NCBI GenBank assembly: GCA_900114885.1
Contig: FOUN01000002.1
Coordinates: forward strand, 310,001-374,000
From: Psychrobacillus psychrodurans
GTDB taxonomy: Bacteria > Bacillota > Bacilli > Bacillales_A > Planococcaceae
Direction: 5' to 3'
DNA: 64,000 nt
Positions 1-64,000 of this stretch are shown here, piece by piece. The notes beneath the pieces are model-generated. The model was not told where the DNA came from. It searched no databases and saw nothing but the letters and a program-made list of their open reading frames with translations. A program made the position numbers and the translations under genes. The first letter of the stretch is position 1, and every line of letters starts with the position of its first letter.

Positions 1-540
1 TTAATTGAACGAAACTTAAGATTAGTTGTTTACATTGCGAGAAGATTTGATCAGACAAATACTAATATAGAAGACCTTATTAGTATAGGTTCAATCGGAC
101 TTATTAAGGCTGTAGAGACGTTTAATCTAGAAAAAGGTATTAAGCTCGCAACTTACGCATCAAGATGTATAGAGAACGAAATTTTAATGCATTTACGTAA
201 GACAAATCGTATGAAGTCAGAAGTCTCTTTTGATGAACCTTTAAATTCTGATTCTGACGGGAATGAACTATTACTATCAGATATTTTAGGTACTAGCGAG
301 GATTTAATCATTGAAGATGTGGAGAAAAAACTAGAGCGTCAACATGTATTTGAAGCAATAAATTTACTAGGGAATAGGGAAAAGTACATTATGCAATGTC
401 GGTTTGGTTTAAATGGTAAAGAAGAAATGACTCAAAAAGAAGTAGCTGATCATTTAGGTATTTCGCAATCATATATATCACGTTTAGAAAAAAAAATCAT
501 TTTAGATTTAAAGGAGCTGTTAAACGAACCAATTGCCTAA
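1..540 (+). CDS. sigE: RNA polymerase sporulation sigma factor SigE (5' end outside window)
   Basis: The frame is open from base 1, so about the first quarter of the gene lies upstream and 179 codons remain. The visible part holds sigma region 2 ([14 protein letters not shown], then [18 protein letters not shown]) and a C-terminal region 4 helix-turn-helix ([22 protein letters not shown]). SigE is the early mother-cell sigma factor of sporulation, made as a membrane-bound precursor and processed by SpoIIGA. sigG follows 89 bases downstream, the usual spoIIG-spoIIIG order, and this adjacency plus the region 4 sequence separates it from SigK. The N-terminal pro-sequence cannot be inspected. Confidence 0.93.
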
Positions 541-566
541 TGGGTGAAATTGGATAGAAACGTATA

Positions 567-594
567 GAATAATCTTTTCTTTCCCGGACAAACT
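567..594 (+). promoter_or_regulatory. Candidate forespore (SigF/SigG-type) promoter of sigG
   Basis: A GGACAAACT element at 586-594 fits the SigF -10 pattern GGNNANANT. GAATA lies 14 bases upstream at 567-571 as a possible -35, one base short of the usual spacing. In B. subtilis sigG is transcribed by SigF and then by SigG itself, so a forespore promoter is expected here. The assignment rests on motif match and position only. Confidence 0.5.
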
Positions 595-622
595 GACTTA
601 GAACAATTAAAAAGTCCGGAGG
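583..622 (+). promoter_or_regulatory. Stem-loop that would mask the sigG ribosome-binding site
   Basis: CCGGAC at 584-589 is complementary to GTCCGG at 612-617, and the pairing extends through a bulge (CTTTCC with GGAAG) across the GGAGGA Shine-Dalgarno of sigG. A transcript starting at the forespore promoter would begin near base 600 and lack the left arm, leaving the site free. Read-through RNA from sigE would contain both arms. A comparable translational block of read-through sigG mRNA has been proposed in B. subtilis. Confidence 0.6.
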
Positions 623-629
623 AAGATCT

Positions 630-1409
630 ATGACGAGAACAAAAGTTGAATTATGCGGCATTGATACATCTAAGCTTCCTTTACTTAAGCATGAAGAAAT
701 GAAAGAATTGTTTATCCGTTTACAATCTGGTGAAGAATCTGTTAAAGATGAACTGGTAATGTGTAATTTAAGGCTAGTTTTAAGTCTAGTTCAAAGGTTT
801 GCTTACCGAGGAGAGCAAGCAGATGATTTGTTTCAAGTTGGTTGTATTGGGCTCATCAAATCAATTGAGAATTTCGATTTAAAGCATAACGTCCGTTTTT
901 CTACGTATGCAGTTCCTATGATTATTGGAGAAATAAAAAGACACTTACGTGATCATCATTCAGTACGAGTATCAAGATCGTTAAGAGATATTGCATATAA
1001 AGCTATGAAAGCAAAGGAACAGTTTATCAACGAACATTTACAAGAACCAACCTTGGATGACTTGTCAAAAGAGCTAGATATTTCAGTGGAGGATATATTA
1101 ATTGCTTTAGATGCTATTCAAGATCCTGTATCTTTACAAGAGCCAATATTCAGTGATGGTGGAGACGCTATTTATATGATGGACCAATTATGCGATAATG
1201 ATGTATCCGAAGATCAATGGGTAACTTATTTTACTGTGAAGGATAGTTTTCAGAAGCTAGATACAAGACAAAAGAAAATATTAACGAAGAGAATTTACTA
1301 TGGAGCTACACAAACAGAAATAGCAATGGACTTAGGTTTATCGCAGGCACAAATTTCAAGATTAGAGAAAAGTGCCTTATCAACTATTCAAAGCCAATTG
1401 AATCCATAA
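630..1409 (+). CDS. sigG: RNA polymerase sporulation sigma factor SigG
   Basis: SigG is the late forespore sigma factor, directing SASP, germination-receptor and other forespore genes after engulfment. The 259-residue product is full length for the family. It starts with the typical N-terminal part ending in VELCGIDTSKLP, then region 2 (DLFQVGCIGLIKSIENFDLK, RFSTYAVPMIIGEIKRHLRD), region 3 (LRDIAYKAMKA) and region 4 (GATQTEIAMDLGLSQAQISR). The start follows a strong GGAGGA site at about 616-621, which lies in a predicted stem-loop. A strong terminator follows directly, so the gene ends the sigE-sigG cluster. Confidence 0.96.
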   Translation: MTRTKVELCGIDTSKLPLLKHEEMKELFIRLQSGEESVKDELVMCNLRLVLSLVQRFAYRGEQADDLFQVGCIGLIKSIENFDLKHNVRFSTYAVPMIIGEIKRHLRDHHSVRVSRSLRDIAYKAMKAKEQFINEHLQEPTLDDLSKELDISVEDILIALDAIQDPVSLQEPIFSDGGDAIYMMDQLCDNDVSEDQWVTYFTVKDSFQKLDTRQKKILTKRIYYGATQTEIAMDLGLSQAQISRLEKSALSTIQSQLNP

Positions 1410-1419
1410 GTTATTTAGC

Positions 1420-1453
1420 AAAAACGCTTTTTCTTTTTAGAAGAAGCGTTTTT
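1420..1453 (+). terminator. Intrinsic terminator after sigG
   Basis: A near-perfect hairpin with arms AAAAACGCTTTTTCT and AGAAGAAGCGTTTTT around a TTTT loop, ending in a T-rich run. It starts 11 bases after the sigG stop codon. Confidence 0.85.
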
Positions 1454-1678
1454 CTGTTGTTATAAATTTCTTAAGAACAACGAGTTAGCTCCTATGGTGG
1501 AGCATAATCGTAGTTACTTTTGGTCCGGCAGAAAACACTTTCTAAAAATCATATAGGTAGTTACAAGTAGGATTCCGTATTTATGCATTAGAACGAAGCG
1601 TTTAAGATCTGGATTTTTTTCTTTTTAGAAAAAAAGCGTTTTTTTCATTTTCATTCATATAATGAATAAAGGGGGTTA
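1454..1678. other. sigG-ylmC gap with a second A/T hairpin
   Basis: No gene is visible. At 1614-1646 a perfect A/T stem (TTTTTTTCT, loop TTTT, AGAAAAAAA) is followed by GCGTTTTTTT. Its right half closely resembles the tail of the terminator at 1420-1453, so it may be a duplicated terminator end. ATTCAT-ATA-ATGAAT at about 1652-1666 is a short palindrome containing a CATATAAT box just before ylmC and may be part of its promoter. B. subtilis has ylmA between sigG and ylmC; it is not present here. Confidence 0.5.
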
Positions 1679-1681
1679 ATG

Positions 1682-1915
1682 ATGAAATTTTCAGATGCGC
1701 AGCAAAAAGAAGTAATAGAAGCAAAGAGTGGGCAATTACTCGGCTATATTGTAGACGCAGAAATTGATAAAGAAACTGGTTATATTATTTCATTTTTAGT
1801 AGAAGAAAATGGAGCGTATCCAACTTTTTTTAATAAAAAAAGAGACACAAAGAAAATAGCCGTACAAAATATAGCGATAATTGGAAAAGATGTTATAATT
1901 GTATCAAAAACATAG
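1682..1915 (+). CDS. ylmC: YlmC/YmxH-family PRC-barrel protein
   Basis: A 77-residue protein with the PRC-barrel fold pattern: an N-terminal strand with the ligand loop (SGQLLGYIVDAEID), a central strand (GYIISFLVEENG) and a closing strand around the conserved IAVQNIAIIGKDVIIV. The family is found in spore formers near sigG, and the biochemical role is unknown. Two adjacent ATG codons exist. The second (1682) lies six bases from the GGGGG ribosome-binding site and is preferred; the first (1679) lies three bases away. It heads the ylmC-ylmE-sepF-ylmG-ylmH cluster. The ylmD gene that follows ylmC in B. subtilis is missing. Confidence 0.85.
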   Translation: MKFSDAQQKEVIEAKSGQLLGYIVDAEIDKETGYIISFLVEENGAYPTFFNKKRDTKKIAVQNIAIIGKDVIIVSKT

Positions 1916-1995
1916 ACTTACAATGTTCATCATTGATAAAACGGCTTTTCATTGATACAATAAACAAAAACAATTGATGAAAAGTTGGGTTTCGA

Positions 1996-2688
1996 ATGAC
2001 AAACGTACAACAAAACTTAGAACAAATTCAACAGCGTATGCAAAATGCATGCGACCGAGGTAATAGAAAGTTAGAAGATATTACATTAATAGCAGTAACA
2101 AAAGAAGTTTCAGTTAGTCGAACAAACGAGGTAATAGAAAATGGTATTCGGCATTTGGGAGAAAATCGACCAGAGGGTTTACAGAAAAAGTTAGATGCCA
2201 TTTCTAATGATGTTGGGTGGCATTACATAGGTTCATTGCAAACAAGAAAAGTTAAATCAGTTATTAACCATATAAATTTCTTGCATTCATTAGACCGGAT
2301 GAGTTTAGCGGATGAAATTGAAAAAAGAGCTACCTCCACAAAGGATTGTTTTGTACAAGTAAACGTATCCCAAGAAGAGTCAAAACATGGGCTTGCTTTT
2401 GAAGAAGTAGAAGCATTTGTAGATCAGCTTAAAAACCATAAACGTATTCGCATTATTGGATTGATGACAATGGCACCTAATACGGAAGATGACACAATCA
2501 TTCGAAATGTTTTCCGCAGATTGAAACAACTCCAAAGTAAAATTGCAGCTAAACAAATAGCAGGCGCCCCTTGTACAGAACTTTCCATGGGAATGTCTGG
2601 GGATTATGAGATAGCAATAGAAGAAGGTGCAACATTTATTAGAGTCGGAACAGCATTGGTTGGAAAAGAGAGGGAGGGAATTGTATGA
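1996..2688 (+). CDS. ylmE: YggS/PROSC-family pyridoxal-phosphate homeostasis protein
   Basis: A 230-residue type III fold barrel protein that binds PLP and buffers cellular PLP and amino/keto-acid pools. The PLP lysine lies in LIAVTKEVS (about residue 36). The family motifs HYIGSLQTRKVK, GLMTMAP and SMGMSGDYEIAIEEGATFIRVGTALVG are all present. The phosphate-binding loop reads IGSLQT where IGHLQT or IGxLQ is common. The stop codon overlaps the sepF start (ATGA), indicating translational coupling. The ribosome-binding site before the ATG is weak. The link to division genes is conserved across Firmicutes but not mechanistically explained. Confidence 0.92.
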   Translation: MTNVQQNLEQIQQRMQNACDRGNRKLEDITLIAVTKEVSVSRTNEVIENGIRHLGENRPEGLQKKLDAISNDVGWHYIGSLQTRKVKSVINHINFLHSLDRMSLADEIEKRATSTKDCFVQVNVSQEESKHGLAFEEVEAFVDQLKNHKRIRIIGLMTMAPNTEDDTIIRNVFRRLKQLQSKIAAKQIAGAPCTELSMGMSGDYEIAIEEGATFIRVGTALVGKEREGIV

Positions 2689-3161
2689 GCATGAAAAACT
2701 GGATGAAAAACTTCTTCTACTTAGATGAAGATGAGGAAGCATCAGAAGCGCAGCAACCAAGACCTCAGCAGCAAAAAACAGTTGATAATAATATAAAGCA
2801 AACTGTAAAGTCTGCTCCTAAAGAACGTAAATTTAATACGATTCCAAAGGATATGAACACTCCTAATCTCGTTAGTATTCAAAATGTCCAAAAGTCCTCA
2901 AAAGTAATATTGATAGAGCCGAGAGTGTATGCAGAAGCACAAGATATATCTGAACACTTAAAAAGTAAAAAGGCTGTAATTGTAAATTTGCAACGTATTG
3001 ATAAGGAGCAGGGAATTCGAATAATCGACTTTTTAAGTGGGACAGTGTACGCTTTAGGTGGAGACATACAAAGAATAGGTACGGATATATTCCTTTGTGC
3101 ACCAGATTCTGTTGAAGTCGATGGTGCAATATCGGATTATTACTATAATGACTTAGATTAA
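2685..3161 (+). CDS. sepF: Cell division protein SepF
   Basis: SepF bundles FtsZ filaments and anchors the Z-ring to the membrane. The 158-residue protein has the expected plan: an N-terminal amphipathic helix (MSMKNWMKNFFYL), an acidic and Gln/Pro-rich linker to about residue 60, then the SepF core (KVILIEPRVYAEAQDISEHL, RIDKEQGIRIIDFLSGTVYA, GDIQRIGTDIFLCAP). It overlaps the end of ylmE by four bases and precedes ylmG, the normal division-cluster order. Confidence 0.95.
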   Translation: MSMKNWMKNFFYLDEDEEASEAQQPRPQQQKTVDNNIKQTVKSAPKERKFNTIPKDMNTPNLVSIQNVQKSSKVILIEPRVYAEAQDISEHLKSKKAVIVNLQRIDKEQGIRIIDFLSGTVYALGGDIQRIGTDIFLCAPDSVEVDGAISDYYYNDLD

Positions 3162-3179
3162 CAGAGGAGTATTTAAATT

Positions 3180-3443
3180 ATGGGATTAGTTTTATCTTTA
3201 ATAAGCTGGGGTGTTCAAATTTATACGTATGCATTAATAGCGTATATTTTAATGTCATGGGTTCCGAGCATTCAACAATCAGGTTTTGGAAAGTTTTTAG
3301 GGAAAATATGTGAGCCATACTTAGAACCATTTAGAAAAATTATTCCTCCATTAGGGATGATTGATATCTCACCAATCGTGGCAATTTTTGTATTAAACCT
3401 AGCAATGACAGGCATATATTATATAGCTAATATAGTTGTCTAA
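3180..3443 (+). CDS. ylmG: YggT-family membrane protein YlmG
   Basis: An 87-residue YggT protein with two hydrophobic segments. The first, around [18 protein letters not shown], is followed by the conserved loop [22 protein letters not shown], and the second is [17 protein letters not shown]. Family members sit next to sepF and are tied to membrane or division-site organisation; no enzymatic role is established. A GAGG ribosome-binding site precedes the ATG. A short terminator hairpin follows at the stop codon. Confidence 0.92.
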
Positions 3444-3467
3444 CCTCACTTTCGTGGGGTTTTTTAC
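3443..3467 (+). terminator. Short intrinsic terminator or attenuator after ylmG
   Basis: ACCTCAC-TTTC-GTGGGGT forms a 7-bp stem with one G-T wobble, followed by a run of T. It lies between ylmG and ylmH, so it may reduce rather than stop transcription into ylmH. Confidence 0.6.
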
Positions 3468-3491
3468 TATAGTCGAAAGGGAAATATTAAT

Positions 3492-4280
3492 ATGGAAAAT
3501 GTATTGCAACATTTTAGAAAAGAAGAACAGCCATTTATAGAACAGGTTGTGAGTATGATGCGGGAAGTTGAGGATCGATATGCTCCTAAGTTGACGGACT
3601 TTCTAGACCCAAGGCAGCAATTTATCGTAGACTCGATTCGTAGGCAATATGAAGAGATTGACTCTAGCGCTCAAGGTGCACTAGAGGATGCGGAGAGAAG
3701 AAGAGTCTTATTGTTTCCTTCTTATTTTACTCCATCTGATAACGATTTCTCTTCGAAAGTAGTGGAAGTTCATTATCCTACTAAATTTGTTACGCTAAAG
3801 CACAAGGATGTTCTTGGTTCAATGATGTCACTAGGAATTGATCGTAGTAAATTTGGTGATATACGCGTACAAGATGGAGCCATTCAGTTCGTCGTTGCCT
3901 TAGAGGTTTTAGATTACGTTCGAGCTAATTTCACATCCATTGGGAAAGTGAAAGTTCATATAAATGTGATAGAAGATCCAATTGATTATTTTGTTCAACA
4001 GGAGGAATGGATAACTGATACTTTAACGGTTAGTTCCCTTAGGTTAGACACAGTGATTGCGGCAGTTTTTAATATTTCTCGTCAAAAATCAGCATCCCTT
4101 ATTCAAGCTGGTAAGGTCAAAGTGAACTGGTCAGAAAAGGATCAGGTATCTCTTGAGTTACAAGAACTTGATTTACTTTCTATTAGAGGGCATGGAAGAG
4201 TAAAATTAATAATGATCGAAGGAAGAACAAAAAAAGATAAATTACGACTACAAATAGGCAGGTTAGAACTTAAAAGTTAA
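3492..4280 (+). CDS. ylmH: S4-domain RNA-binding protein YlmH
   Basis: A 262-residue protein with an N-terminal alpha/beta region and a C-terminal S4 RNA-binding domain from about residue 182 (LRLDTVIAAVFNISRQKSASLIQAGKVKVNW, here given by its span). YlmH homologues bind stalled 50S-peptidyl-tRNA and can work in ribosome rescue alongside RqcH, whose gene lies about 24 kb downstream in this window. It has a weak GGGAAA ribosome-binding site and sits in the conserved place before divIVA. Confidence 0.92.
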   Translation: MENVLQHFRKEEQPFIEQVVSMMREVEDRYAPKLTDFLDPRQQFIVDSIRRQYEEIDSSAQGALEDAERRRVLLFPSYFTPSDNDFSSKVVEVHYPTKFVTLKHKDVLGSMMSLGIDRSKFGDIRVQDGAIQFVVALEVLDYVRANFTSIGKVKVHINVIEDPIDYFVQQEEWITDTLTVSSLRLDTVIAAVFNISRQKSASLIQAGKVKVNWSEKDQVSLELQELDLLSIRGHGRVKLIMIEGRTKKDKLRLQIGRLELKS

Positions 4281-4377
4281 TTTTTATAAGAATATTTCAA
4301 ATTTAGATGTATTCACCTTCTTGGAAATGTATAATGTAAGAAAGAATACAAGAATAGTAAGTAAAGGAGATGTTAAA

Positions 4378-4887
4378 ATGCCACTAACACCACTTGATAT
4401 ACATAACAAGGAATTTGGTAAAGGATTTAGAGGATATAATGAAGATGAAGTAAACGAATTCCTTGATCAAATTATGAAAGATCTTGAAATATTGATGAAA
4501 GAAAAAAAGGAATTAGAAACAAAGCTTAAAACTTCAAGCGAAAAGGTTGGTCATTTTACTTCAATTGAAGAGACATTACATAAGTCAATTGTCGTTGCAC
4601 AAGAGGCAGCAGAAGAGGTTCGTCGCAATTCACAAAAAGAAGCGAAGTTAATTGTGAAAGAGGCAGAAAAAAATGCTGATCGAATTGTTAACGAAGCTTT
4701 AACTAAGGCTAGAAGGATTGCATTGGAAATCGAGGACTTGAAAAAGCAGTCAAAAGTGTTCCGAAATCGTTTTAAAATGTTAGTCGAAGCCCAGCTAGAT
4801 TTGATCAACACAGATGACTGGAATCATTTAATGGAATATGATGTGGATACAGAAGCAATTGATCGTATATCTGTTACGGAAGATTAA
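4378..4887 (+). CDS. divIVA: Septum-site and polar scaffold protein DivIVA
   Basis: DivIVA binds curved membrane at poles and septa and positions Min and chromosome-anchoring proteins. The N-terminal membrane-binding motif is intact (MPLTPLDIHNKEF, FRGYNEDEVNEFLDQIMKD), followed by coiled coil through about residue 145 and an acidic tail. The start at 4378 is chosen because AAAGGAGA lies just before it and family proteins begin MPLTP. An upstream in-frame ATG would add 19 residues unlike the family. The 169-residue length is normal. Confidence 0.95.
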   Translation: MPLTPLDIHNKEFGKGFRGYNEDEVNEFLDQIMKDLEILMKEKKELETKLKTSSEKVGHFTSIEETLHKSIVVAQEAAEEVRRNSQKEAKLIVKEAEKNADRIVNEALTKARRIALEIEDLKKQSKVFRNRFKMLVEAQLDLINTDDWNHLMEYDVDTEAIDRISVTED

Positions 4888-4893
4888 CATTTC

Positions 4894-4922
4894 TTGACTC
4901 ATAGCCATACTTTACCTATAAT
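4894..4922 (+). promoter_or_regulatory. SigA promoter of the ileS T-box transcript
   Basis: TTGACT (4894-4899), a 17-base spacer, and a perfect TATAAT (4917-4922). It lies directly after divIVA and upstream of the T-box leader. Confidence 0.85.
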
Positions 4923-4939
4923 AATTTCATATCATATAA

Positions 4940-5180
4940 TATGCGTTGAAAAAGACGTCTAAAATAGATTTCGACAAAGCGACTTGAGGGTGGTGAGAGC
5001 TCAGGGTAGAATCTTATTTAGAATATCACTTTGGAGCAAGGGCACTGAACAAATAGTAAGTGTCTTCGGTTAATGCCCCGTTATGGCATTCTAAGCGGCG
5101 ATTTTATACAAATCGCAAGTAGGGTGGTACCGCGAGCATAACTCCTCGTCCCTTTTAGGGATGTGGAGTTTTTTTGTTTT
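4940..5180 (+). ncRNA. T-box leader riboswitch of ileS (tRNA-Ile sensor)
   Basis: The leader senses uncharged tRNA by codon-anticodon pairing and by contact of the acceptor end with the T-box bulge. Stem I carries an AGGGTGGTGAGAG-like segment at about 4986-4999 and a specifier loop GAATATCACT with the isoleucine codon ATC at 5025-5027. The conserved T-box AGGGTGGTACCGCG is at 5121-5134. The competing terminator (AACTCC...GGAGTT, then a T-run) spans about 5140-5178. The specifier matches the downstream isoleucyl-tRNA synthetase. Confidence 0.95.
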
Positions 5181-5229
5181 CGCCACTCCTTTACAGTACT
5201 CATGCTTTTAATAATTAGGAGGTTATAAG

Positions 5230-7980
5230 ATGGAATACAAAGATACGTTATTAATGCCAAAAACTGATTTCCCTATGCGTGGAAATTTACCAGTGAAAGA
5301 AGTAGAAATTCAAACTAAATGGGCAGATCAGGATATTTATAAAAAAGTACAGGACCATACAAAAGATCGTCCGTTTTTTGTACTACATGATGGACCACCT
5401 TATGCCAATGGTGATCTTCATATGGGTCATGCATTAAATAAAGTATTAAAAGATATGATTGTCCGTCACAAGTCTATGTCAGGCTTCCATACACCTTATG
5501 TTCCAGGCTGGGATACACATGGTCTGCCAATCGAGCAAGCACTAACCAATAAAGGTGTAAAACGTAAAGAGATGTCTTTAGCAGAGTTTAGGAAGCTTTG
5601 TGAGGAGTATGCATATCAACAAATTGACAATCAACGCTCACAATTCAAACGTTTGGGTGTTCGTGGGGACTGGGATAATCCATATGTTACATTAACTCCT
5701 GCATTTGAATCACGTCAAATTGAAGTATTCGGTGCAATGGCTAAAAAAGGATATATTTATAAAGGGTTAAAGCCTGTTTACTGGTCACCATCAAGTGAAT
5801 CAGCATTGGCTGAAGCAGAAATTGAATACCAAGATAAAAAATCACCATCTATTTATGTAAGCTTTGAGGTGACTGAAGGAAAAGGAGTTCTGGAAGAAGG
5901 AACAAAATTTATCATTTGGACTACAACACCTTGGACAATTCCTGCAAACCTAGCTATTTCCTTGCATCCTAAAGTTGAGTATGCAGTTGTTAATACGAAA
6001 GGTTCTAAATTTGTCGTTGCATTAGATTTAGTAAAATCTGTTGCGGAAGAATTAGGCTGGGAAGAATATACAGTAGAACGTACACTGGAAGGTAAGGAAA
6101 TGGATCGTCTCGTAGCGAAACATCCATTATACGATCGTGATTCTCTTATCATTTTAGGAGAGCATGTAACAACTGAATCTGGGACTGGATGTGTTCATAC
6201 AGCTCCTGGACACGGGGAAGATGACTTTTACGTTGGAAAAGCTTACGGCTTAGATGTTCTTTGTCCAGTTGATGACCGCGGTGTAATGACTGCTGAAGCA
6301 CCTGGTTTTGAAGGATTATTTTATGACACAGCTAACAAAGCGATTACAGAAGCTTTAGAGGCTGCAGGTGCGCTTGAGAAACTTACATTTATTACACATT
6401 CATATCCGCATGACTGGCGTACAAAAAAACCAGTTATTTATCGTGCTACAGCACAATGGTTTGCTTCTATTGAGGCATTTAGAGATGAATTGCTACAAGC
6501 TATTCGGGATACCAAGTTTACTCCTGCATGGGGGGAGACTCGTCTATTTAACATGATTCGCGATCGTGGAGACTGGTGTATTTCTCGTCAGCGTGTATGG
6601 GGAGTTCCAATTCCAGTATTTTATGGGGAAGATGGAGAACCGATTCTGACAGAAGAGACTATTTCACATGTTTCTAAACTATTCCGTGAGCACGGTTCAA
6701 ATATTTGGTTTGAAAAAGAAGCGAAGGAATTACTACCAGAAGGATTTACACATGCTGGAAGTCCGAATGGTATCTTTACGAAAGAAACAGATATTATGGA
6801 TGTATGGTTCGATTCCGGTTCATCTCATCAAGGTGTCCTAGAAGAACGCGACGATTTAGTATTCCCAGCTGACTTATATCTAGAGGGATCGGATCAATAT
6901 CGTGGTTGGTTTAACTCTTCGTTAATAACAAGTACGGCTATGTTTGGTCACGCTCCTTACAAAGGTTTGTTAAGCCATGGTTTCACATTGGATGGAAATG
7001 GACGTAAAATGAGTAAATCATTAGGGAACGTAATCGTTCCTTCTAAAGTGATAAATCAGTTAGGTGCAGACATTGTACGTTTGTGGGTAGCTTCTGTAGA
7101 TTATACAGCAGATGTACGTGTATCAGATGCGATCTTCAAACAGGTATCAGAAGTATATCGTAAAATCCGTAATACATTCAGATTCTTACATGGTAATATT
7201 AGTGATTTCCATCCTGTTAATAATCGTGTGGAATTCAAGGATCTTCGTGAAGTGGATCAGTATATGTACATGAAACTTCAAGAAGTAATTACAACAGTAA
7301 GAGCTGCATATGATCGCTACGATTTTGCAAGTGTATATCATACGGTGAATAACTTTGTATCAAGTGAGTTAAGTTCATTCTACTTAGATATTGCAAAAGA
7401 TGTTGTGTATATCTATGGCGAGGACCACTCGGATCGTCGTGCTATGCAAACAGTTATGTATGATACATTATTAGCTCTACTAAAATTAGTAACACCTATC
7501 TTGCCTCATACGACAGATGAGCTTTGGGCTTATTTAGAGCATGAAACTGCGGAAAGTGTTCAATTAACGGATATGCCAGAAGCTGTTGATTATCCTGAAT
7601 TCAAGAATTTAGCAGCTAAGTGGGATAAAATTATGGAATTACGTGATGATGTATTAAAAGCACTAGAAGAAGCGCGTAATGCAAAAACGATCGGTAAATC
7701 ATTAGAAGCTAAAGTAGCTTTATATGTAAATGATGACTATAAAGCACTGTTTGAAACAGATGCCATTGACTTTGCACAATTGTTCATTGTTTCTAAATTT
7801 GAATTAGGCGGTGCACCGTCTGAAGCACCAGCAAACAGCTTAGTATTAGAGCATGCTTCTGTTGTAGTAGAAAAAGCAGATGGTGAAAAATGTGAGCGTT
7901 GTTGGACAATTTCCGAAACAGTTGGTACAAGTGAAGCCCACCCAACTTTATGTGCACGTTGCGCAGAGGTTGTTAAGTAA
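5230..7980 (+). CDS. ileS: Isoleucyl-tRNA synthetase
   Basis: A class I synthetase that charges tRNA-Ile and edits misactivated valine. The 916 residues match the bacterial type. The catalytic HIGH-equivalent is HMGH (residues 64-67), and KMSKS is near residue 592. The CP1 editing domain contains the [11 protein letters not shown] motif and the [15 protein letters not shown] loop. A C-terminal zinc-binding region has CERC...CARC at about 885-914. An AGGAGG site lies nine bases before the ATG. It is controlled by the T-box leader and terminated by a hairpin just after the stop. Confidence 0.98.
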
Positions 7981-7992
7981 ATAAAACAAAGA

Positions 7993-8026
7993 AATGTGGT
8001 CCAATTATTTGGATCACATTTTTTAT
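7993..8026 (+). terminator. Intrinsic terminator after ileS
   Basis: AATGTGGTCC and GGATCACATT form a stem around an A/T loop, followed by a T-run. Confidence 0.88.
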
Positions 8027-8041
8027 AGGATAATGGCTAGA

Positions 8042-8186
8042 TAGCTCTTAATTTTAAAGGTAAAGACCTTAAGTGTTTTCGGATAGCCCATAAATCACTT
8101 TTAATAATCCATAGATTTCAATATAGCCCTTAAATTCTCTACTTTAGTCCTTAACATCGAGCAAATAGCCCATAAAGCCGCCACCC
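8042..8186. repeat. Array of seven degenerate 21-bp repeats, core TAGCCCATAAAT
   Basis: Seven consecutive units begin at 8042, 8063, 8084, 8105, 8124, 8145 and 8166. Six are exactly 21 bases and the fourth is 19. The first 9-12 bases are conserved (TAGCCCATAAAT; variants TAGCTCTTAATT, AAGACCTTAAGT, TAATCCATAGAT, TAGCCCTTAAAT, TAGTCCTTAACA, TAGCCCATAAAG), while the other nine differ in every unit. The array fills most of the 337-base gap between the ileS terminator and lspA. No protein or RNA gene is visible in it. Confidence 0.8.
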
Positions 8187-8317
8187 TTTCAACTCTTATG
8201 GTACATAATCGATGTTGAAATTGTGTCTGCTCTTTTACGTATTGCATGGTTCTGTGTTAAACTAGATGGAGAGTGTTCAATTTTGCTGAAAAGAATTTGT
8301 TATGTGGGGGAAATAAT

Positions 8318-8794
8318 GTGTGGAAATTTTATGGACTGGCGGCCTTTGTCATTGCATTAGATCAATGGACAAAATGGCTAGTCGTTAAAAATATGATACT
8401 TGGTGAACGAATTATTATGTGGGACCCTTACCTAGCGCTACTTTCTCATAGAAATAGAGGAGCAGCCTGGGGCATTCTAGAAGGAAAAATAGGATTCTTT
8501 ACCATTGTCACTATCATCGTCATCATTGGAATTATCTATTATTTTCATAAAGAAGCAAAAGGAAAGCCAGTATTTCAAGCTGGCTTGATGATGCTACTTG
8601 GAGGAGCAATAGGGAACTTTATTGACCGACTTTGGAGAGGCGAAGTAGTAGACTTCGTCGATGTTTTAATACCTATTATTAATTATGATTTTCCAATCTT
8701 TAACGTGGCAGATGCTGCACTAACTATTGGTGTTGTAATTATAATATTATTCGTATTTCAAGAAGAACGAGCTGAAAAGAAAAAGGTGAAGTAA
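8318..8794 (+). CDS. lspA: Lipoprotein signal peptidase (signal peptidase II)
   Basis: A membrane aspartyl protease that removes signal peptides from diacylglyceryl-modified prolipoproteins. Four hydrophobic segments are visible. The catalytic aspartates lie in GNFIDR and FNVADA, and LDQWTKWLVVK and SHRNRGAAWGIL are conserved. The GTG at 8318 is preferred because GGGGG lies seven bases upstream and the protein then begins WKFYGLAAFVIALDQ, as in homologues. An upstream GTG at 8273 would add an unconserved 15-residue leader. The last base of the stop codon is the first base of the next ATG. Confidence 0.94.
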   Translation: MWKFYGLAAFVIALDQWTKWLVVKNMILGERIIMWDPYLALLSHRNRGAAWGILEGKIGFFTIVTIIVIIGIIYYFHKEAKGKPVFQAGLMMLLGGAIGNFIDRLWRGEVVDFVDVLIPIINYDFPIFNVADAALTIGVVIIILFVFQEERAEKKKVK

Positions 8795-9720
8795 TGGAAG
8801 ATTTAACATTTATTATTGAAAATGAACAAGCAAAAGAGCGCATTGATAAAGCAATTGCATCTTTTGAATCAGATTGGTCACGTACACAAATTCAAAATTT
8901 TATAAAAGACGGCTTTGTAACAGTAAATAATGAGCCAGCAAAAACGAGCTATAAAGTAAAAGCTGGTGATGTTATTGTCGTTACACCTCCAGATGCTGTT
9001 CCACTTGATATTGTTGCCGAGAACTTGAACTTAGAAATCATCTATGAGGATGAAGATGTAGTTGTTGTCTATAAACCTCGTGGAATGGTTGTACATCCTG
9101 CACCTGGACATACTACTGGAACACTAGTTAATGGTTTGATGTATCAAATTAAAGATTTGTCAGGTATTAATGGAGTTATGCGTCCTGGAATTGTGCATCG
9201 TATTGATAAAGATACGACAGGTCTTTTGATGGTTGCTAAAAATGATGTAGCACATGTCTCGTTAGTGGACCAACTTGTAAAGAAAACAGTTACTCGTAAG
9301 TACACAGCACTTGTGCATGGTCGCATTGCTCACGATAAAGGGACGATTGATGCTCCTATTGCTCGTGATAAAAAAGAAAGACAAAGTATGGCGGTAGTAG
9401 ATAATGGTAAGCACGCTGTTACACATTTTCGTGTTATAGAGAGATATGATAAATTTTCGTTAGTTGAATGCCAATTGGAAACTGGACGTACACATCAAAT
9501 CCGTGTTCATATGAAATATATCGGTTATCCACTTGCTGGAGATCCAAAATACGGTCCGAAAAAAACTATTAGTTTTGATGGACAAGTTTTACATGCAGGA
9601 TTATTAGGTTTTATTCACCCAAAAACGGGAGAATACTTAGAGTTCTCCTACCCACTTCCAGAGGATTTCACTAATTTGATACAAGATTTAAAAAATCAAT
9701 CATTGATTAATGAGGAATAG
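8794..9720 (+). CDS. rluD: RluD-type 23S rRNA pseudouridine synthase (YlyB)
   Basis: A 308-residue RluA-family synthase with an N-terminal S4 domain (about 15-75) and the catalytic motif HRIDKDTTGLLMVAKN, whose aspartate attacks uridine. The C-terminal motif GRTHQIRVHMKYIGYPLAGDPKYG is present across its usual positions. It likely modifies helix 69-type uridines in 23S rRNA; the exact target is inferred from family and context. The gene is coupled to lspA by a one-base overlap, and the promoter of the pyr operon lies within its 3' end. Confidence 0.9.
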   Translation: MEDLTFIIENEQAKERIDKAIASFESDWSRTQIQNFIKDGFVTVNNEPAKTSYKVKAGDVIVVTPPDAVPLDIVAENLNLEIIYEDEDVVVVYKPRGMVVHPAPGHTTGTLVNGLMYQIKDLSGINGVMRPGIVHRIDKDTTGLLMVAKNDVAHVSLVDQLVKKTVTRKYTALVHGRIAHDKGTIDAPIARDKKERQSMAVVDNGKHAVTHFRVIERYDKFSLVECQLETGRTHQIRVHMKYIGYPLAGDPKYGPKKTISFDGQVLHAGLLGFIHPKTGEYLEFSYPLPEDFTNLIQDLKNQSLINEE

Positions 9721-9731
9721 TACTCTATACT
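9703..9731 (+). promoter_or_regulatory. SigA promoter of the pyr operon
   Basis: TTGATT (9703-9708), a 17-base spacer, and TATACT (9726-9731). It overlaps the end of the pseudouridine synthase gene, with an expected start near 9738, just ahead of the PyrR-binding leader. Confidence 0.75.
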
Positions 9732-9776
9732 AGTGAAAGAAATAAGAAAAAATTATATAGCTTCACCTTTAATAAC

Positions 9777-10466
<690 letters not shown>

Positions 10467-10570
10467 GTAAAGAGAAAGCATCGACAAGCGCTGGAGATAA
10501 ACAGATATTGAGTAAGAAGCATATACTTCCAGGTCTATTAAAAAAATTATTTAAAAGGTAGGTAAAATTC

Positions 10571-11890
10571 ATGTCAAATGCCGTTTTAGATGTAAATGAA
10601 AAGCCATCCGGTGGGCAGCTCATCACTTTAAGTTTTCAACATATGTTTGCGATGTTCGGATCTACCATATTAGTACCACAGCTGGTAGGTTTAAGCCCTG
10701 CGATTGCATTGTTAACAAGCGGGATAGCAACAATTATCTTCTTACTCGTAACTAAATTCCAAGTACCAGCATATTTAGGATCGTCGTTCGCATTTATCGC
10801 ACCTATTCTTGTGGCAGTAAATGGGTTGAATGAATCGGGAAAAGCTATTAATCCGGGTAATGCCATGATCGGGGCAGTTTTCGTAGGATTAGTTTATGGA
10901 ATTGTGTCTCTTGTAATTTGGAAAAGTGGTTATAAATGGATTATGAAGCTTTTACCAGCAATTGTCGTAGGTCCTGTCATTATGGTAATTGGTCTCGGAT
11001 TGTCGAGTACAGCAGTCGATATGGCAATGAATATAACAAATGCAGAATCAGGCATAAAAGAATATAGCTTCCTGCACTTCTCAGCAGCTTTAGTTACATT
11101 GTTTACAGCGATCATCTGTACGGTATACTTCAAAAATATAATTAGTACAATGCCAATCTTAATAGGATTAGTTGTAGGTTATATATATTCCATTATCATC
11201 GGGATTGTTGATTTTACCGCAATAAAAGAAGCGAAATTGTTCGCTTCACCAGACTTTTTAGTTCCTGGAGTACATTATGATTTTGTTGTTACTTCAAATA
11301 TATTACTAGTGATGGTTCCAATCGTTATCGTCACTATCTCAGAGCATATTGGGCATCAGCTCGTGTTAGGGAAAGTTGTAGAAAGAGACTACATAAAAGA
11401 ACCTGGATTGCATAGGTCATTACTAGGTGATGGTCTAGGAACGTTAGTAAGTGCACTTATCGGTGGACCACCTAAAACTACTTACGGTGAAAACATTGGA
11501 GTGTTAGCAATAACTCGTATATATAGTGTTTATGTTATTTTGGGTGCAGCTGTAGTAGCGATCCTACTTTCGTTTTTTGGAAAAGCAATGGCAGTTATTT
11601 CTACGATACCAACAGCAGTTTTAGGCGGTGTATCTATCCTACTATTTGGGATAATCGCAGCAAGTGGGTTACGTATGTTAGTTGATGCAAAAGTAGATTT
11701 TGGCAATAGTAGAAATTTAGTCATTGCATCTGTAATCCTAGTAATTGGAATCGGTGGGGCAAAATTCATTGTCACAGAAGCTCTTAGTATTGAAGGGATG
11801 GCTTTAGCGGCAATTATCGGGGTTATACTAAATCTGATCCTACCAGGTAGAAAACAAGCAGAAAGTACAGATTTACATCAAACTAAATAA
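10571..11890 (+). CDS. pyrP: Uracil permease (NCS2 family)
   Basis: A uracil:proton symporter that supplies external uracil to the salvage route. The 439 residues contain about 12-14 hydrophobic segments. NCS2 motifs include QHMFAMFGSTILVP near the N-terminus and the loop GTLVSALIGGPPKTTYGENIGV, the substrate-binding signature of the family. The preceding 104 bases have no terminator or PyrR box, unlike B. subtilis, so it is likely co-transcribed with pyrR without a further attenuator. AAAGGTAGGT precedes the ATG. Confidence 0.94.
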   Translation: MSNAVLDVNEKPSGGQLITLSFQHMFAMFGSTILVPQLVGLSPAIALLTSGIATIIFLLVTKFQVPAYLGSSFAFIAPILVAVNGLNESGKAINPGNAMIGAVFVGLVYGIVSLVIWKSGYKWIMKLLPAIVVGPVIMVIGLGLSSTAVDMAMNITNAESGIKEYSFLHFSAALVTLFTAIICTVYFKNIISTMPILIGLVVGYIYSIIIGIVDFTAIKEAKLFASPDFLVPGVHYDFVVTSNILLVMVPIVIVTISEHIGHQLVLGKVVERDYIKEPGLHRSLLGDGLGTLVSALIGGPPKTTYGENIGVLAITRIYSVYVILGAAVVAILLSFFGKAMAVISTIPTAVLGGVSILLFGIIAASGLRMLVDAKVDFGNSRNLVIASVILVIGIGGAKFIVTEALSIEGMALAAIIGVILNLILPGRKQAESTDLHQTK

Positions 11891-12132
11891 TAGACCTTTT
11901 AAGAAGTTGAACAGTGAGTCAGCAAAAGGTTCGGATAGCAAGTTGGGACATGTAGCATGATCCTACTACTTGTCTATGCAAAAACGAACCTTCTCGAAAC
12001 TTTTTCGAGGAGGTTTTAACATTTACTAAACAAGCCTCCGGCGGATGTCACAGACTTTATCGAGCTTCTCGAAAAAAATCTGGATGCAAATCCACCCAGG
12101 AGAATTTGATTTAAACAGAAAGGTGGATATTC
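11891..12132 (+). promoter_or_regulatory. pyrP-pyrB leader with a hairpin switch but no clear PyrR box
   Basis: ACCTTCTCGAAA-CTT-TTTCGAGGAGGT at about 11986-12013 forms a 12-bp hairpin with one wobble, followed by TTTTAAC. Upstream, AAGGTTCG near 11926 can pair with CGAACCTT at about 11983-11990, giving a competing structure. This looks like an attenuator at the site used in B. subtilis, but the CAGAGAGGCT consensus is absent and the T-run is short. A GC-rich segment GCCTCCGGCGGATGTCACAG at about 12032 may be an inserted dispersed repeat. Confidence 0.5.
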
Positions 12133-13011
12133 ATGGAAAATTTAGTATCAATGAAAGACTTATCGGCGGATCAAATACATCAGATATTAAAACAAACACA
12201 AGCGTTTCGTGATGGTACCACCTCAACTCTGAATAATAACTACATGGTATCGAACCTGTTTTTTGAGCCTAGCACTAGAACTAAGATGAGCTTTGAAATG
12301 GCTGAAAGAAAATTAAAATTAGATATCCTTCCTTTTGATGCTGGATTCTCTAGTACATTAAAAGGTGAAACACTTTATGACACAGTAAAAGTTCTAGAAT
12401 CCATTGGGCTAGATGTATTAATTATTAGGCATGAGCAAAATAATTATTTTGAAGAATTAGTTGGGAAAGTTAAACCTGCGATTATTAACGGGGGAGACGG
12501 TACAGGAAATCATCCAACGCAAAGCCTGTTAGATATTTATACAATTTGGCAAGAGTTTGGCACTTTACAAGATAAAGTAATCACGATTGTAGGAGATATC
12601 AACCATAGTCGTGTTGCTAGGTCTAATGCAGATGCACTTGCAAAATTAGGCGCACAAGTCCGATTTGTATGCCCGCCAGAGTGGCAGGGAGAGTTCGAAG
12701 CGTTTAATGAATTCGATGAGGTAATAGAAGATAGTGATGTTCTCATGATGCTCCGTGTTCAACATGAGAGACATGATGGGAAGACAACATTTTCTAAAGA
12801 GCAATATCATCATTTATATGGTCTAACAATAGAACGTGAACGGAAAATGAAAAAAACTGGAATTATCTTACATCCAGCGCCATTCAATAGAGGCGTGGAA
12901 ATAGCTAGTGAGTTAGTAGAATGTGATCGGTCAAGGATATTTAAGCAAATGGAAAATGGTGTTTATGTTCGCATGGCTGTCATTGAAATGATTTTGAAAG
13001 GGAGAGAATAA
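12133..13011 (+). CDS. pyrB: Aspartate carbamoyltransferase catalytic chain
   Basis: Condenses carbamoyl phosphate with aspartate, the committed step of pyrimidine synthesis. The carbamoyl-phosphate loop [15 protein letters not shown] (near residue 44), [10 protein letters not shown] and the C-terminal [11 protein letters not shown] are intact. At 292 residues it is slightly shorter than B. subtilis PyrB (304). No regulatory chain gene is nearby, as expected for the unregulated trimeric Bacillus enzyme. AAAGGTGG precedes the ATG, and pyrC starts one base after the stop. Confidence 0.97.
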
Positions 13012-13012
13012 C

Positions 13013-14293
13013 ATGACAAAAATTATTCAAAACGTTCAAATAGTTAACAATGAAGGAAATCTAGAAACAACTGCTATTTTAGTTCAAGATGGAAGAATTG
13101 CAGCAATCGGAGCGAGTATCGCATCAAATGGTGCTCAACTAATAGATGGTAAGGGACAATTACTTTCACCTGGCTTTATTGATGTACATGTTCATTTGCG
13201 TGAACCAGGGGGAGAGCATAAAGAAACGATTGAAACAGGAACGAAAGCAGCAGCAAAAGGTGGTTATACAACCATTTGCGCTATGCCAAATACAAGACCA
13301 GTACCTGACAGTGCAGAAAATTTCTCACATGTATTAGATTTAGTAGAGAAAAATGCACTTGTACGCGTATTACCGTATGGTTCCATTACAATTCGACAAG
13401 CGGGCAAAGAAAGAACAGATATCGAAGCTTTAAAAAATCTTGGAGCTTTTGCTTTAACAGATGATGGTGTTGGTGTACAGGAAGCTGGAACAATGCTAGA
13501 AGCAATGAAGGAAGCAGCAAAATTCAATATCCCGATTGTCGCTCACTGTGAAGATAACACACTTATCTACGGTGGCGTGATGCATAAAGGGAAACGCAGC
13601 GAAGAACTTGGTTTAAAAGGTATACCTTCTGTTTCTGAATCAGTACATATCGCGCGAGACATTTTACTCGCAGAAGCAGCAGGTGCGCACTATCATGTAT
13701 GTCATGTGAGTACGAAAGAATCAGTACGAGTGATTAGAGCCGCTAAAAAAGCTGGTATTCAGGTTACAGCAGAAGTAAGCCCGCATCATTTATTACTATG
13801 TGAGGACGATATTCCATCAAATGACGCAGCATGGAAGATGAACCCTCCACTTAGAGCGAAAGAAGATATGATGGCACTGCGTGAAGGACTGGTAGATGGA
13901 ACCTTAGATTTTATCGCAACAGATCATGCTCCTCATACTGAGGAAGAAAAGTCATTTGGATTTGAGAAAGCTCCTTTCGGAATTGTCGGTTTAGAAACAG
14001 CATTCCCATTATTATATACTCACTTTGTTAAAACAGGCGATTGGACACTCAAGCAGCTATTGGAATACCTAACTATCAAACCAGCGGAAGTATTTGGATT
14101 TGAGTTTGGAAAGCTTGAAGTAGGTGCTCCAGCCGATTTAGTTTTATTAGATTTAGATAAAGAGCAAGAGATTGTGAAAGAAGCTTTTGTATCCAAAGGA
14201 AAGAATACACCATTTAACGGATGGGCCTGCAATGGTTGGCCACAACTTACAATGTATAACGGAGAAATCGTATGGCAGGAGGAACAAGCATGA
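13013..14293 (+). CDS. pyrC: Dihydroorotase
   Basis: A zinc amidohydrolase (type I, 426 residues) that cyclises carbamoyl aspartate to dihydroorotate. Metal-binding motifs are visible: [16 protein letters not shown] near residue 58, the [10 protein letters not shown] metal aspartate, [16 protein letters not shown] and [12 protein letters not shown] carrying the catalytic aspartate. Its TGA overlaps the ATG of pyrAA (ATGA), so translation is coupled. Confidence 0.97.
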
Positions 14294-15390
14294 AAACAAG
14301 ATACTTAATATTAGAAGACGGTACAGTATTTAAGGGAAATGCATTTGGAAGTGATGCAGGAACAATTGGTGAAGTAATTTTTACAACTGCAATGACAGGC
14401 TATCAGGAATCCATTTCAGATCCTTCTAACTGTGGGCAAATATTAACGTTTACGTATCCTATGGTTGGTAACTATGGTATAAATCCAGATGATTTTGAAG
14501 CTATAGAAATAGGACTTTCTGGAGTTGTTATTAGAGAGCTTGCAGAACAACCATCGAACTTCAGAAATACTGCTACTATAAGTGAATTTTTAGTTGCTAA
14601 AAACGTTCCCGGAATTGAAGGAATTGATACAAGAAAGCTAACACGTATTATTCGTATGCACGGTTCATTAAAAGGAAGGCTTACCAATGCAGAAGAAGAG
14701 GTGAATGTGGAACAAATAGTACAAGAACTTCAAGCAACTGAACTTCCTAAAAATTTAGTAGAACAAGTTTCAATAACTCGACCATACCCAAGTCCAGGAC
14801 GTGGAAAAAGAGTGGTACTGGTGGACTTTGGTATGAAACATGGCATATTAAGAGAACTAAACAAACGTGATTGCGATATTATTGTAGTCCCATATAACAC
14901 TTCAGCAACTGAAATTCTAGGTATGTACCCGGATGGTGTCATGCTATCTAATGGACCTGGAGATCCAACTGATATTCCAGAAGCAATTGAAATGGTAAAA
15001 GGAATTATCGGAAAAGTACCGATTTTCGGAGTATGTCTTGGACATCAACTTATTTCACTGGCAAGTGGTGCTAAATCCTTCAAATTGAAATTTGGTCATC
15101 GCGGAGGAAATCACCCAGTAAAAGATTTAAGAACTGGTAGAACAGAGTTAACTTCTCAAAACCATGGTTATGCAATTGATGCAGATTCCATTGCACAAAC
15201 TGATCTGGAAATTACACATATAGCTTTAAATGATGGCACAGTAGAAGGAGTTAGACATACTAAGTTCCCGGTATTTTGTGTTCAGTTCCACCCAGAAGGA
15301 TCCTCAGGTCCAGAAGATTCAAAACATCTATTTGACGAGTTTATCAAATTAATGAATACAGAAAGCAAAAAGGAGAATTCACATGCCTAA
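14290..15390 (+). CDS. pyrAA: Carbamoyl-phosphate synthase small (glutaminase) subunit
   Basis: Hydrolyses glutamine and channels ammonia to PyrAB. The N-terminal small-subunit domain starts [16 protein letters not shown]. The C-terminal class I amidotransferase domain has the nucleophile in GVCLGHQL and the histidine/glutamate pair in [10 protein letters not shown]. The start at 14290 follows AGGAGGA and overlaps pyrC. An in-frame ATG 18 bases upstream lies before that site and is unlikely. The 366-residue length is normal. Confidence 0.97.
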
Positions 15391-18300
15391 ACGTAAAGAT
15401 ATAAAAACAATACTAGTAATAGGTTCCGGTCCAATTGTTATCGGTCAAGCAGCTGAATTCGACTACGCAGGTACACAAGCTTGTATTTCACTTAGAGAAG
15501 AAGGCTATAGCGTTATTCTTGTGAATTCCAACCCTGCAACTATTATGACGGATACAGAAATTGCAGATAAAGTTTATATTGAACCTCTAACATTACCATT
15601 TGTTAGTAAAATCATTCGTAAAGAGCGTCCAGATGCAATATTACCTACACTTGGTGGGCAAACTGGTTTGAATATGGCAATTGAACTCGATGAATCTGGA
15701 ATTTTAGATGAACTAGGAATCGAAATACTAGGTACAAAACTAGAAGCAATTCATAAAGCAGAAGACCGAGATTTATTCCGTTCGTTGATGAATGAATTAA
15801 ATGAACCAGTTCCAGATAGTGATATTATCCATAATTTAGAAGAAGCGAAAGCATTTGTCGAGAGAATTGGTTATCCTGTTATCGTTCGTCCGGCATTTAC
15901 AATGGGTGGTACGGGCGGAGGTATTTGTTACAATGACGCCGATTTAGCTGAAATTGTGACAAGTGGTTTAAAATACAGCCCAGTTACTCAATGTTTACTT
16001 GAAAAATCGATTGCTGGATATAAAGAGATAGAGTACGAGGTAATGCGTGATTCTGCCGATAACGCCATTGTTGTATGCAATATGGAAAACTTCGATGCTG
16101 TTGGAATTCATACAGGGGATTCAATCGTAGTTGCTCCAACACAAACATTGTCTGACCGTGAAAACCAAATGCTTCGAAATGTATCTCTTAAAATAATTCG
16201 TGCACTTAAGATTGAAGGTGGATGTAATGTCCAATTAGCACTTGATCCGCATAGCTTCAATTATTATATTATCGAAGTTAACCCAAGAGTTAGCCGTTCT
16301 TCTGCACTGGCTTCAAAAGCAACTGGTTATCCAATCGCAAAACTTGCAGCTAAAATCGCAGTAGGTCTTACATTGGATGAGATGATGAATCCAGTTACTC
16401 AAAAAACATACGCTTGCTTCGAGCCTGCATTGGATTATATTGTAGCGAAAATTCCAAGATGGCCATTCGATAAATTCGAATCGGCTAAACGTAATCTTGG
16501 AACACAAATGAAAGCTACTGGGGAAGTAATGTCCCTAGGACGAACATTTGAGGAAGCAATACTTAAGTCAATTCGTTCACTAGAAACGGGTCATTTCCAT
16601 ATCGAAATGAAAAATAGCGAATCCATTACAGATGCCTGGATGGAAAAACGTATTCGTCGTGCAGGAGATGAGAGATTATTCTTCATAGGAGAAGCACTTC
16701 GCCGTGGAGTAACTGTTGAAACAATTCATGAATGGAGCCAAATTGATCTATTTTTCTTAAACAAACTTCAAAATATCGTGAAATATGAAGAAATTATTCA
16801 AAATAATCCGTTCAACCAAGAAGTCCTTTACAAAGCAAAACGCATGGGTTTTGCAGATAAAACTATTGCGAAATATTGGAATGTCACTGAATTAGAAGTA
16901 TATAACTTTAAAAAAGAAAATGGAATTGTACCAGTATACAAAATGGTCGATACGTGTGCAGGGGAGTTTGAGTCAGAAACACCATACTTCTACGGAACAT
17001 ACGAAGAGGAAAATGAATCCATTCGTTCAGAAAAGGAAAGCGTAATTGTACTAGGGTCAGGTCCGATTCGTATCGGTCAAGGGGTTGAGTTTGACTATGC
17101 TACTGTACATTCTGTGTGGGCTATTAAAGAAGCAGGCTACGAGGCGATTATTATAAATAATAACCCTGAAACAGTTTCAACCGACTTCTCCATCTCAGAT
17201 AAGTTATATTTTGAACCACTAACATTAGAAGATGTCATGCATATCGTTGACTTAGAGCAGCCGAAAGGTGTAGTTGTACAATTCGGGGGACAAACAGCGA
17301 TTAACTTAGCTGCTGGGCTCGAAGAAAGAGGAGTTAAAATTCTAGGTACAACGTTAGAAGACATTGACCGTGCTGAGAACCGCAACAAGTTTGAAGCGGC
17401 TCTACATGAAATAGATATTCCTCAGCCACTAGGTAAAACTGCAGTCTCTGTAGAAGAAGCTACAAGCATTGCCAATGAGATAGGGTACCCTGTATTAGTC
17501 AGACCTTCTTATGTACTTGGTGGTCGTGCAATGCAAATTGTATATAGTGAAGATGAGATCAAACATTATATGGAGCACGCAGTGGAAGCGAGCCCTGAAA
17601 AACCAGTATTAATAGACCGTTACTTAACTGGAACAGAAATTGAAGTAGATGCAATTTGTGACGGAGAAAATGTATTAATACCAGGAATTATGGAACATAT
17701 TGAACGTGCAGGAGTTCACTCTGGTGACTCAATTGCTGTGTATCCGCCACAAAAACTTTCTCAACAACAGATTGATACACTGGTAGATTACACAACAAGA
17801 CTTGCTAAAGGTTTGAAAATTGTTGGATTGATGAATATTCAATATGTCATTTCTAAGGATGAGGTTTACGTAATTGAAGTAAATCCACGTTCAAGTAGAA
17901 CAGTACCATTCTTAAGTAAAATCACATCTATCCCAATGGCAAATATTGCTACAAAAGCAATTTTAGGTCAAACGATTATTGAACAAGGATATTCACCGGG
18001 ACTTGCCCCAAATAGCCCTGGAGTGTATGTCAAAGTTCCAGTATTCAGTTTTGCAAAACTTCGTCGTGTAGATATTACGCTTGGACCTGAAATGAAATCT
18101 ACTGGAGAGGTAATGGGGAAAGATATTACACTTGAAAAAGCGTTATATAAAGGATTAGCAGCAGCTAGTATGGAAATCAAAGACCACGGCACGGTACTAA
18201 TGACTATATCGGATAAAGATAAAGAAGAGGGCACAGAAATTGCGAAAAGATTTTATGCAATAGGGTTCCGCATTATGGCAACACAAGGCACTGCAAAAGC

Positions 18301-18576
18301 AATTAAAAATGCAGGAATTCCAGTTGATATTGTAGATAAAATCGGTTCAAAAGGAACTACATTATTAGATGTAATTCAAAAAGGGGAAGCGCAATTTATC
18401 ATTAACACATTGACAAAAGGCATGCAGCCTGAACGAGATGGATTCCGTATTCGTAGAGAGTCTGTAGAAAATGGCATTCCTTGTTTAACTTCATTAGATA
18501 CTGCAGAAGCGATGCTCCGTGTTATTGAATCGATGACATTCTCTACGGAGACTATGAAACATCAGGAGGCTAAAGC

Positions 18577-18580
<4 letters not shown>
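15383..18580 (+). CDS. pyrAB: Carbamoyl-phosphate synthase large subunit
   Basis: The 1065-residue synthetase contains two homologous ATP-grasp halves. The first starts with [19 protein letters not shown] and the second, near residue 553, with [20 protein letters not shown]-terminal MGS-like allosteric domain contains [20 protein letters not shown]. It makes carbamoyl phosphate from bicarbonate, ammonia and two ATP. It overlaps pyrAA by eight bases and pyrK by four, in the normal pyr order. Confidence 0.97.
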
Positions 18581-20967
<2,387 letters not shown>

Positions 20968-20971
<4 letters not shown>

Positions 20972-21600
20972 GCTTAGAAAACAAAATTGCCAAGGCACTT
21001 CTTAATGTTGGTGCAGTTGCATTAAAACCTAACGACCAGTTCACATGGGCTTCTGGTATCAAATCTCCAATCTACTGTGATAACAGAATTACAATGTCTT
21101 CTCCTACTATTAGAAAAGAAATTGCACAAGGATTAGTAGAAGCAATCGAGAAAAACTTCCCAGGAACAGAAGCAGTAGCAGGTACGGCAACTGCAGGTAT
21201 TCCACATGCTGCATGGGTAAGTGATTTAATGGAGCTGCCGATGATGTATGTCCGGTCAAAAGCAAAAGATCATGGCCGTGGCAATCAAATTGAAGGTAAA
21301 GTAATCGCAGGGCAAAAAGTAGTAGTGATAGAAGACTTAATCTCCACAGGTGGAAGCAGTCTAGTTGCAGTTGAAGCTCTTCAAAAAGAGGGTATAGAAG
21401 TACTAGGTGTTGTTAGTATATTTACTTATGGATTACCTAAAGCTGAACAAGCATTTGAAGAAGCAGGTATATCTTTTGTCAGCTTAACACACTATGATGC
21501 GTTAACATCTGCTGCAAAAGAAGCAGGAATAATTGGAGAAGAGGATATTCCAATGCTTTCTAAATGGCATAATGATTTAAAACAAGGCTTGTTGAAATAA
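20968..21600 (+). CDS. pyrE: Orotate phosphoribosyltransferase
   Basis: Transfers ribose-phosphate from PRPP to orotate. The 210-residue type I PRT carries the PRPP motif [14 protein letters not shown] and the catalytic-loop segment [15 protein letters not shown]. The ATG at 20968 follows GGGAGGA and overlaps the pyrF stop. An in-frame ATG 15 bases upstream lies before that site. It is the last gene of the pyr operon, followed by a strong terminator. Confidence 0.97.
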
Positions 21601-21608
21601 CTTATAGT

Positions 21609-21643
21609 AAAACGATCTCCCTAACAAAAGGAGATCGTTTTCT
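21609..21643 (+). terminator. Intrinsic terminator of the pyr operon
   Basis: Perfect 12-bp arms AAAACGATCTCC and GGAGATCGTTTT around a 9-base loop, with the right arm running into TTTT. Confidence 0.92.
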
Positions 21644-21760
21644 TATAGAGAAACATATACCTGGACACACGATTAAAATAAGTACCGAGATTAATTTATT
21701 TATTTCCATATGTGCTATTTGCTTTGGTATTTGTTATATTATGAGTTAGCGATATTGGAT

Positions 21761-21779
21761 TCCGTTTAATTTAAACGGA
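21761..21779. promoter_or_regulatory. 19-bp palindrome upstream of the HPr kinase-like gene
   Basis: TCCGTTTA-ATT-TAAACGGA, a perfect 8-bp inverted repeat with a 3-base centre, about 60 bases before the gene. It could be an operator or a short RNA hairpin; the protein that might bind it is not known. Confidence 0.45.
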
Positions 21780-21839
21780 CGGGACCATATAACTTAAGAT
21801 TTAATATGGAACTTGTTATTGAGAGGACGAGTGTAAGGT

Positions 21840-22757
21840 ATGAAGAATTTAATGGTGACAGATCTTGTGAATAGATTTTCTTTGGAAGTTTTATCTGGTC
21901 ACGATCAATGCCATCGGGTATTAAAGAAAACAAAAGTTCGACGTCCAGGGTTGGAGTTTATGGATAAATTTGATTTTATAGCAACGGAACATGTTCAAAT
22001 TTTAGGTAAAAATGAAATAAGCTACTTACATACACTCCAAGAAGAAGAATGTAAATTACGAATAGGCAATATTATTAAATACGATCCGCCCTGTATAATA
22101 ATTACATCTAATCAAGAGGAGCCACCAGGATTAATACAATATTGTGTTGAAAATGAAATACCATTACTGCGCACATTTGATTCCACTAGCGAAGTAAGTG
22201 CAAAACTTGATGCATTCGTTGTTAAAGCTATGGCACCAGAGATTTCGATACATGGTGTTTGTGTGAATGTGTCCGGAATGGGGATATTGTTACGTGGTAA
22301 ATCAGGTGTAGGTAAAAGTGAAACAGCTCATACATTGATTGGACGCGGTCATAGATTAGTTGCAGATGATATTGTCGTTTTAAAAAAGCTAAGTCCACAG
22401 ACGCTTTTGGGATCTCATAATGAAAAAAACAAAGAATTCTTGGCTTTGCGAAGTATTGGATTATTAAACGTAGTCCGTCTGTATGGTCGTACAGCATTTC
22501 AAGAGGAAACACGTATAGCATTAGATATTGAGTTAACTAAATGGGAAAGCAATACATTGAATAATGAGTTAGAATTGGAAACTAAGTTTATAGATTATAT
22601 GGGCGTTCAGATACCTCATATTCAAATTCAGTTACAACCAGGTCGTGATGTAGCAGGTCTTATTGAAGCTGCCGCAAATAATTGGTATCTAAAGCAGCAA
22701 GGATATAGTGCTGCAGAAGAATTTGTGAAAAGACTAGAGCAAGAAATGGAAGATTAG
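21840..22757 (+). CDS. Divergent HPr kinase/phosphorylase-like protein
   Basis: The 305-residue protein has the two-domain HprK plan: an N-terminal domain (VTDLVNRFSLEVLSG, RRPGLEFMDKFDFI) and a kinase domain with HG at 138-139, the P-loop GKSGVGKS at 153-160 and the metal pair in HRLVADD at 171-177. HprK phosphorylates Ser46 of HPr in carbon catabolite control. The later signature departs from the family: LALRSIGLLNVVRLYGRTAF replaces the usual EIRGLGIINVMTLFGAGA region, and IQLQPGRD replaces PVRPGRN. In B. subtilis hprK sits beside lgt and not after pyrE, so this is probably a paralogue. GAGAGG lies rather far upstream; an in-frame ATG at 21852 is another possible start. Confidence 0.75.
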   Translation: MKNLMVTDLVNRFSLEVLSGHDQCHRVLKKTKVRRPGLEFMDKFDFIATEHVQILGKNEISYLHTLQEEECKLRIGNIIKYDPPCIIITSNQEEPPGLIQYCVENEIPLLRTFDSTSEVSAKLDAFVVKAMAPEISIHGVCVNVSGMGILLRGKSGVGKSETAHTLIGRGHRLVADDIVVLKKLSPQTLLGSHNEKNKEFLALRSIGLLNVVRLYGRTAFQEETRIALDIELTKWESNTLNNELELETKFIDYMGVQIPHIQIQLQPGRDVAGLIEAAANNWYLKQQGYSAAEEFVKRLEQEMED

Positions 22758-22770
22758 TGAAGAATACATA

Positions 22771-22812
22771 AAAAGCGCCCACCGTATTTATTTTAACGGT
22801 GGGTACTTTTTA
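22771..22812 (+). terminator. Intrinsic terminator after the HPr kinase-like gene
   Basis: CCCACCGT and ACGGTGGG arms, extended by AAAAG/CTTTT, followed by T-rich sequence. Confidence 0.88.
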
Positions 22813-22854
22813 TGCTTTAAAAAATATTTTTTATTTTCAAATAAAATTATAGAC

Positions 22855-22870
22855 TTGGAAGCGTTTTCCA
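22855..22870. promoter_or_regulatory. Candidate CcpA (cre) site
   Basis: TTGGAAGCGTTTTCCA is a near-palindrome matching 14 of 15 positions of the cre pattern WTGNAANCGNWNNCW. It lies between the HprK-like gene and psiE. A role in carbon control is inference from motif and neighbour. Confidence 0.45.
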
Positions 22871-22997
22871 GTTTATTATTCTCTAAATGATATCACCAAA
22901 TAATTGAAAGCTCTATTTGGGGATTCCACGCTAAATAGAAAGGATAAGAATAAAAGCAGATGAATTTGTATTTATAATTTGGAATGGGGGATTTTAA

Positions 22998-23444
22998 ATG
23001 GAAAAGTTATTTAAAAAAGAATTTTCTATAGTTTTATCAATTATCCCAAAGATGTTGCAAACGTTTCTGAATTTCTGTCTAATATTGTTAGCGCTAATTT
23101 TATCATTTTTACTTATTAAAGAGTTAACTGTATTCTTTAAAATTTTGATAACTGTTGGGTCCAGTGATTACAAGCAATTCCTTGCAAATATCCTCATTTT
23201 CTTTTTATATTTTGAATTCATTACAATGATTGTTAAATATTTTAAGGAAGACTATCATTTTCCACTTAGGTATTTTTTATATGTAGGAATTACTGCCATG
23301 ATTAGACTAATTATTGTCGAGCATGATCACCCGATTGATACATTAATCTATTCACTAGTTATACTGATTTTAATAGTCGGTTATTTCATTATGAATATTA
23401 CACCTCTGGAAAGACCAAAGCGTCAATTGTTCTTTAAAGAGTAG
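22998..23444 (+). CDS. psiE: PsiE-family membrane protein
   Basis: A 148-residue protein with four hydrophobic segments and the PsiE-family signature FPLRYFLYVGITAMIRLIIVEHDHP near residues 91-115, given here by its span. PsiE is phosphate-starvation inducible in E. coli, and its function in Bacillales is unknown. A GGGGGA site precedes the ATG. It is a single-gene unit ending at a bidirectional terminator, and a cre-like site lies about 130 bases upstream. Confidence 0.85.
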   Translation: MEKLFKKEFSIVLSIIPKMLQTFLNFCLILLALILSFLLIKELTVFFKILITVGSSDYKQFLANILIFFLYFEFITMIVKYFKEDYHFPLRYFLYVGITAMIRLIIVEHDHPIDTLIYSLVILILIVGYFIMNITPLERPKRQLFFKE

Positions 23445-23470
23445 TATGGTGTAAATCAGTAATATTAACT

Positions 23471-23523
23471 AAAAAACGTGCTGCGTATTTATTAAGTAAA
23501 TATTTGATACGCAACACGTTTTT
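23471..23523. terminator. Bidirectional terminator between psiE and a convergent gene
   Basis: AAAAAACGTGCTGCGTA and TACGCAACACGTTTTT form a long stem with A-run and T-run flanks, so it can end transcripts from both strands. Confidence 0.85.
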
Positions 23524-23569
23524 ATTGTAGTGCATCTTTATTACAAATGATCCTATTCTTCGGATTCTT

Positions 23570-24382
23570 TTATTGAAGAATATTTGGTGTAGAAATGTTT
23601 TTTTGACCAGATTTGGATACTGCGTCAATGATGGTTGAATCTAGGTTTGTATTCTTAGCAGTTCCATCTAACTGCGGTTTTGTATCTGATTTTTGAGAAG
23701 CAGCTTGCTTAATAGTTGAACTAGAGGCTGATTTAGTATTGCTCCCAATTGTAAAAGCATCTTTCTTGTTTGTGTTCCCATTTGTATTTGGTTTCTTATT
23801 GCCTGTCCCACTTGTTCCAGAGGCATTTTTTGAGTTGGTCACACCTGCTACATCTTTGACCATTTGACTAACCTGTGGTGCGACAGTTTGAGCAATGCTT
23901 CCGATTGTTTGTGCATTGGTCGCCATAGAATTTTGTCCAGCACTGCTACTATTTTGGCTACTTCCCATACTTGGTGAGCCAGAAGCAGTTTGAGACGAAG
24001 ATGTGCTTGTTAATTTTTGTGCAATATTTCCAACCATTTGCATGATGTTTCCACTTTTTTGTCCAGTATTGCCACTTGAAGCATATTGTCCAGATGGAGT
24101 TCCGTTTGCCATCATATTATTAGCATTAGCTGCATTAGCTTGTGCACCTTGATTTGCATTTTCACTTGCTAGATTTTCCATAATAGTTCCTAACGCTTTA
24201 GTTGGACAAAACTTTGTTGCTCCTTCAGCTGCTTTCATAGACCCAAAAAGGACAAGCATCTTTCCACTTCTACTTTTTGGTTCACGTAAAAGGCGTAGGG
24301 TACCATAAGTGGTCATTACTGAACCTACCATGAGTCGGAAGAATGCAGTTCCTGGATTAAGATTTTGTTGGTTAAATGCCAT
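23570..24382 (-). CDS. Protein with an N-terminal YgaP-like (DUF2892-type) domain and a long Ser/Asn/Gln/Thr-rich tail
   Basis: Of 270 residues, the first about 70 resemble the short membrane domain of the DUF2892/YgaP type (LNPGTAFFRLMVGSVMTTYG, a GKMLVLFGSMKAAEG segment, then FCPTKALG in place of the usual WCP-LG end). The remainder is low complexity, rich in Ser, Asn, Gln, Thr and Ala, with loose repeats such as NIMQMVGNIAQKL and TIGSIAQTVAPQVSQM. No signal peptide or enzyme motif is seen. AGGAGG lies just before the start. It is on the same strand as the SASP gene upstream, which suggests but does not prove a spore-related role. Confidence 0.7.
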   Translation of the reverse strand: MAFNQQNLNPGTAFFRLMVGSVMTTYGTLRLLREPKSRSGKMLVLFGSMKAAEGATKFCPTKALGTIMENLASENANQGAQANAANANNMMANGTPSGQYASSGNTGQKSGNIMQMVGNIAQKLTSTSSSQTASGSPSMGSSQNSSSAGQNSMATNAQTIGSIAQTVAPQVSQMVKDVAGVTNSKNASGTSGTGNKKPNTNGNTNKKDAFTIGSNTKSASSSTIKQAASQKSDTKPQLDGTAKNTNLDSTIIDAVSKSGQKNISTPNILQ

Positions 24383-24541
24383 GTCATGACCTCCTAATAT
24401 TCATTTCATTATTGCTTGGGAAATAATACAAAGAAATAAGTAGTAAAATTAAGAAACAGATATTTATACTGATCCATTTCAGACCTTATAATCCCCATAC
24501 AATCGATTTTTATACGATATTATTTCTGTGGTGATAAAGAT

Positions 24542-24814
24542 TTATTTCTTAAGCATTTGTTCTTGTGCCATTCTAACCATTTCTTTTACCATACTCCCTC
24601 CAATTGAGCCCCCAATTTTTCCTGCCTGTTCTGAAGTGAGTTTACCGTTATATTCGTTATTTAAGGGAATACTTAATTCATCTGCAATTTCGTATTTTAC
24701 ATCGTCCGGATTATTACTTTTTACCTTATAACCTTTCTCTTTCATTACTCGAACCTTCAATTTATCTAGTTCCTTACGTGCAGAAGGTACTAATATTTTA
24801 TTTTGATTTGCCAT
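24542..24814 (-). CDS. Alpha/beta-type small acid-soluble spore protein with an internal insertion
   Basis: SASPs coat and protect spore DNA and are degraded by Gpr at germination. The 90 residues show the family halves: ILVPSARKELDKLK, then KYEIADELSIPL holding the Gpr site pattern E-I-A, and GKIGGSIGGSMVKEMVRMAQ as the DNA-binding GG-G-MVK region. Between LDKLK and KYEIA lies a segment of about 19 charged residues that SspA/SspB lack, which explains the extra length. AAGGAGTG precedes the ATG. Forespore (SigG) control is expected, but I could not place a clear promoter. Confidence 0.88.
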   Translation of the reverse strand: MANQNKILVPSARKELDKLKVRVMKEKGYKVKSNNPDDVKYEIADELSIPLNNEYNGKLTSEQAGKIGGSIGGSMVKEMVRMAQEQMLKK

Positions 24815-25075
24815 TATGTCTTCACTCCTTCATAAGGTAGTCTTTACGAAAAATGAGATTTTAACTATTGGTATTTAATACAAAGTTAATAATTATAGCA
24901 GCATAATTTTTTTTGTAGACACTATTAACCCTAAAATTTTAAATGATTTTGATTAAAATAATTCATTTCCTTAATATCTAGATAAATACTATAATTGCAT
25001 TTGGCGGTAAATTATCGTCTTTTAGAAAGGATTCCTATACAATATGAGGAATATTATTCATATGGGGGAATGACT

Positions 25076-25978
25076 ATGGAACTTCGCAATTTAAAAACTT
25101 TTTTGGTTGTTGCTGATTGCGGTGGATTTACTAGAGCTGGGGAGCAATTGGGTTATACGCAGTCAACTGTTACGAATCATGTTAGGGCATTGGAAGAGGC
25201 TGTAGGGAACCGCCTTTTTGATCGATTAGGAAAAACAGTAGTTTTAACGGATGCGGGTACACATCTAGCTACATATGCCAATGAAATCTTACAACTTTAT
25301 CAAGAAGCGCTCGATTCATCCAGATTAAATAATGAGCCTTCTGGTACAGTATTAATCGGAGCAAATGAGTCTTTAATGGTATATAGATTACCGACTATAC
25401 TGTATGAATTTAAAAGGATGTATCCAAAAGTCCAGCTTATTTTGCAACCTTCTGAAAGTCAGGAGCTTAACAATGAGTTGAAATCCGGAAAGTTTGACTT
25501 GGCTCTATTTACAAATCCTGAAAAATTAGGTTCAGATATTATAACGAGGGATTTAGTGAAAGAGACGCTGGTAATGATTGCCCCTGCAGGCCACCGTTTA
25601 TGTGGTAAAGCGGTAATCACTCCAAATGATTTGGAAGATGAAGTATTGCTTCTGACGGAGGCAGGAAGTTACCGTGACTTGTTAGAGAGATGGATTAAAG
25701 ACGATGGTGTTGGTTGTTCACGCATTGCTTTTTGGAATATTGAAGCAATCAAACAATCGGTGAAGTGTGGGCTAGGTTTATCCTATTTACCATTGATGAC
25801 AGTGAGAGAGGAATTGGAGCGGGGCAGTTTAGTCGCACTTCCTTGGGTGCATAGCGATGAGTTCGTAACTACCCAACTTGCATATCACAAAGATAAGTGG
25901 TTAACGCCAGCTATGAATAAATTAATTGAAATAATCGAAAAGCACGCAAAGAAATGGGAGTCTGAAGACCGACAGTAA
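25076..25978 (+). CDS. LysR-family transcriptional regulator
   Basis: A 300-residue LTTR. The N-terminal winged helix-turn-helix is MELRNLKTFLVVADCGGFTR..AGEQLGYTQSTVTNHVRALE, followed by a linker helix and a two-lobed effector domain (from GTVLIGANESLMVYRLPTIL). The ATG at 25076 is seven bases after GGGGGA and gives the typical LTTR N-terminus. In-frame codons upstream add 27 unrelated residues. The effector cannot be predicted. The YitT-family gene directly downstream (51-base gap) is a possible co-transcribed partner or target. Confidence 0.9.
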   Translation: MELRNLKTFLVVADCGGFTRAGEQLGYTQSTVTNHVRALEEAVGNRLFDRLGKTVVLTDAGTHLATYANEILQLYQEALDSSRLNNEPSGTVLIGANESLMVYRLPTILYEFKRMYPKVQLILQPSESQELNNELKSGKFDLALFTNPEKLGSDIITRDLVKETLVMIAPAGHRLCGKAVITPNDLEDEVLLLTEAGSYRDLLERWIKDDGVGCSRIAFWNIEAIKQSVKCGLGLSYLPLMTVREELERGSLVALPWVHSDEFVTTQLAYHKDKWLTPAMNKLIEIIEKHAKKWESEDRQ

Positions 25979-26029
25979 ACTACATATGTAGAGTTTTTGC
26001 TTGGTTATTGGTAGGAGGAATTACATAAC

Positions 26030-26866
26030 ATGGCACAACAACGCACTAAAGAAATATTCTTAATTATAATTGGGTCCTTATTGTTCGCAGTCGGTATTAA
26101 CTATTTTGCAATCCCATATCGGTTATCTGAGGGTGGGGTTATTGGGATAACTGTTATTACTTATTATTTATTCGAATGGTCACCAGGTGTTGTGAACCTT
26201 ATTATCAACGCTATTCTTTTAGTGATTGGTTATAAGTTTTTTGATAGAAAGACAATGATATATACAGTACTTGGAATTATTTTTTCCTCCTTATTTCTAT
26301 TTATCACAGAAGATGTAGGACATCAATTGAATGGTGACACATTGCTTGCAGCATTGTTCTCAGGGGTATTTGTTGGTCTTGGTCTAGGTTTAATGTTCAG
26401 AGCTGGAGGAACTTCTGGGGGATCCGCTATTTTAGCTCGTTTAGCCAATCAATATTTAGGATGGAGTCTGGGTAAGGGTGTCCTTATCATTGATATTGTC
26501 GTTATTGCTGGCTCGGTATTCATCATTGGTCAGGAAAAAGCGATGTACACACTTGTTGCTGTATTTTTAGGTTCTAAAGTAATTGATTATGTAATTGAAG
26601 GACTAAATAGCCGAACAGCTGTGACAATCATTTCGGAACGTTCCGAAGAAATTCGCCAATTTATATTATCTAAAATGTCTCGAGGAGTAACAATTCTTGA
26701 AGGTCGTGGCGGCTATAGCCAGGATCAAAAGGAAGTCCTTTATATTGTCATCAACCAACAGGAATTAGTCCAATTAAAACAAACTGTTAGCAGCGTAGAT
26801 GAGCAGGCATTTGTTGTCGTCCATGAAGTACGTGATGTATTAGGTAGTAGTTTTAGTGTTCAGTAG
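26030..26866 (+). CDS. YitT-family (DUF161/DUF2179) membrane protein
   Basis: A 278-residue protein with five to six membrane segments in the first 185 residues. Family motifs are NYFAIPYRLSEGGVIGI and GLGLMFRAGGTSGGSAILA, with a cytoplasmic DUF2179 domain (about 195-275) containing SRGVTILEGRGGYSQDQKEVLY. Family function is unsettled. AGGAGGA precedes the ATG. Confidence 0.92.
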   Translation: MAQQRTKEIFLIIIGSLLFAVGINYFAIPYRLSEGGVIGITVITYYLFEWSPGVVNLIINAILLVIGYKFFDRKTMIYTVLGIIFSSLFLFITEDVGHQLNGDTLLAALFSGVFVGLGLGLMFRAGGTSGGSAILARLANQYLGWSLGKGVLIIDIVVIAGSVFIIGQEKAMYTLVAVFLGSKVIDYVIEGLNSRTAVTIISERSEEIRQFILSKMSRGVTILEGRGGYSQDQKEVLYIVINQQELVQLKQTVSSVDEQAFVVVHEVRDVLGSSFSVQ

Positions 26867-26944
26867 AATGGAAGATTATAGTAGTAGCCTCTAATCAAAT
26901 ATTCACTTTTAAAGAAGATTTTGGAGTTGTGAGAGGGTGAAAAG

Positions 26945-27199
26945 ATGAGATTAATCCTGCCAAAAGAATATACTAATTTTTTTCGGATTGTCTTTCCGAT
27001 CGTCTTACTATTAATTGCCATAAATAATGTTTTTTAAAATTGGAAGTTTCAACTATATCATTTCAACGAATTAGAGGACTTTGGTTCAATCTTGTTTGTC
27101 TTGATTATTAGTATATTTGAAAGTGCTCTCTGTACATTCTTTTTATGGTTCCTCCTTTATCGAGTGATTAAAAAGATTGTGGGAAACAAGGTCAAGTGA
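26945..27199 (+). pseudogene. Small two-segment membrane-protein gene interrupted by an in-frame stop
   Basis: The ATG at 26945 follows a good GAGAGGGTG site and encodes 30 residues (MRLILPKEYTNFF, then a hydrophobic segment to NNVF) before TAA at 27035. The same frame continues open for 53 more codons to TGA at 27197, with a second hydrophobic helix (FGSILFVLIISIFES, FFLWFLLYRVIKKIV). The whole would be an 84-codon, two-helix membrane protein, so a nonsense mutation is the simplest reading. The first 30 residues could alternatively be a genuine short membrane peptide. Family not recognised. Confidence 0.5.
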
Positions 27200-27300
27200 A
27201 AGATTTATACGTTTCATTAACCTAAGTGGCAAATAAATGGTTTTAGGAACAATATACCTTTTAGAGTTACTCACTCAAATTAATTGACTGCTTAATAGGA

Positions 27301-27346
27301 ATAACCCATCATAGTTCTAACTCACACAATGATGGGTTATTTTTTA
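27301..27346 (+). terminator. Intrinsic terminator
   Basis: Perfect 12-bp arms ATAACCCATCAT and ATGATGGGTTAT followed by TTTTTTA. It lies about 100 bases after the broken small membrane-protein gene and is the main feature of the 27200-27628 gap. The rest of that gap shows no gene I can support. Confidence 0.88.
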
Positions 27347-27628
27347 TGGTTAAATGGCAGATTCATTAGAAAAATTATTGTTAAGCTACTTCTCTTCAAC
27401 TGTAATGGCATGCTTCTAAATCCTCAAATACAGCATAAATTTTTCCTGAATTGGGTAAACTTTTATTTGAAATAGGGAAGTTTATGCACCTACAATAATT
27501 CGGACCATGCACTAGTTTAGTTTCTCTATGATGAAGTGTTATCTATACAATTTTCAGAATAGAGTAGAGTAGAGATTATTTGAAGAATAATAATCTAAAT
27601 ATTTTAGTTAGTATGAAAGAGGTGCTCA

Positions 27629-27988
27629 ATGAGTTTGAAGTTTGCTATACTTATTTGTTTGAGTTTAATGTGTCTAATTGCTTGTATTACTTTTTATTTG
27701 GGGATAAAGATATCTAAAAGATTTATAAGATATATACCGGTGTTTTCCTTGAGTTCAGGAGTGATCTTTTTTTATATTAGACTAAATTATATTTCTAATT
27801 CCCCTAATCCCTTCGAAAGCATTTTCGACAAAATTGCTTTTATTATACTACTTGTTGTATTCAGTTTTGCTTTGTTAGAAGTAGTTATTATTGAAGTTGT
27901 AGAGAACACAAAATTACTTGGTAAAGGAATTATAGGTATACGAAAAGCTTTAAAATTAGTGTATATAAAGAAAGAACAGGTCAGATAG
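27629..27988 (+). CDS. Hypothetical membrane protein, 119 residues
   Basis: Not recognised. It has three or four hydrophobic segments (FAILICLSLMCLIACITFYL; IPVFSLSSGVIFFYI; IAFIILLVVFSFALLEVVII) and a basic C-terminus (RKALKLVYIKKEQVR), suggesting an integral membrane protein with the tail inside. An AGAGGTG site lies six bases before the ATG, which supports real translation. The next gene is convergent. A terminator hairpin begins inside its last codons. Confidence 0.6.
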   Translation: MSLKFAILICLSLMCLIACITFYLGIKISKRFIRYIPVFSLSSGVIFFYIRLNYISNSPNPFESIFDKIAFIILLVVFSFALLEVVIIEVVENTKLLGKGIIGIRKALKLVYIKKEQVR

Positions 27989-28027
27989 AAGTAAGGGAGC
28001 TACTTCCTTCTGACCTATCGATTTTTT
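27978..28027. terminator. Terminator between the hypothetical membrane gene and rqcH
   Basis: AGGTCAGA...TCTGACCT with an inner GAAGTA/TACTTC pairing, followed by ATTTTTT. The left arm overlaps the end of the upstream CDS. It lies between convergent genes. Confidence 0.8.
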
Positions 28028-28057
28028 CCATATAGGAAATATTTCATCAAGAAATTT

Positions 28058-29743
28058 CTACTTTTTCATATTTCTAATTTTCTCTTCATCCGGTGTTACA
28101 AACAATGTCGTCTGTTCAAAATAAATAACAAACCCAGGCTTTGATCCGTTAGGTTTTTTCACTTGTTTAATCACTGTATAATCCACCGGAACTGAAGCTG
28201 ATTCACGAGCTTTGCTAAAATAAGCAGCAAGATTTGCCGCCTCTAATAATGCAGTTTCTGAAGGGTTATCAGAATGTATTACTACATGAGATCCAGGGAT
28301 ATCCTTTGTATGAAGCCATGTATCGGTTTTCCGAGCTAATTTAAATGTTACAAAATCATTTTGTTTGTTGTTTTTGCCAACTGAAATTTCTGTACCATCG
28401 GAGGCAATAAATTTTTCTGGTATCGGTTTCGTTGGTTTTTTCTTCTTTTTCGATGCCCTTGCTTTTAATAAACCCTGCTCCATAAGTTCTTCTCGAATTT
28501 CTTCAATATCGGTTGGAGAAGCTTGCATAACTTGCTGGAGCAGTAACTCGAAGTATTCTATATCCTCTTTTGTAATTTCAAATTGCTGTTCAATTTTAAG
28601 TAATGCAGTTTTTGCTTTTGTATAACGGCTATAGTACCTTTGTGCGTTTTGTGTAGCTGTTTTCCGAATATCTAACGGAATAAGAACAGTCTTTTCATTT
28701 TCATCATAATAATTAACAAGCTCTACTTCTTTTAATCCTTTTTCAATCGCGTATGCATTTGCCATTAACAGTTCGCCGAATAGCTGATACGTATCTAAGT
28801 TTTCAGCTTGCTCGAAATCTTTTTGGAGTTTTTTCATTTTTAACTTTAATTTGTTTAATTCGTTTTGAAGCCATCGTTCCAAATCTCCAGCCTGTTGCTT
28901 CACACGGTCTCGCTCTGCTTTTGCGAAATAAACACGGTCCAGTAAATTACCTAGACTTTCCTCATTAAATTTGTTGCCATCTAAATGTGTTAATGCATTG
29001 GGAGAATAGAAGGTTTTCCCATTTACTTCTACAATTTGTTTATTAGAGCCACCCTGTTTAATCTCATCTATAAATTCTTTATAAGTTTTCACTCTATCTT
29101 TAGAATTTTGGAATCTATATACTAATTCTTTTGCATGTAGTGGAGAAAACCCAGAAATTTGGTCCATAATTTCTTTAGGATCGCTGCTCGATTGAAGTAC
29201 TCCTTCTAATTCTTCTGAAATCTCCAGTGGATTCAACTTATTTTGAGATGGTGGTGCAATATATGGTTGACCAGGCAAAATAGTACGATAACTATTCATG
29301 GATGGAGATAGATGCTTTATACTTTCCAAAATAAGATTACGAGAAGGGTCAACTAAAAGTAAATTGCTGTGCCGTCCCATGATTTCCATATGAATTTCAC
29401 GTGAAATATCATCACCAATCTCGTTTTTACTCTGTATTTGGAAAATAATAATTCGATCGCTTTCATGTTGGTAAATACCAGTAATAATTCCACCTTCCAA
29501 ATGCTTTCGCAAAACCATACAAAAAAGTGGTGGTTGGGCGGGATTATCAATTGTTTCATGTGTAATTTGTACACGTGAATAGGATGAATGAACGGAGAAC
29601 AATAGTTTATAATTTTTACCTTGAGCCCTTATATGCATTAATATTTCCTGTGCATTTGGTTGGTGTATTTTTGAAATACGACCTGTAACGAGCTGCTGTA
29701 ATTCAGTTGTCATCGAAATTGTAAATAAACCATCAAAAGCCAT
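28058..29743 (-). CDS. rqcH: Ribosome-associated quality control protein RqcH (NFACT family)
   Basis: RqcH binds stalled 50S-nascent chain complexes and recruits tRNA-Ala to add C-terminal alanine tails, marking the peptide for ClpXP. The 561 residues show NFACT-N (MAFDGLFTISMTTELQQLV at the start), a helix-hairpin-helix region, a long coiled coil around 280-400 and the C-terminal NFACT-R domain (DTWLHTKDIPGSHVVIHS). Older names are FbpA or YloA. It is transcribed away from gmk. The B. subtilis neighbours yloB, yloC and remA are not present between it and gmk. Confidence 0.93.
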   Translation of the reverse strand: MAFDGLFTISMTTELQQLVTGRISKIHQPNAQEILMHIRAQGKNYKLLFSVHSSYSRVQITHETIDNPAQPPLFCMVLRKHLEGGIITGIYQHESDRIIIFQIQSKNEIGDDISREIHMEIMGRHSNLLLVDPSRNLILESIKHLSPSMNSYRTILPGQPYIAPPSQNKLNPLEISEELEGVLQSSSDPKEIMDQISGFSPLHAKELVYRFQNSKDRVKTYKEFIDEIKQGGSNKQIVEVNGKTFYSPNALTHLDGNKFNEESLGNLLDRVYFAKAERDRVKQQAGDLERWLQNELNKLKLKMKKLQKDFEQAENLDTYQLFGELLMANAYAIEKGLKEVELVNYYDENEKTVLIPLDIRKTATQNAQRYYSRYTKAKTALLKIEQQFEITKEDIEYFELLLQQVMQASPTDIEEIREELMEQGLLKARASKKKKKPTKPIPEKFIASDGTEISVGKNNKQNDFVTFKLARKTDTWLHTKDIPGSHVVIHSDNPSETALLEAANLAAYFSKARESASVPVDYTVIKQVKKPNGSKPGFVIYFEQTTLFVTPDEEKIRNMKK

Positions 29744-29867
29744 AAGTATTCCTCTTTCAAAACATTATTTTGTATTTAGTAACCAGTACCTAGTGTTAAA
29801 GTAAAAAGGCGTCCTATGCTTTTCAATACTGTCTTAGGTTTTCAGCTAAGGTAAAGGACGCCTTTAT

Positions 29868-30066
29868 GTGAAATCCTTCCAGCACTTGCTCCTGCGCAAA
29901 GCTCGTCGCAGAAAGGAAGTTCGTTTGCTCCTGCGCGAAGCTCGTCGCAGAAAGGAAGTACGTTTGCTCCTGCGCGAAGCTCGTCGCAGAAAGTGCGTTT
30001 GCTCCTGCGCGAAGCTCGTCGCAGAAGAGCGGTGTCGGTTCTTTCGTAGGCGCTTGCGCTTTTCTA
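29868..30066. repeat. Dispersed GC-rich repeat with a 39-bp internal tandem amplification
   Basis: Starting with GAAATCCTTCCAGCACTTG and ending GCGCTTGCGCTTTTCTAA, this copy belongs to the family also seen at 42981, 54157 and 62229. A 39-bp module (GCTCCTGCGCGAAGCTCGTC... ) is repeated at 29888 and 29927, again at 29966 in a 35-bp form, and partially at 30001. Both strands stay open in one frame because 39 is a multiple of three. The encoded Arg-rich or SATSFAQEQ repeats look like by-products, not proteins. Confidence 0.8.
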
Positions 30067-30095
30067 ATATATCTTATCATTTTCCACTGTACTTG

Positions 30096-30784
<689 letters not shown>

Positions 30785-31009
30785 ATGTTATATCCATCAG
30801 TAGATTCATTAAAAACCCAAATCGATTCAAAATATTCTTTAGTGAGTGTTGCTTCCAAGCGAGCAAGACAATTACAAGAAGAAGGCGGAGAACGTCTAAC
30901 TTCATATGTATCTCATAAGCAAGTTGGGAGAGCATTAGAAGAAGTTGCAGCTGGTGAACTAACTATACAATCATCTAGTGATTCTGTAGTTTACGAAGAC
31001 GAAGTATAA
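30785..31009 (+). CDS. rpoZ: RNA polymerase omega subunit
   Basis: A 74-residue omega subunit that assists beta-prime folding and RNA polymerase assembly. It has the conserved N-terminal MLYPSVDSL, the SKYSLVSVASKRARQLQE helix and VGRALEEVAAGEL. The start codon directly follows the gmk stop, with GGAGAA overlapping the end of gmk, so the pair is coupled. Confidence 0.94.
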   Translation: MLYPSVDSLKTQIDSKYSLVSVASKRARQLQEEGGERLTSYVSHKQVGRALEEVAAGELTIQSSSDSVVYEDEV

Positions 31010-31056
31010 TATTTAACAATACGTAGTAGATGTCTTAATAAGCTGCGGATTAACTG

Positions 31057-31099
31057 CAACCTCCCAAAGAATGTACGGTTCTTTGGGAGGTTGTTGTTT
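31057..31099 (+). terminator. Terminator-like hairpin between rpoZ and coaBC
   Basis: Perfect 15-bp arms CAACCTCCCAAAGAA and TTCTTTGGGAGGTTG, followed by a T/G tail (TTGTTT). The interrupted T-run may allow partial read-through to coaBC. Confidence 0.75.
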
Positions 31100-31113
31100 A
31101 GAGGGGAGAATTC

Positions 31114-32322
31114 ATGATGTTAACTTCTAAAAAAATTCTTGTTTGTGTTACCGGTGGAATTGCCGTATACAAAGCAGTAGCATTGGTTAGTAAATTGACA
31201 CAAGCAGGGGCAAATGTAAAAGTAATGATGACAAAATCAGCAATGGAATTTGTTCAGCCATTAAGCTTTCAGGCTATGTCTAGAAATGATGTGTATTTTG
31301 ATACTTTTGATGAAAAAGATTCTAGCGTTATTGCGCATATCGATTTAGCGGATTGGGCAGATTTAGTAATTGTAGCTCCTGCAACTGCCAATGTAATCGG
31401 CAAATTAGCAAATGGTATTGCAGATGATATGGTAACTACAACAATACTAGCAACAACTTCGGATGTATGGATAGCACCTGCGATGAATGTACATATGTAT
31501 GAAAATGCTGCAGTTATACGTAATATTGCCCAACTTTCAAATGATGGTTATCAGTTTATCGAACCTTCTGAAGGTTTTTTAGCATGTGGATATGTAGGAA
31601 AAGGTCGATTAGAAGAACCAGAAAAAATAGTACAGTTGGTTGGAATGTATTTTGTACCGAAAGAACTACCTTTAAAAGGAACAAAAGTTGTCGTAACAGC
31701 AGGTCCAACTAGAGAGAGAATAGATCCTGTACGATTTTTGACTAATTTTTCTAGTGGTAAAATGGGATACGCTATGGCTGAGGCTGCAGCAAGTCTTGGT
31801 GCAGAAACTATATTGATTTCTGGTCCAGTCAGTTTAGTTCCCCCAGCAAATGTAACACTAGTTTCCGTGGAAAGTGCAAAAGAAATGTTAGATGCTGTGT
31901 TACTTCATTTTGAAACAGCTTCCATGGTCATAAAAACTGCTGCCGTCGCTGATTATAAGCCAAAAGAGGTATATTCTCATAAGATGAAAAAGCAAGCAGG
32001 TGATTCAGCTCTTGTATTAGAAAGAACTACAGATATTCTTTTAGAACTAGGTAAACGAAAAAAAAACCAATTGTTAATAGGCTTTGCAGCAGAAACAAAT
32101 GATGTTATCCATTATGCAAAAAGTAAATTAGTGAAGAAAAACGCGGATTATATCATTGCAAATGATGTGACTGAAGAGGATTCAGGATTTGGAACAGATA
32201 CAAATACTGTGACGTTAGTTGGAAAAAATATAGAGCGGCAGTTTCCAAATCAAAACAAAAAAGAGCTTGCGATGCAATTAATGGAAACAATTATTCAATT
32301 GGAAAAAGATGATTCTAAATGA
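31114..32322 (+). CDS. coaBC: Bifunctional phosphopantothenoylcysteine decarboxylase / phosphopantothenate-cysteine ligase
   Basis: Two consecutive steps of coenzyme A synthesis. The CoaC flavoprotein domain (about 1-180) has VTGGIAVYKAV, APATANVIGKLANGIADD, APAMNVHMYENA and the catalytic-cysteine segment FLACGYVGKGRLEEPE. The CoaB domain follows, with VTAGPTRERIDPVRFLTNFS, KTAAVADYKPK and GFAAETND. The 402-residue length is normal. GGGGAGA precedes two adjacent ATG codons (31114 and 31117); either could be used. It overlaps priA by four bases. Confidence 0.96.
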   Translation: MMLTSKKILVCVTGGIAVYKAVALVSKLTQAGANVKVMMTKSAMEFVQPLSFQAMSRNDVYFDTFDEKDSSVIAHIDLADWADLVIVAPATANVIGKLANGIADDMVTTTILATTSDVWIAPAMNVHMYENAAVIRNIAQLSNDGYQFIEPSEGFLACGYVGKGRLEEPEKIVQLVGMYFVPKELPLKGTKVVVTAGPTRERIDPVRFLTNFSSGKMGYAMAEAAASLGAETILISGPVSLVPPANVTLVSVESAKEMLDAVLLHFETASMVIKTAAVADYKPKEVYSHKMKKQAGDSALVLERTTDILLELGKRKKNQLLIGFAAETNDVIHYAKSKLVKKNADYIIANDVTEEDSGFGTDTNTVTLVGKNIERQFPNQNKKELAMQLMETIIQLEKDDSK

Positions 32323-34730
32323 TAGTAGAAGTTATTGTAGATGTCTCAGCTTATCCAATCGATCGGCCTTTTGACTATGTAGTTCCTGAAAATTTAGAAA
32401 CGGTTATAGAACGCGGGAGCAGAGTTCATGTTCCTTTCGGAAATAGAAAGGTACAAGGATTTATAACGAATATTAAAGTACATTCTGATTTAGATGTTTC
32501 TAAGCTAAAAGAGATTATTTCTATAATCGACGTGGAACCCGTAATTACTGAAGAATTATTACAACTTTCGAAATGGATGACCAATAAAACATTATGCTAT
32601 GAAATAGATGCACTGCAAGTCATGTTGCCAGCTGCTCTTCGTGCCACATATAAAAAAGAAATTATGCTTGTAGAACCAGATGGAGTAGATATAGAATCTT
32701 TGGCATTATTTGGTGCAAAAGAAACTATTGCTTATGAAGTATTTGAAAAAGCTGGTTTATTACGATTGATGAAAAAATATTTGAATCAAGGAAATTTTCG
32801 GTTAGAAACTGTTATTAAACAAAATGCTAAAGTGAAAACAATTGCTAAGTATCGTAAAGTGGAGGACGTGGAATTAGTTCATACTCAACTTAATGAACTT
32901 CCCAAGAATGCTGTTAAACAAAAAGAGTTAATTGAATGGTTATTAATACAAAAGCAACCTTCGTTTACAATGGAAGAACTTAAAAATTTTGCAAAAACTA
33001 ATAATCATACGGTTAAAGCTTTAATCGACAAAGGAATTTTAGAAAAGGAAAATAAAGAAATATACCGCGAGATAAACAGCCTAGAATATAGTGATCAAGA
33101 CCGAAGATTTAAATTGACGGATGAACAGCAAGAAGCACTTCAAAAGATTAATGATGCGCAGGATAATGATCAGAATACTACTTTTCTGTTACATGGTATT
33201 ACTGGTAGCGGTAAAACAGAGATATATTTGAATGCTATTGAAAGGTCAATCAATGAAGGCAAACAAGCCATTATGCTTGTGCCTGAAATATCATTGACTC
33301 CACAAATGACTAGAAGATTTAAATTGCGTTTTGATGATCAAGTAGCTGTGATGCATAGTGGATTGTCAGCCGGCGAAAAGTTTGATGAGTGGCGTAAAAT
33401 TTGGCGTGGAGAGGTAAAGGTTGTTGTTGGAGCAAGATCTGCAATATTTGCTCCTTTTAAAAATCTTGGCTTAATCATTTTAGATGAAGAGCATGAGTCT
33501 ACCTATAAACAGGAAGATACACCGAGGTATCATGCTAGAGATGTAGCAATTTGGAGAAGCGAATTTCATAACTGCCCAGTCATTTTAGGCAGTGCTACTC
33601 CTTCACTTGAATCGTATGCTCGTGCTACTAAAGATGTCTACACTTTATTGACGTTGAATATGCGTGCAAAGGAACAGTCATTGCCGATTGTAAATATAGT
33701 GGACATGCGTGCTGAGTTAAAAAACGGAAATCGTTCTATGTTCAGTGTAGGGCTAGCAGATGCTGTCAGAGAAAAGTTAGAGAAAAATGAACAAATCGTT
33801 TTATTTTTAAACAAAAGAGGATTTTCCTCCTTTGTTTTATGTCGAGATTGTGGAACAGTAGTTGAATGCGACAATTGTGATATTTCGCTTACCTATCACC
33901 GAGAGGGGGAGCAGTTAAAATGCCATTATTGTGGACATGAAGAACCAGTGCCGAAGCAATGTCCAGAATGTTCAAGTGAGCATATTCGCTTTTTCGGAAC
34001 GGGTACCCAGAAAGTCGAAGAGGAGATAACTAAATTATTCCCTTATGCAAGAGTTCTACGAATGGATGTAGATACGACTAAAACTAAAGGTTCACATGAA
34101 CGAATTTTAAAACAATTTGGAGATGGAGAAGCGGATATTTTACTTGGAACTCAAATGATCGCCAAGGGATTGGATTTTCCAAATATTACGCTGGTTGGAG
34201 TGTTAAATGCAGATACAACTTTGCACTTAGCTGATTTTAGAGCAGCAGAAAAAACGTTTCAACTAATGACACAAGTAAGTGGACGAGCTGGCCGACATGA
34301 CAAAGAAGGACAGGTGTACATCCAAACGTATACTCCAGAGCATTATGCAATTGAATATTCAAGATCACAATTATATGAGCCTTTTTATCATAAAGAAATG
34401 TTGGTGCGAAAACAGTTCGAATACCCTCCTTTCTACTATTTAACACTTGTTCAGGTTACACATGAAAATGTCCTGTTAGCGGCCGAATATGCAAAACTAG
34501 CGACCGACTGGCTCCGAACGAATTTATCTTCTACCACAATGGTAATAGGACCAACTTCTAGTGCAATCAGTAAAATACAAAATAGATATCGATACCAATG
34601 TTTGATAAAATACAAAAAAGAACCAATATTAGTAGAAAAACTCCAACAATTAATCAAAATATACCGAACCGAGTGGATAAAAAAAGGAATCATTTTAACA
34701 ATTGATCTGGATCCATCCACTATTTTATAA
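32319..34730 (+). CDS. priA: Primosomal replication-restart helicase PriA
   Basis: An 803-residue superfamily 2 helicase that reloads the replisome at stalled forks and D-loops. The N-terminal 3'-DNA-binding domain starts VEVIVDVSAYPIDRPFDY. The helicase has Walker A GITGSGKTEIYL, Walker B LDEEHESTYKQ and GSATPSLES. The zinc domain has paired cysteines (CRDCGTVVECDNC, CHYCG, CPEC) near residues 510-550. Late motifs include GTQMIAKGLDFPNI and SGRAGRHDKEG. It overlaps coaBC. Confidence 0.96.
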   Translation: MIVEVIVDVSAYPIDRPFDYVVPENLETVIERGSRVHVPFGNRKVQGFITNIKVHSDLDVSKLKEIISIIDVEPVITEELLQLSKWMTNKTLCYEIDALQVMLPAALRATYKKEIMLVEPDGVDIESLALFGAKETIAYEVFEKAGLLRLMKKYLNQGNFRLETVIKQNAKVKTIAKYRKVEDVELVHTQLNELPKNAVKQKELIEWLLIQKQPSFTMEELKNFAKTNNHTVKALIDKGILEKENKEIYREINSLEYSDQDRRFKLTDEQQEALQKINDAQDNDQNTTFLLHGITGSGKTEIYLNAIERSINEGKQAIMLVPEISLTPQMTRRFKLRFDDQVAVMHSGLSAGEKFDEWRKIWRGEVKVVVGARSAIFAPFKNLGLIILDEEHESTYKQEDTPRYHARDVAIWRSEFHNCPVILGSATPSLESYARATKDVYTLLTLNMRAKEQSLPIVNIVDMRAELKNGNRSMFSVGLADAVREKLEKNEQIVLFLNKRGFSSFVLCRDCGTVVECDNCDISLTYHREGEQLKCHYCGHEEPVPKQCPECSSEHIRFFGTGTQKVEEEITKLFPYARVLRMDVDTTKTKGSHERILKQFGDGEADILLGTQMIAKGLDFPNITLVGVLNADTTLHLADFRAAEKTFQLMTQVSGRAGRHDKEGQVYIQTYTPEHYAIEYSRSQLYEPFYHKEMLVRKQFEYPPFYYLTLVQVTHENVLLAAEYAKLATDWLRTNLSSTTMVIGPTSSAISKIQNRYRYQCLIKYKKEPILVEKLQQLIKIYRTEWIKKGIILTIDLDPSTIL

Positions 34731-34753
34731 GGTGTTTGAAAAGAGGAAAAGAA

Positions 34754-35242
34754 ATGGCAATACGACCAATTATTACACATCCGAATGATGTATTATTAAA
34801 GAAATGTAAAGAAATTACTGTATTTGATGCAAAACTAGCCGAACTTTTGGATGATATGTACGACACTATGGTAGCTTCTGATGGAATCGGAATAGCTGCT
34901 CCACAAGTCGGAGAGGCTATTCAAGCAGCAATCGTAGACCTAGGTGAAGGACAGGATATTATCGAAATGATTAATCCTGAGATAGTGGAAATCGGGGGAT
35001 CAGAAATAGAAGTGGAAGGATGTTTAAGTTTTCCAGACATTTATGGGGAAGTAGAGCGTCCATTTCATGTAAAGGTAGAAGCTCAAGATCGAACAGGTGC
35101 TTTATATGAATTAACAGCCGAGGATTATGAAGCCAGAGCCATTTTACATGAAATAGATCATTTGCATGGTGTTTTATTTACGACAAAGGTAATTCGTTAT
35201 GTTGAGTTAGAAGAACTTGAAAACGAGGTGGAAGAAGTATGA
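34754..35242 (+). CDS. def: Peptide deformylase
   Basis: Removes the formyl group from nascent proteins. The 162-residue protein has the three metal-site motifs [17 protein letters not shown] and HEIDHLHG. The ATG at 34754 gives the family start [14 protein letters not shown] and follows AGAGGAAAAG; a TTG 18 bases upstream is less likely. It is coupled to fmt by a four-base overlap, pairing formylation with deformylation. Confidence 0.95.
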
Positions 35243-36180
35243 CATCTATTATCTTCATGGGTACCCCGGCATTCTCCGCACCTATCCTAAAAATGTTAGT
35301 GGATGGAGGCTATAAAGTAAAGGCTGTAGTAACTCAACCAGATCGACCAGTAGGTAGAAAAAAAGTGCTGACAGCACCTCCAGTAAAAGAAGAAGCTCTT
35401 AGACTTGGTTTACCTGTCATTCAACCAAATAAACTAAAGGGATCAGATGAATTAGAGCAAATTGTCGCTCTTAAGCCAGATTTAATCATTACTGCTGCAT
35501 TCGGGCAGATTCTCCCAAAAGAACTGTTGGATGTTCCTAACCTGGGCTGTATTAATGTTCATGCTTCGTTACTACCTGCCTACCGTGGAGGAGCTCCAAT
35601 TCATCAAGCAATTATAGATGGACAAAGTAAAACAGGCGTCACAATAATGTATATGGAAGAGAAATTAGACGCCGGAGATATCATATCGCAAAGCGAAATA
35701 TCTATAGAGCATAATGATGATACTGGTATGTTATTTGAAAAACTTAGTGCAGTAGGTTCTGAGCTTCTTAAAGAAACATTGCCTTCGATTATTGCAAAAA
35801 CGAATAATCGTACTAAACAGGATGACACAAAAGTAACTTTTGCTAGAAATATTTCACGTGAACAAGAAAGAATAGACTGGAATAATTCAGCACTGCAATT
35901 ACACAATCAAATCCGTGGGCTTCACCCATGGCCTGTAGCATATACAACTTTAGATGGACAGGTAGTTAAGATATGGAAGGCGAATACTACCTCTATTCAA
36001 ACAAATGAAAAACCTGGCACTGTTGTGGAAATTGGATCGGATCATTTTGCTGTTCAAACTGGAAAGTCAGAAGCAATTCGCATTAATGAGTTACAACCAG
36101 CTGGTAAAAAGAAAATGTCCGCAGAAGATTATTTGCGTGGCGTAGGTTCGAAATTGCGAATAGGAGATATATTTGAATGA
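35239..36180 (+). CDS. fmt: Methionyl-tRNA formyltransferase
   Basis: Formylates initiator Met-tRNA. The 313-residue protein has the N-terminal formyl-THF domain ([37 protein letters not shown] with the catalytic Asn-His; [11 protein letters not shown]) and a C-terminal OB-fold tRNA-binding domain ([20 protein letters not shown] across about 219-238). It overlaps def upstream and rsmB downstream by four bases each. Confidence 0.96.
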
Positions 36181-37529
36181 CGAAAAAAAGCGAAAAAATT
36201 TGGACAGGTAATGTCCGAGATGCTGCTCTTACTATTCTAATGGCTGTTGAAAAGCAGCAAGCGTATAGTAACTTGCTGTTACACCAAACAATAGAAAAGT
36301 ATACGATTGACCCGAAAGACCGTGCATTACTTACGGAATTAACGTATGGCACACTTCAATATAAAATGACATTAGATTACTATTTACAACCATTTATAAA
36401 AGGTAAATTAGATGATTGGGTTAAACAGTTACTACGCCTATCTCTGTATCAAATCCATTATTTATCGCGTATTCCTGATCACGCGGCTGTGAACGAGGCG
36501 GTCGAAATCGCGAAAAGAAGAGGACATAAAGGGATTGCCTCAGCAGTAAACGGAATATTACGCTCAATTCTAAGAGAAGGCGTTCGTTCTACGGAAGAGA
36601 TTAAGGATAAAGAAGAACGACTATCTATCGAAACAAGCCACCCTCTATGGATGGTAGAGCGTTTCATATCACAATATGGTTTTGAAACGACGGAGAAAAT
36701 GTTGAAAGAAAATAATGAACCACCTGTTACAACTTTGCGAGTAAACTTATTTAAGCGTACGGTTGATCAAGTGCTTCATTTAATGACACAAGAAGGACAT
36801 ATTGTGGCTAAAAGTGAAATCATTCCAGAGTGTATATACTTATTTAACGGACAAGCAGCTAGAACAACTGCTTATCAGGAGGGTTTTGTAACAATTCAAG
36901 ATGAAAGTTCGATGATTCCCGCTTATGTTCTTCAACCGGAACCCGGAATGACCGTTCTTGATATGTGTTCGGCACCCGGAGGTAAAACTACTCATATTGC
37001 CGAAAAAATGAAAAACACAGGAAAACTAGTGGCAATGGATATTCACCAGCATAAATTAAAGCTAGTGGAAGAAAATGCAGAGCGTTTAGGCTTTAGTTTT
37101 ATCGAAACAGTGGAGATGGATGGAAGAAAAGCTAGTGAGAATTATGCAGAACAATCATTTGATCGCATACTTGTGGATGCGCCATGCAGTGGACTTGGCG
37201 TGATGAAACGTAAACCTGATATTAAGTATACAAAGAAGGAGAAGGATTTTGCTTCCCTTAAACCAATACAAATGAACTTACTAGAAGAAGCATATAAACT
37301 ATTAAAACCGGATGGATTAATGGTTTATAGTACGTGTACAGTTGATTTAGAAGAAAACGAAGGAACGACTCAGCTATTTCTAAATGCACATCCTGATATG
37401 GAACTTCAACAATTTCCAGACGTTATTAAACGTATAAAGAATCAGAAAAAAGAAGGAACGCTTCAGATTTTCCCACAAGATTTACGTAGTGATGGATTTT
37501 ATGTAGCTCTATTTCAAAAAAAGAAATAG
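36177..37529 (+). CDS. rsmB: 16S rRNA m5C967 methyltransferase RsmB
   Basis: A 450-residue Sun/RsmB enzyme with an N-terminal NusB-like RNA-binding domain ([20 protein letters not shown]) and a SAM-dependent m5C methyltransferase domain. Motif [17 protein letters not shown] binds SAM. The two catalytic cysteines lie in [17 protein letters not shown] and [13 protein letters not shown]. In B. subtilis rlmN follows it; here prpC begins 40 bases later. Confidence 0.95.
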
Positions 37530-37569
37530 AGACCACTCTTTGCCAAATTCAAAAGAGGTGAATGATAAG

Positions 37570-38307
37570 ATGAAGTTTGTTGTGAAGACGGATGTAGGAA
37601 TGAAAAGAACGGTAAATGAAGATAGAGTAGAGGTTTTTTTGCGAGACGACGGACGGTTATTGGCTGTAATCGCAGATGGTATGGGTGGTCATAAAGCAGG
37701 AGACGTTGCGAGTGAGCTTGCTGTTACGGAGTTTAAAAAATATTTTGCTGCATTCAATCCGTTTATCGTAAAAGCTAGAGATTGGTTAACCTATACATTT
37801 CAATCGATCAACCAAACTGTTAGTAGGCATTCTAAAGTGAGTGCAGAATGTGCAGGTATGGGTACGACATTAATCGCTGGTTTGTTTGAAAATCATCAAG
37901 GAATTATCGCTCATGTTGGGGATAGCCGCGTCTATTTAATATCACCCGAGCAAGTCCTTCAAATTACTCGAGATCATTCGTATGTAAATGTTCTTATAGA
38001 TTCTGGGGAAATTAGTGAGGAACAAGCGAAGACACATCCCAATAAAAATGTATTAATGAAAGCGATTGGTACTGAACGTACAATTCAACCAGACTTTTAT
38101 GAGATTGTTTTTCACCCAAACTCTTATTTACTTTTTTGTACAGACGGTTTAAGCAATAAGATAAGTGAATCATTTATGCAGTCCATTTTATATTCTAAAA
38201 AGACGCTTGAAGAAAAAGGGCAAGTTTTAGTAGATGAGGCAAATAAGTCAGGCGGAGAAGATAATATTTCTTTAATCCTATTATCTAACAACGACAAGGA
38301 GGTGTGA
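37570..38307 (+). CDS. prpC: PP2C-type serine/threonine phosphatase PrpC (Stp)
   Basis: Reverses phosphorylation by PrkC. The 245-residue protein has the PP2C motifs TVNEDRV, ADGMGGHKAGDVAS, AHVGDSRVYL, FCTDGLSN and GGEDNISLIL, which hold the metal-binding aspartates. The ATG at 37570 gives MKFVVKTDVGMKRTVNED, the usual N-terminus, and follows AGAGGTG; a TTG upstream adds ten residues without support. The stop lies within the ribosome-binding region of prkC. Confidence 0.95.
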   Translation: MKFVVKTDVGMKRTVNEDRVEVFLRDDGRLLAVIADGMGGHKAGDVASELAVTEFKKYFAAFNPFIVKARDWLTYTFQSINQTVSRHSKVSAECAGMGTTLIAGLFENHQGIIAHVGDSRVYLISPEQVLQITRDHSYVNVLIDSGEISEEQAKTHPNKNVLMKAIGTERTIQPDFYEIVFHPNSYLLFCTDGLSNKISESFMQSILYSKKTLEEKGQVLVDEANKSGGEDNISLILLSNNDKEV

Positions 38308-38309
38308 GG

Positions 38310-40301
38310 ATGCTAATAGGTAAAAGAATAAGTGGCAGATACAAGTTACTTGAAATGATTGGCGGAGGCGGCATGTCCAATGTTTACTTGGCACATGATA
38401 TGATTTTAGATCGTGATGTAGCGATCAAAGTGTTGCGATATGATTTTTCTAATGAAGAAGAATTACACCGTCGTTTTCAACGTGAGGCCCTTTCTGCAAC
38501 AAGCCTTACCCATCCCCATATTGTCAATATTTACGATGTAGGTGAAGATGAAGATATTCACTATATTGTCATGGAATATGTTAAGGGCAAAACGTTAAAA
38601 GAATACATACTGCTGAATGCACCGATTTCCCCAACGAAATCTGTAATGATTATGAAGCAACTTACGTCGGCTATTTCAACCGCTCATAATAATCATATTA
38701 TTCACCGAGATATTAAACCGCAGAATATTTTGTTGGATGAAGAGGAAAATGTAAAGGTAACTGATTTTGGTATTGCGATGGCACTAAGTGCAACTTCCTA
38801 TACCCAGACGAATTCTGTATTAGGTACAGTACATTATCTATCGCCTGAACAAGCACGAGGTGGTACGGCAACAAAACAGTCAGATATTTACGCATTAGGT
38901 ATCGTTTTATTTGAACTCTTAACTGGACAACTCCCATTTTCAGGAGAGTCCGCGGTATCAATCGCATTAAAACATTTACAAACAGAAACGCCATCGATAC
39001 GAAAGATTATTCCATCAATACCGCAAAGTATTGAAAATGTAGTGTTAAAAGCCACAGCGAAAGACCCGAAGGACAGGTACCGTTCTGCAGAAGAAATGGA
39101 AGCGGATTTGGCTACTGCATTATCTCCTGAAAGAGCTGGTGAGGAGAAATTCGTAGTAGCTGTTGATGATGATGCCACGAAGGTATTGCCAGTTATTAAA
39201 GATCCTGTTTCATTTGATGAAGTTACTGAAACAAAAAAAATGTCCGCTTCAAATAAGGTTACGAAACCGGTAAAGCCAAAAAATAAGAACAAAAAACGGA
39301 AAATAATTGGTGGAATTCTAGGGGGAATAATTCTTTTATTATTGCTTTTGTTCATCGTTTTTCCTGGACTGTTTAAGGCTGATAAGATACCAGTACCAGA
39401 TGTATCAAACCTAGAACTAGAAGAAGCTATTGAACAATTAGAGTCAGAAGGATTTATAATTGGCGATGAAACATTAGAGGTTTCAGAAGAAGTAGAAGAA
39501 AACAAGATAATTCGAACGACACCGGAAGCGGGCAAGCTTCGTGAAAAAAATACTGAAATTCATTTATTTGTTTCTTCAGGAAAAGAATCCTTTGTCCTTG
39601 AAAATTATGTCGGTAAAGATATAGATCAAGTAAAAATATTATTACAAAATTTCAATATAGAAACAGAGGAAGCTTTTGACGACCAGCCCAAAGGTACTAT
39701 AATTGAGCAGACACCAGGTGTAGGTGAAGAAATTATTCCAGATGAAACGGATCTTCTATTTACTGTCAGTAAAGGTCCTGACTTACGTACGGTTAGCGAT
39801 TTGACTGATTGGAACGAGAAAGCTTTGAAGGATTATGAAAAATCTTCTGGATTTAAAATAAAATATGTGAAGAGTAAAAATGACTCCGTTCCAAAAGGAA
39901 ATGTGATAAATCAAACACCGAAACCAAATACAAAAGTGAGTCCTGGAAGCACGATAGAAGTAACTATTTCGGATGGTCCAAAGGCCAAGCCTACAAAGAC
40001 TGTCGTAAAATCTGTTACGATCCCTTATAAACAGCCTGTAGTAGAAGAAGCGGATGAAGAAAATGGTAGTGATGAGGAAGAAAATAACGAGCAACCTGTT
40101 GCTCAAGAGCAAGTAGTTAGAATTTATATTCAAGATAAAACTCGTACAATGGCCGAGCCAGTCGAAGAATTTGTCTTAACTGAAACGGTAGTAAAACAAT
40201 TGAAATTAGAAATTAGTGAAGGTGAAAAAGCAACATATCGGATTGATATAAACTCCACTGAGTTTGTACGAGAGACAATACCGTATGAAGATTTAGAATA
40301 G
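38310..40301 (+). CDS. prkC: PASTA-domain serine/threonine kinase PrkC
   Basis: A membrane kinase that senses muropeptides or lipid II and triggers spore germination and wall signalling. The 663 residues comprise a cytoplasmic Hanks-type kinase (glycine loop GGGGMSNVYLAHD, catalytic HRDIKPQNILLD, DFGIA, activation loop with TxT-like TSYTQTNSVLGT), a juxtamembrane linker, one membrane helix (about 332-354), three extracellular PASTA repeats (about 360-560) and a C-terminal beta domain after an acidic linker. AAGGAGGT sits six bases from the ATG at 38310; a GTG at 38304 is too close. Confidence 0.95.
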   Translation: MLIGKRISGRYKLLEMIGGGGMSNVYLAHDMILDRDVAIKVLRYDFSNEEELHRRFQREALSATSLTHPHIVNIYDVGEDEDIHYIVMEYVKGKTLKEYILLNAPISPTKSVMIMKQLTSAISTAHNNHIIHRDIKPQNILLDEEENVKVTDFGIAMALSATSYTQTNSVLGTVHYLSPEQARGGTATKQSDIYALGIVLFELLTGQLPFSGESAVSIALKHLQTETPSIRKIIPSIPQSIENVVLKATAKDPKDRYRSAEEMEADLATALSPERAGEEKFVVAVDDDATKVLPVIKDPVSFDEVTETKKMSASNKVTKPVKPKNKNKKRKIIGGILGGIILLLLLLFIVFPGLFKADKIPVPDVSNLELEEAIEQLESEGFIIGDETLEVSEEVEENKIIRTTPEAGKLREKNTEIHLFVSSGKESFVLENYVGKDIDQVKILLQNFNIETEEAFDDQPKGTIIEQTPGVGEEIIPDETDLLFTVSKGPDLRTVSDLTDWNEKALKDYEKSSGFKIKYVKSKNDSVPKGNVINQTPKPNTKVSPGSTIEVTISDGPKAKPTKTVVKSVTIPYKQPVVEEADEENGSDEEENNEQPVAQEQVVRIYIQDKTRTMAEPVEEFVLTETVVKQLKLEISEGEKATYRIDINSTEFVRETIPYEDLE

Positions 40302-40312
40302 GGAGGTTTCGG

Positions 40313-41194
40313 ATGCCAACAGGTCAAATTAGAAAAGCATTAAGCGGATTTTATTATGTTTATGATAATGGAAAGGTTATTCAATGTCGTGGAAGAGGTG
40401 TATTTAGAAACAGAGGTGAATCACCATTAGTTGGTGACTTTGTTGATTATACAGTGGAAGGTAAAAATGACGGTACAATTACAGTCATCCATGAACGAAA
40501 GAATAATTTGGTCCGTCCACCTATCGCTAATATTGATCAAGCAATACTGGTATTTTCAATTAAAGAACCTGATTTTAATACAATCTTATTGGATCGCTTT
40601 CTGGTTGTATTAGAATCATTTCATATTGAGCCTATTATTTGTTTGACTAAAAGCGACTTGATGGATGAGAAACTAGAAATTCAGATTAGGGAATATATGA
40701 AGGATTACGAAAAAATAGGTTATCAGTTGTTTATGACATATAAAGATGATCCTGCGTTTGATGAGAAAATTACTCCTTTATTAGAAGGTAAAACAACCGT
40801 TCTAGCAGGCCAATCCGGCGTGGGTAAATCAACCTTGTTAAATACGATTTTACCTTCCTTAGATTTAAAAACAGGTATAATCTCCAACGCATTAGGACGA
40901 GGTAAGCATACAACAAGGCATGTGGAACTTATTGAGGTTTGCGGGGGACTACTTGCAGATACACCGGGTTTTAGTTCGTTTGAGTTTGATTTGATGGAAA
41001 AAGAGGAACTTTACCGTTGTTTCCCTGAGTTTGTGGTAAAGCAAAATGACTGTAAGTTTCGAGAATGTATGCATGTAAAAGAACCAAAATGCGCAGTGAA
41101 AGAAGCAGTCGATACCGGGGAGATAAAATCATATCGGTACAAACATTATTTACAATTCTTAGAAGAAATTATGGATAGAAAGCCGAGGTACTAA
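40313..41194 (+). CDS. rsgA: Ribosome small-subunit-dependent GTPase RsgA (CpgA)
   Basis: A circularly permuted GTPase acting in 30S maturation. The 293-residue protein has an N-terminal OB fold (GQIRKALSGFYYVYDNG), then GTPase motifs in permuted order: G4 LTKSDL, G1 GQSGVGKSTLLN, G2/G3 with KHTTRHVEL and DTPGFSSFE. The C-terminal zinc motif has cysteines and His in CKFRECMHVKEPKC. GGGAGG precedes the ATG. The position between prkC and rpe is conserved. Confidence 0.96.
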   Translation: MPTGQIRKALSGFYYVYDNGKVIQCRGRGVFRNRGESPLVGDFVDYTVEGKNDGTITVIHERKNNLVRPPIANIDQAILVFSIKEPDFNTILLDRFLVVLESFHIEPIICLTKSDLMDEKLEIQIREYMKDYEKIGYQLFMTYKDDPAFDEKITPLLEGKTTVLAGQSGVGKSTLLNTILPSLDLKTGIISNALGRGKHTTRHVELIEVCGGLLADTPGFSSFEFDLMEKEELYRCFPEFVVKQNDCKFRECMHVKEPKCAVKEAVDTGEIKSYRYKHYLQFLEEIMDRKPRY

Positions 41195-41197
41195 ATT

Positions 41198-41866
41198 ATG
41201 GTGAAAATAGCGCCGTCTATACTAGCAGCAAACTTTTCTAAATTAGGAGAAGAGGTATTAGAAGTTGAAAAAGCGGGTGCAGAGCTGATTCATATTGATG
41301 TAATGGACGGGCATTTTGTTCCGAATATTACGATGGGCCCAATTGTTGTAGAAGCACTTCGCCCACTCACGAAGCTACCTTTAGATGTTCATTTGATGAT
41401 TGAAAATGCGGATCAATACATTGAATCTTTTGCCAAGGCAGGAGCAGATTACATTACAGTTCATGTAGAGGCATGTCCACATTTGCATAGAACGATTCAA
41501 CTAATCCGTTCATTCGGTGTAAAACCCGGAGTAGTCTTAAATCCTCATACACCGATCGAAACAATACAACATGTATTAGAGGATATTGATATGGTTCTTT
41601 TCATGACTGTTAATCCAGGATTTGGTGGACAGAAGTTTATACATTCTGTTGTACCTAAAGTAAAGCAGTTATCAGATATTATTAAAGAGCGTAATTTATC
41701 TATTGAAATAGAAATTGATGGCGGTATCAATGAAGAAACAATTAAACCATGTGTCGAAGCAGGGGCTACTATATTAGTTGCTGGATCTGCAATTTATAAC
41801 GCTCCTGACAAAGCAAAAGCCCTTCAAACGATTAAAGAAGCTGGTTTAAGTGTAGTTCCAAAATGA
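41198..41866 (+). CDS. rpe: Ribulose-phosphate 3-epimerase
   Basis: Interconverts ribulose-5-P and xylulose-5-P in the pentose phosphate pathway. The 222-residue TIM barrel has the metal-site segments IAPSILAANFSKLGEE, HIDVMDGHFVPNITMGP, LPLDVHLMIENAD, TVNPGFGGQKFI and EIDGGINEET. It begins three bases after rsgA and overlaps thiN by four bases. Confidence 0.96.
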   Translation: MVKIAPSILAANFSKLGEEVLEVEKAGAELIHIDVMDGHFVPNITMGPIVVEALRPLTKLPLDVHLMIENADQYIESFAKAGADYITVHVEACPHLHRTIQLIRSFGVKPGVVLNPHTPIETIQHVLEDIDMVLFMTVNPGFGGQKFIHSVVPKVKQLSDIIKERNLSIEIEIDGGINEETIKPCVEAGATILVAGSAIYNAPDKAKALQTIKEAGLSVVPK

Positions 41867-42519
41867 AGCGAGTAGTAGTTTGTTCAGGTGGACCATCTAA
41901 GGAAGTTGTTGATTTTAAACAACTTCCTTTTCATACAGATGAAGCTATTTTTATAGGCGCTGATCGTGGAGCTTTGGGGCTGCTAGAAGCGGGAATATTG
42001 CCAAATGAAGCTATAGGGGACTTTGATTCACTTACGCTAGAAGAGCAAAGTTTCATGAAGCAAAAAATACAAAAAGTAACAGAACTACAAATGGAAAAAG
42101 ATGAAACTGATACTCATATCGCAATACTCACTGCTTTAGAATATAAACCTGAAGAAGTAATCGTAACAGGAGTTACTGGTGGACGTTTAGATCATTATGA
42201 AGCGGCACTCCATGATATTTGTCGTTTTCAAATGGAAAATCCAACTATTATTTTTACCATCCAAAACAATCAAAATATCATTCAATTTTTACCATCGGGA
42301 ACTCATACCATTAGTTTTGATAATCATTATAAGTATGTTTCTTTCTTTTCTTTTGGAGAACATGTGAAGAATATGAATTTACAAGGTTTTCTATACGATG
42401 TAGATGATGAGTATATAAATGTTGGTAATGCTAAATTTACAAGCAATGAACTTAAAGATCGAACTGGTACTATCTCTTTTACTGCGGGCATATGTTTAAT
42501 GATAAGAAGCAGCGACTAA
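41863..42519 (+). CDS. thiN: Thiamine pyrophosphokinase
   Basis: Converts thiamine to thiamine pyrophosphate with ATP. The 218-residue protein has FIGADRGALGLLEAGI, AIGDFDSL, EKDETDTHIAI and VTGVTGGRLDH, the metal- and nucleotide-binding motifs, and a C-terminal beta-sandwich thiamine-binding domain. It is coupled to rpe. spoVM lies 14 bases downstream with its own GGGAGG. Confidence 0.93.
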   Translation: MKRVVVCSGGPSKEVVDFKQLPFHTDEAIFIGADRGALGLLEAGILPNEAIGDFDSLTLEEQSFMKQKIQKVTELQMEKDETDTHIAILTALEYKPEEVIVTGVTGGRLDHYEAALHDICRFQMENPTIIFTIQNNQNIIQFLPSGTHTISFDNHYKYVSFFSFGEHVKNMNLQGFLYDVDDEYINVGNAKFTSNELKDRTGTISFTAGICLMIRSSD

Positions 42520-42533
42520 AAGGGAGGAATTGT

Positions 42534-42626
42534 GTGAAGGTCTACACATTTAGATTGCCTAAATCGGTGAGTAGTTTTGTGAAGGTTTGTATACGGCTAT
42601 TTAAAAAAGAAGAGAAGAAGAAATGA
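42534..42626 (+). CDS. spoVM: Stage V sporulation protein M (SpoVM)
   Basis: A 30-codon gene with GTG start eight or nine bases after GGGAGG. The peptide begins MKVYTFRLPK, closely matching MKFYTIKLPK of B. subtilis SpoVM, including the proline at position 9 needed for curvature sensing. It continues as an amphipathic helix SVSSFVKVCIRLF and ends KKEEKKK, four residues longer than the 26-residue B. subtilis protein. SpoVM recognises the positively curved forespore membrane and anchors the SpoIVA coat base. The location between thiN and rpmB is the conserved one. Confidence 0.9.
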   Translation: MKVYTFRLPKSVSSFVKVCIRLFKKEEKKK

Positions 42627-42627
42627 A

Positions 42628-42668
42628 AAAATGCCAGGTCGACTTGTGTCGGCCTGGCATTAATTATG
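42628..42668. terminator. Terminator between spoVM and convergent rpmB
   Basis: ATGCCAGG...CCTGGCAT with an inner CGAC/GTCG pair. On the minus strand a run of U follows (AAAAAA on the plus strand), so it mainly ends the rpmB transcript. The plus-strand tail is only TAATTA. Confidence 0.82.
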
Positions 42669-42675
42669 AGGGCGA

Positions 42676-42864
42676 TTAAACGCGCTCAATTTTTCCTGAT
42701 TTTAAAGCTCTCGCAGAAACCCATACACGTTTTGGTTTACCGTCTACAAGAATACGTACTTTTTGAAGGTTAGCTCCCCATGTACGTTTTGTAGAGTTCA
42801 TTGCGTGAGAACGAGCATTACCCGAACGAGCTTTACGCCCAGTGATTGCACATACTTTTGGCAT
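42676..42864 (-). CDS. rpmB: 50S ribosomal protein L28
   Basis: A 62-residue L28 ([20 protein letters not shown], then [20 protein letters not shown], with the C-terminal [10 protein letters not shown]). The start at 42864 follows AAAGGAGG; an upstream in-frame ATG would add an unrelated 31-residue leader. Only one cysteine is present, so this is not a four-cysteine zinc-binding form. Its opposite orientation to spoVM is as in B. subtilis. Confidence 0.95.
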
Positions 42865-42980
42865 TATATTTCCTCCTTTAAAAAAGAAGCTGAAAGATTT
42901 TTCAGTTCGATATTTCACATACTTTAATAATTTACCACAGACCATAATGAAGTGCAAGACTTATCAAGAAAAAAACCTTT

Positions 42981-43281
42981 ACAGCATAGAAAAGCGCAAG
43001 CGCCTGTGTAAGACCCGAAAAGCGCTGGAAGGATTCCAAGAAAGGCGTATTTTGCCTTTATTGAAATCTTGAAGCGACTCGAGGGGCTAGGCGCTGGAGC
43101 TGGACAGCATAGAAAAGCGCAAGATGCCGTTTAGCAGTGAAAAGCGCTGGAAGAATTTCAAGAAAGGCGTATTTTGCCTTTATTGAGATCTTGAAGCGAC
43201 CCGAGGAGCTAGGCGCTGGAGCTGGCCAACATAGAAAAGCGCAAACGCTTATGAGAGTCCCGAAAAGCGCTAGAAGAATTA
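42981..43281. repeat. Tandem array of a dispersed repeat, 2.4 copies of about 122 bp
   Basis: CATAGAAAAGCGCAAG recurs at 42985, 43108 and 43230 (spacing 123 and 122). Each full copy ends with GGGCTAGGCGCTGGAGCTGG-like sequence, the reverse complement of the AGCTCCAGTGCCTAG start of the copies at 54157 and 62229. The third copy is cut off near 43281. It opens the 42865-44135 gap, which has no gene I can support. Confidence 0.85.
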
Positions 43282-43315
43282 GTTTAAGAAAAATAAACAG
43301 TGAATAATACCGCTA

Positions 43316-43500
43316 TGATTTTCGCTTCAGGCGGACGCTTTCCGCGGGCGTTGCCTCAGCCTCCTCGCTGGAAAACATATGCTCCTGCTGTTACTCGTCG
43401 CAAAGACATTGTCCAAACAAAGTTTGGTCAATGTCTTTGCTGCGGGGTCTTCATCTAACGCTTTTCCCGCTGGAGTCGCCGCCTTACGCTACAATCAGTT
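43316..43500 (+). repeat. GC-rich palindromic repeat (second family), copy 1, carrying a nested hairpin
   Basis: It runs from GATTTTCGCTTCAGGCGGAC to CCCGCTGGAGTCGCC and on to CTACAATCAGTT. Related copies are at 46318 (opposite strand), 62427 (same strand) and 62839 (opposite strand). A stem-loop with 19-bp arms and one mismatch (GCAAAGACATTG...CAATGTCTTTGC, 43400-43440) is inserted in its middle. Confidence 0.8.
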
Positions 43501-43562
43501 AAGTAGTAGTCCTTAATCATAAATTAATATCAAACGTTTATGATAAACACGATGAATATGCC

Positions 43563-43601
43563 GGGTCATATAAAGGCATTATCCAATGCATTCGACCCAA
43601 C
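43563..43601. other. Two-tier stem-loop in the rpmB-yloU gap
   Basis: GGGTC...GACCC encloses GCATT-ATCC-AATGC. There is no T-run on either side, so it is not a classical terminator. Function unknown. Confidence 0.35.
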
Positions 43602-43673
43602 GAGTAGAAAGTAACTTTAGTAATTTGATTCTCCCCATTAGGAATAAAATATATTGGTAAAATTATCCTTTCC

Positions 43674-43799
43674 GCAAGTAATTGGTGATAGATCGCTAGT
43701 AAATATAGACTTAGAGCAAGTAAATCCTTTGCGACCGCAAGTAAGCTTTAGGTGGAAGCAAGTAAACGATAGGTGAGAGCAAGTAAAGATAAATTAAGA
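43674..43799. repeat. Array of six exact-length 21-bp degenerate repeats, core GCAAGTAAA
   Basis: Units begin at 43674, 43695, 43716, 43737, 43758 and 43779, each exactly 21 bases. The first 8-9 bases are conserved (GCAAGTAAT, GCTAGTAAA, GCAAGTAAA, GCAAGTAAG, GCAAGTAAA, GCAAGTAAA). The remaining 12 vary, apart from TAGGTG shared by units 4 and 5. No protein or RNA gene overlaps it. The array lies about 250 bases before the yloU promoter. Confidence 0.82.
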
Positions 43800-44052
43800 T
43801 CAAATCATTCATTAAATATTAGGATATAAATGCTTCTTAAGTATATTTCATCTGTGTTCATGGTACTTTAAGTGCCTATAGAATAAAAAGGACAGTATAC
43901 AACGCAGAGGCTCTAAATTAGTTATGAAAATCTTTAAAAAGGGTATTCTTAGGACTAGTAAAGGACAGAGTGTCTTTTTACCTGATTTCCCAAATTTACT
44001 TAAAAGTTTATTCATTTACTAACTAACACATATCACTAAAACATTGAAAAAG

Positions 44053-44081
44053 TGGACGAATGTAAACGTCTCTTTTATAAT
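44053..44081 (+). promoter_or_regulatory. Candidate SigA promoter of yloU-fakA
   Basis: TGGACG (44053-44058), a 17-base spacer, and a perfect TATAAT (44076-44081), about 55 bases before the yloU start. Confidence 0.6.
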
Positions 44082-44135
44082 TTTAATGGGTGTAGTACAA
44101 TAAAGGATAGTCAAAAAGACTTGGGAGGTCTTATC

Positions 44136-44498
44136 ATGTCAATTGAATTGAAAAATGAATTCGGACTAATTGATATATCACAAGATACAGTTGCTCAAAT
44201 TGCTGGTGGAGCAGCTATTGAATGCTATGGGATAGTTGGTATGGCATCAAAGCATCAAATTCGAGATGGATTAACAGATATATTAAGAAAAGAAAATTTC
44301 ACTAAAGGTGTTTTAGTTAGACAAGAAAAAGATAATCTACATATTGATATGTATATAATTGTTAGCTACGGTACGAAAATTTCAGAAATAGCCTATCAAG
44401 TACAGTCAAAAGTAAAATACACACTAAACAAATCTCTTGGTATGTCAGTGAAATCCGTTAATGTGTATGTTCAAGGAGTTCGCGTGGCTAACGTGTAA
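44136..44498 (+). CDS. yloU: Asp23/Gls24-family protein YloU
   Basis: A 120-residue Asp23-family protein with IDISQDTVAQIAGGAAIECYG at the N-terminus, then VRQEKDNLHIDMYIIVSYG and IAYQVQSKVKYTLNKSLG. These proteins are linked to envelope homeostasis and pair genetically with fakA. The ATG at 44136 follows GGGAGG by about seven bases; an upstream in-frame start lies over the promoter region and is rejected. fakA follows after 16 bases. Confidence 0.9.
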   Translation: MSIELKNEFGLIDISQDTVAQIAGGAAIECYGIVGMASKHQIRDGLTDILRKENFTKGVLVRQEKDNLHIDMYIIVSYGTKISEIAYQVQSKVKYTLNKSLGMSVKSVNVYVQGVRVANV

Positions 44499-44514
44499 AT
44501 AAGGAGAGAAAATA

Positions 44515-46170
44515 ATGAAATCAATCAATGGTATCCAATTTGCAGACATGGTTCAGATGGGAGCGCATCATCTCTTCCAGAACGCAGATTATGTAGATGC
44601 ATTAAATGTATTTCCTGTTCCAGATGGTGACACAGGAACTAATATGAACTTATCCATGACTTCAGGTGCAAAAGAAACAGCTGCACATACAAATGAACAT
44701 ATTGGAAAAACAGCTCAAGCACTTTCTAAAGGGTTACTTATGGGGGCTCGTGGAAATTCAGGCGTTATTTTATCACAATTGTTCCGTGGTTTCGGTAAAT
44801 CGATTGAACAATTAGATGTATTAAATGCAAAACAATTTGCAGATGCACTTAATTACGGTGTTGAAACTGCATATAAAGCAGTAATGAAACCAGTAGAAGG
44901 TACCATCTTAACTGTCGCAAAGGATTCTGCTAGAAAAGCTGTAGAGGTTAGCGAAGATGTGGATGATATTCGTGAACTAATGGAAGCAATTGTAATAGAA
45001 GCAAAAAAATCTTTAGATAGAACACCAGACTTATTACCTGTATTAAAAGAAGTTGGAGTAGTTGATAGTGGCGGACAAGGACTTGTATTTGTATATGAAG
45101 GGTTTTTAGCAAGTCTAAAAGGTGAAGCGTTGCCAAGTAAAACGATAGGTACTTCAATGGATGACCTTGTCAATGCTGAACATCATATGAATGTTCAAGG
45201 GTTTATGGATACTGCAGATATTGAATTCGGCTTTTGTACAGAATTTATGGTTCGTTTTGAAGAAGGCAAAAAAGCATTTAATGAAACGGCATTCCGTAAT
45301 GATTTAAGTGAATATGGCGATTCTTTACTAGTGATTTCTGATGATGAAATTGCTAAAATTCATATTCATTCAGAAACGCCTGGTGAGGTTCTAACATACG
45401 GTCAACAATACGGGGACCTCATTAAGATAAAAATAGAAAATATGCGTCAGCAGCATACAGAAATCGTTGGAGAAGGATATTCTTCTGAAGCAACTGCAAA
45501 AAAAGTTGAAATTCATCCATATGCGATTGTTACTGTAGCGATGGGGCCAGGAGTTTCGGAATTATTAAAAAGCCTAGGAGCATCAGCAATAATTGAGGGC
45601 GGACAAACAATGAATCCTTCAACTGAGGATATTGTTAAAGCTGTAGAGGCAGTTGGAGCTGAGCGAGTTTTAATCTTACCGAACAATAAAAATATTGTAA
45701 TGGCTGCTGAACAAGCTGCGGAAATACTGGGAATTGAAGCTGCGGTAGTTCCTACTAAAACTATCCCACAAGGAATGGCTGCAATATTAGCCTTTAATCC
45801 ACAAGCAACCGTAGACGAAAATAAAAACAATATGACTGAAGCATATGCACATGTCAAAACTGGACAAGTTACATTTGCTGTTCGTGATACGTCAATAGAT
45901 GGTGTAGAAATCAAAAAAGACGATTTTATGGCGCTTGCAGAAGGTAAGATTGTTCTTTCTAATCCTTCCTTAAAAGAGGTAACTACTAGCTTGATCCAAT
46001 CATTAATGGACGAAGAAGCTGAAATTGTTACTGTCATATACGGAGAAGACGTAAGTGAAGAGGAAGCAAACGAATTTGCTGCTTTTATCGAAGCGCAATA
46101 CGGAGATGTAGAAGTAGAAGTCTATAATGGTAAACAGCCATTATACCCATATATTTTATCTGTAGAATAA
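44515..46170 (+). CDS. fakA: DAK2-domain fatty acid kinase FakA-like protein (YloV)
   Basis: FakA phosphorylates fatty acids presented by DegV-family FakB proteins, feeding exogenous lipids to PlsX/PlsY. The 551-residue protein has the N-terminal DhaL ATPase domain (FPVPDGDTGTNMNLSMTSG with metal-binding aspartates; LLMGARGNSGVILSQLFRG; DSGGQGLVFVYEGF) and the long C-terminal domain (EFGFCTEFMVRFE; ILPNNKNIVMAAEQAAE). The plsX gene lies about 5 kb downstream. A terminator follows the stop. Confidence 0.9.
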   Translation: MKSINGIQFADMVQMGAHHLFQNADYVDALNVFPVPDGDTGTNMNLSMTSGAKETAAHTNEHIGKTAQALSKGLLMGARGNSGVILSQLFRGFGKSIEQLDVLNAKQFADALNYGVETAYKAVMKPVEGTILTVAKDSARKAVEVSEDVDDIRELMEAIVIEAKKSLDRTPDLLPVLKEVGVVDSGGQGLVFVYEGFLASLKGEALPSKTIGTSMDDLVNAEHHMNVQGFMDTADIEFGFCTEFMVRFEEGKKAFNETAFRNDLSEYGDSLLVISDDEIAKIHIHSETPGEVLTYGQQYGDLIKIKIENMRQQHTEIVGEGYSSEATAKKVEIHPYAIVTVAMGPGVSELLKSLGASAIIEGGQTMNPSTEDIVKAVEAVGAERVLILPNNKNIVMAAEQAAEILGIEAAVVPTKTIPQGMAAILAFNPQATVDENKNNMTEAYAHVKTGQVTFAVRDTSIDGVEIKKDDFMALAEGKIVLSNPSLKEVTTSLIQSLMDEEAEIVTVIYGEDVSEEEANEFAAFIEAQYGDVEVEVYNGKQPLYPYILSVE

Positions 46171-46173
46171 TAC

Positions 46174-46213
46174 AAAAACCATGTGGAGAATTTTTCTCTA
46201 CATGGTTTTTTCT
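46174..46213 (+). terminator. Intrinsic terminator after fakA
   Basis: AAAAACCATG...CATGGTTTTTTC with an inner AGA/TCT pair and a T-run. Confidence 0.88.
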
Positions 46214-46317
46214 TGCTTTATTCGAGTCAAATTCATAATTACTTGTTTCTTTTAAAAATACGCATGTTTACTTAATATCGCAATATATTATTTGTTTTTT
46301 TAAAAGCGATCCCGATG

Positions 46318-46443
46318 ATTGGAGTGGCAGGCGGCGACTCCAGCGGGACCAGCACGAGTAACAGCAGGAGCATATGTTTTCGTGGTGACGAGGAGATTGA
46401 AGCCGTGCCCGAGGAAAGCGCCGCCTAGAGCGGAAATCAGCTT
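46318..46443 (-). repeat. GC-rich palindromic repeat (second family), copy 2
   Basis: It runs from GATTGGAGTGGCAGGCGGCG to CGCCTAGAGCGGAAATCAGC, the reverse orientation of copy 1 at 43316. The two copies bracket yloU-fakA as an inverted pair. It is the main feature of the 46214-46739 gap. The rest is A/T-rich, with only a weak promoter-like TTGTTT-17-TAAAAT (46677-46705) before sdaAB. Confidence 0.8.
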
Positions 46444-46739
46444 TGTTCGGATTTAACTATATAATATTCTTTATGAAATTGATTCATTCATATGAAAATT
46501 AATATGCTAACCAAGCTGATTTCTTGCTCCTAAGTGAGATTTACATGTGGAAGGGAAAATTTATCCTTTAAATCTAACCACTCCTTATATTGTCTCGATT
46601 CACTTCAAAACATATAATAGATAATATATCTTCGTAATCCATTTGCTCAACACTTAACTTAACAAAATACAATACTTTGTTTATTTTCTGCTTTGAGTGT
46701 AAAATGGGATTACTAAAACATCTTGTGGAGGTTTAATCA

Positions 46740-47402
46740 GTGAAATTTAAATCTGTTTTTGATATTATCGGACCTGTCATGATTGGTCCCTCCTCCTCAC
46801 ATACTGCAGGGGCGGCTCGCATTGGAAGAGTGGCTAGAGACTTATTTGGAAAACAGCCTACATGGGCTAAAATACATTTATATGGATCTTTTGCTGAAAC
46901 TTATAAAGGACATGGAACAGACAAAGCTATTATTGGTGGATTGCTAGATTACGATACATTTGATGAACGTATTAAGACAGCGTTTGAAGATGCACAACTA
47001 GCAGGCTTAACATATGAATTTATACCAGAAACTGCAAATACTGAGCACCCGAATACCGCTCGCATCGTTATTGGTGACGAAACTTCAGAAATGTCTATGG
47101 TCGGAATCTCAATTGGTGGAGGAAAGACGGAAATTACGGAGTTAAATGGTTTTCCGCTACGTCTATCTGGTGATTTAGCTGCTATTTTAGTAGTTCACGA
47201 GGATCGTTCAGGATGTATTGCAAGTGTTTCGAACTGTTTGGCAAAATATGATATTAACATTGGACATATGGAAGTTTCACGTAAAGAAAAAGGGAATATG
47301 GCATTAATGGTTATTGAAGTCGATCAAAATGTGAATGCACAACTATTAAAAGAAATCAGCGATTTACCTAATATTACGCAAGTAACTAGAATCGCCGATT
47401 AA
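46740..47402 (+). CDS. sdaAB: L-serine dehydratase, beta subunit
   Basis: Forms with SdaAA an iron-sulfur enzyme that deaminates serine to pyruvate. The 220-residue protein begins KFKSVFDIIGPVMIGPSSSH, the family signature, and ends in an ACT regulatory domain (AAILVVHEDRSGCIASVSNC onward). GTG start seven bases after GGAGG. sdaAA follows after 12 bases. Confidence 0.94.
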   Translation: MKFKSVFDIIGPVMIGPSSSHTAGAARIGRVARDLFGKQPTWAKIHLYGSFAETYKGHGTDKAIIGGLLDYDTFDERIKTAFEDAQLAGLTYEFIPETANTEHPNTARIVIGDETSEMSMVGISIGGGKTEITELNGFPLRLSGDLAAILVVHEDRSGCIASVSNCLAKYDINIGHMEVSRKEKGNMALMVIEVDQNVNAQLLKEISDLPNITQVTRIAD

Positions 47403-47414
47403 GGGGGAATACAA

Positions 47415-48314
47415 ATGGAAGTTCTATTTCGTAATGTTCGCGAATTAGTGGAGCGAGCAACCCAGGAAAATAAACTTATCTCCGAAATAATGATAGAACA
47501 AGAAATAATGATTACGGATCGTTCAAGAGAAGAAATAATGGCTCAAATGGATCGTAATTTGACGGTGATGGAAGAAGCTGTAGAAAAAGGATTACGCGGG
47601 GTTCAGTCTACTTCAGGCTTAACTGGTGGGGATGCTGTTCTACTACAAAACTATCTTAAAAAAGGGAATACGTTAACTGGAGAGCTGATGTTAGATGCCG
47701 TAAGCAAAGCTGTAGCAACTAACGAAGTTAATGCTGCTATGGGAACGATATGTGCAACGCCTACAGCAGGGTCTGCAGGAGTAGTTCCAGGTACTTTATT
47801 TGCGGTTAAAAACAAATTGAATCCTACAAGAGAGCAAATGATACGTTACTTGTTCACATCTGGTGCGTTTGGATTTGTAGTTGCAAATAATGCTTCTATT
47901 TCAGGAGCAGCAGGTGGTTGTCAGGCTGAAGTTGGATCAGCATCAGGAATGGCTGCTGCTGCAATAGTAGAAATGGCTGGCGGGTCTCCTGCTCAATGTG
48001 CCGAAGCTTTTGCGATAACCTTAAAAAATATGCTTGGATTAGTTTGTGATCCTGTAGCTGGACTAGTCGAAGTACCTTGCGTGAAAAGAAATGCCATGGG
48101 TGCTTCTAATTCGTTGGTTGCAGCCGATATGGCACTTGCGGGTGTGACGAGTCGAATTCCTTGTGATGAAGTAATTGATGCTATGTATAAAATTGGACAG
48201 ACGATGCCTGCTTCTCTAAGAGAAACAGGTCAGGGTGGTCTTGCAGCAACTCCTACCGGTAAGTGGTTGGAAGCTAAAATTTTTGGTGGGGCAGTAGTGG
48301 GAAGTGGAAACTAG
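47415..48314 (+). CDS. sdaAA: L-serine dehydratase, alpha subunit
   Basis: The 299-residue catalytic subunit. [4Fe-4S]-ligand cysteines are expected in GTICATPTAGSAGVVPG and in the later CQAEVGSASGMAAAA and PCVKRNAMGASNS segments. GLTGGDAVLLQNYL near residue 68 is conserved. GGGGG precedes the ATG. The end overlaps the GTG start of recG by 11 bases. Confidence 0.94.
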   Translation: MEVLFRNVRELVERATQENKLISEIMIEQEIMITDRSREEIMAQMDRNLTVMEEAVEKGLRGVQSTSGLTGGDAVLLQNYLKKGNTLTGELMLDAVSKAVATNEVNAAMGTICATPTAGSAGVVPGTLFAVKNKLNPTREQMIRYLFTSGAFGFVVANNASISGAAGGCQAEVGSASGMAAAAIVEMAGGSPAQCAEAFAITLKNMLGLVCDPVAGLVEVPCVKRNAMGASNSLVAADMALAGVTSRIPCDEVIDAMYKIGQTMPASLRETGQGGLAATPTGKWLEAKIFGGAVVGSGN

Positions 48315-50352
48315 TAAGAATGATCTAGTTACTTCTTTAAAAGGAGTTGGAACTGGAACAGCTAAAGCATTACAGGACCTAGGAATTGTTACATTAGAGG
48401 ATTTAGTCATGACATTTCCATATAGACACGAGGATTTCCGACTGAAGAACTTAGCAGAAACAGCGCATAATGAACGAGTTACGATAGAGGGAAGGGTCGA
48501 AAGCGAGCCTTCACTTCTTTTTTTAGGGAAGAACAAATCCAGAATGCAAGTCCGTATTCTGGCAGGGCAGCATTTAATAAAAGCTGTATTATTTAATCAA
48601 GGTTATTTAAAAGATAAAATTATTCCTGGTTCCATTGTAACAGTCACAGGAAAATGGGATCGAGGTAGACAGGTTATTAATGTCTCCACTTTTTCGATTG
48701 GTCCAAAAACGGACTTACAGGATTTTGAACCGGTATATTCTCTTAAAGGTTCAATCAATCAAAAAACATTTCGAAAATTTATGAGGCAAGCATTAACTCA
48801 AATGAAGGGATCCCTAGTAGATCCATTACCAGAGTCTATTCGAGTACCATATCGTTTACCAAGTATATCAGATGCTTTAGAAGGTATTCATTTCCCACTA
48901 GATGCGGAGCATTCTAAAGATGCGAGAAGACGCTTTGTATATGAGGAATTACTAGTTTTTCAATTAAAAATGCAGGCCATAAAAAAGGTGCGAAAAGAAC
49001 AAAACATCGGAAATGGGATTGCCTTCCATAATGACTTAGTTAAAAAGTTAATAGAAACTTTACCTTATGAACTGACAAGTGCTCAAAAAAGAGTAGTAAA
49101 TGAAATATGTCGAGACTTACGTGAACCTCATCGTATGAACCGCCTTCTACAGGGCGATGTTGGATCCGGGAAAACAATTGTAGCTGCTATTTGCTTATAT
49201 GCAGTTATTACAGCAGGGTATCAAGGCGCGCTTATGGCACCGACAGAAATATTAGCTGAGCAACATGCAAGCTCACTTGATGAATGGCTATCTCCAATGG
49301 GTGTCAGAATTGCATTGCTGACAGGTTCTACAAAAGCTAAAGCAAGAAGAGCAGTATTAGAAAATCTTGAAGCTGGAACTATAGATCTTTTGATAGGTAC
49401 ACACGCATTAATTCAACCAGATGTTGAATTTAAAAAGCTCGGTCTTGTTATAACAGATGAGCAACATCGATTTGGCGTGGAGCAGCGGAGGGTCCTAAAA
49501 GATAAAGGTGAAAATCCAGATGTCCTTTTTATGACTGCGACTCCTATACCTCGTACTTTAGCAATTACGGCTTTTGGTGAAATGGATGTTTCCATTATTG
49601 ACGAAATGCCTGCAGGTCGTAAGAAAATAGAAACTCATTGGATGAAGCCTGATCAGCTAAATAAACTAATAGCTCGATTAAAAAATGAACTGGCCGCTGG
49701 GAGACAAGCTTATATAATTTGTCCCTTAATCGAGGAGTCTGAAAAGCTCGATGTCCAAAATGCAGTGGATGTGTATAATATGATGTCTGAGGAACTGAAG
49801 GGTAACTCTACAGTTGGATTAATGCATGGAAGACTCCATTCTGATGAGAAAGAAGCAGTAATGAGAGATTTCTCAGAAGGCATCATCCAAGTATTAGTTT
49901 CCACTACTGTTGTAGAGGTTGGCGTGAATGTTCCGAATGCAACATTTATGATTATTTTCGATGCAGAACGTTTTGGTTTAGCTCAGCTTCATCAATTGCG
50001 TGGGCGAGTTGGTCGAGGTGAATATCAATCGTATTGTATATTGCTAGCTGATCCAAAGTCCGAAGAAGGAAAAGAGCGAATGATTTCCATGACCGAGACA
50101 AACGATGGATTTGTCCTAGCAGAAAAAGATTTAGAGCTTCGAGGAGCTGGCGACTTTTTCGGGAAAAAGCAAAGTGGGCTTCCAGAGTTTAAAGTAGCAG
50201 ATCTTGTACACGATTATAGGGCTTTGAATACTGCCAAGGTAGATGCAGAGAGGTTATTAGACTCTGAAGAATTTTGGAATTCTGATGAAATGACCTTGCT
50301 TAGGGATATACTAATCAATTCAAAAGCTATGGACGGTGAACGAATTGATTAA
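48304..50352 (+). CDS. recG: ATP-dependent DNA helicase RecG
   Basis: A branch-migration helicase that regresses stalled forks. The 682-residue protein has an N-terminal wedge (OB) domain, then helicase motifs GDVGSGKTIVAAI, MAPTEILAEQHA, VITDEQHRFGVEQR, FMTATPIPRTLAI, VVEVGVNVPNATFM and HQLRGRVGRG. The GTG start lies within the end of sdaAA; homologues begin near the same residue. A terminator directly follows. Confidence 0.95.
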   Translation: METSKNDLVTSLKGVGTGTAKALQDLGIVTLEDLVMTFPYRHEDFRLKNLAETAHNERVTIEGRVESEPSLLFLGKNKSRMQVRILAGQHLIKAVLFNQGYLKDKIIPGSIVTVTGKWDRGRQVINVSTFSIGPKTDLQDFEPVYSLKGSINQKTFRKFMRQALTQMKGSLVDPLPESIRVPYRLPSISDALEGIHFPLDAEHSKDARRRFVYEELLVFQLKMQAIKKVRKEQNIGNGIAFHNDLVKKLIETLPYELTSAQKRVVNEICRDLREPHRMNRLLQGDVGSGKTIVAAICLYAVITAGYQGALMAPTEILAEQHASSLDEWLSPMGVRIALLTGSTKAKARRAVLENLEAGTIDLLIGTHALIQPDVEFKKLGLVITDEQHRFGVEQRRVLKDKGENPDVLFMTATPIPRTLAITAFGEMDVSIIDEMPAGRKKIETHWMKPDQLNKLIARLKNELAAGRQAYIICPLIEESEKLDVQNAVDVYNMMSEELKGNSTVGLMHGRLHSDEKEAVMRDFSEGIIQVLVSTTVVEVGVNVPNATFMIIFDAERFGLAQLHQLRGRVGRGEYQSYCILLADPKSEEGKERMISMTETNDGFVLAEKDLELRGAGDFFGKKQSGLPEFKVADLVHDYRALNTAKVDAERLLDSEEFWNSDEMTLLRDILINSKAMDGERID

Positions 50353-50354
50353 AG

Positions 50355-50398
50355 AGAATGTAAGAATGATTTTGAATCAATTCTTGCATTCTTTTTTT
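50355..50398 (+). terminator. Intrinsic terminator after recG
   Basis: AGAATG-TAAGAATGATT and AATCAATTCTTG-CATTCT arms, then TTTTTTT. The right half overlaps the -35 region of the fapR promoter. Confidence 0.85.
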
Positions 50399-50433
50399 AA
50401 TATTTATATACTGATATTAGTACCAAGTGCTAA
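50384..50433 (+). promoter_or_regulatory. fapR promoter with FapR operator
   Basis: TTGCAT (50384-50389), a 17-base spacer and TATACT (50407-50412) make a SigA promoter. The palindrome TTAGTACCAAGTGCTAA at 50417-50433 matches the FapR box TTAGTACCTGATACTAA closely and covers the transcription start, as expected for malonyl-CoA-relieved autorepression. Confidence 0.88.
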
Positions 50434-50448
50434 AATGGTGGTGAAGAA

Positions 50449-51015
50449 ATGAAATACTCCAAAAAAGATAGGCAGAAATTACTTCTAGAGACGCTAGAGA
50501 AAAATCCGTTTATTACAGATGAAAATTTAGCCTCTACTTTCAAAGTGAGCGTTCAAACTATTCGATTGGATAGAATGGAATTATCTATTCCAGAATTGCG
50601 GGAACGTATTAAATCTGTAGCTGCTCATAACTTTGAAGAAGAGGTCAAATCCCTTCCAATTGATGAAGTAATTGGAGAGATTATAGATATAGATCTTGAT
50701 AAGCAAGCCATTTCGATATTGGATATTACAAAAGATCATGTATTCGCTAGAAATGGTATAGCAAGAGGACACCATTTATTTGCCCAGGCAAATTCATTGG
50801 CTGTTGCGGTTATAAATGACGATCTTGCACTCACTCGAAAGTCAAACCTTACTTTTGTCAAACCTGTAAAAGCAGGTGATCGTGTAATTGCAAAAGCGGT
50901 AGTAACAAATAGTGATGCCGAAAAGAATAGTACGATAATAGAGGTAACTAGTAAAGTTGAAAATGAGACTGTTTTCGTAGGTCAATTTAGTATGTACAGA
51001 GTTACAATGTCATAA
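50449..51015 (+). CDS. fapR: Transcriptional regulator of fatty-acid and phospholipid synthesis FapR
   Basis: A repressor of fap/fab/plsX genes, released by malonyl-CoA. The 188-residue protein has an N-terminal DeoR-like helix-turn-helix ([21 protein letters not shown]), a linker helix and a hot-dog effector domain ([39 protein letters not shown]). The operator lies just upstream, and the gene heads fapR-plsX-fabD-fabG. Confidence 0.95.
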
Positions 51016-51030
51016 AAAAGGTGATAAAAA

Positions 51031-52026
51031 ATGAAAATTTCGATAGATGCAATGGGCGGCGACAATGCTCCTCATGAAATTGTAAAGGGTGTTTATGAGG
51101 CATTAGATGCGTTCGCTGATGTAGAAATTCAACTATATGGTGATAAGGAAAAGCTTGCTTCTTTAATCAGACATCATGAACGTTTAACGGTTATACATAC
51201 AGATGAAGTAATTGAAGGAACGGATGAACCTGTTCGTGCAATTAGAAGAAAGAAAAATTCCTCGCTGGTTAAAATGGCGGAATCCGTGAAAAATGGAGAT
51301 TCGAATGCATGTGTGTCAGCCGGGAATACTGGTGCTTTAATGGCAGCAGGATTATTTATAGTTGGTCGAATCGATCAAGTAGATCGACCTGCTTTAGCGC
51401 CAACCTTACCTACACTAGATGGTAAAGGATTTGTTATGCTGGATTTAGGGGCTAATGCGGATGCTAAACCAGAGCATTTAGAGCAGTTTGCGGTTATGGG
51501 TAGCATATATGCTGAGAAAGTTCGAGGAATTTCAAATCCTCGTGTTGGGCTATTGAACATTGGGACGGAAGATATTAAAGGGAACGAGCTAACTAAAGCG
51601 GCATTTACTCTCTTAAAGGACGCCCCGATTAATTTCATAGGCAATGTTGAATCTCGAGATTTACTTACTGGAGTAGCAGACGTTGTTGTAACCGATGGTT
51701 TTACTGGTAATATGGTACTTAAAACGATTGAAGGTACTGCTTCGGGTATATTTACTTTATTGAAGGAAGCTTTTAATACATCCGCTAAAACGAAAATTTC
51801 TGCTTTATTGGTTAAAAGTGAACTTAAAGGATTAAAAAATACCCTAGATTACTCTGAATATGGTGGTGCAGGTTTATTCGGACTAAAGGCTCCTGTTATT
51901 AAAGCCCATGGGTCTTCAAACGGTCGTGCAATCTATCATGCAATAAGACAGGCTCGAACAATGGTGGAGCATAATGTTGCAGACATCATTTCTACCACAT
52001 TAAGAAAGGAATCATCCAATGACTAA
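51031..52026 (+). CDS. plsX: Phosphate acyltransferase PlsX
   Basis: Makes acyl-phosphate from acyl-ACP for PlsY. The 331-residue protein has the N-terminal [18 protein letters not shown], the [19 protein letters not shown] segment, [26 protein letters not shown] and [20 protein letters not shown]. It is near-adjacent to fapR and overlaps fabD by eight bases. Confidence 0.96.
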
Positions 52027-52969
52027 AATAGCTTTTATCTTTCCTGGACAAGGATCTCAATCAGTAGGGATGGGTCAACAATTAGTAGAGAATAATGAAG
52101 AATGCCGTACTTTCTATGAGCGGGCAAATGAGGTATTAGGATTTTCTTTGAGTGAGCTTATGTTACATGGACCTGCTGAGGATCTTACTAAAACTTATAA
52201 TGCACAGCCAGCATTGCTAACTGCAAGTTCAATGGTTGCATACAAACTAAAACAAGCTGGAATCATTCCGCATTTCACTGCTGGTCATAGTTTAGGTGAA
52301 TATTCTGCCCTTGTTGCATCAAATGTTCTAAGCTTTGAGGAAGCTGTTTTATTGGTTCATCAAAGAGGGTTATATATGAACGAGGCAGTGCCAGCAGGAG
52401 AAGGGGCAATGGCAGCGATACTAGGATTGGGCAGAGAAGAATTGTCTGCTGTCACAGATTTTGTTTCAGCAAATGGTGAGGTTGTCCAAATAGCTAACTT
52501 AAATTGTCCTGGGCAAATTGTTATTTCGGGTACCGCTTCTGGAGTAGAATTGGCTTCTAGTAAAGCAAAAGAAGCTGGTGCAAAAAGAGCAATTCCTTTA
52601 GTTGTTAGTGGTCCATTCCACTCCGAATTAATGAGACCTGCAGCGGAGCAATTAGACGCCGCTATTTCAGCGGTCGAATTACGACAAGCTTCTATACCTG
52701 TAATTTCCAATGTAACTGCTGAACCGGTTACAGATGCTAGTCATATTAAAAACTTGCTTGTAGAACAATTGTATTCACCTGTTCGATGGGAAGAATCAAT
52801 TCGACAAATGATTGCGCTAGGAACTACCGTCTTTGTGGAATGTGGTCCTGGAAAAGTATTAAGTGGTTTAGTGAAAAAAATTGATCGATCTGTAACTACT
52901 TATTGTGTGTATGATGAAGTGACGTTACAGCAAGTTATTACAGAGTTAGGAGATGCACAAAATGGGTAA
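52019..52969 (+). CDS. fabD: Malonyl-CoA:ACP transacylase
   Basis: Loads malonate onto ACP. The 316-residue protein has the N-terminal [17 protein letters not shown], the catalytic serine in [28 protein letters not shown] and the histidine in [10 protein letters not shown]. Translation is coupled to plsX and overlaps the fabG start. Confidence 0.96.
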
Positions 52970-53708
52970 ATTAGATGGTAAATCTGCAATTGTAACTGGT
53001 GCCTCTCGTGGGATAGGGAGAGATATTGCTCTATATTTAGCAAAAGAAGGAGCAATGGTAGCTGTAAACTATAGTGGTAGTAAAGATAGAGCGGATGCAG
53101 TTGTAGAAGAGATTAAGGTAACTGGTGGAAAGGCATTTGCAATTCAAGCGAATGTCGACCAATCAGATGATGTTCAAAATCTAATAAGCTCAACTATAGA
53201 ACAATACGGTTCTGTAGATATTTTAGTGAACAATGCTGGTATCACTCGAGATAATCTTCTTATGCGTATGAAGGAGCAAGAGTGGGATGATGTGCTTAAT
53301 ACGAACTTAAAAGGTGTCTTTCTATGTACAAAAGCTGTCACAAGACAAATGATGAAACAACGTGCTGGCCGAATCATAAATATCACTTCCATTGTCGGTG
53401 TATCTGGTAATGCAGGGCAGGCAAATTATGTCGCTGCAAAAGCAGGTGTTATTGGTTTAACAAAGTCATCTGCAAAAGAATTGGCAAGTCGTAATATCAC
53501 GGTGAACTCGGTTGCTCCAGGATTTATTACAACAGATATGACAGATGCCTTGCCAGAGGATATTAAGTCTCAAATGCTTAGTCAGATCCCTCTGGCTAAG
53601 TTTGGGAATCCATTGGATGTTGCTAAGGCTGTTGCATTTTTAGCATCAGAAGACGCAAATTATATAACAGGTCAAACAATTCATGTTAATGGCGGAATGT
53701 ATATGTAA
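52962..53708 (+). CDS. fabG: 3-oxoacyl-ACP reductase
   Basis: An NADPH-dependent short-chain dehydrogenase that reduces 3-ketoacyl-ACP. The 248-residue Rossmann protein has [50 protein letters not shown] (catalytic Ser-Tyr-Lys, given across its span) and a C-terminal [12 protein letters not shown]. The ATG at 52962 is nine bases from AGGAG; an ATG nine bases earlier is too close to it. Confidence 0.96.
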
Positions 53709-53911
53709 GATATCTATTCCAAAAGGTGCCTATATTGAGTTTTATATGACTTTACTTATTTATCGTGTTTACATAAAAGCTCAATTAAAATTAGGGGTAA
53801 GGGTCCGCCTACAACGGAAAATAATAGTAGTGTTTAACAGGGGTTTAAATTACAGTGACTCTTTCATTAAATTGCAGGATTTTGTATAATCATTGAGGGG
53901 AGGTGACTAAT

Positions 53912-54148
53912 GTGTCAACAGTTTTAGAACGCGTAACAAAAGTAATCGTTGATCGTCTAGGAGTAGATGAGAGCGAAGTGAAATTAGAAGCATCTTTTCG
54001 TGAAGATTTAGGTGCTGATTCACTAGATGTGGTAGAATTAGTAATGGAATTAGAAGATGAATTCGATATGGAAATTTCAGATGAAGATGCTGAACAAATT
54101 TCAACTGTAGGTAGTGCAGTTAAGTATATTGAAAGCAAACAAGGTTAA
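53912..54148 (+). CDS. acpP: Acyl carrier protein
   Basis: The carrier of growing acyl chains. The 78-residue acidic protein has the phosphopantetheine serine in [18 protein letters not shown]. The GTG at 53912 gives [19 protein letters not shown], aligning with B. subtilis AcpA, and lies six bases after GGGGAGG; the GTG at 53903 sits in that site. The 200-base gap after fabG contains a TATAAT just before the gene with only a weak -35, so it may have its own promoter. Confidence 0.95.
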
Positions 54149-54156
54149 ATTTTATG

Positions 54157-54285
54157 AAGTGTCAAGCTCCAGTGCCTAGACCTTCGAGTTGCTTCAGGAT
54201 TTCGTTAAAGCCAAGTAAGCCTTCATTCGAAATCCTTCCAGTGCTTTTAGGGCTAATATAGGCACTTGCGCTTTTCTGGAGATTA
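54157..54285 (+). repeat. Dispersed repeat (first family), copy after acpP
   Basis: Begins AGCTCCAGTGCCTAGACC and ends TAGGCACTTGCGCTTTTCTG. The ends GTGCCTA and TAGGCAC are inverted, so the element can fold on itself. It is related to the copies at 29868, 42981 and 62229. Confidence 0.8.
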
Positions 54286-54306
54286 CTACATAAAATCTAA
54301 TAGTAG

Positions 54307-54360
54307 CAGAGACGTTCTACTTATTCCGTGCGAATAGTACAGAACGTCTCTATTTCTTTT
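54307..54360 (+). terminator. Intrinsic terminator between acpP and rnc
   Basis: AGAGACGTTCT and AGAACGTCTCT with a partly paired ACT...AGT interior, then a T-rich tail. Confidence 0.85.
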
Positions 54361-54426
54361 TGCACATTAGTTTAGAAACGGGTAAACTTAGAAGGACATA
54401 TGATAAGTGAGAAAGGCAGATAATTC

Positions 54427-55185
54427 ATGAAAGTAAATCGCAAAAAAAATATTACACGTAAGTCAGTTTTTTCGGAAACTGTAAAAGAACAATTTGAACA
54501 GTTCCAGGAGCATTTTCAGATTAGGTTTCAAAACTCAACATTATTGTATCAAGCCTTTACCCATTCATCTTATGTGAATGAGCATCGACGGAAATTTTTT
54601 GCCGATAACGAACGATTAGAATTCCTTGGAGACGCGGTGTTGGAGCTGTCTGTTTCTCAATATTTATTTCAACAGTATACAGGTATGAGTGAAGGGGAGT
54701 TAACTAAACTTCGAGCAGCAATTGTTTGTGAGCCATCACTTGTATTATTTGCTAATGAGTTAAACTTCGGCAAATATGTATTGTTAGGAAAAGGGGAGGA
54801 ACTGACAGGTGGTCGTGAAAGACCTGCGCTTCTAGCAGACGTTTTTGAAGCTTTTATCGGTGCTTTATACTTAGATCAGGGATTAGAAACAGTGATAGAG
54901 TTTTTAGAAAAAATTGTTTTCCCTAAAATCGAACTCGGTGCTTTTTCGCATGTGATGGATTATAAAAGTCAATTACAAGAAATTATTCAACAACAAAATA
55001 ATGGTACGTTAAGCTATGAAATTGTAGAGGAAAAAGGTCCGGCTCACAATCGAACTTTTGTTTCTCGGGTTATTTTAAACACTAAAGAACTGGGTATAGG
55101 AAATGGTCGTTCCAAAAAAGAGGCAGAACAACAAGCTGCAAGACTAGCCATACTCTATTTTAGGGATTCAGAACGGGAGGAATAA
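54427..55185 (+). CDS. rnc: Ribonuclease III
   Basis: A double-stranded RNA endonuclease for rRNA and mRNA processing. The 252-residue protein has an RNase III domain ([10 protein letters not shown]; signature [35 protein letters not shown] with catalytic acidic residues) and a C-terminal dsRNA-binding domain ([12 protein letters not shown]...[18 protein letters not shown]). A GAAAGG site lies ten bases upstream. smc follows after three bases. Confidence 0.96.
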
Positions 55186-55188
55186 TCA

Positions 55189-58100
55189 TTGTTCCTTAAA
55201 AGATTAGAAATAGTTGGATTTAAGTCATTTGCAGATCGAATAGGAATTGATTTTGTTCCTGGAGTAACTGCAGTAGTAGGACCGAATGGTAGTGGGAAAA
55301 GTAATGTTACAGACGCAATTAGATGGGTATTAGGTGAGCAATCTGCCAAATCCCTTCGAGGTGCAAAAATGGAAGATGTCATTTTTGCTGGGAGTGATTC
55401 TAGAAAAGCCTTGAACTTTGCAGAAGTGACCTTGATATTAGATAACGCAGATCAACGGGTTGCTCTTGATTTTGCGGAAATTAGTGTGACTAGAAGGGTG
55501 TTTCGTTCGGGAGACAGTGAATATTTGTTAAACAAACAAACATGTAGACTAAAGGATATTACCGATTTATTTATGGACTCGGGACTTGGAAAAGAAGCTT
55601 TTTCTATTATTTCTCAAGGACGAGTTGATGAAATATTAAATAGTAGACCAGAAGATCGTCGTACGATTTTTGAGGAAACTGCTGGTGTTTTAAAGTATAA
55701 GCAACGTAAAAAGAAAGCTGAATTCAAGCTGATCGAAACAGATGATAATTTAAATCGTGTGCTTGATATTTTACATGAATTAGATGGTCGAATGGAGCCT
55801 CTACAAATCCAGTCTTCTTTGGCTTCTGATTATTTAATGATGTCAGCGGAGCTTAAGGATATTGAAATCGCGGTAATTGCCCACGACTTAAGATTATATG
55901 TTCAAGAAAATATGGAGTTACAAACAAAATTAGAAGAACTTCAGCAAATCAAACAGTCTTTGCTAGTACAAATTGATGAGTTGGAAAAAAATATTCAACA
56001 ACATAGAAAACTGATGTCTGATATTGATGAAAAGCTAGATATAGAGCAAAGCGAACTTGTAGAGTCTAGTTCTGAGCTAGAACGGTTAGAGGGTAGAAAA
56101 TTACTTTTGGCAGAGAAAAAGCAAAATGCTAGTCAGCAAATATCGCAGTTGAAAAAAGCTCTGGAAGAGGAACAATATAAAGTCCAAACACTAGAAGAGC
56201 AATTGAAAACTAATGGTTTAGCTAAATCTGAAAAGCTAGCTCAACTCAAAGAGCTTCGTACTAAGAAAGTTCAAATCGATCATGTTTTGAGTAAATCAGC
56301 TTCCGAAATGGAAGAAGAAATTGAAGATTTAAAAAGTACGTATATCGATTTGCTGAATGAAGAAGCAACGATGAAAAACGAAATGAAGCATATGGAGCAG
56401 CAACTTCAATTTGAATTAGTTTCTTCTGAAAGAATGACTGCAGATTATCAGGAAATCAAAGACGAATTAGAAAAACTAACAATCCGCAAAAATGAACTAG
56501 ATCCATTATTGGTAAATTGTCAAAAGGATCTACAACAAAAACTAGAGGATTATAAAACCAAACGAGAAGTTTCAGAACGACTGGAAGGTTCTTTTGAAGA
56601 GCAGCAGACAATGCTTCAAAAAGCCTATCAAATGAAACATCAAATGCAAGCTAGAAGAGATTCATTGGAAGAGTTAGAATCTGAGTTTTCAGGGTTTTTC
56701 CAAGGAGTTAAAGAGGTCCTTATTGCGCGAGATAAAAAGGAACTTAAAGGAATTCACGGTGCAGTTGCCGAGCTAATTCAAATACCAGAATCATATATGA
56801 CTGCAATTGATACTGCAATTGGTCCCCAATCTCAGCATATAATTACGGATAGTAGTCAGGATGCTCGAATTGCAATAGATTGGTTAAAAAAGAAAAGAGT
56901 GGGACGAGCAACATTTCTGCCTTTACAGGTTATGAAATCTCGTAAAATAAACGAATCCACACTAAATTCTATTAAGGAACATCCGTCTTTTGTGAATACA
57001 GCGGATAAACTTGTAAATTATTTAGGTGGTTATCAAATTATTGTAGAAAATTTACTTGGAAATATTATTATTGCCAAAGATTTAAAAGGTGCCAATGAAA
57101 TGGCTGCCCGATTACAATATAAATTCCGTTTCGTTACTCTAGATGGGGATGTAGTGAATGCTGGAGGTTCTTTAACTGGAGGTTCAGTTAAACAGCAATC
57201 ATCTTTATTTACCCGTAAAGCAGAGCTAGAGCAACTTAATGTTAAACTAGTGGAACTTGAAAAATCTGTTTTGGAAGCAGAAGTTTCTGTTTCCAAAAGA
57301 AAGCAAGAAGTTCAAGAATTGAAAAAAGATTTAGAAGAAACTCGACTCTCCGGTGAGCAATTGAGAGAGCTAGAACATAAACTACTCTCAGAATCCAGAG
57401 AATGTGCTGCTATAATTTCTAGATTGACGAATCAGTTGTTGGAATACGATGAAGAAAAAACAGAAAAGAATAATCTACATGAAGGCTTAGTTCGGAAAAA
57501 AGAACAAACTGCTTCCAGAAGCGCAGAGATTAACGAGTCGTTGACTTCTATTCAGAAGACAATCGACGAATTGCAAACATTGAAACAACAATCCCTACAA
57601 GAAAAAGACAAATTCCAAAATGAATTAGGTGAAATACTTTCTTCTATCGCGGTGGTCAATGAACAAATTTCTCAACAAGACAAAGAAAAGGTTTTATTAG
57701 ATCAGTCTAGCGTAGCCAGTATACAAAAAGTGGCAACACTGCAGAAGGAAATCGCTTGGTATGAAAATGATGACCAGGGTGGTACATCTCCTGAAGAACT
57801 AATGAAACTAATAGATCAACGCAAACAGACAAAAGAACATTTAATCATCCAAATTCAATCTGGTAAAACTCAGCGTGCAGAACTTGCACAAACAATTTTA
57901 CAAGCAGAAATTGCATTGAAACAGCTGCAACAACAAGCGAATATTCAACTTACGGAAGAACGTGCATTAGATATAAAGCAAGGTAAAATAGAAGTAGAAA
58001 TGAGAACGTTACAAAATCATTTAGAAGAAACTTATGAAATGATATTGGAAGATGCAGAGCGGGATTATCCATTTGAGATGGATGAGGATTTAGCCCGTAA

Positions 58101-58743
58101 AAAGGTTAAATTATTGAAACGTTCTATTGAAGAGTTAGGTCCTATCAATCTTAGTTCGATTCAGGAATATGAACAAGTTAGCGAGCGCCACTCATTTTTG
58201 ACAGAACAAAGAGAAGATCTATTATCTGCTCAAGAAACATTACATGAGGTTATTAAAGAAATGGATGAGGAAATGACGATTCGTTTTGAAACAACCTTCA
58301 ATGAAATTCAACGTCACTTCAAAGTGGTGTTCCGAGAATTGTTTGGTGGTGGGCAGGCAGATTTAGTATTAACTGATCCCACTTCGTTACTTGAGACGGG
58401 TATTGATATTCTTGCTCAACCTCCAGGAAAAAAACTCCAAAATCTTTCTTTACTATCTGGTGGAGAACGAGCACTTACTGCCATTGCGTTATTATTTTCT
58501 ATTCTACGTACACGCCCGGTTCCATTTTGTATTTTGGATGAAGTGGAAGCAGCTCTAGATGAGGCAAATGTAACTCGTTATAGCGATTATTTGAAGAAAT
58601 TCAGTCATAATACGCAGTTTATCGTTATTACACATCGTAAGGGAACAATGGAAGGTGCAGATGTCCTGTATGGTATTACAATGCAGGAATCTGGTATATC
58701 TAAATTAGTTTCTGTTAAATTAGAAGCGGAACTAGTAACTTAA
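55189..58743 (+). CDS. smc: Chromosome partition protein Smc
   Basis: The condensin ATPase of chromosome organisation. The 1184-residue protein has Walker A GPNGSGKSNVTDAIRWVLGE at the N-terminus, two long coiled coils flanking a hinge (about 515-650), and the C-terminal signature LLSGGERALTAIALLF with Walker B PFCILDEVEAALDEANV. The start is TTG, seven bases after GGGAGGA, giving the usual MFLKRLEIVGFKSFA. It partners with ScpA/ScpB, which are not in this window. Confidence 0.97.
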   Translation: MFLKRLEIVGFKSFADRIGIDFVPGVTAVVGPNGSGKSNVTDAIRWVLGEQSAKSLRGAKMEDVIFAGSDSRKALNFAEVTLILDNADQRVALDFAEISVTRRVFRSGDSEYLLNKQTCRLKDITDLFMDSGLGKEAFSIISQGRVDEILNSRPEDRRTIFEETAGVLKYKQRKKKAEFKLIETDDNLNRVLDILHELDGRMEPLQIQSSLASDYLMMSAELKDIEIAVIAHDLRLYVQENMELQTKLEELQQIKQSLLVQIDELEKNIQQHRKLMSDIDEKLDIEQSELVESSSELERLEGRKLLLAEKKQNASQQISQLKKALEEEQYKVQTLEEQLKTNGLAKSEKLAQLKELRTKKVQIDHVLSKSASEMEEEIEDLKSTYIDLLNEEATMKNEMKHMEQQLQFELVSSERMTADYQEIKDELEKLTIRKNELDPLLVNCQKDLQQKLEDYKTKREVSERLEGSFEEQQTMLQKAYQMKHQMQARRDSLEELESEFSGFFQGVKEVLIARDKKELKGIHGAVAELIQIPESYMTAIDTAIGPQSQHIITDSSQDARIAIDWLKKKRVGRATFLPLQVMKSRKINESTLNSIKEHPSFVNTADKLVNYLGGYQIIVENLLGNIIIAKDLKGANEMAARLQYKFRFVTLDGDVVNAGGSLTGGSVKQQSSLFTRKAELEQLNVKLVELEKSVLEAEVSVSKRKQEVQELKKDLEETRLSGEQLRELEHKLLSESRECAAIISRLTNQLLEYDEEKTEKNNLHEGLVRKKEQTASRSAEINESLTSIQKTIDELQTLKQQSLQEKDKFQNELGEILSSIAVVNEQISQQDKEKVLLDQSSVASIQKVATLQKEIAWYENDDQGGTSPEELMKLIDQRKQTKEHLIIQIQSGKTQRAELAQTILQAEIALKQLQQQANIQLTEERALDIKQGKIEVEMRTLQNHLEETYEMILEDAERDYPFEMDEDLARKKVKLLKRSIEELGPINLSSIQEYEQVSERHSFLTEQREDLLSAQETLHEVIKEMDEEMTIRFETTFNEIQRHFKVVFRELFGGGQADLVLTDPTSLLETGIDILAQPPGKKLQNLSLLSGGERALTAIALLFSILRTRPVPFCILDEVEAALDEANVTRYSDYLKKFSHNTQFIVITHRKGTMEGADVLYGITMQESGISKLVSVKLEAELVT

Positions 58744-58756
58744 AAGGAGTTTATAT

Positions 58757-59779
58757 ATGAGCTTTTTTAAAAAATTCAAAGAGAAAATGTTAGGTTCTAC
58801 TCCAGAAGTGGAAGAAACAGTTTCGATTACCAATAAGTTCAAGGAAGGTCTTTCCAAAACAAGGAACCAATTTACGTCAAAGGTTAATGATTTAGTTGCC
58901 AAATACCGTAAAGTGGACGAAGACTTTTTTGAGGAACTTGAGGAAATTTTACTTCAAGCAGATGTAGGTTTTGAAACTGTTACAGAACTGATGGATTCTT
59001 TAAGATTTGAGGTACAACGCAAAAATATTAAAAATACTTCTGGAATTCAATCGGTTATTTCTGAGAAATTAGTAGAAATTTATAAAGCTGGAGAAGACGA
59101 TATAGCAGAACTTCAACTAGAAGAAAGTGGATTGTCTGTAATTTTGTTTGTCGGAGTAAATGGGGTTGGTAAAACAACAACTATTGGAAAGTTAGCTCAT
59201 AGACTAAAAGAGGAAGGCAAAAATGTCATGTTAGCAGCGGGGGATACTTTCCGTGCCGGTGCAATTGATCAGCTTCAAGTCTGGGGAGATAGAGTAGGAG
59301 TCGAAGTCATTAAGCAGTCTGAAGGCTCTGATCCCGCAGCTGTTATGTATGATGCTGTAAGAGCGGCTAAATCTCGCAATGTGGATGTGTTGATCTGTGA
59401 TACTGCGGGGAGATTACAAAACAAAGTTAACTTAATGAATGAGCTTGAAAAAATTCATAGGGTAATTTCTCGTGAGATACCTGATGCTCCACATGAAGTG
59501 CTATTAGCTCTTGATGCTACTACTGGACAAAATGCACTTGTTCAGGCACAGACATTTAAAGAAGTAACAAATGTGACGGGAATAGTCTTAACTAAGCTAG
59601 ACGGTACTGCAAAAGGTGGTATAGTGCTTGCTATACGCAATAAACTTCATATCCCAGTTAAATTTGTTGGACTAGGGGAAAAAATGGATGATTTACAACC
59701 ATTTGATGCTGAGAAGTATGTATACGGACTTTTTGCTGATGGATTGGATTTAGAAGACGCGGAAGAGTCAGACAAGTAA
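58757..59779 (+). CDS. ftsY: Signal recognition particle receptor FtsY
   Basis: The membrane-side SRP GTPase. The 340-residue protein has a short N-terminal region, the N domain and the G domain (GVNGVGKTTTIGKLA, AAGDTFRAGAIDQL, CDTAGRLQNK, TKLDGTAKGG, FVGLGEKMDDLQPFD). It lacks a long acidic N-terminal extension, as in other Bacilli. AAAGGAG precedes the ATG. Its partner ffh is just downstream. Confidence 0.97.
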   Translation: MSFFKKFKEKMLGSTPEVEETVSITNKFKEGLSKTRNQFTSKVNDLVAKYRKVDEDFFEELEEILLQADVGFETVTELMDSLRFEVQRKNIKNTSGIQSVISEKLVEIYKAGEDDIAELQLEESGLSVILFVGVNGVGKTTTIGKLAHRLKEEGKNVMLAAGDTFRAGAIDQLQVWGDRVGVEVIKQSEGSDPAAVMYDAVRAAKSRNVDVLICDTAGRLQNKVNLMNELEKIHRVISREIPDAPHEVLLALDATTGQNALVQAQTFKEVTNVTGIVLTKLDGTAKGGIVLAIRNKLHIPVKFVGLGEKMDDLQPFDAEKYVYGLFADGLDLEDAEESDK

Positions 59780-59785
59780 TTTTAC

Positions 59786-59814
59786 TTGACAGTTGTCTCT
59801 TCTCTTACTAAAAT
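59786..59814 (+). promoter_or_regulatory. SigA promoter of ylxM-ffh
   Basis: A perfect TTGACA (59786-59791), a 17-base spacer, and TAAAAT (59809-59814), in the gap between ftsY and ylxM. Confidence 0.8.
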
Positions 59815-59850
59815 ATAGTATGACAAGTGAAATGGTAAGGAGAGATGGGA

Positions 59851-60180
59851 ATGATTGAAAAAACAACTCGCATGAATTTTCTCTTCGATTTTTACCAGGC
59901 TTTATTAACAGATAAACAAAGAAGCTATATGCAGCTTTATTATTTAGACGATCTATCTCTTGGAGAAATTGCAGAAGAATATACTATTTCTAGGCAAGCG
60001 GTATATGATAATATACGCCGAACTGAAGCTATGTTGGAAGAGTATGAGGAAAAGCTTAGTCTGTTTTCTAAATTTCAACGTAGACAAGAAACTGTGGAAC
60101 AACTGCTTTCTCTTGTAAAAGATCAATCATCTGAAAAAGAACTGATTCAACTCATTAATCAATTAAAAGAATGGGATTAG
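59851..60180 (+). CDS. ylxM: YlxM, SRP-associated helix-turn-helix protein
   Basis: A 109-residue UPF0122 protein that binds SRP components and tunes FtsY/Ffh GTPase activity in some Gram-positives. It has [35 protein letters not shown] and the helix-turn-helix [20 protein letters not shown]. The ATG at 59851 is eight bases from AAGGAG and matches homologue length; an ATG six bases earlier is too close. ffh follows after 13 bases. Confidence 0.93.
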
Positions 60181-60193
60181 GAGGCGAACGAGC

Positions 60194-61549
60194 ATGGCAT
60201 TTGAAGGGTTAGCTGAGCGACTCCAAGGCACACTTCAGAAAATAAAAGGTAAGGGGAAAGTTTCTGAAGCCGATGTAAAAGAAATGATGAGAGAAGTTCG
60301 ATATGCACTTCTTGAAGCAGACGTTAACTTAAAAGTAGTAAAAGAATTTGTCAAAAATGTATCGGATCGTGCCGTTGGGCAAGACGTGATGAAAAGTTTA
60401 ACACCAGGACAACAGGTTGTTAAAATCGTTAAAGATGAATTGACGGAACTTATGGGGGGAGAGCAAAGTCAAATTTCTTTCTCTTCTAGACCCCCGACAG
60501 TTATTATGATGGTCGGTTTGCAAGGTGCAGGGAAAACAACAACTACCGGTAAATTGGCCAATATTCTACGTAAAAAGTATAATAAAAAGCCTCTATTAGT
60601 TGCTGCCGATATCTATAGACCAGCGGCAGTCCAACAGTTACAAACTATTGGGAAACAGCTATCATTACCTGTGTTTGCATTAGGGACAGATATTTCTCCT
60701 GTTGAAATAGTCAAACAGGCTATGGAGCAAGCAAAAGAAGAACATCACGATGTAGTCATTATAGATACTGCAGGGCGACTTCATATTGATGAGACACTTA
60801 TGCAGGAACTAAAGGATATCCGTGCAATCAAAGAGCCTGATGAGGTGTTTTTAGTTGTAGATGCAATGACAGGTCAGGATGCAGTCAATGTTGCGAATAA
60901 CTTTAATGATGCTATAGGTATTACAGGTGTCGTTTTAACGAAGCTTGATGGAGATACACGCGGTGGTGCTGCATTATCTATTCGCTCTGTTACTCAAAAA
61001 CCGATTAAATTTGTCGGGATGGGTGAAAAAATGGATGCATTAGAGCCATTCCACCCTGAACGAATGGCTTCTCGAATTTTAGGTATGGGCGATATGATGT
61101 CACTTATAGAAAAGGCTCAGGCAAATGTCGATGAAGAAAGAGCAAAGGAATTAGAAGAAAAATTCCGCACGCAGAGTTTTACATTTGATGACTTCTTAGA
61201 GCAAATCGGCCAAGTGAAACAAATGGGACCCTTAGATGAAATTCTAAAAATGCTACCAGGTGCAGGTAAAATCAAAGGATTGGAAAATGCGAAAGTGGAT
61301 GAAAAACAGATGGATCGTGTAGAAGCCATCATTTATTCTATGACAACGCAAGAAAAAACAACTCCTGAGATTATTAATGGACCAAGAAAAAAGAGAATTG
61401 CTAAAGGATCTGGTACATCTATTCAAGATATAAATAGATTACTGAAACAATTCGAAGACATGAAAAAAATGATGAAACAAATGACCAACATGCAACAAAA
61501 AGGCAAGAAAAAGATGAAAATGCCAGGTCTAGACTCGTTGTTTAAGTAG
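60194..61549 (+). CDS. ffh: Signal recognition particle protein Ffh
   Basis: A 451-residue SRP54 homologue that binds signal peptides and 4.5S/6S RNA. The N domain is followed by the G domain (GLQGAGKTTTTGKLA, AADIYRPAAVQQL, DTAGRLHIDE, TKLDGDTRGG) and a Met-rich M domain (FEDMKKMMKQMTNMQQKGKK, C-terminal). AGGAGG precedes the ATG. Confidence 0.97.
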   Translation: MAFEGLAERLQGTLQKIKGKGKVSEADVKEMMREVRYALLEADVNLKVVKEFVKNVSDRAVGQDVMKSLTPGQQVVKIVKDELTELMGGEQSQISFSSRPPTVIMMVGLQGAGKTTTTGKLANILRKKYNKKPLLVAADIYRPAAVQQLQTIGKQLSLPVFALGTDISPVEIVKQAMEQAKEEHHDVVIIDTAGRLHIDETLMQELKDIRAIKEPDEVFLVVDAMTGQDAVNVANNFNDAIGITGVVLTKLDGDTRGGAALSIRSVTQKPIKFVGMGEKMDALEPFHPERMASRILGMGDMMSLIEKAQANVDEERAKELEEKFRTQSFTFDDFLEQIGQVKQMGPLDEILKMLPGAGKIKGLENAKVDEKQMDRVEAIIYSMTTQEKTTPEIINGPRKKRIAKGSGTSIQDINRLLKQFEDMKKMMKQMTNMQQKGKKKMKMPGLDSLFK

Positions 61550-61587
61550 AGTTTTACTAAAAAAAATAGGGTGTTAAGAAAAAACAC

Positions 61588-61926
<339 letters not shown>

Positions 61927-61940
61927 TCGGAGGGGACAAT

Positions 61941-62174
61941 GTGAAGCAGCTGATCGAAGCAATCGTTAAACCGATAGTTGATTATCCAGAAAATGTAAAG
62001 GTTGAAAAAGAAGAAAGTATAAACCGTATAGTTTATAAACTTTCTGTTCATCCTGAAGATATGGGGAAAGTAATTGGCAAACAAGGGCGTGTCGCGAAAG
62101 CAATTCGTACAATTGTTTACTCAGCAGCAGGCAGTCACCAAAAGAAAAAAACATATGTCGACATATTAGATTAA
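61941..62174 (+). CDS. khpA: KH-domain RNA-binding protein KhpA (YlqC)
   Basis: A 77-residue protein that is almost entirely a KH domain, with the RNA-binding loop GKVIGKQGRVAKAIR. KhpA pairs with KhpB/Jag in cell-elongation control and RNA binding in Gram-positives. GTG start after GGAGGGG. In B. subtilis ylqD, rimM and trmD follow; here ylqD is missing and a terminator follows directly. Confidence 0.92.
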   Translation: MKQLIEAIVKPIVDYPENVKVEKEESINRIVYKLSVHPEDMGKVIGKQGRVAKAIRTIVYSAAGSHQKKKTYVDILD

Positions 62175-62203
62175 AGGGAGAACAATTTGTTCTTCCTTTT
62201 TTG
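62174..62203 (+). terminator. Intrinsic terminator after khpA
   Basis: AAGGGAGAACAA and TTGTTCTTCCTT (one wobble) followed by TTTT. It overlaps the khpA stop codon and separates rpsP-khpA from rimM-trmD. Confidence 0.85.
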
Positions 62204-62228
62204 ATAGTTATGAAAACATTATACTCAG

Positions 62229-62337
62229 ATGTCTAGCTCCAGTGCCTAGTCCACCTGAGTTGCTTCAGGATTTTACGTAAAGCTCGTCACAGAAGAACGT
62301 TGTCAGGGCTGACCTAGGCGCCTGCGCATTTCTAAAA
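62229..62337 (+). repeat. Dispersed repeat (first family), copy after khpA
   Basis: Begins TCTAGCTCCAGTGCCTAG and ends CCTAGGCGCCTGCGCATTTC, with an internal AAAGCTCGTCACAGAAGAAC like the 39-bp module upstream of gmk. Confidence 0.8.
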
Positions 62338-62426
62338 GATTAAGAAGGTATATAAAATTGTACCGTGTACACTGTGTTTTAAGGATGAAAGAATGAATAA
62401 ATAATACTACTGATTTGCGTTACAAG

Positions 62427-62602
62427 TGGAGAACAAAGGCCAAGTGCGCCACGTCTTGTGGCAAAGCCTTTGTGACCAACATCCTGTTGGCATCCGCGGG
62501 CGAGGTCGAGCCTCCTCAGTCAGGCGCTACGATTCTTCCTAGCGGAGTCTCGACTTTCTCGCTTATTCCGCTGGAGTCGCCACATTTCACTACAATCAAT
62601 TA
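62427..62602 (+). repeat. GC-rich palindromic repeat (second family), copy 3, with a hairpin cluster at its start
   Basis: The end part (CCGCTGGAGTCGCCACATTT to ACTACAATCAATT) matches copy 1. The first about 70 bases are instead three small inverted repeats: ACAAAGGC/GCCTTTGT, GCCAC/GTGGC and CCAACA/TGTTGG. No gene is supported here; open frames across it are by-products of the repeat. Confidence 0.7.
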
Positions 62603-62838
62603 AGTGAATAGTACTGCACTATAAGATTTTGCATAGTCTATCGCTTGGATAATAAATTTAGTCAGGGTAATATAGGGATAAAATCGTCTGTTGAACTGAG
62701 CTACTATTTTGTAAAGAAGAATGTAGAAAGTGGATCTTCTTTTTCCTAAGTCCCTTTTTTCTTTACTTGTTTTAAGATAAATCATGTGTACTTAGGTGAT
62801 TTTATACTAGTTAGCCAAACATATTAAGTGGATTTAAT

Positions 62839-62966
62839 TGATTGGAGCGCAGAGCGGCGACTCCAGTGGGAAAAGCGCGAGATGAAGACCCTGGACTGAG
62901 CGAAAGCGAAGGAAGCGGCTGAAGCCGTGCCCACGGAAAGCGTCCGCTCGGAGCGGAAATCAATGA
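62839..62966 (-). repeat. GC-rich palindromic repeat (second family), copy 4
   Basis: From GATTGGAGCGCAGAGCGGCG to CGCTCGGAGCGGAAATCAAT, oriented opposite to copy 3, so the two form an inverted pair around 62603-62838. It lies about 75 bases before rimM. With the copies above it accounts for most of the 62204-63039 gap; the remaining A/T-rich stretch holds no gene I can support. Confidence 0.8.
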
Positions 62967-63039
62967 CATATCTACATTTTTATTTTTAAAGGTCCGGGCG
63001 TCTTTTTTTACACGGTTTTCTTACTAGGAGGTAATCTTA

Positions 63040-63558
63040 ATGGAATGGTTTAATGTAGGTAAGATAGTAAATACACACGGTATTTGGGGAGAGGTTCGAG
63101 TAATCTCTACGACAGACTTTGCTGACGAACGCTATGAAGTTGGAAGCGAACTTGCGTTACATAAAGCAGATGGTTCTAAACCAATTATTGTTAAAGTAGC
63201 AAGTCATCGTCAACATAAGAATTTTGATTTATTAACTTTTGAAGGATACTCATTGTTGAAGGATGTAGAAGCATTTAGAAACGCAATTTTAAAGGTTTCT
63301 GAAAAATACCTTTCAGAGTTAGAAGAAAATGAGTTCTATTTTCACGAAATTATAGGTTGTACAGTAGAATCTACTGAAGGTGAAATTATTGGAACTATAA
63401 CAGAAATTATTCAAACTGGCGCCAACGATGTTTGGACTGTGAGACCCGAAAAAGGAAAAAAAGACCACTATATTCCTTATATTGAAGACGTAGTGAAATC
63501 AATTGATATTGAAAATAAAAAAATCAAAATAGAAGTATTGGATGGTCTGTTATCATGA
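63040..63558 (+). CDS. rimM: Ribosome maturation factor RimM
   Basis: Assists 30S head assembly by binding S19. The 172-residue protein has an N-terminal domain ([34 protein letters not shown]) and a C-terminal PRC-barrel ([38 protein letters not shown]). AGGAGGT precedes the ATG. The end overlaps the trmD start. It lacks its usual upstream neighbour ylqD. Confidence 0.95.
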
Positions 63559-64000
63559 TGAACATTCACATTCTTTCTCTTTTTCCAGAAATGTTTACTG
63601 GTGTATTTAATTCATCGATTTTGAAAAAGGCCCAAGAAAAGAATGAAGCAACGATAAATGTAGTAAATTTTAGGGATTACTCAGGTAACAAACATCATCA
63701 AGTGGACGACTATCCATATGGCGGTGGTGCAGGGATGGTGTTAAAGCCTGAACCTATTTTTAATGCCATAGAGGCTCTTCCGCCAAGTAAAGGACCGAGT
63801 AGACGCATTATCCTTTTGTGTCCTCAGGGAGAACGTTTTACGCAGAAAAAAGCGGAAGAACTAGCACGGGAAGAAGAGCTTGTTTTTATTTGTGGACACT
63901 ACGAAGGCTATGATGAACGAATTCGAGAGCACTTAGTGACAGACGAAATTTCTATTGGAGATTTTGTTTTAACAGGTGGCGAGCTTGCAGCCATGACGGT
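63555..64000 (+). CDS. trmD: tRNA (guanine37-N1)-methyltransferase TrmD (3' end outside window)
   Basis: A SPOUT methyltransferase making m1G37. About 148 codons are visible to the window edge. The N-terminus reads [20 protein letters not shown], then [20 protein letters not shown], the trefoil-knot SAM site [11 protein letters not shown] and [15 protein letters not shown]. Two ATG codons, at 63555 and 63558, are possible. The first overlaps the rimM stop; the second gives the usual N-terminus length. Confidence 0.96.

Follow-up and report, generated by a model that had tools for sequence, protein, structure and literature searches.

The gap between the divergent genes rpmB and yloU of Psychrobacillus psychrodurans holds a short run of regularly spaced direct repeats, and the question raised by this locus is whether such an array belongs to one gap and its genes or to something larger. 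In the window, i.e., the whole 64-kb stretch of DNA that was analysed, an earlier sequence-only reading had described six non-coding units, each exactly 21 bp long, at 43674-43799, and this was borne out by reading the units directly and by a de novo fixed-period scan. The units open, as had also been claimed, with GCAAGTAA or a word one substitution away, the latter being the case for unit 2. The features of the locus, in window positions, are as follows.

42676..42864, minus strand: left neighbour, divergent, from the ORF list; we take it to be rpmB (ribosomal protein L28), from its sequence and the sequence-only reading
43560..43952, plus strand: longer subfamily unit that holds the array, with flanks on either side common to other copies
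43656..43668, plus strand: left block, the imperfect 13-bp palindrome GGTAAAATTATCC, from conservation in 30 six-unit arrays
43674..43694, plus strand: unit 1, GCAAGTAATTGGTGATAGATC, from the fixed-period scan and direct reading
43695..43715, plus strand: unit 2, GCTAGTAAATATAGACTTAGA, opening with GCTAGTAA
43716..43736, plus strand: unit 3, GCAAGTAAATCCTTTGCGACC, opening with GCAAGTAA
43737..43757, plus strand: unit 4, GCAAGTAAGCTTTAGGTGGAA, opening with GCAAGTAA
43758..43778, plus strand: unit 5, GCAAGTAAACGATAGGTGAGA, opening with GCAAGTAA
43779..43799, plus strand: unit 6, GCAAGTAAAGATAAATTAAGA, opening with GCAAGTAA
44136..44498, plus strand: right neighbour, yloU (Asp23-like), from the ORF list; the gene name is that of the sequence-only reading

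The de novo scan, which looked for words recurring at least four times at one period of 14 to 30 bp under five settings, returned this array at 21 bp as its sole hit in the 64-kb window; no other fixed-period array with a period in that range was detected there. When the window was searched for AGTAA-N16-AGTAA with at most one mismatch, 25 matches were retrieved, against a mean of 8.55 and a maximum of 15 in 100 shuffles, and the exact matches, five in all, every one lie inside the array. The predicted RNA fold of the array is nothing unusual (z = +0.75 and +0.53), and no Rfam family scored above threshold in the rpmB-yloU gap. A sub-threshold Rfam match to a plant microRNA elsewhere in the gap was taken as chance. 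The array had been placed about 250 bases from a presumed yloU promoter; its end lies 337 bp upstream of the yloU start codon (ATG at 44136), and a figure of about 250 fits solely an upstream in-frame GTG at 44052.

The window array belongs to a dispersed family of intergenic DNA elements. The triplet GCAAGTAA-N13-GCAAGTAA-N13-GCAAGTAA, with at most two mismatches, occurs 265 times in the host genome (G000) versus 0 for the reversed pattern, and the pair GCAAGTAA-N13-GCAAGTAA occurs 436 times versus 12 at the same tolerance, so that the genome-wide search for further arrays that had been proposed finds many of them. The family was sampled through 46 stretches around such matches besides the window, containing 50 array clusters. 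Isolated GCAAGTAA cores are at background, with no enrichment: 14 exact ones were counted in 349,625 bases, and 60 anagrams sampled for comparison average 14.9. One subfamily, of about 20 copies, has common flanks; in an alignment of 12 copies, two others align with the longer unit of the window over about 390 bp and the rest over shorter parts, and BLAST of the longer unit in its own genome gave 46 rows, the best others being 73% and 72% identical over 392 bp. Whole arrays have also been multiplied in tandem, with periods of 167 to 226 bp. Most array clusters are single rather than paired. A pair is present at locus L207, where two arrays, at 3016-3141 and 3290-3373, point towards each other across about 150 bp of a single gap.

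An array generally consists of an imperfect 13-bp palindrome and, 5 bp further on, a row of units that usually numbers six. When 30 non-redundant six-unit arrays whose steps are all exactly 21 bp were compared, the GCAAGTAA core proved close to invariant in all units; conservation in the spacer is weak and covers about nine positions, and the final three spacer positions prefer A-S-M. The consensus block before unit 1, TGGNAAAAWTTWTCCNTTYC, is imperfectly palindromic between -18 and -6, with GG at -18/-17 in 25 and 26 of the 30 arrays and CC at -7/-6 in all 30, and conservation fades past unit 6. Six units are found in 60 of 89 single chains in stretches fetched from the host genome, and in 66 of 99 clusters of at least four units in a wider set drawn from four species with the GCAAGTAA core. 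Arrays with the core GCAACCAA, found in other species, mostly have five (26 of 49 clusters), and one locus of another genus has 14.

At 47 host loci the core-to-core step is 21 bp in 357 cases, 20 bp in 25, 19 bp in 6 and 22 bp in 2, which upholds the earlier proposal that 21-bp phasing is kept despite divergent spacers. We consider this step to be kept, because indels would be expected to be common if it were neutral, given how far the spacers have diverged. The cores recur every two helical turns and thus share one side of the helix. Of the 14 short 20-bp steps in six-unit arrays, 10 fall at the third (middle) interval, an excess with p = 4.6e-5 if independence is assumed, the steps being partly non-independent. 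When periods of 15 to 27 bp were scanned de novo, the host loci, which had been picked for arrays, gave 91 chains at 21 bp, one at 27 bp and zero at the other 11 periods; stretches from five other species, not selected for arrays, gave 7 chains at 21 bp, one of them low-complexity, and one chain each at 18 and 24 bp, both from the same species as the low-complexity chain.

Arrays sit at the same places in G000, G004, G007 and G008, the partner of the window array in G008 having five units. Between orthologous pairs, cores are 92.5%, spacers 74.9% and flanks 82% identical (19 of 21 pairs). Detection through the cores could bias this comparison, which was therefore repeated on just the 89 units that were dispensable for detecting the partner array, and in this bias-controlled count over 20 pairs 660 of 712 core positions (92.7%) and 650 of 860 spacer positions (75.6%) are identical. 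The YloU of P. psychrotolerans is 98% identical to that of the host (tblastn, relatives in 80 loci). In the rpmB-yloU loci of P. psychrotolerans and P. antarcticus, the two closest by YloU, no array was detected by scanning, which, together with the near-lack of matches in two species (G002 and G015, below), makes the element dispensable; by these scans, seven Psychrobacillus rpmB-yloU loci in all have no array in the gap.

Across the genus the step stays and the word changes. Seventeen of 19 Psychrobacillus species have three or more triplet matches, always with a step of about 21 bp, built on GCAAGTAA, GCAACCAA, AGTGTTGCG or TTATGCTCG, the last two having been found by de novo scanning of stretches from species without GCAANNAA arrays. 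Triplets of GCAAGTAA number 265 in G000, 120 in G004, 81 in G007, 68 in G008, 5 in G014 and 1 in G009; those of GCAACCAA number 226 in G013, 187 in G009, 49 in G006, 46 in G016, 11 in G011, and 10 each in G003 and G010. At up to three mismatches, AGTGTTGCG triplets number 60 in G001, 34 in G018 and 31 in G012, and the same search picked up a few AATGTTGCG-like matches (6 in G013, 3 in G005, 2 in G009 and 1 in G006); TTATGCTCG triplets number 71 in G013 and 52 in G017. Across all patterns tried in the 19 genomes, G002 has zero matches and G015 one. The cores are largely exclusive, though one core to one genome is not a strict rule: G013 carries both GCAACCAA and TTATGCTCG in number, plus a third near-match. 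The reverse complement of AGTGTTGCG is CGCAACACT, and GCAA therefore recurs. Within Psychrobacillus the reversed control gave 0 for the searches with GCAAGTAA to TTATGCTCG, and 1 in one genome in a further search. At locus L389 (positions 3082-4194) in G017, eleven TTATGCTCG sub-arrays of 3-5 units stand in tandem, one of them under a reverse ORF of 107 aa.

At the level of the order, 33 of 261 genomes carry the GCAAGTAA triplet, and cores in other genera include GCAACTAA, GCAAACAA, GCAAGCAA and GCAATTAA, of the GCAA type. A wider search matched 22 of 398 genomes; among these, the matches in G399, G593 and G405 are ORF-covered, those in G403 and G439 form no chain, and those in G055 and G419 look A-rich, and fewer than 22 are therefore real. 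Single loci with a chain, 36 in all and for the most part from other genera, were compared with their ORFs: at 26 the chain is not covered by any ORF of at least 100 aa, and the 10 covered ones are possibly coding; the core label in this check is the first one fitting at 6 of 8 positions and not a dialect assignment. Outside Psychrobacillus the reversed control is nonzero in places, with up to 5 matches in genus g3 (in G211) and, in the wider search, 8 in G268, 6 in G241 and 4 in G029. The reversed-pattern matches in G211, G215, G268 and G241 (genus g3) and in G029 may be further 21-bp dialects or chance. At L141:1583, in G029, 21-bp units carry yet another word, GTTACTATCGA.

Different words can occupy the same gap. 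In G008 the rpmB-yloU gap carries an array built on GCAAGTAA; Bacillus sp. FJAT-22090 and P. soli (loci L055 and L057) have 21-bp arrays of GCAACCAA there. Of 33 fetched GCAACCAA stretches of G006, seven align with G000 stretches, and in five of these seven both arrays lie in one gap with the same flanking genes, with matching orientation in four and opposed orientation in one; a single case among the five was recognised only by eye, as the array at L348 is under the script threshold. By eye, no unit-by-unit homology between dialects is visible in the shared gaps, and the spacers are unalignable. The shared gaps fit a concerted change of core in place, the alternative being that arrays settled repeatedly in the same tolerant gaps.

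The position and strand of the arrays, which the sequence-only reading had proposed to check, were tabulated for clusters with both neighbours called. The 89 GCAAGTAA clusters comprise 38 parallel and 17 antiparallel to co-directional neighbours, 32 in convergent gaps and 2 in divergent gaps, one of these two being the window copy, which was put in this class by hand, as rpmB is under the 100-aa cut. The suspected link to the yloU promoter is thus not supported, given how rarely arrays use divergent gaps, and what stands of that interpretation is the kept 21-bp step and the existence of further arrays. The palindrome block, the prevalence of six units and the retention of the step with other cores in other species were beyond the reach of a reading of one sequence. 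Among 38 GCAACCAA clusters, 5 are parallel, 17 antiparallel, 14 convergent and 2 divergent, so that the orientation bias is opposite for the two cores (p = 0.0065 for GCAAGTAA, p = 0.017 for GCAACCAA), and therefore argues against a role at transcript level. Where the upstream gene is co-directional, a terminator-like hairpin separates it from the array in 27 of 37 cases, versus 7 of 37 in the shuffled control. The usual place of an array is downstream of an intrinsic terminator; few occupy a divergent gap, and the window copy is an exception. There is no strong polar signal relative to replication: of 54 clusters listed for G004 and G008, 34 are oriented along the direction of the fork (p = 0.08). 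Among the matches listed, clusters are unevenly spread in G008 and G004 and scarce near dnaA, with none within 0.69 Mb in G004 and one within 0.35 Mb in G008 (before rounding), origin distances and cluster choice having been made by hand from the lists.

Among described repeats, the closest kind is the staphylococcal STAR repeat, with another core and spacing. STAR elements are interspersed intergenic direct repeats of S. aureus with a conserved core, locus-specific variable spacers and changing number, whose function and mode of spread are unknown; the core is 14 bp long and GC-rich, T(G/A/T)TGTTG(G/T)GGCCC(C/A), at least 40 bp lie between cores, and locations are not common to species (PMC3532100). 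The present arrays are likewise interspersed intergenic direct repeats. They differ from STAR in having GCAAGTAA in place of the GC-rich motif, cores of 8 to 12 bp set 21 bp core to core with 13 bp between, a palindrome block, loci common to species, and a core that differs by species. REP sequences are extragenic palindromes of 20-40 bp in many copies (PMC3733652). Our arrays resemble these in having many extragenic copies, mostly behind genes; unlike them, the units are direct repeats without a hairpin, and the palindromic left block is just 13 bp. Iterons of plasmid origins are direct repeats of 17-22 bp, roughly two turns of the helix, and may be accompanied by an inverted repeat; the 21-bp direct repeats agree with them in type and length. 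In contrast to iterons, there are dozens of chromosomal copies here, and Pfam named no replication initiator gene among 10 neighbouring proteins at four loci. DNA uptake sequence dialects are species-specific short genomic words enriched as single copies, and the present words are similarly species-specific variants of a short word, whereas single GCAAGTAA is not enriched. CRISPR arrays combine a short repeat and variable spacers at a fixed pitch; here, by contrast, the core is too short, and orthologous spacers are homologous and drifting. Pfam named no cas gene among the same 10 proteins. A literature search, which covered few subscription papers, returned no description of these 21-bp arrays.

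We consider a row of DNA-level binding sites with a role for the host to be the best explanation, one that we believe and doubt in about equal measure. A putative sequence-specific protein would bind the cores cooperatively, one per unit, and binding may start at, or get help from, the palindrome block. Its specificity would shift between lineages together with all of its sites. Most cautiously, the bound arrays might act chromosome-wide, in nucleoid or domain architecture or in insulating adjacent transcription units, given that their many positions are extragenic and that their direction relative to genes is not consistent. Binding arrays are supported by six being the commonest number and by the shorter step falling most often mid-array (three plus three), as well as by the kept core and step amid drifting spacers, the background level of isolated cores, the location of most copies outside transcription units, and the change of core at an unchanged step in related species. 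Counting against this explanation, matches are lacking or nearly so in G002 and G015, six units are not universal, G013 mixes cores, the orientation bias differs between dialects, and the tandem whole arrays and the 390-bp subfamily show dispersal of the kind expected of a mobile element. A bolder version, a genome-wide DNA address system with dialects in which a lineage word is read by a co-evolving putative protein needing several copies on one helix face, seems to us rather improbable. If it were true, a shift in specificity would make dozens of arrays change their word in concert while places, pitch and block structure stayed, and the system, serving to organise the chromosome or to label self against non-self, would be of an undescribed kind.

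A possible though doubtful rival is that the arrays are mobile elements, selfish or non-autonomous, of the REP/MITE sort, whose units would be transposase or recombinase sites and whose dialects would reflect different transposases; the ends of Mu- and Tn7-like elements carry multiple transposase sites and are paired around a transposase gene. Dispersal is evident in the roughly 20 subfamily copies with shared flanks, the longer units of about 390 bp and the tandem whole arrays; moreover, location behind terminators and avoidance of divergent gaps look like tolerance, and several dialects can coexist, as in G013. Nevertheless, a transposase leaves unexplained that orthologous cores are kept better than spacers, Pfam found no transposase among ten proteins taken from the surroundings of three dense clusters and an array pair (three of the proteins without a Pfam match), and BLAST of the window element against phage and plasmid records gave no match. 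We find it very unlikely that the arrays are RNA-level elements transcribed from the gene before them, be it as a terminator, an attenuator or a stability element in the 3' UTR. They do come after genes, and GCAAGTAA arrays are more often parallel; however, the terminator-like hairpin usually precedes the array, the bias is reversed for GCAACCAA, and neither a fold nor an Rfam family emerged for the window copy.

An operator for yloU or rpmB would account for the array in their divergent gap, which is also array-bearing in G008, Bacillus sp. FJAT-22090 and P. soli, yet scans of seven other Psychrobacillus loci show none there and divergent gaps are otherwise all but avoided by GCAAGTAA arrays, which makes this reading highly improbable. 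Barely credible, finally, is a neutral slippage relic or decayed coding repeat. Tandem periodicity would suit it, as would pattern scans of viral contigs, where similar words are mostly coding heptads (9 and 18 stretches, nearly all within ORFs with heptad-like repeats, and three stretches with a match outside any ORF). Against it, spacers are unrelated while cores are kept, and indels are purged; the three forward frames of the 50 host arrays are open in 0, 3 and 0 cases (reverse frames in 6, 16 and 10). A coding repeat, which the sequence-only reading had raised as a decayed sequence with a 7-residue period, is ruled out in the host genome by these closed forward frames together with the 20-bp steps. 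To our knowledge, interspersed bacterial repeats have usually been described without a clear reader. For the binding-site explanation, two-turn phasing, kept cores and species-wise core change offer a direct handle, as the specificity of the putative protein must track the core, and 19 related genomes with known dialects make a search for this protein and for the effect of the arrays practical.

The window contains further repeats of other kinds. The array had originally been said to have a different core, implying a second 21-bp array, which the de novo scan did not find in the window; what was meant is likely the 39-bp repeat found at 29886-30026, for which the output of Tandem Repeats Finder also includes a poor row at 21 bp. 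This 39-bp tandem array (TTGCTCCTGCGCGAAGCTCGTCGCAGAAAGGAAGTACGT, 3.7 copies) is flanked by repeats resembling dispersed elements. The rpmB-yloU gap also holds a 122-bp repeat in 2.4 copies at 42981-43280 (AGCATAGAAAAGCGCAAGCGCC...), with similar stretches in gaps of the host and related genomes, and an element with CTTCAGGCGGACGCTTTCCGCGGGC... at 43310-43510, similar pieces of which occur in the rpmB-yloU gaps of loci L051, L053 and L054, and in L348.
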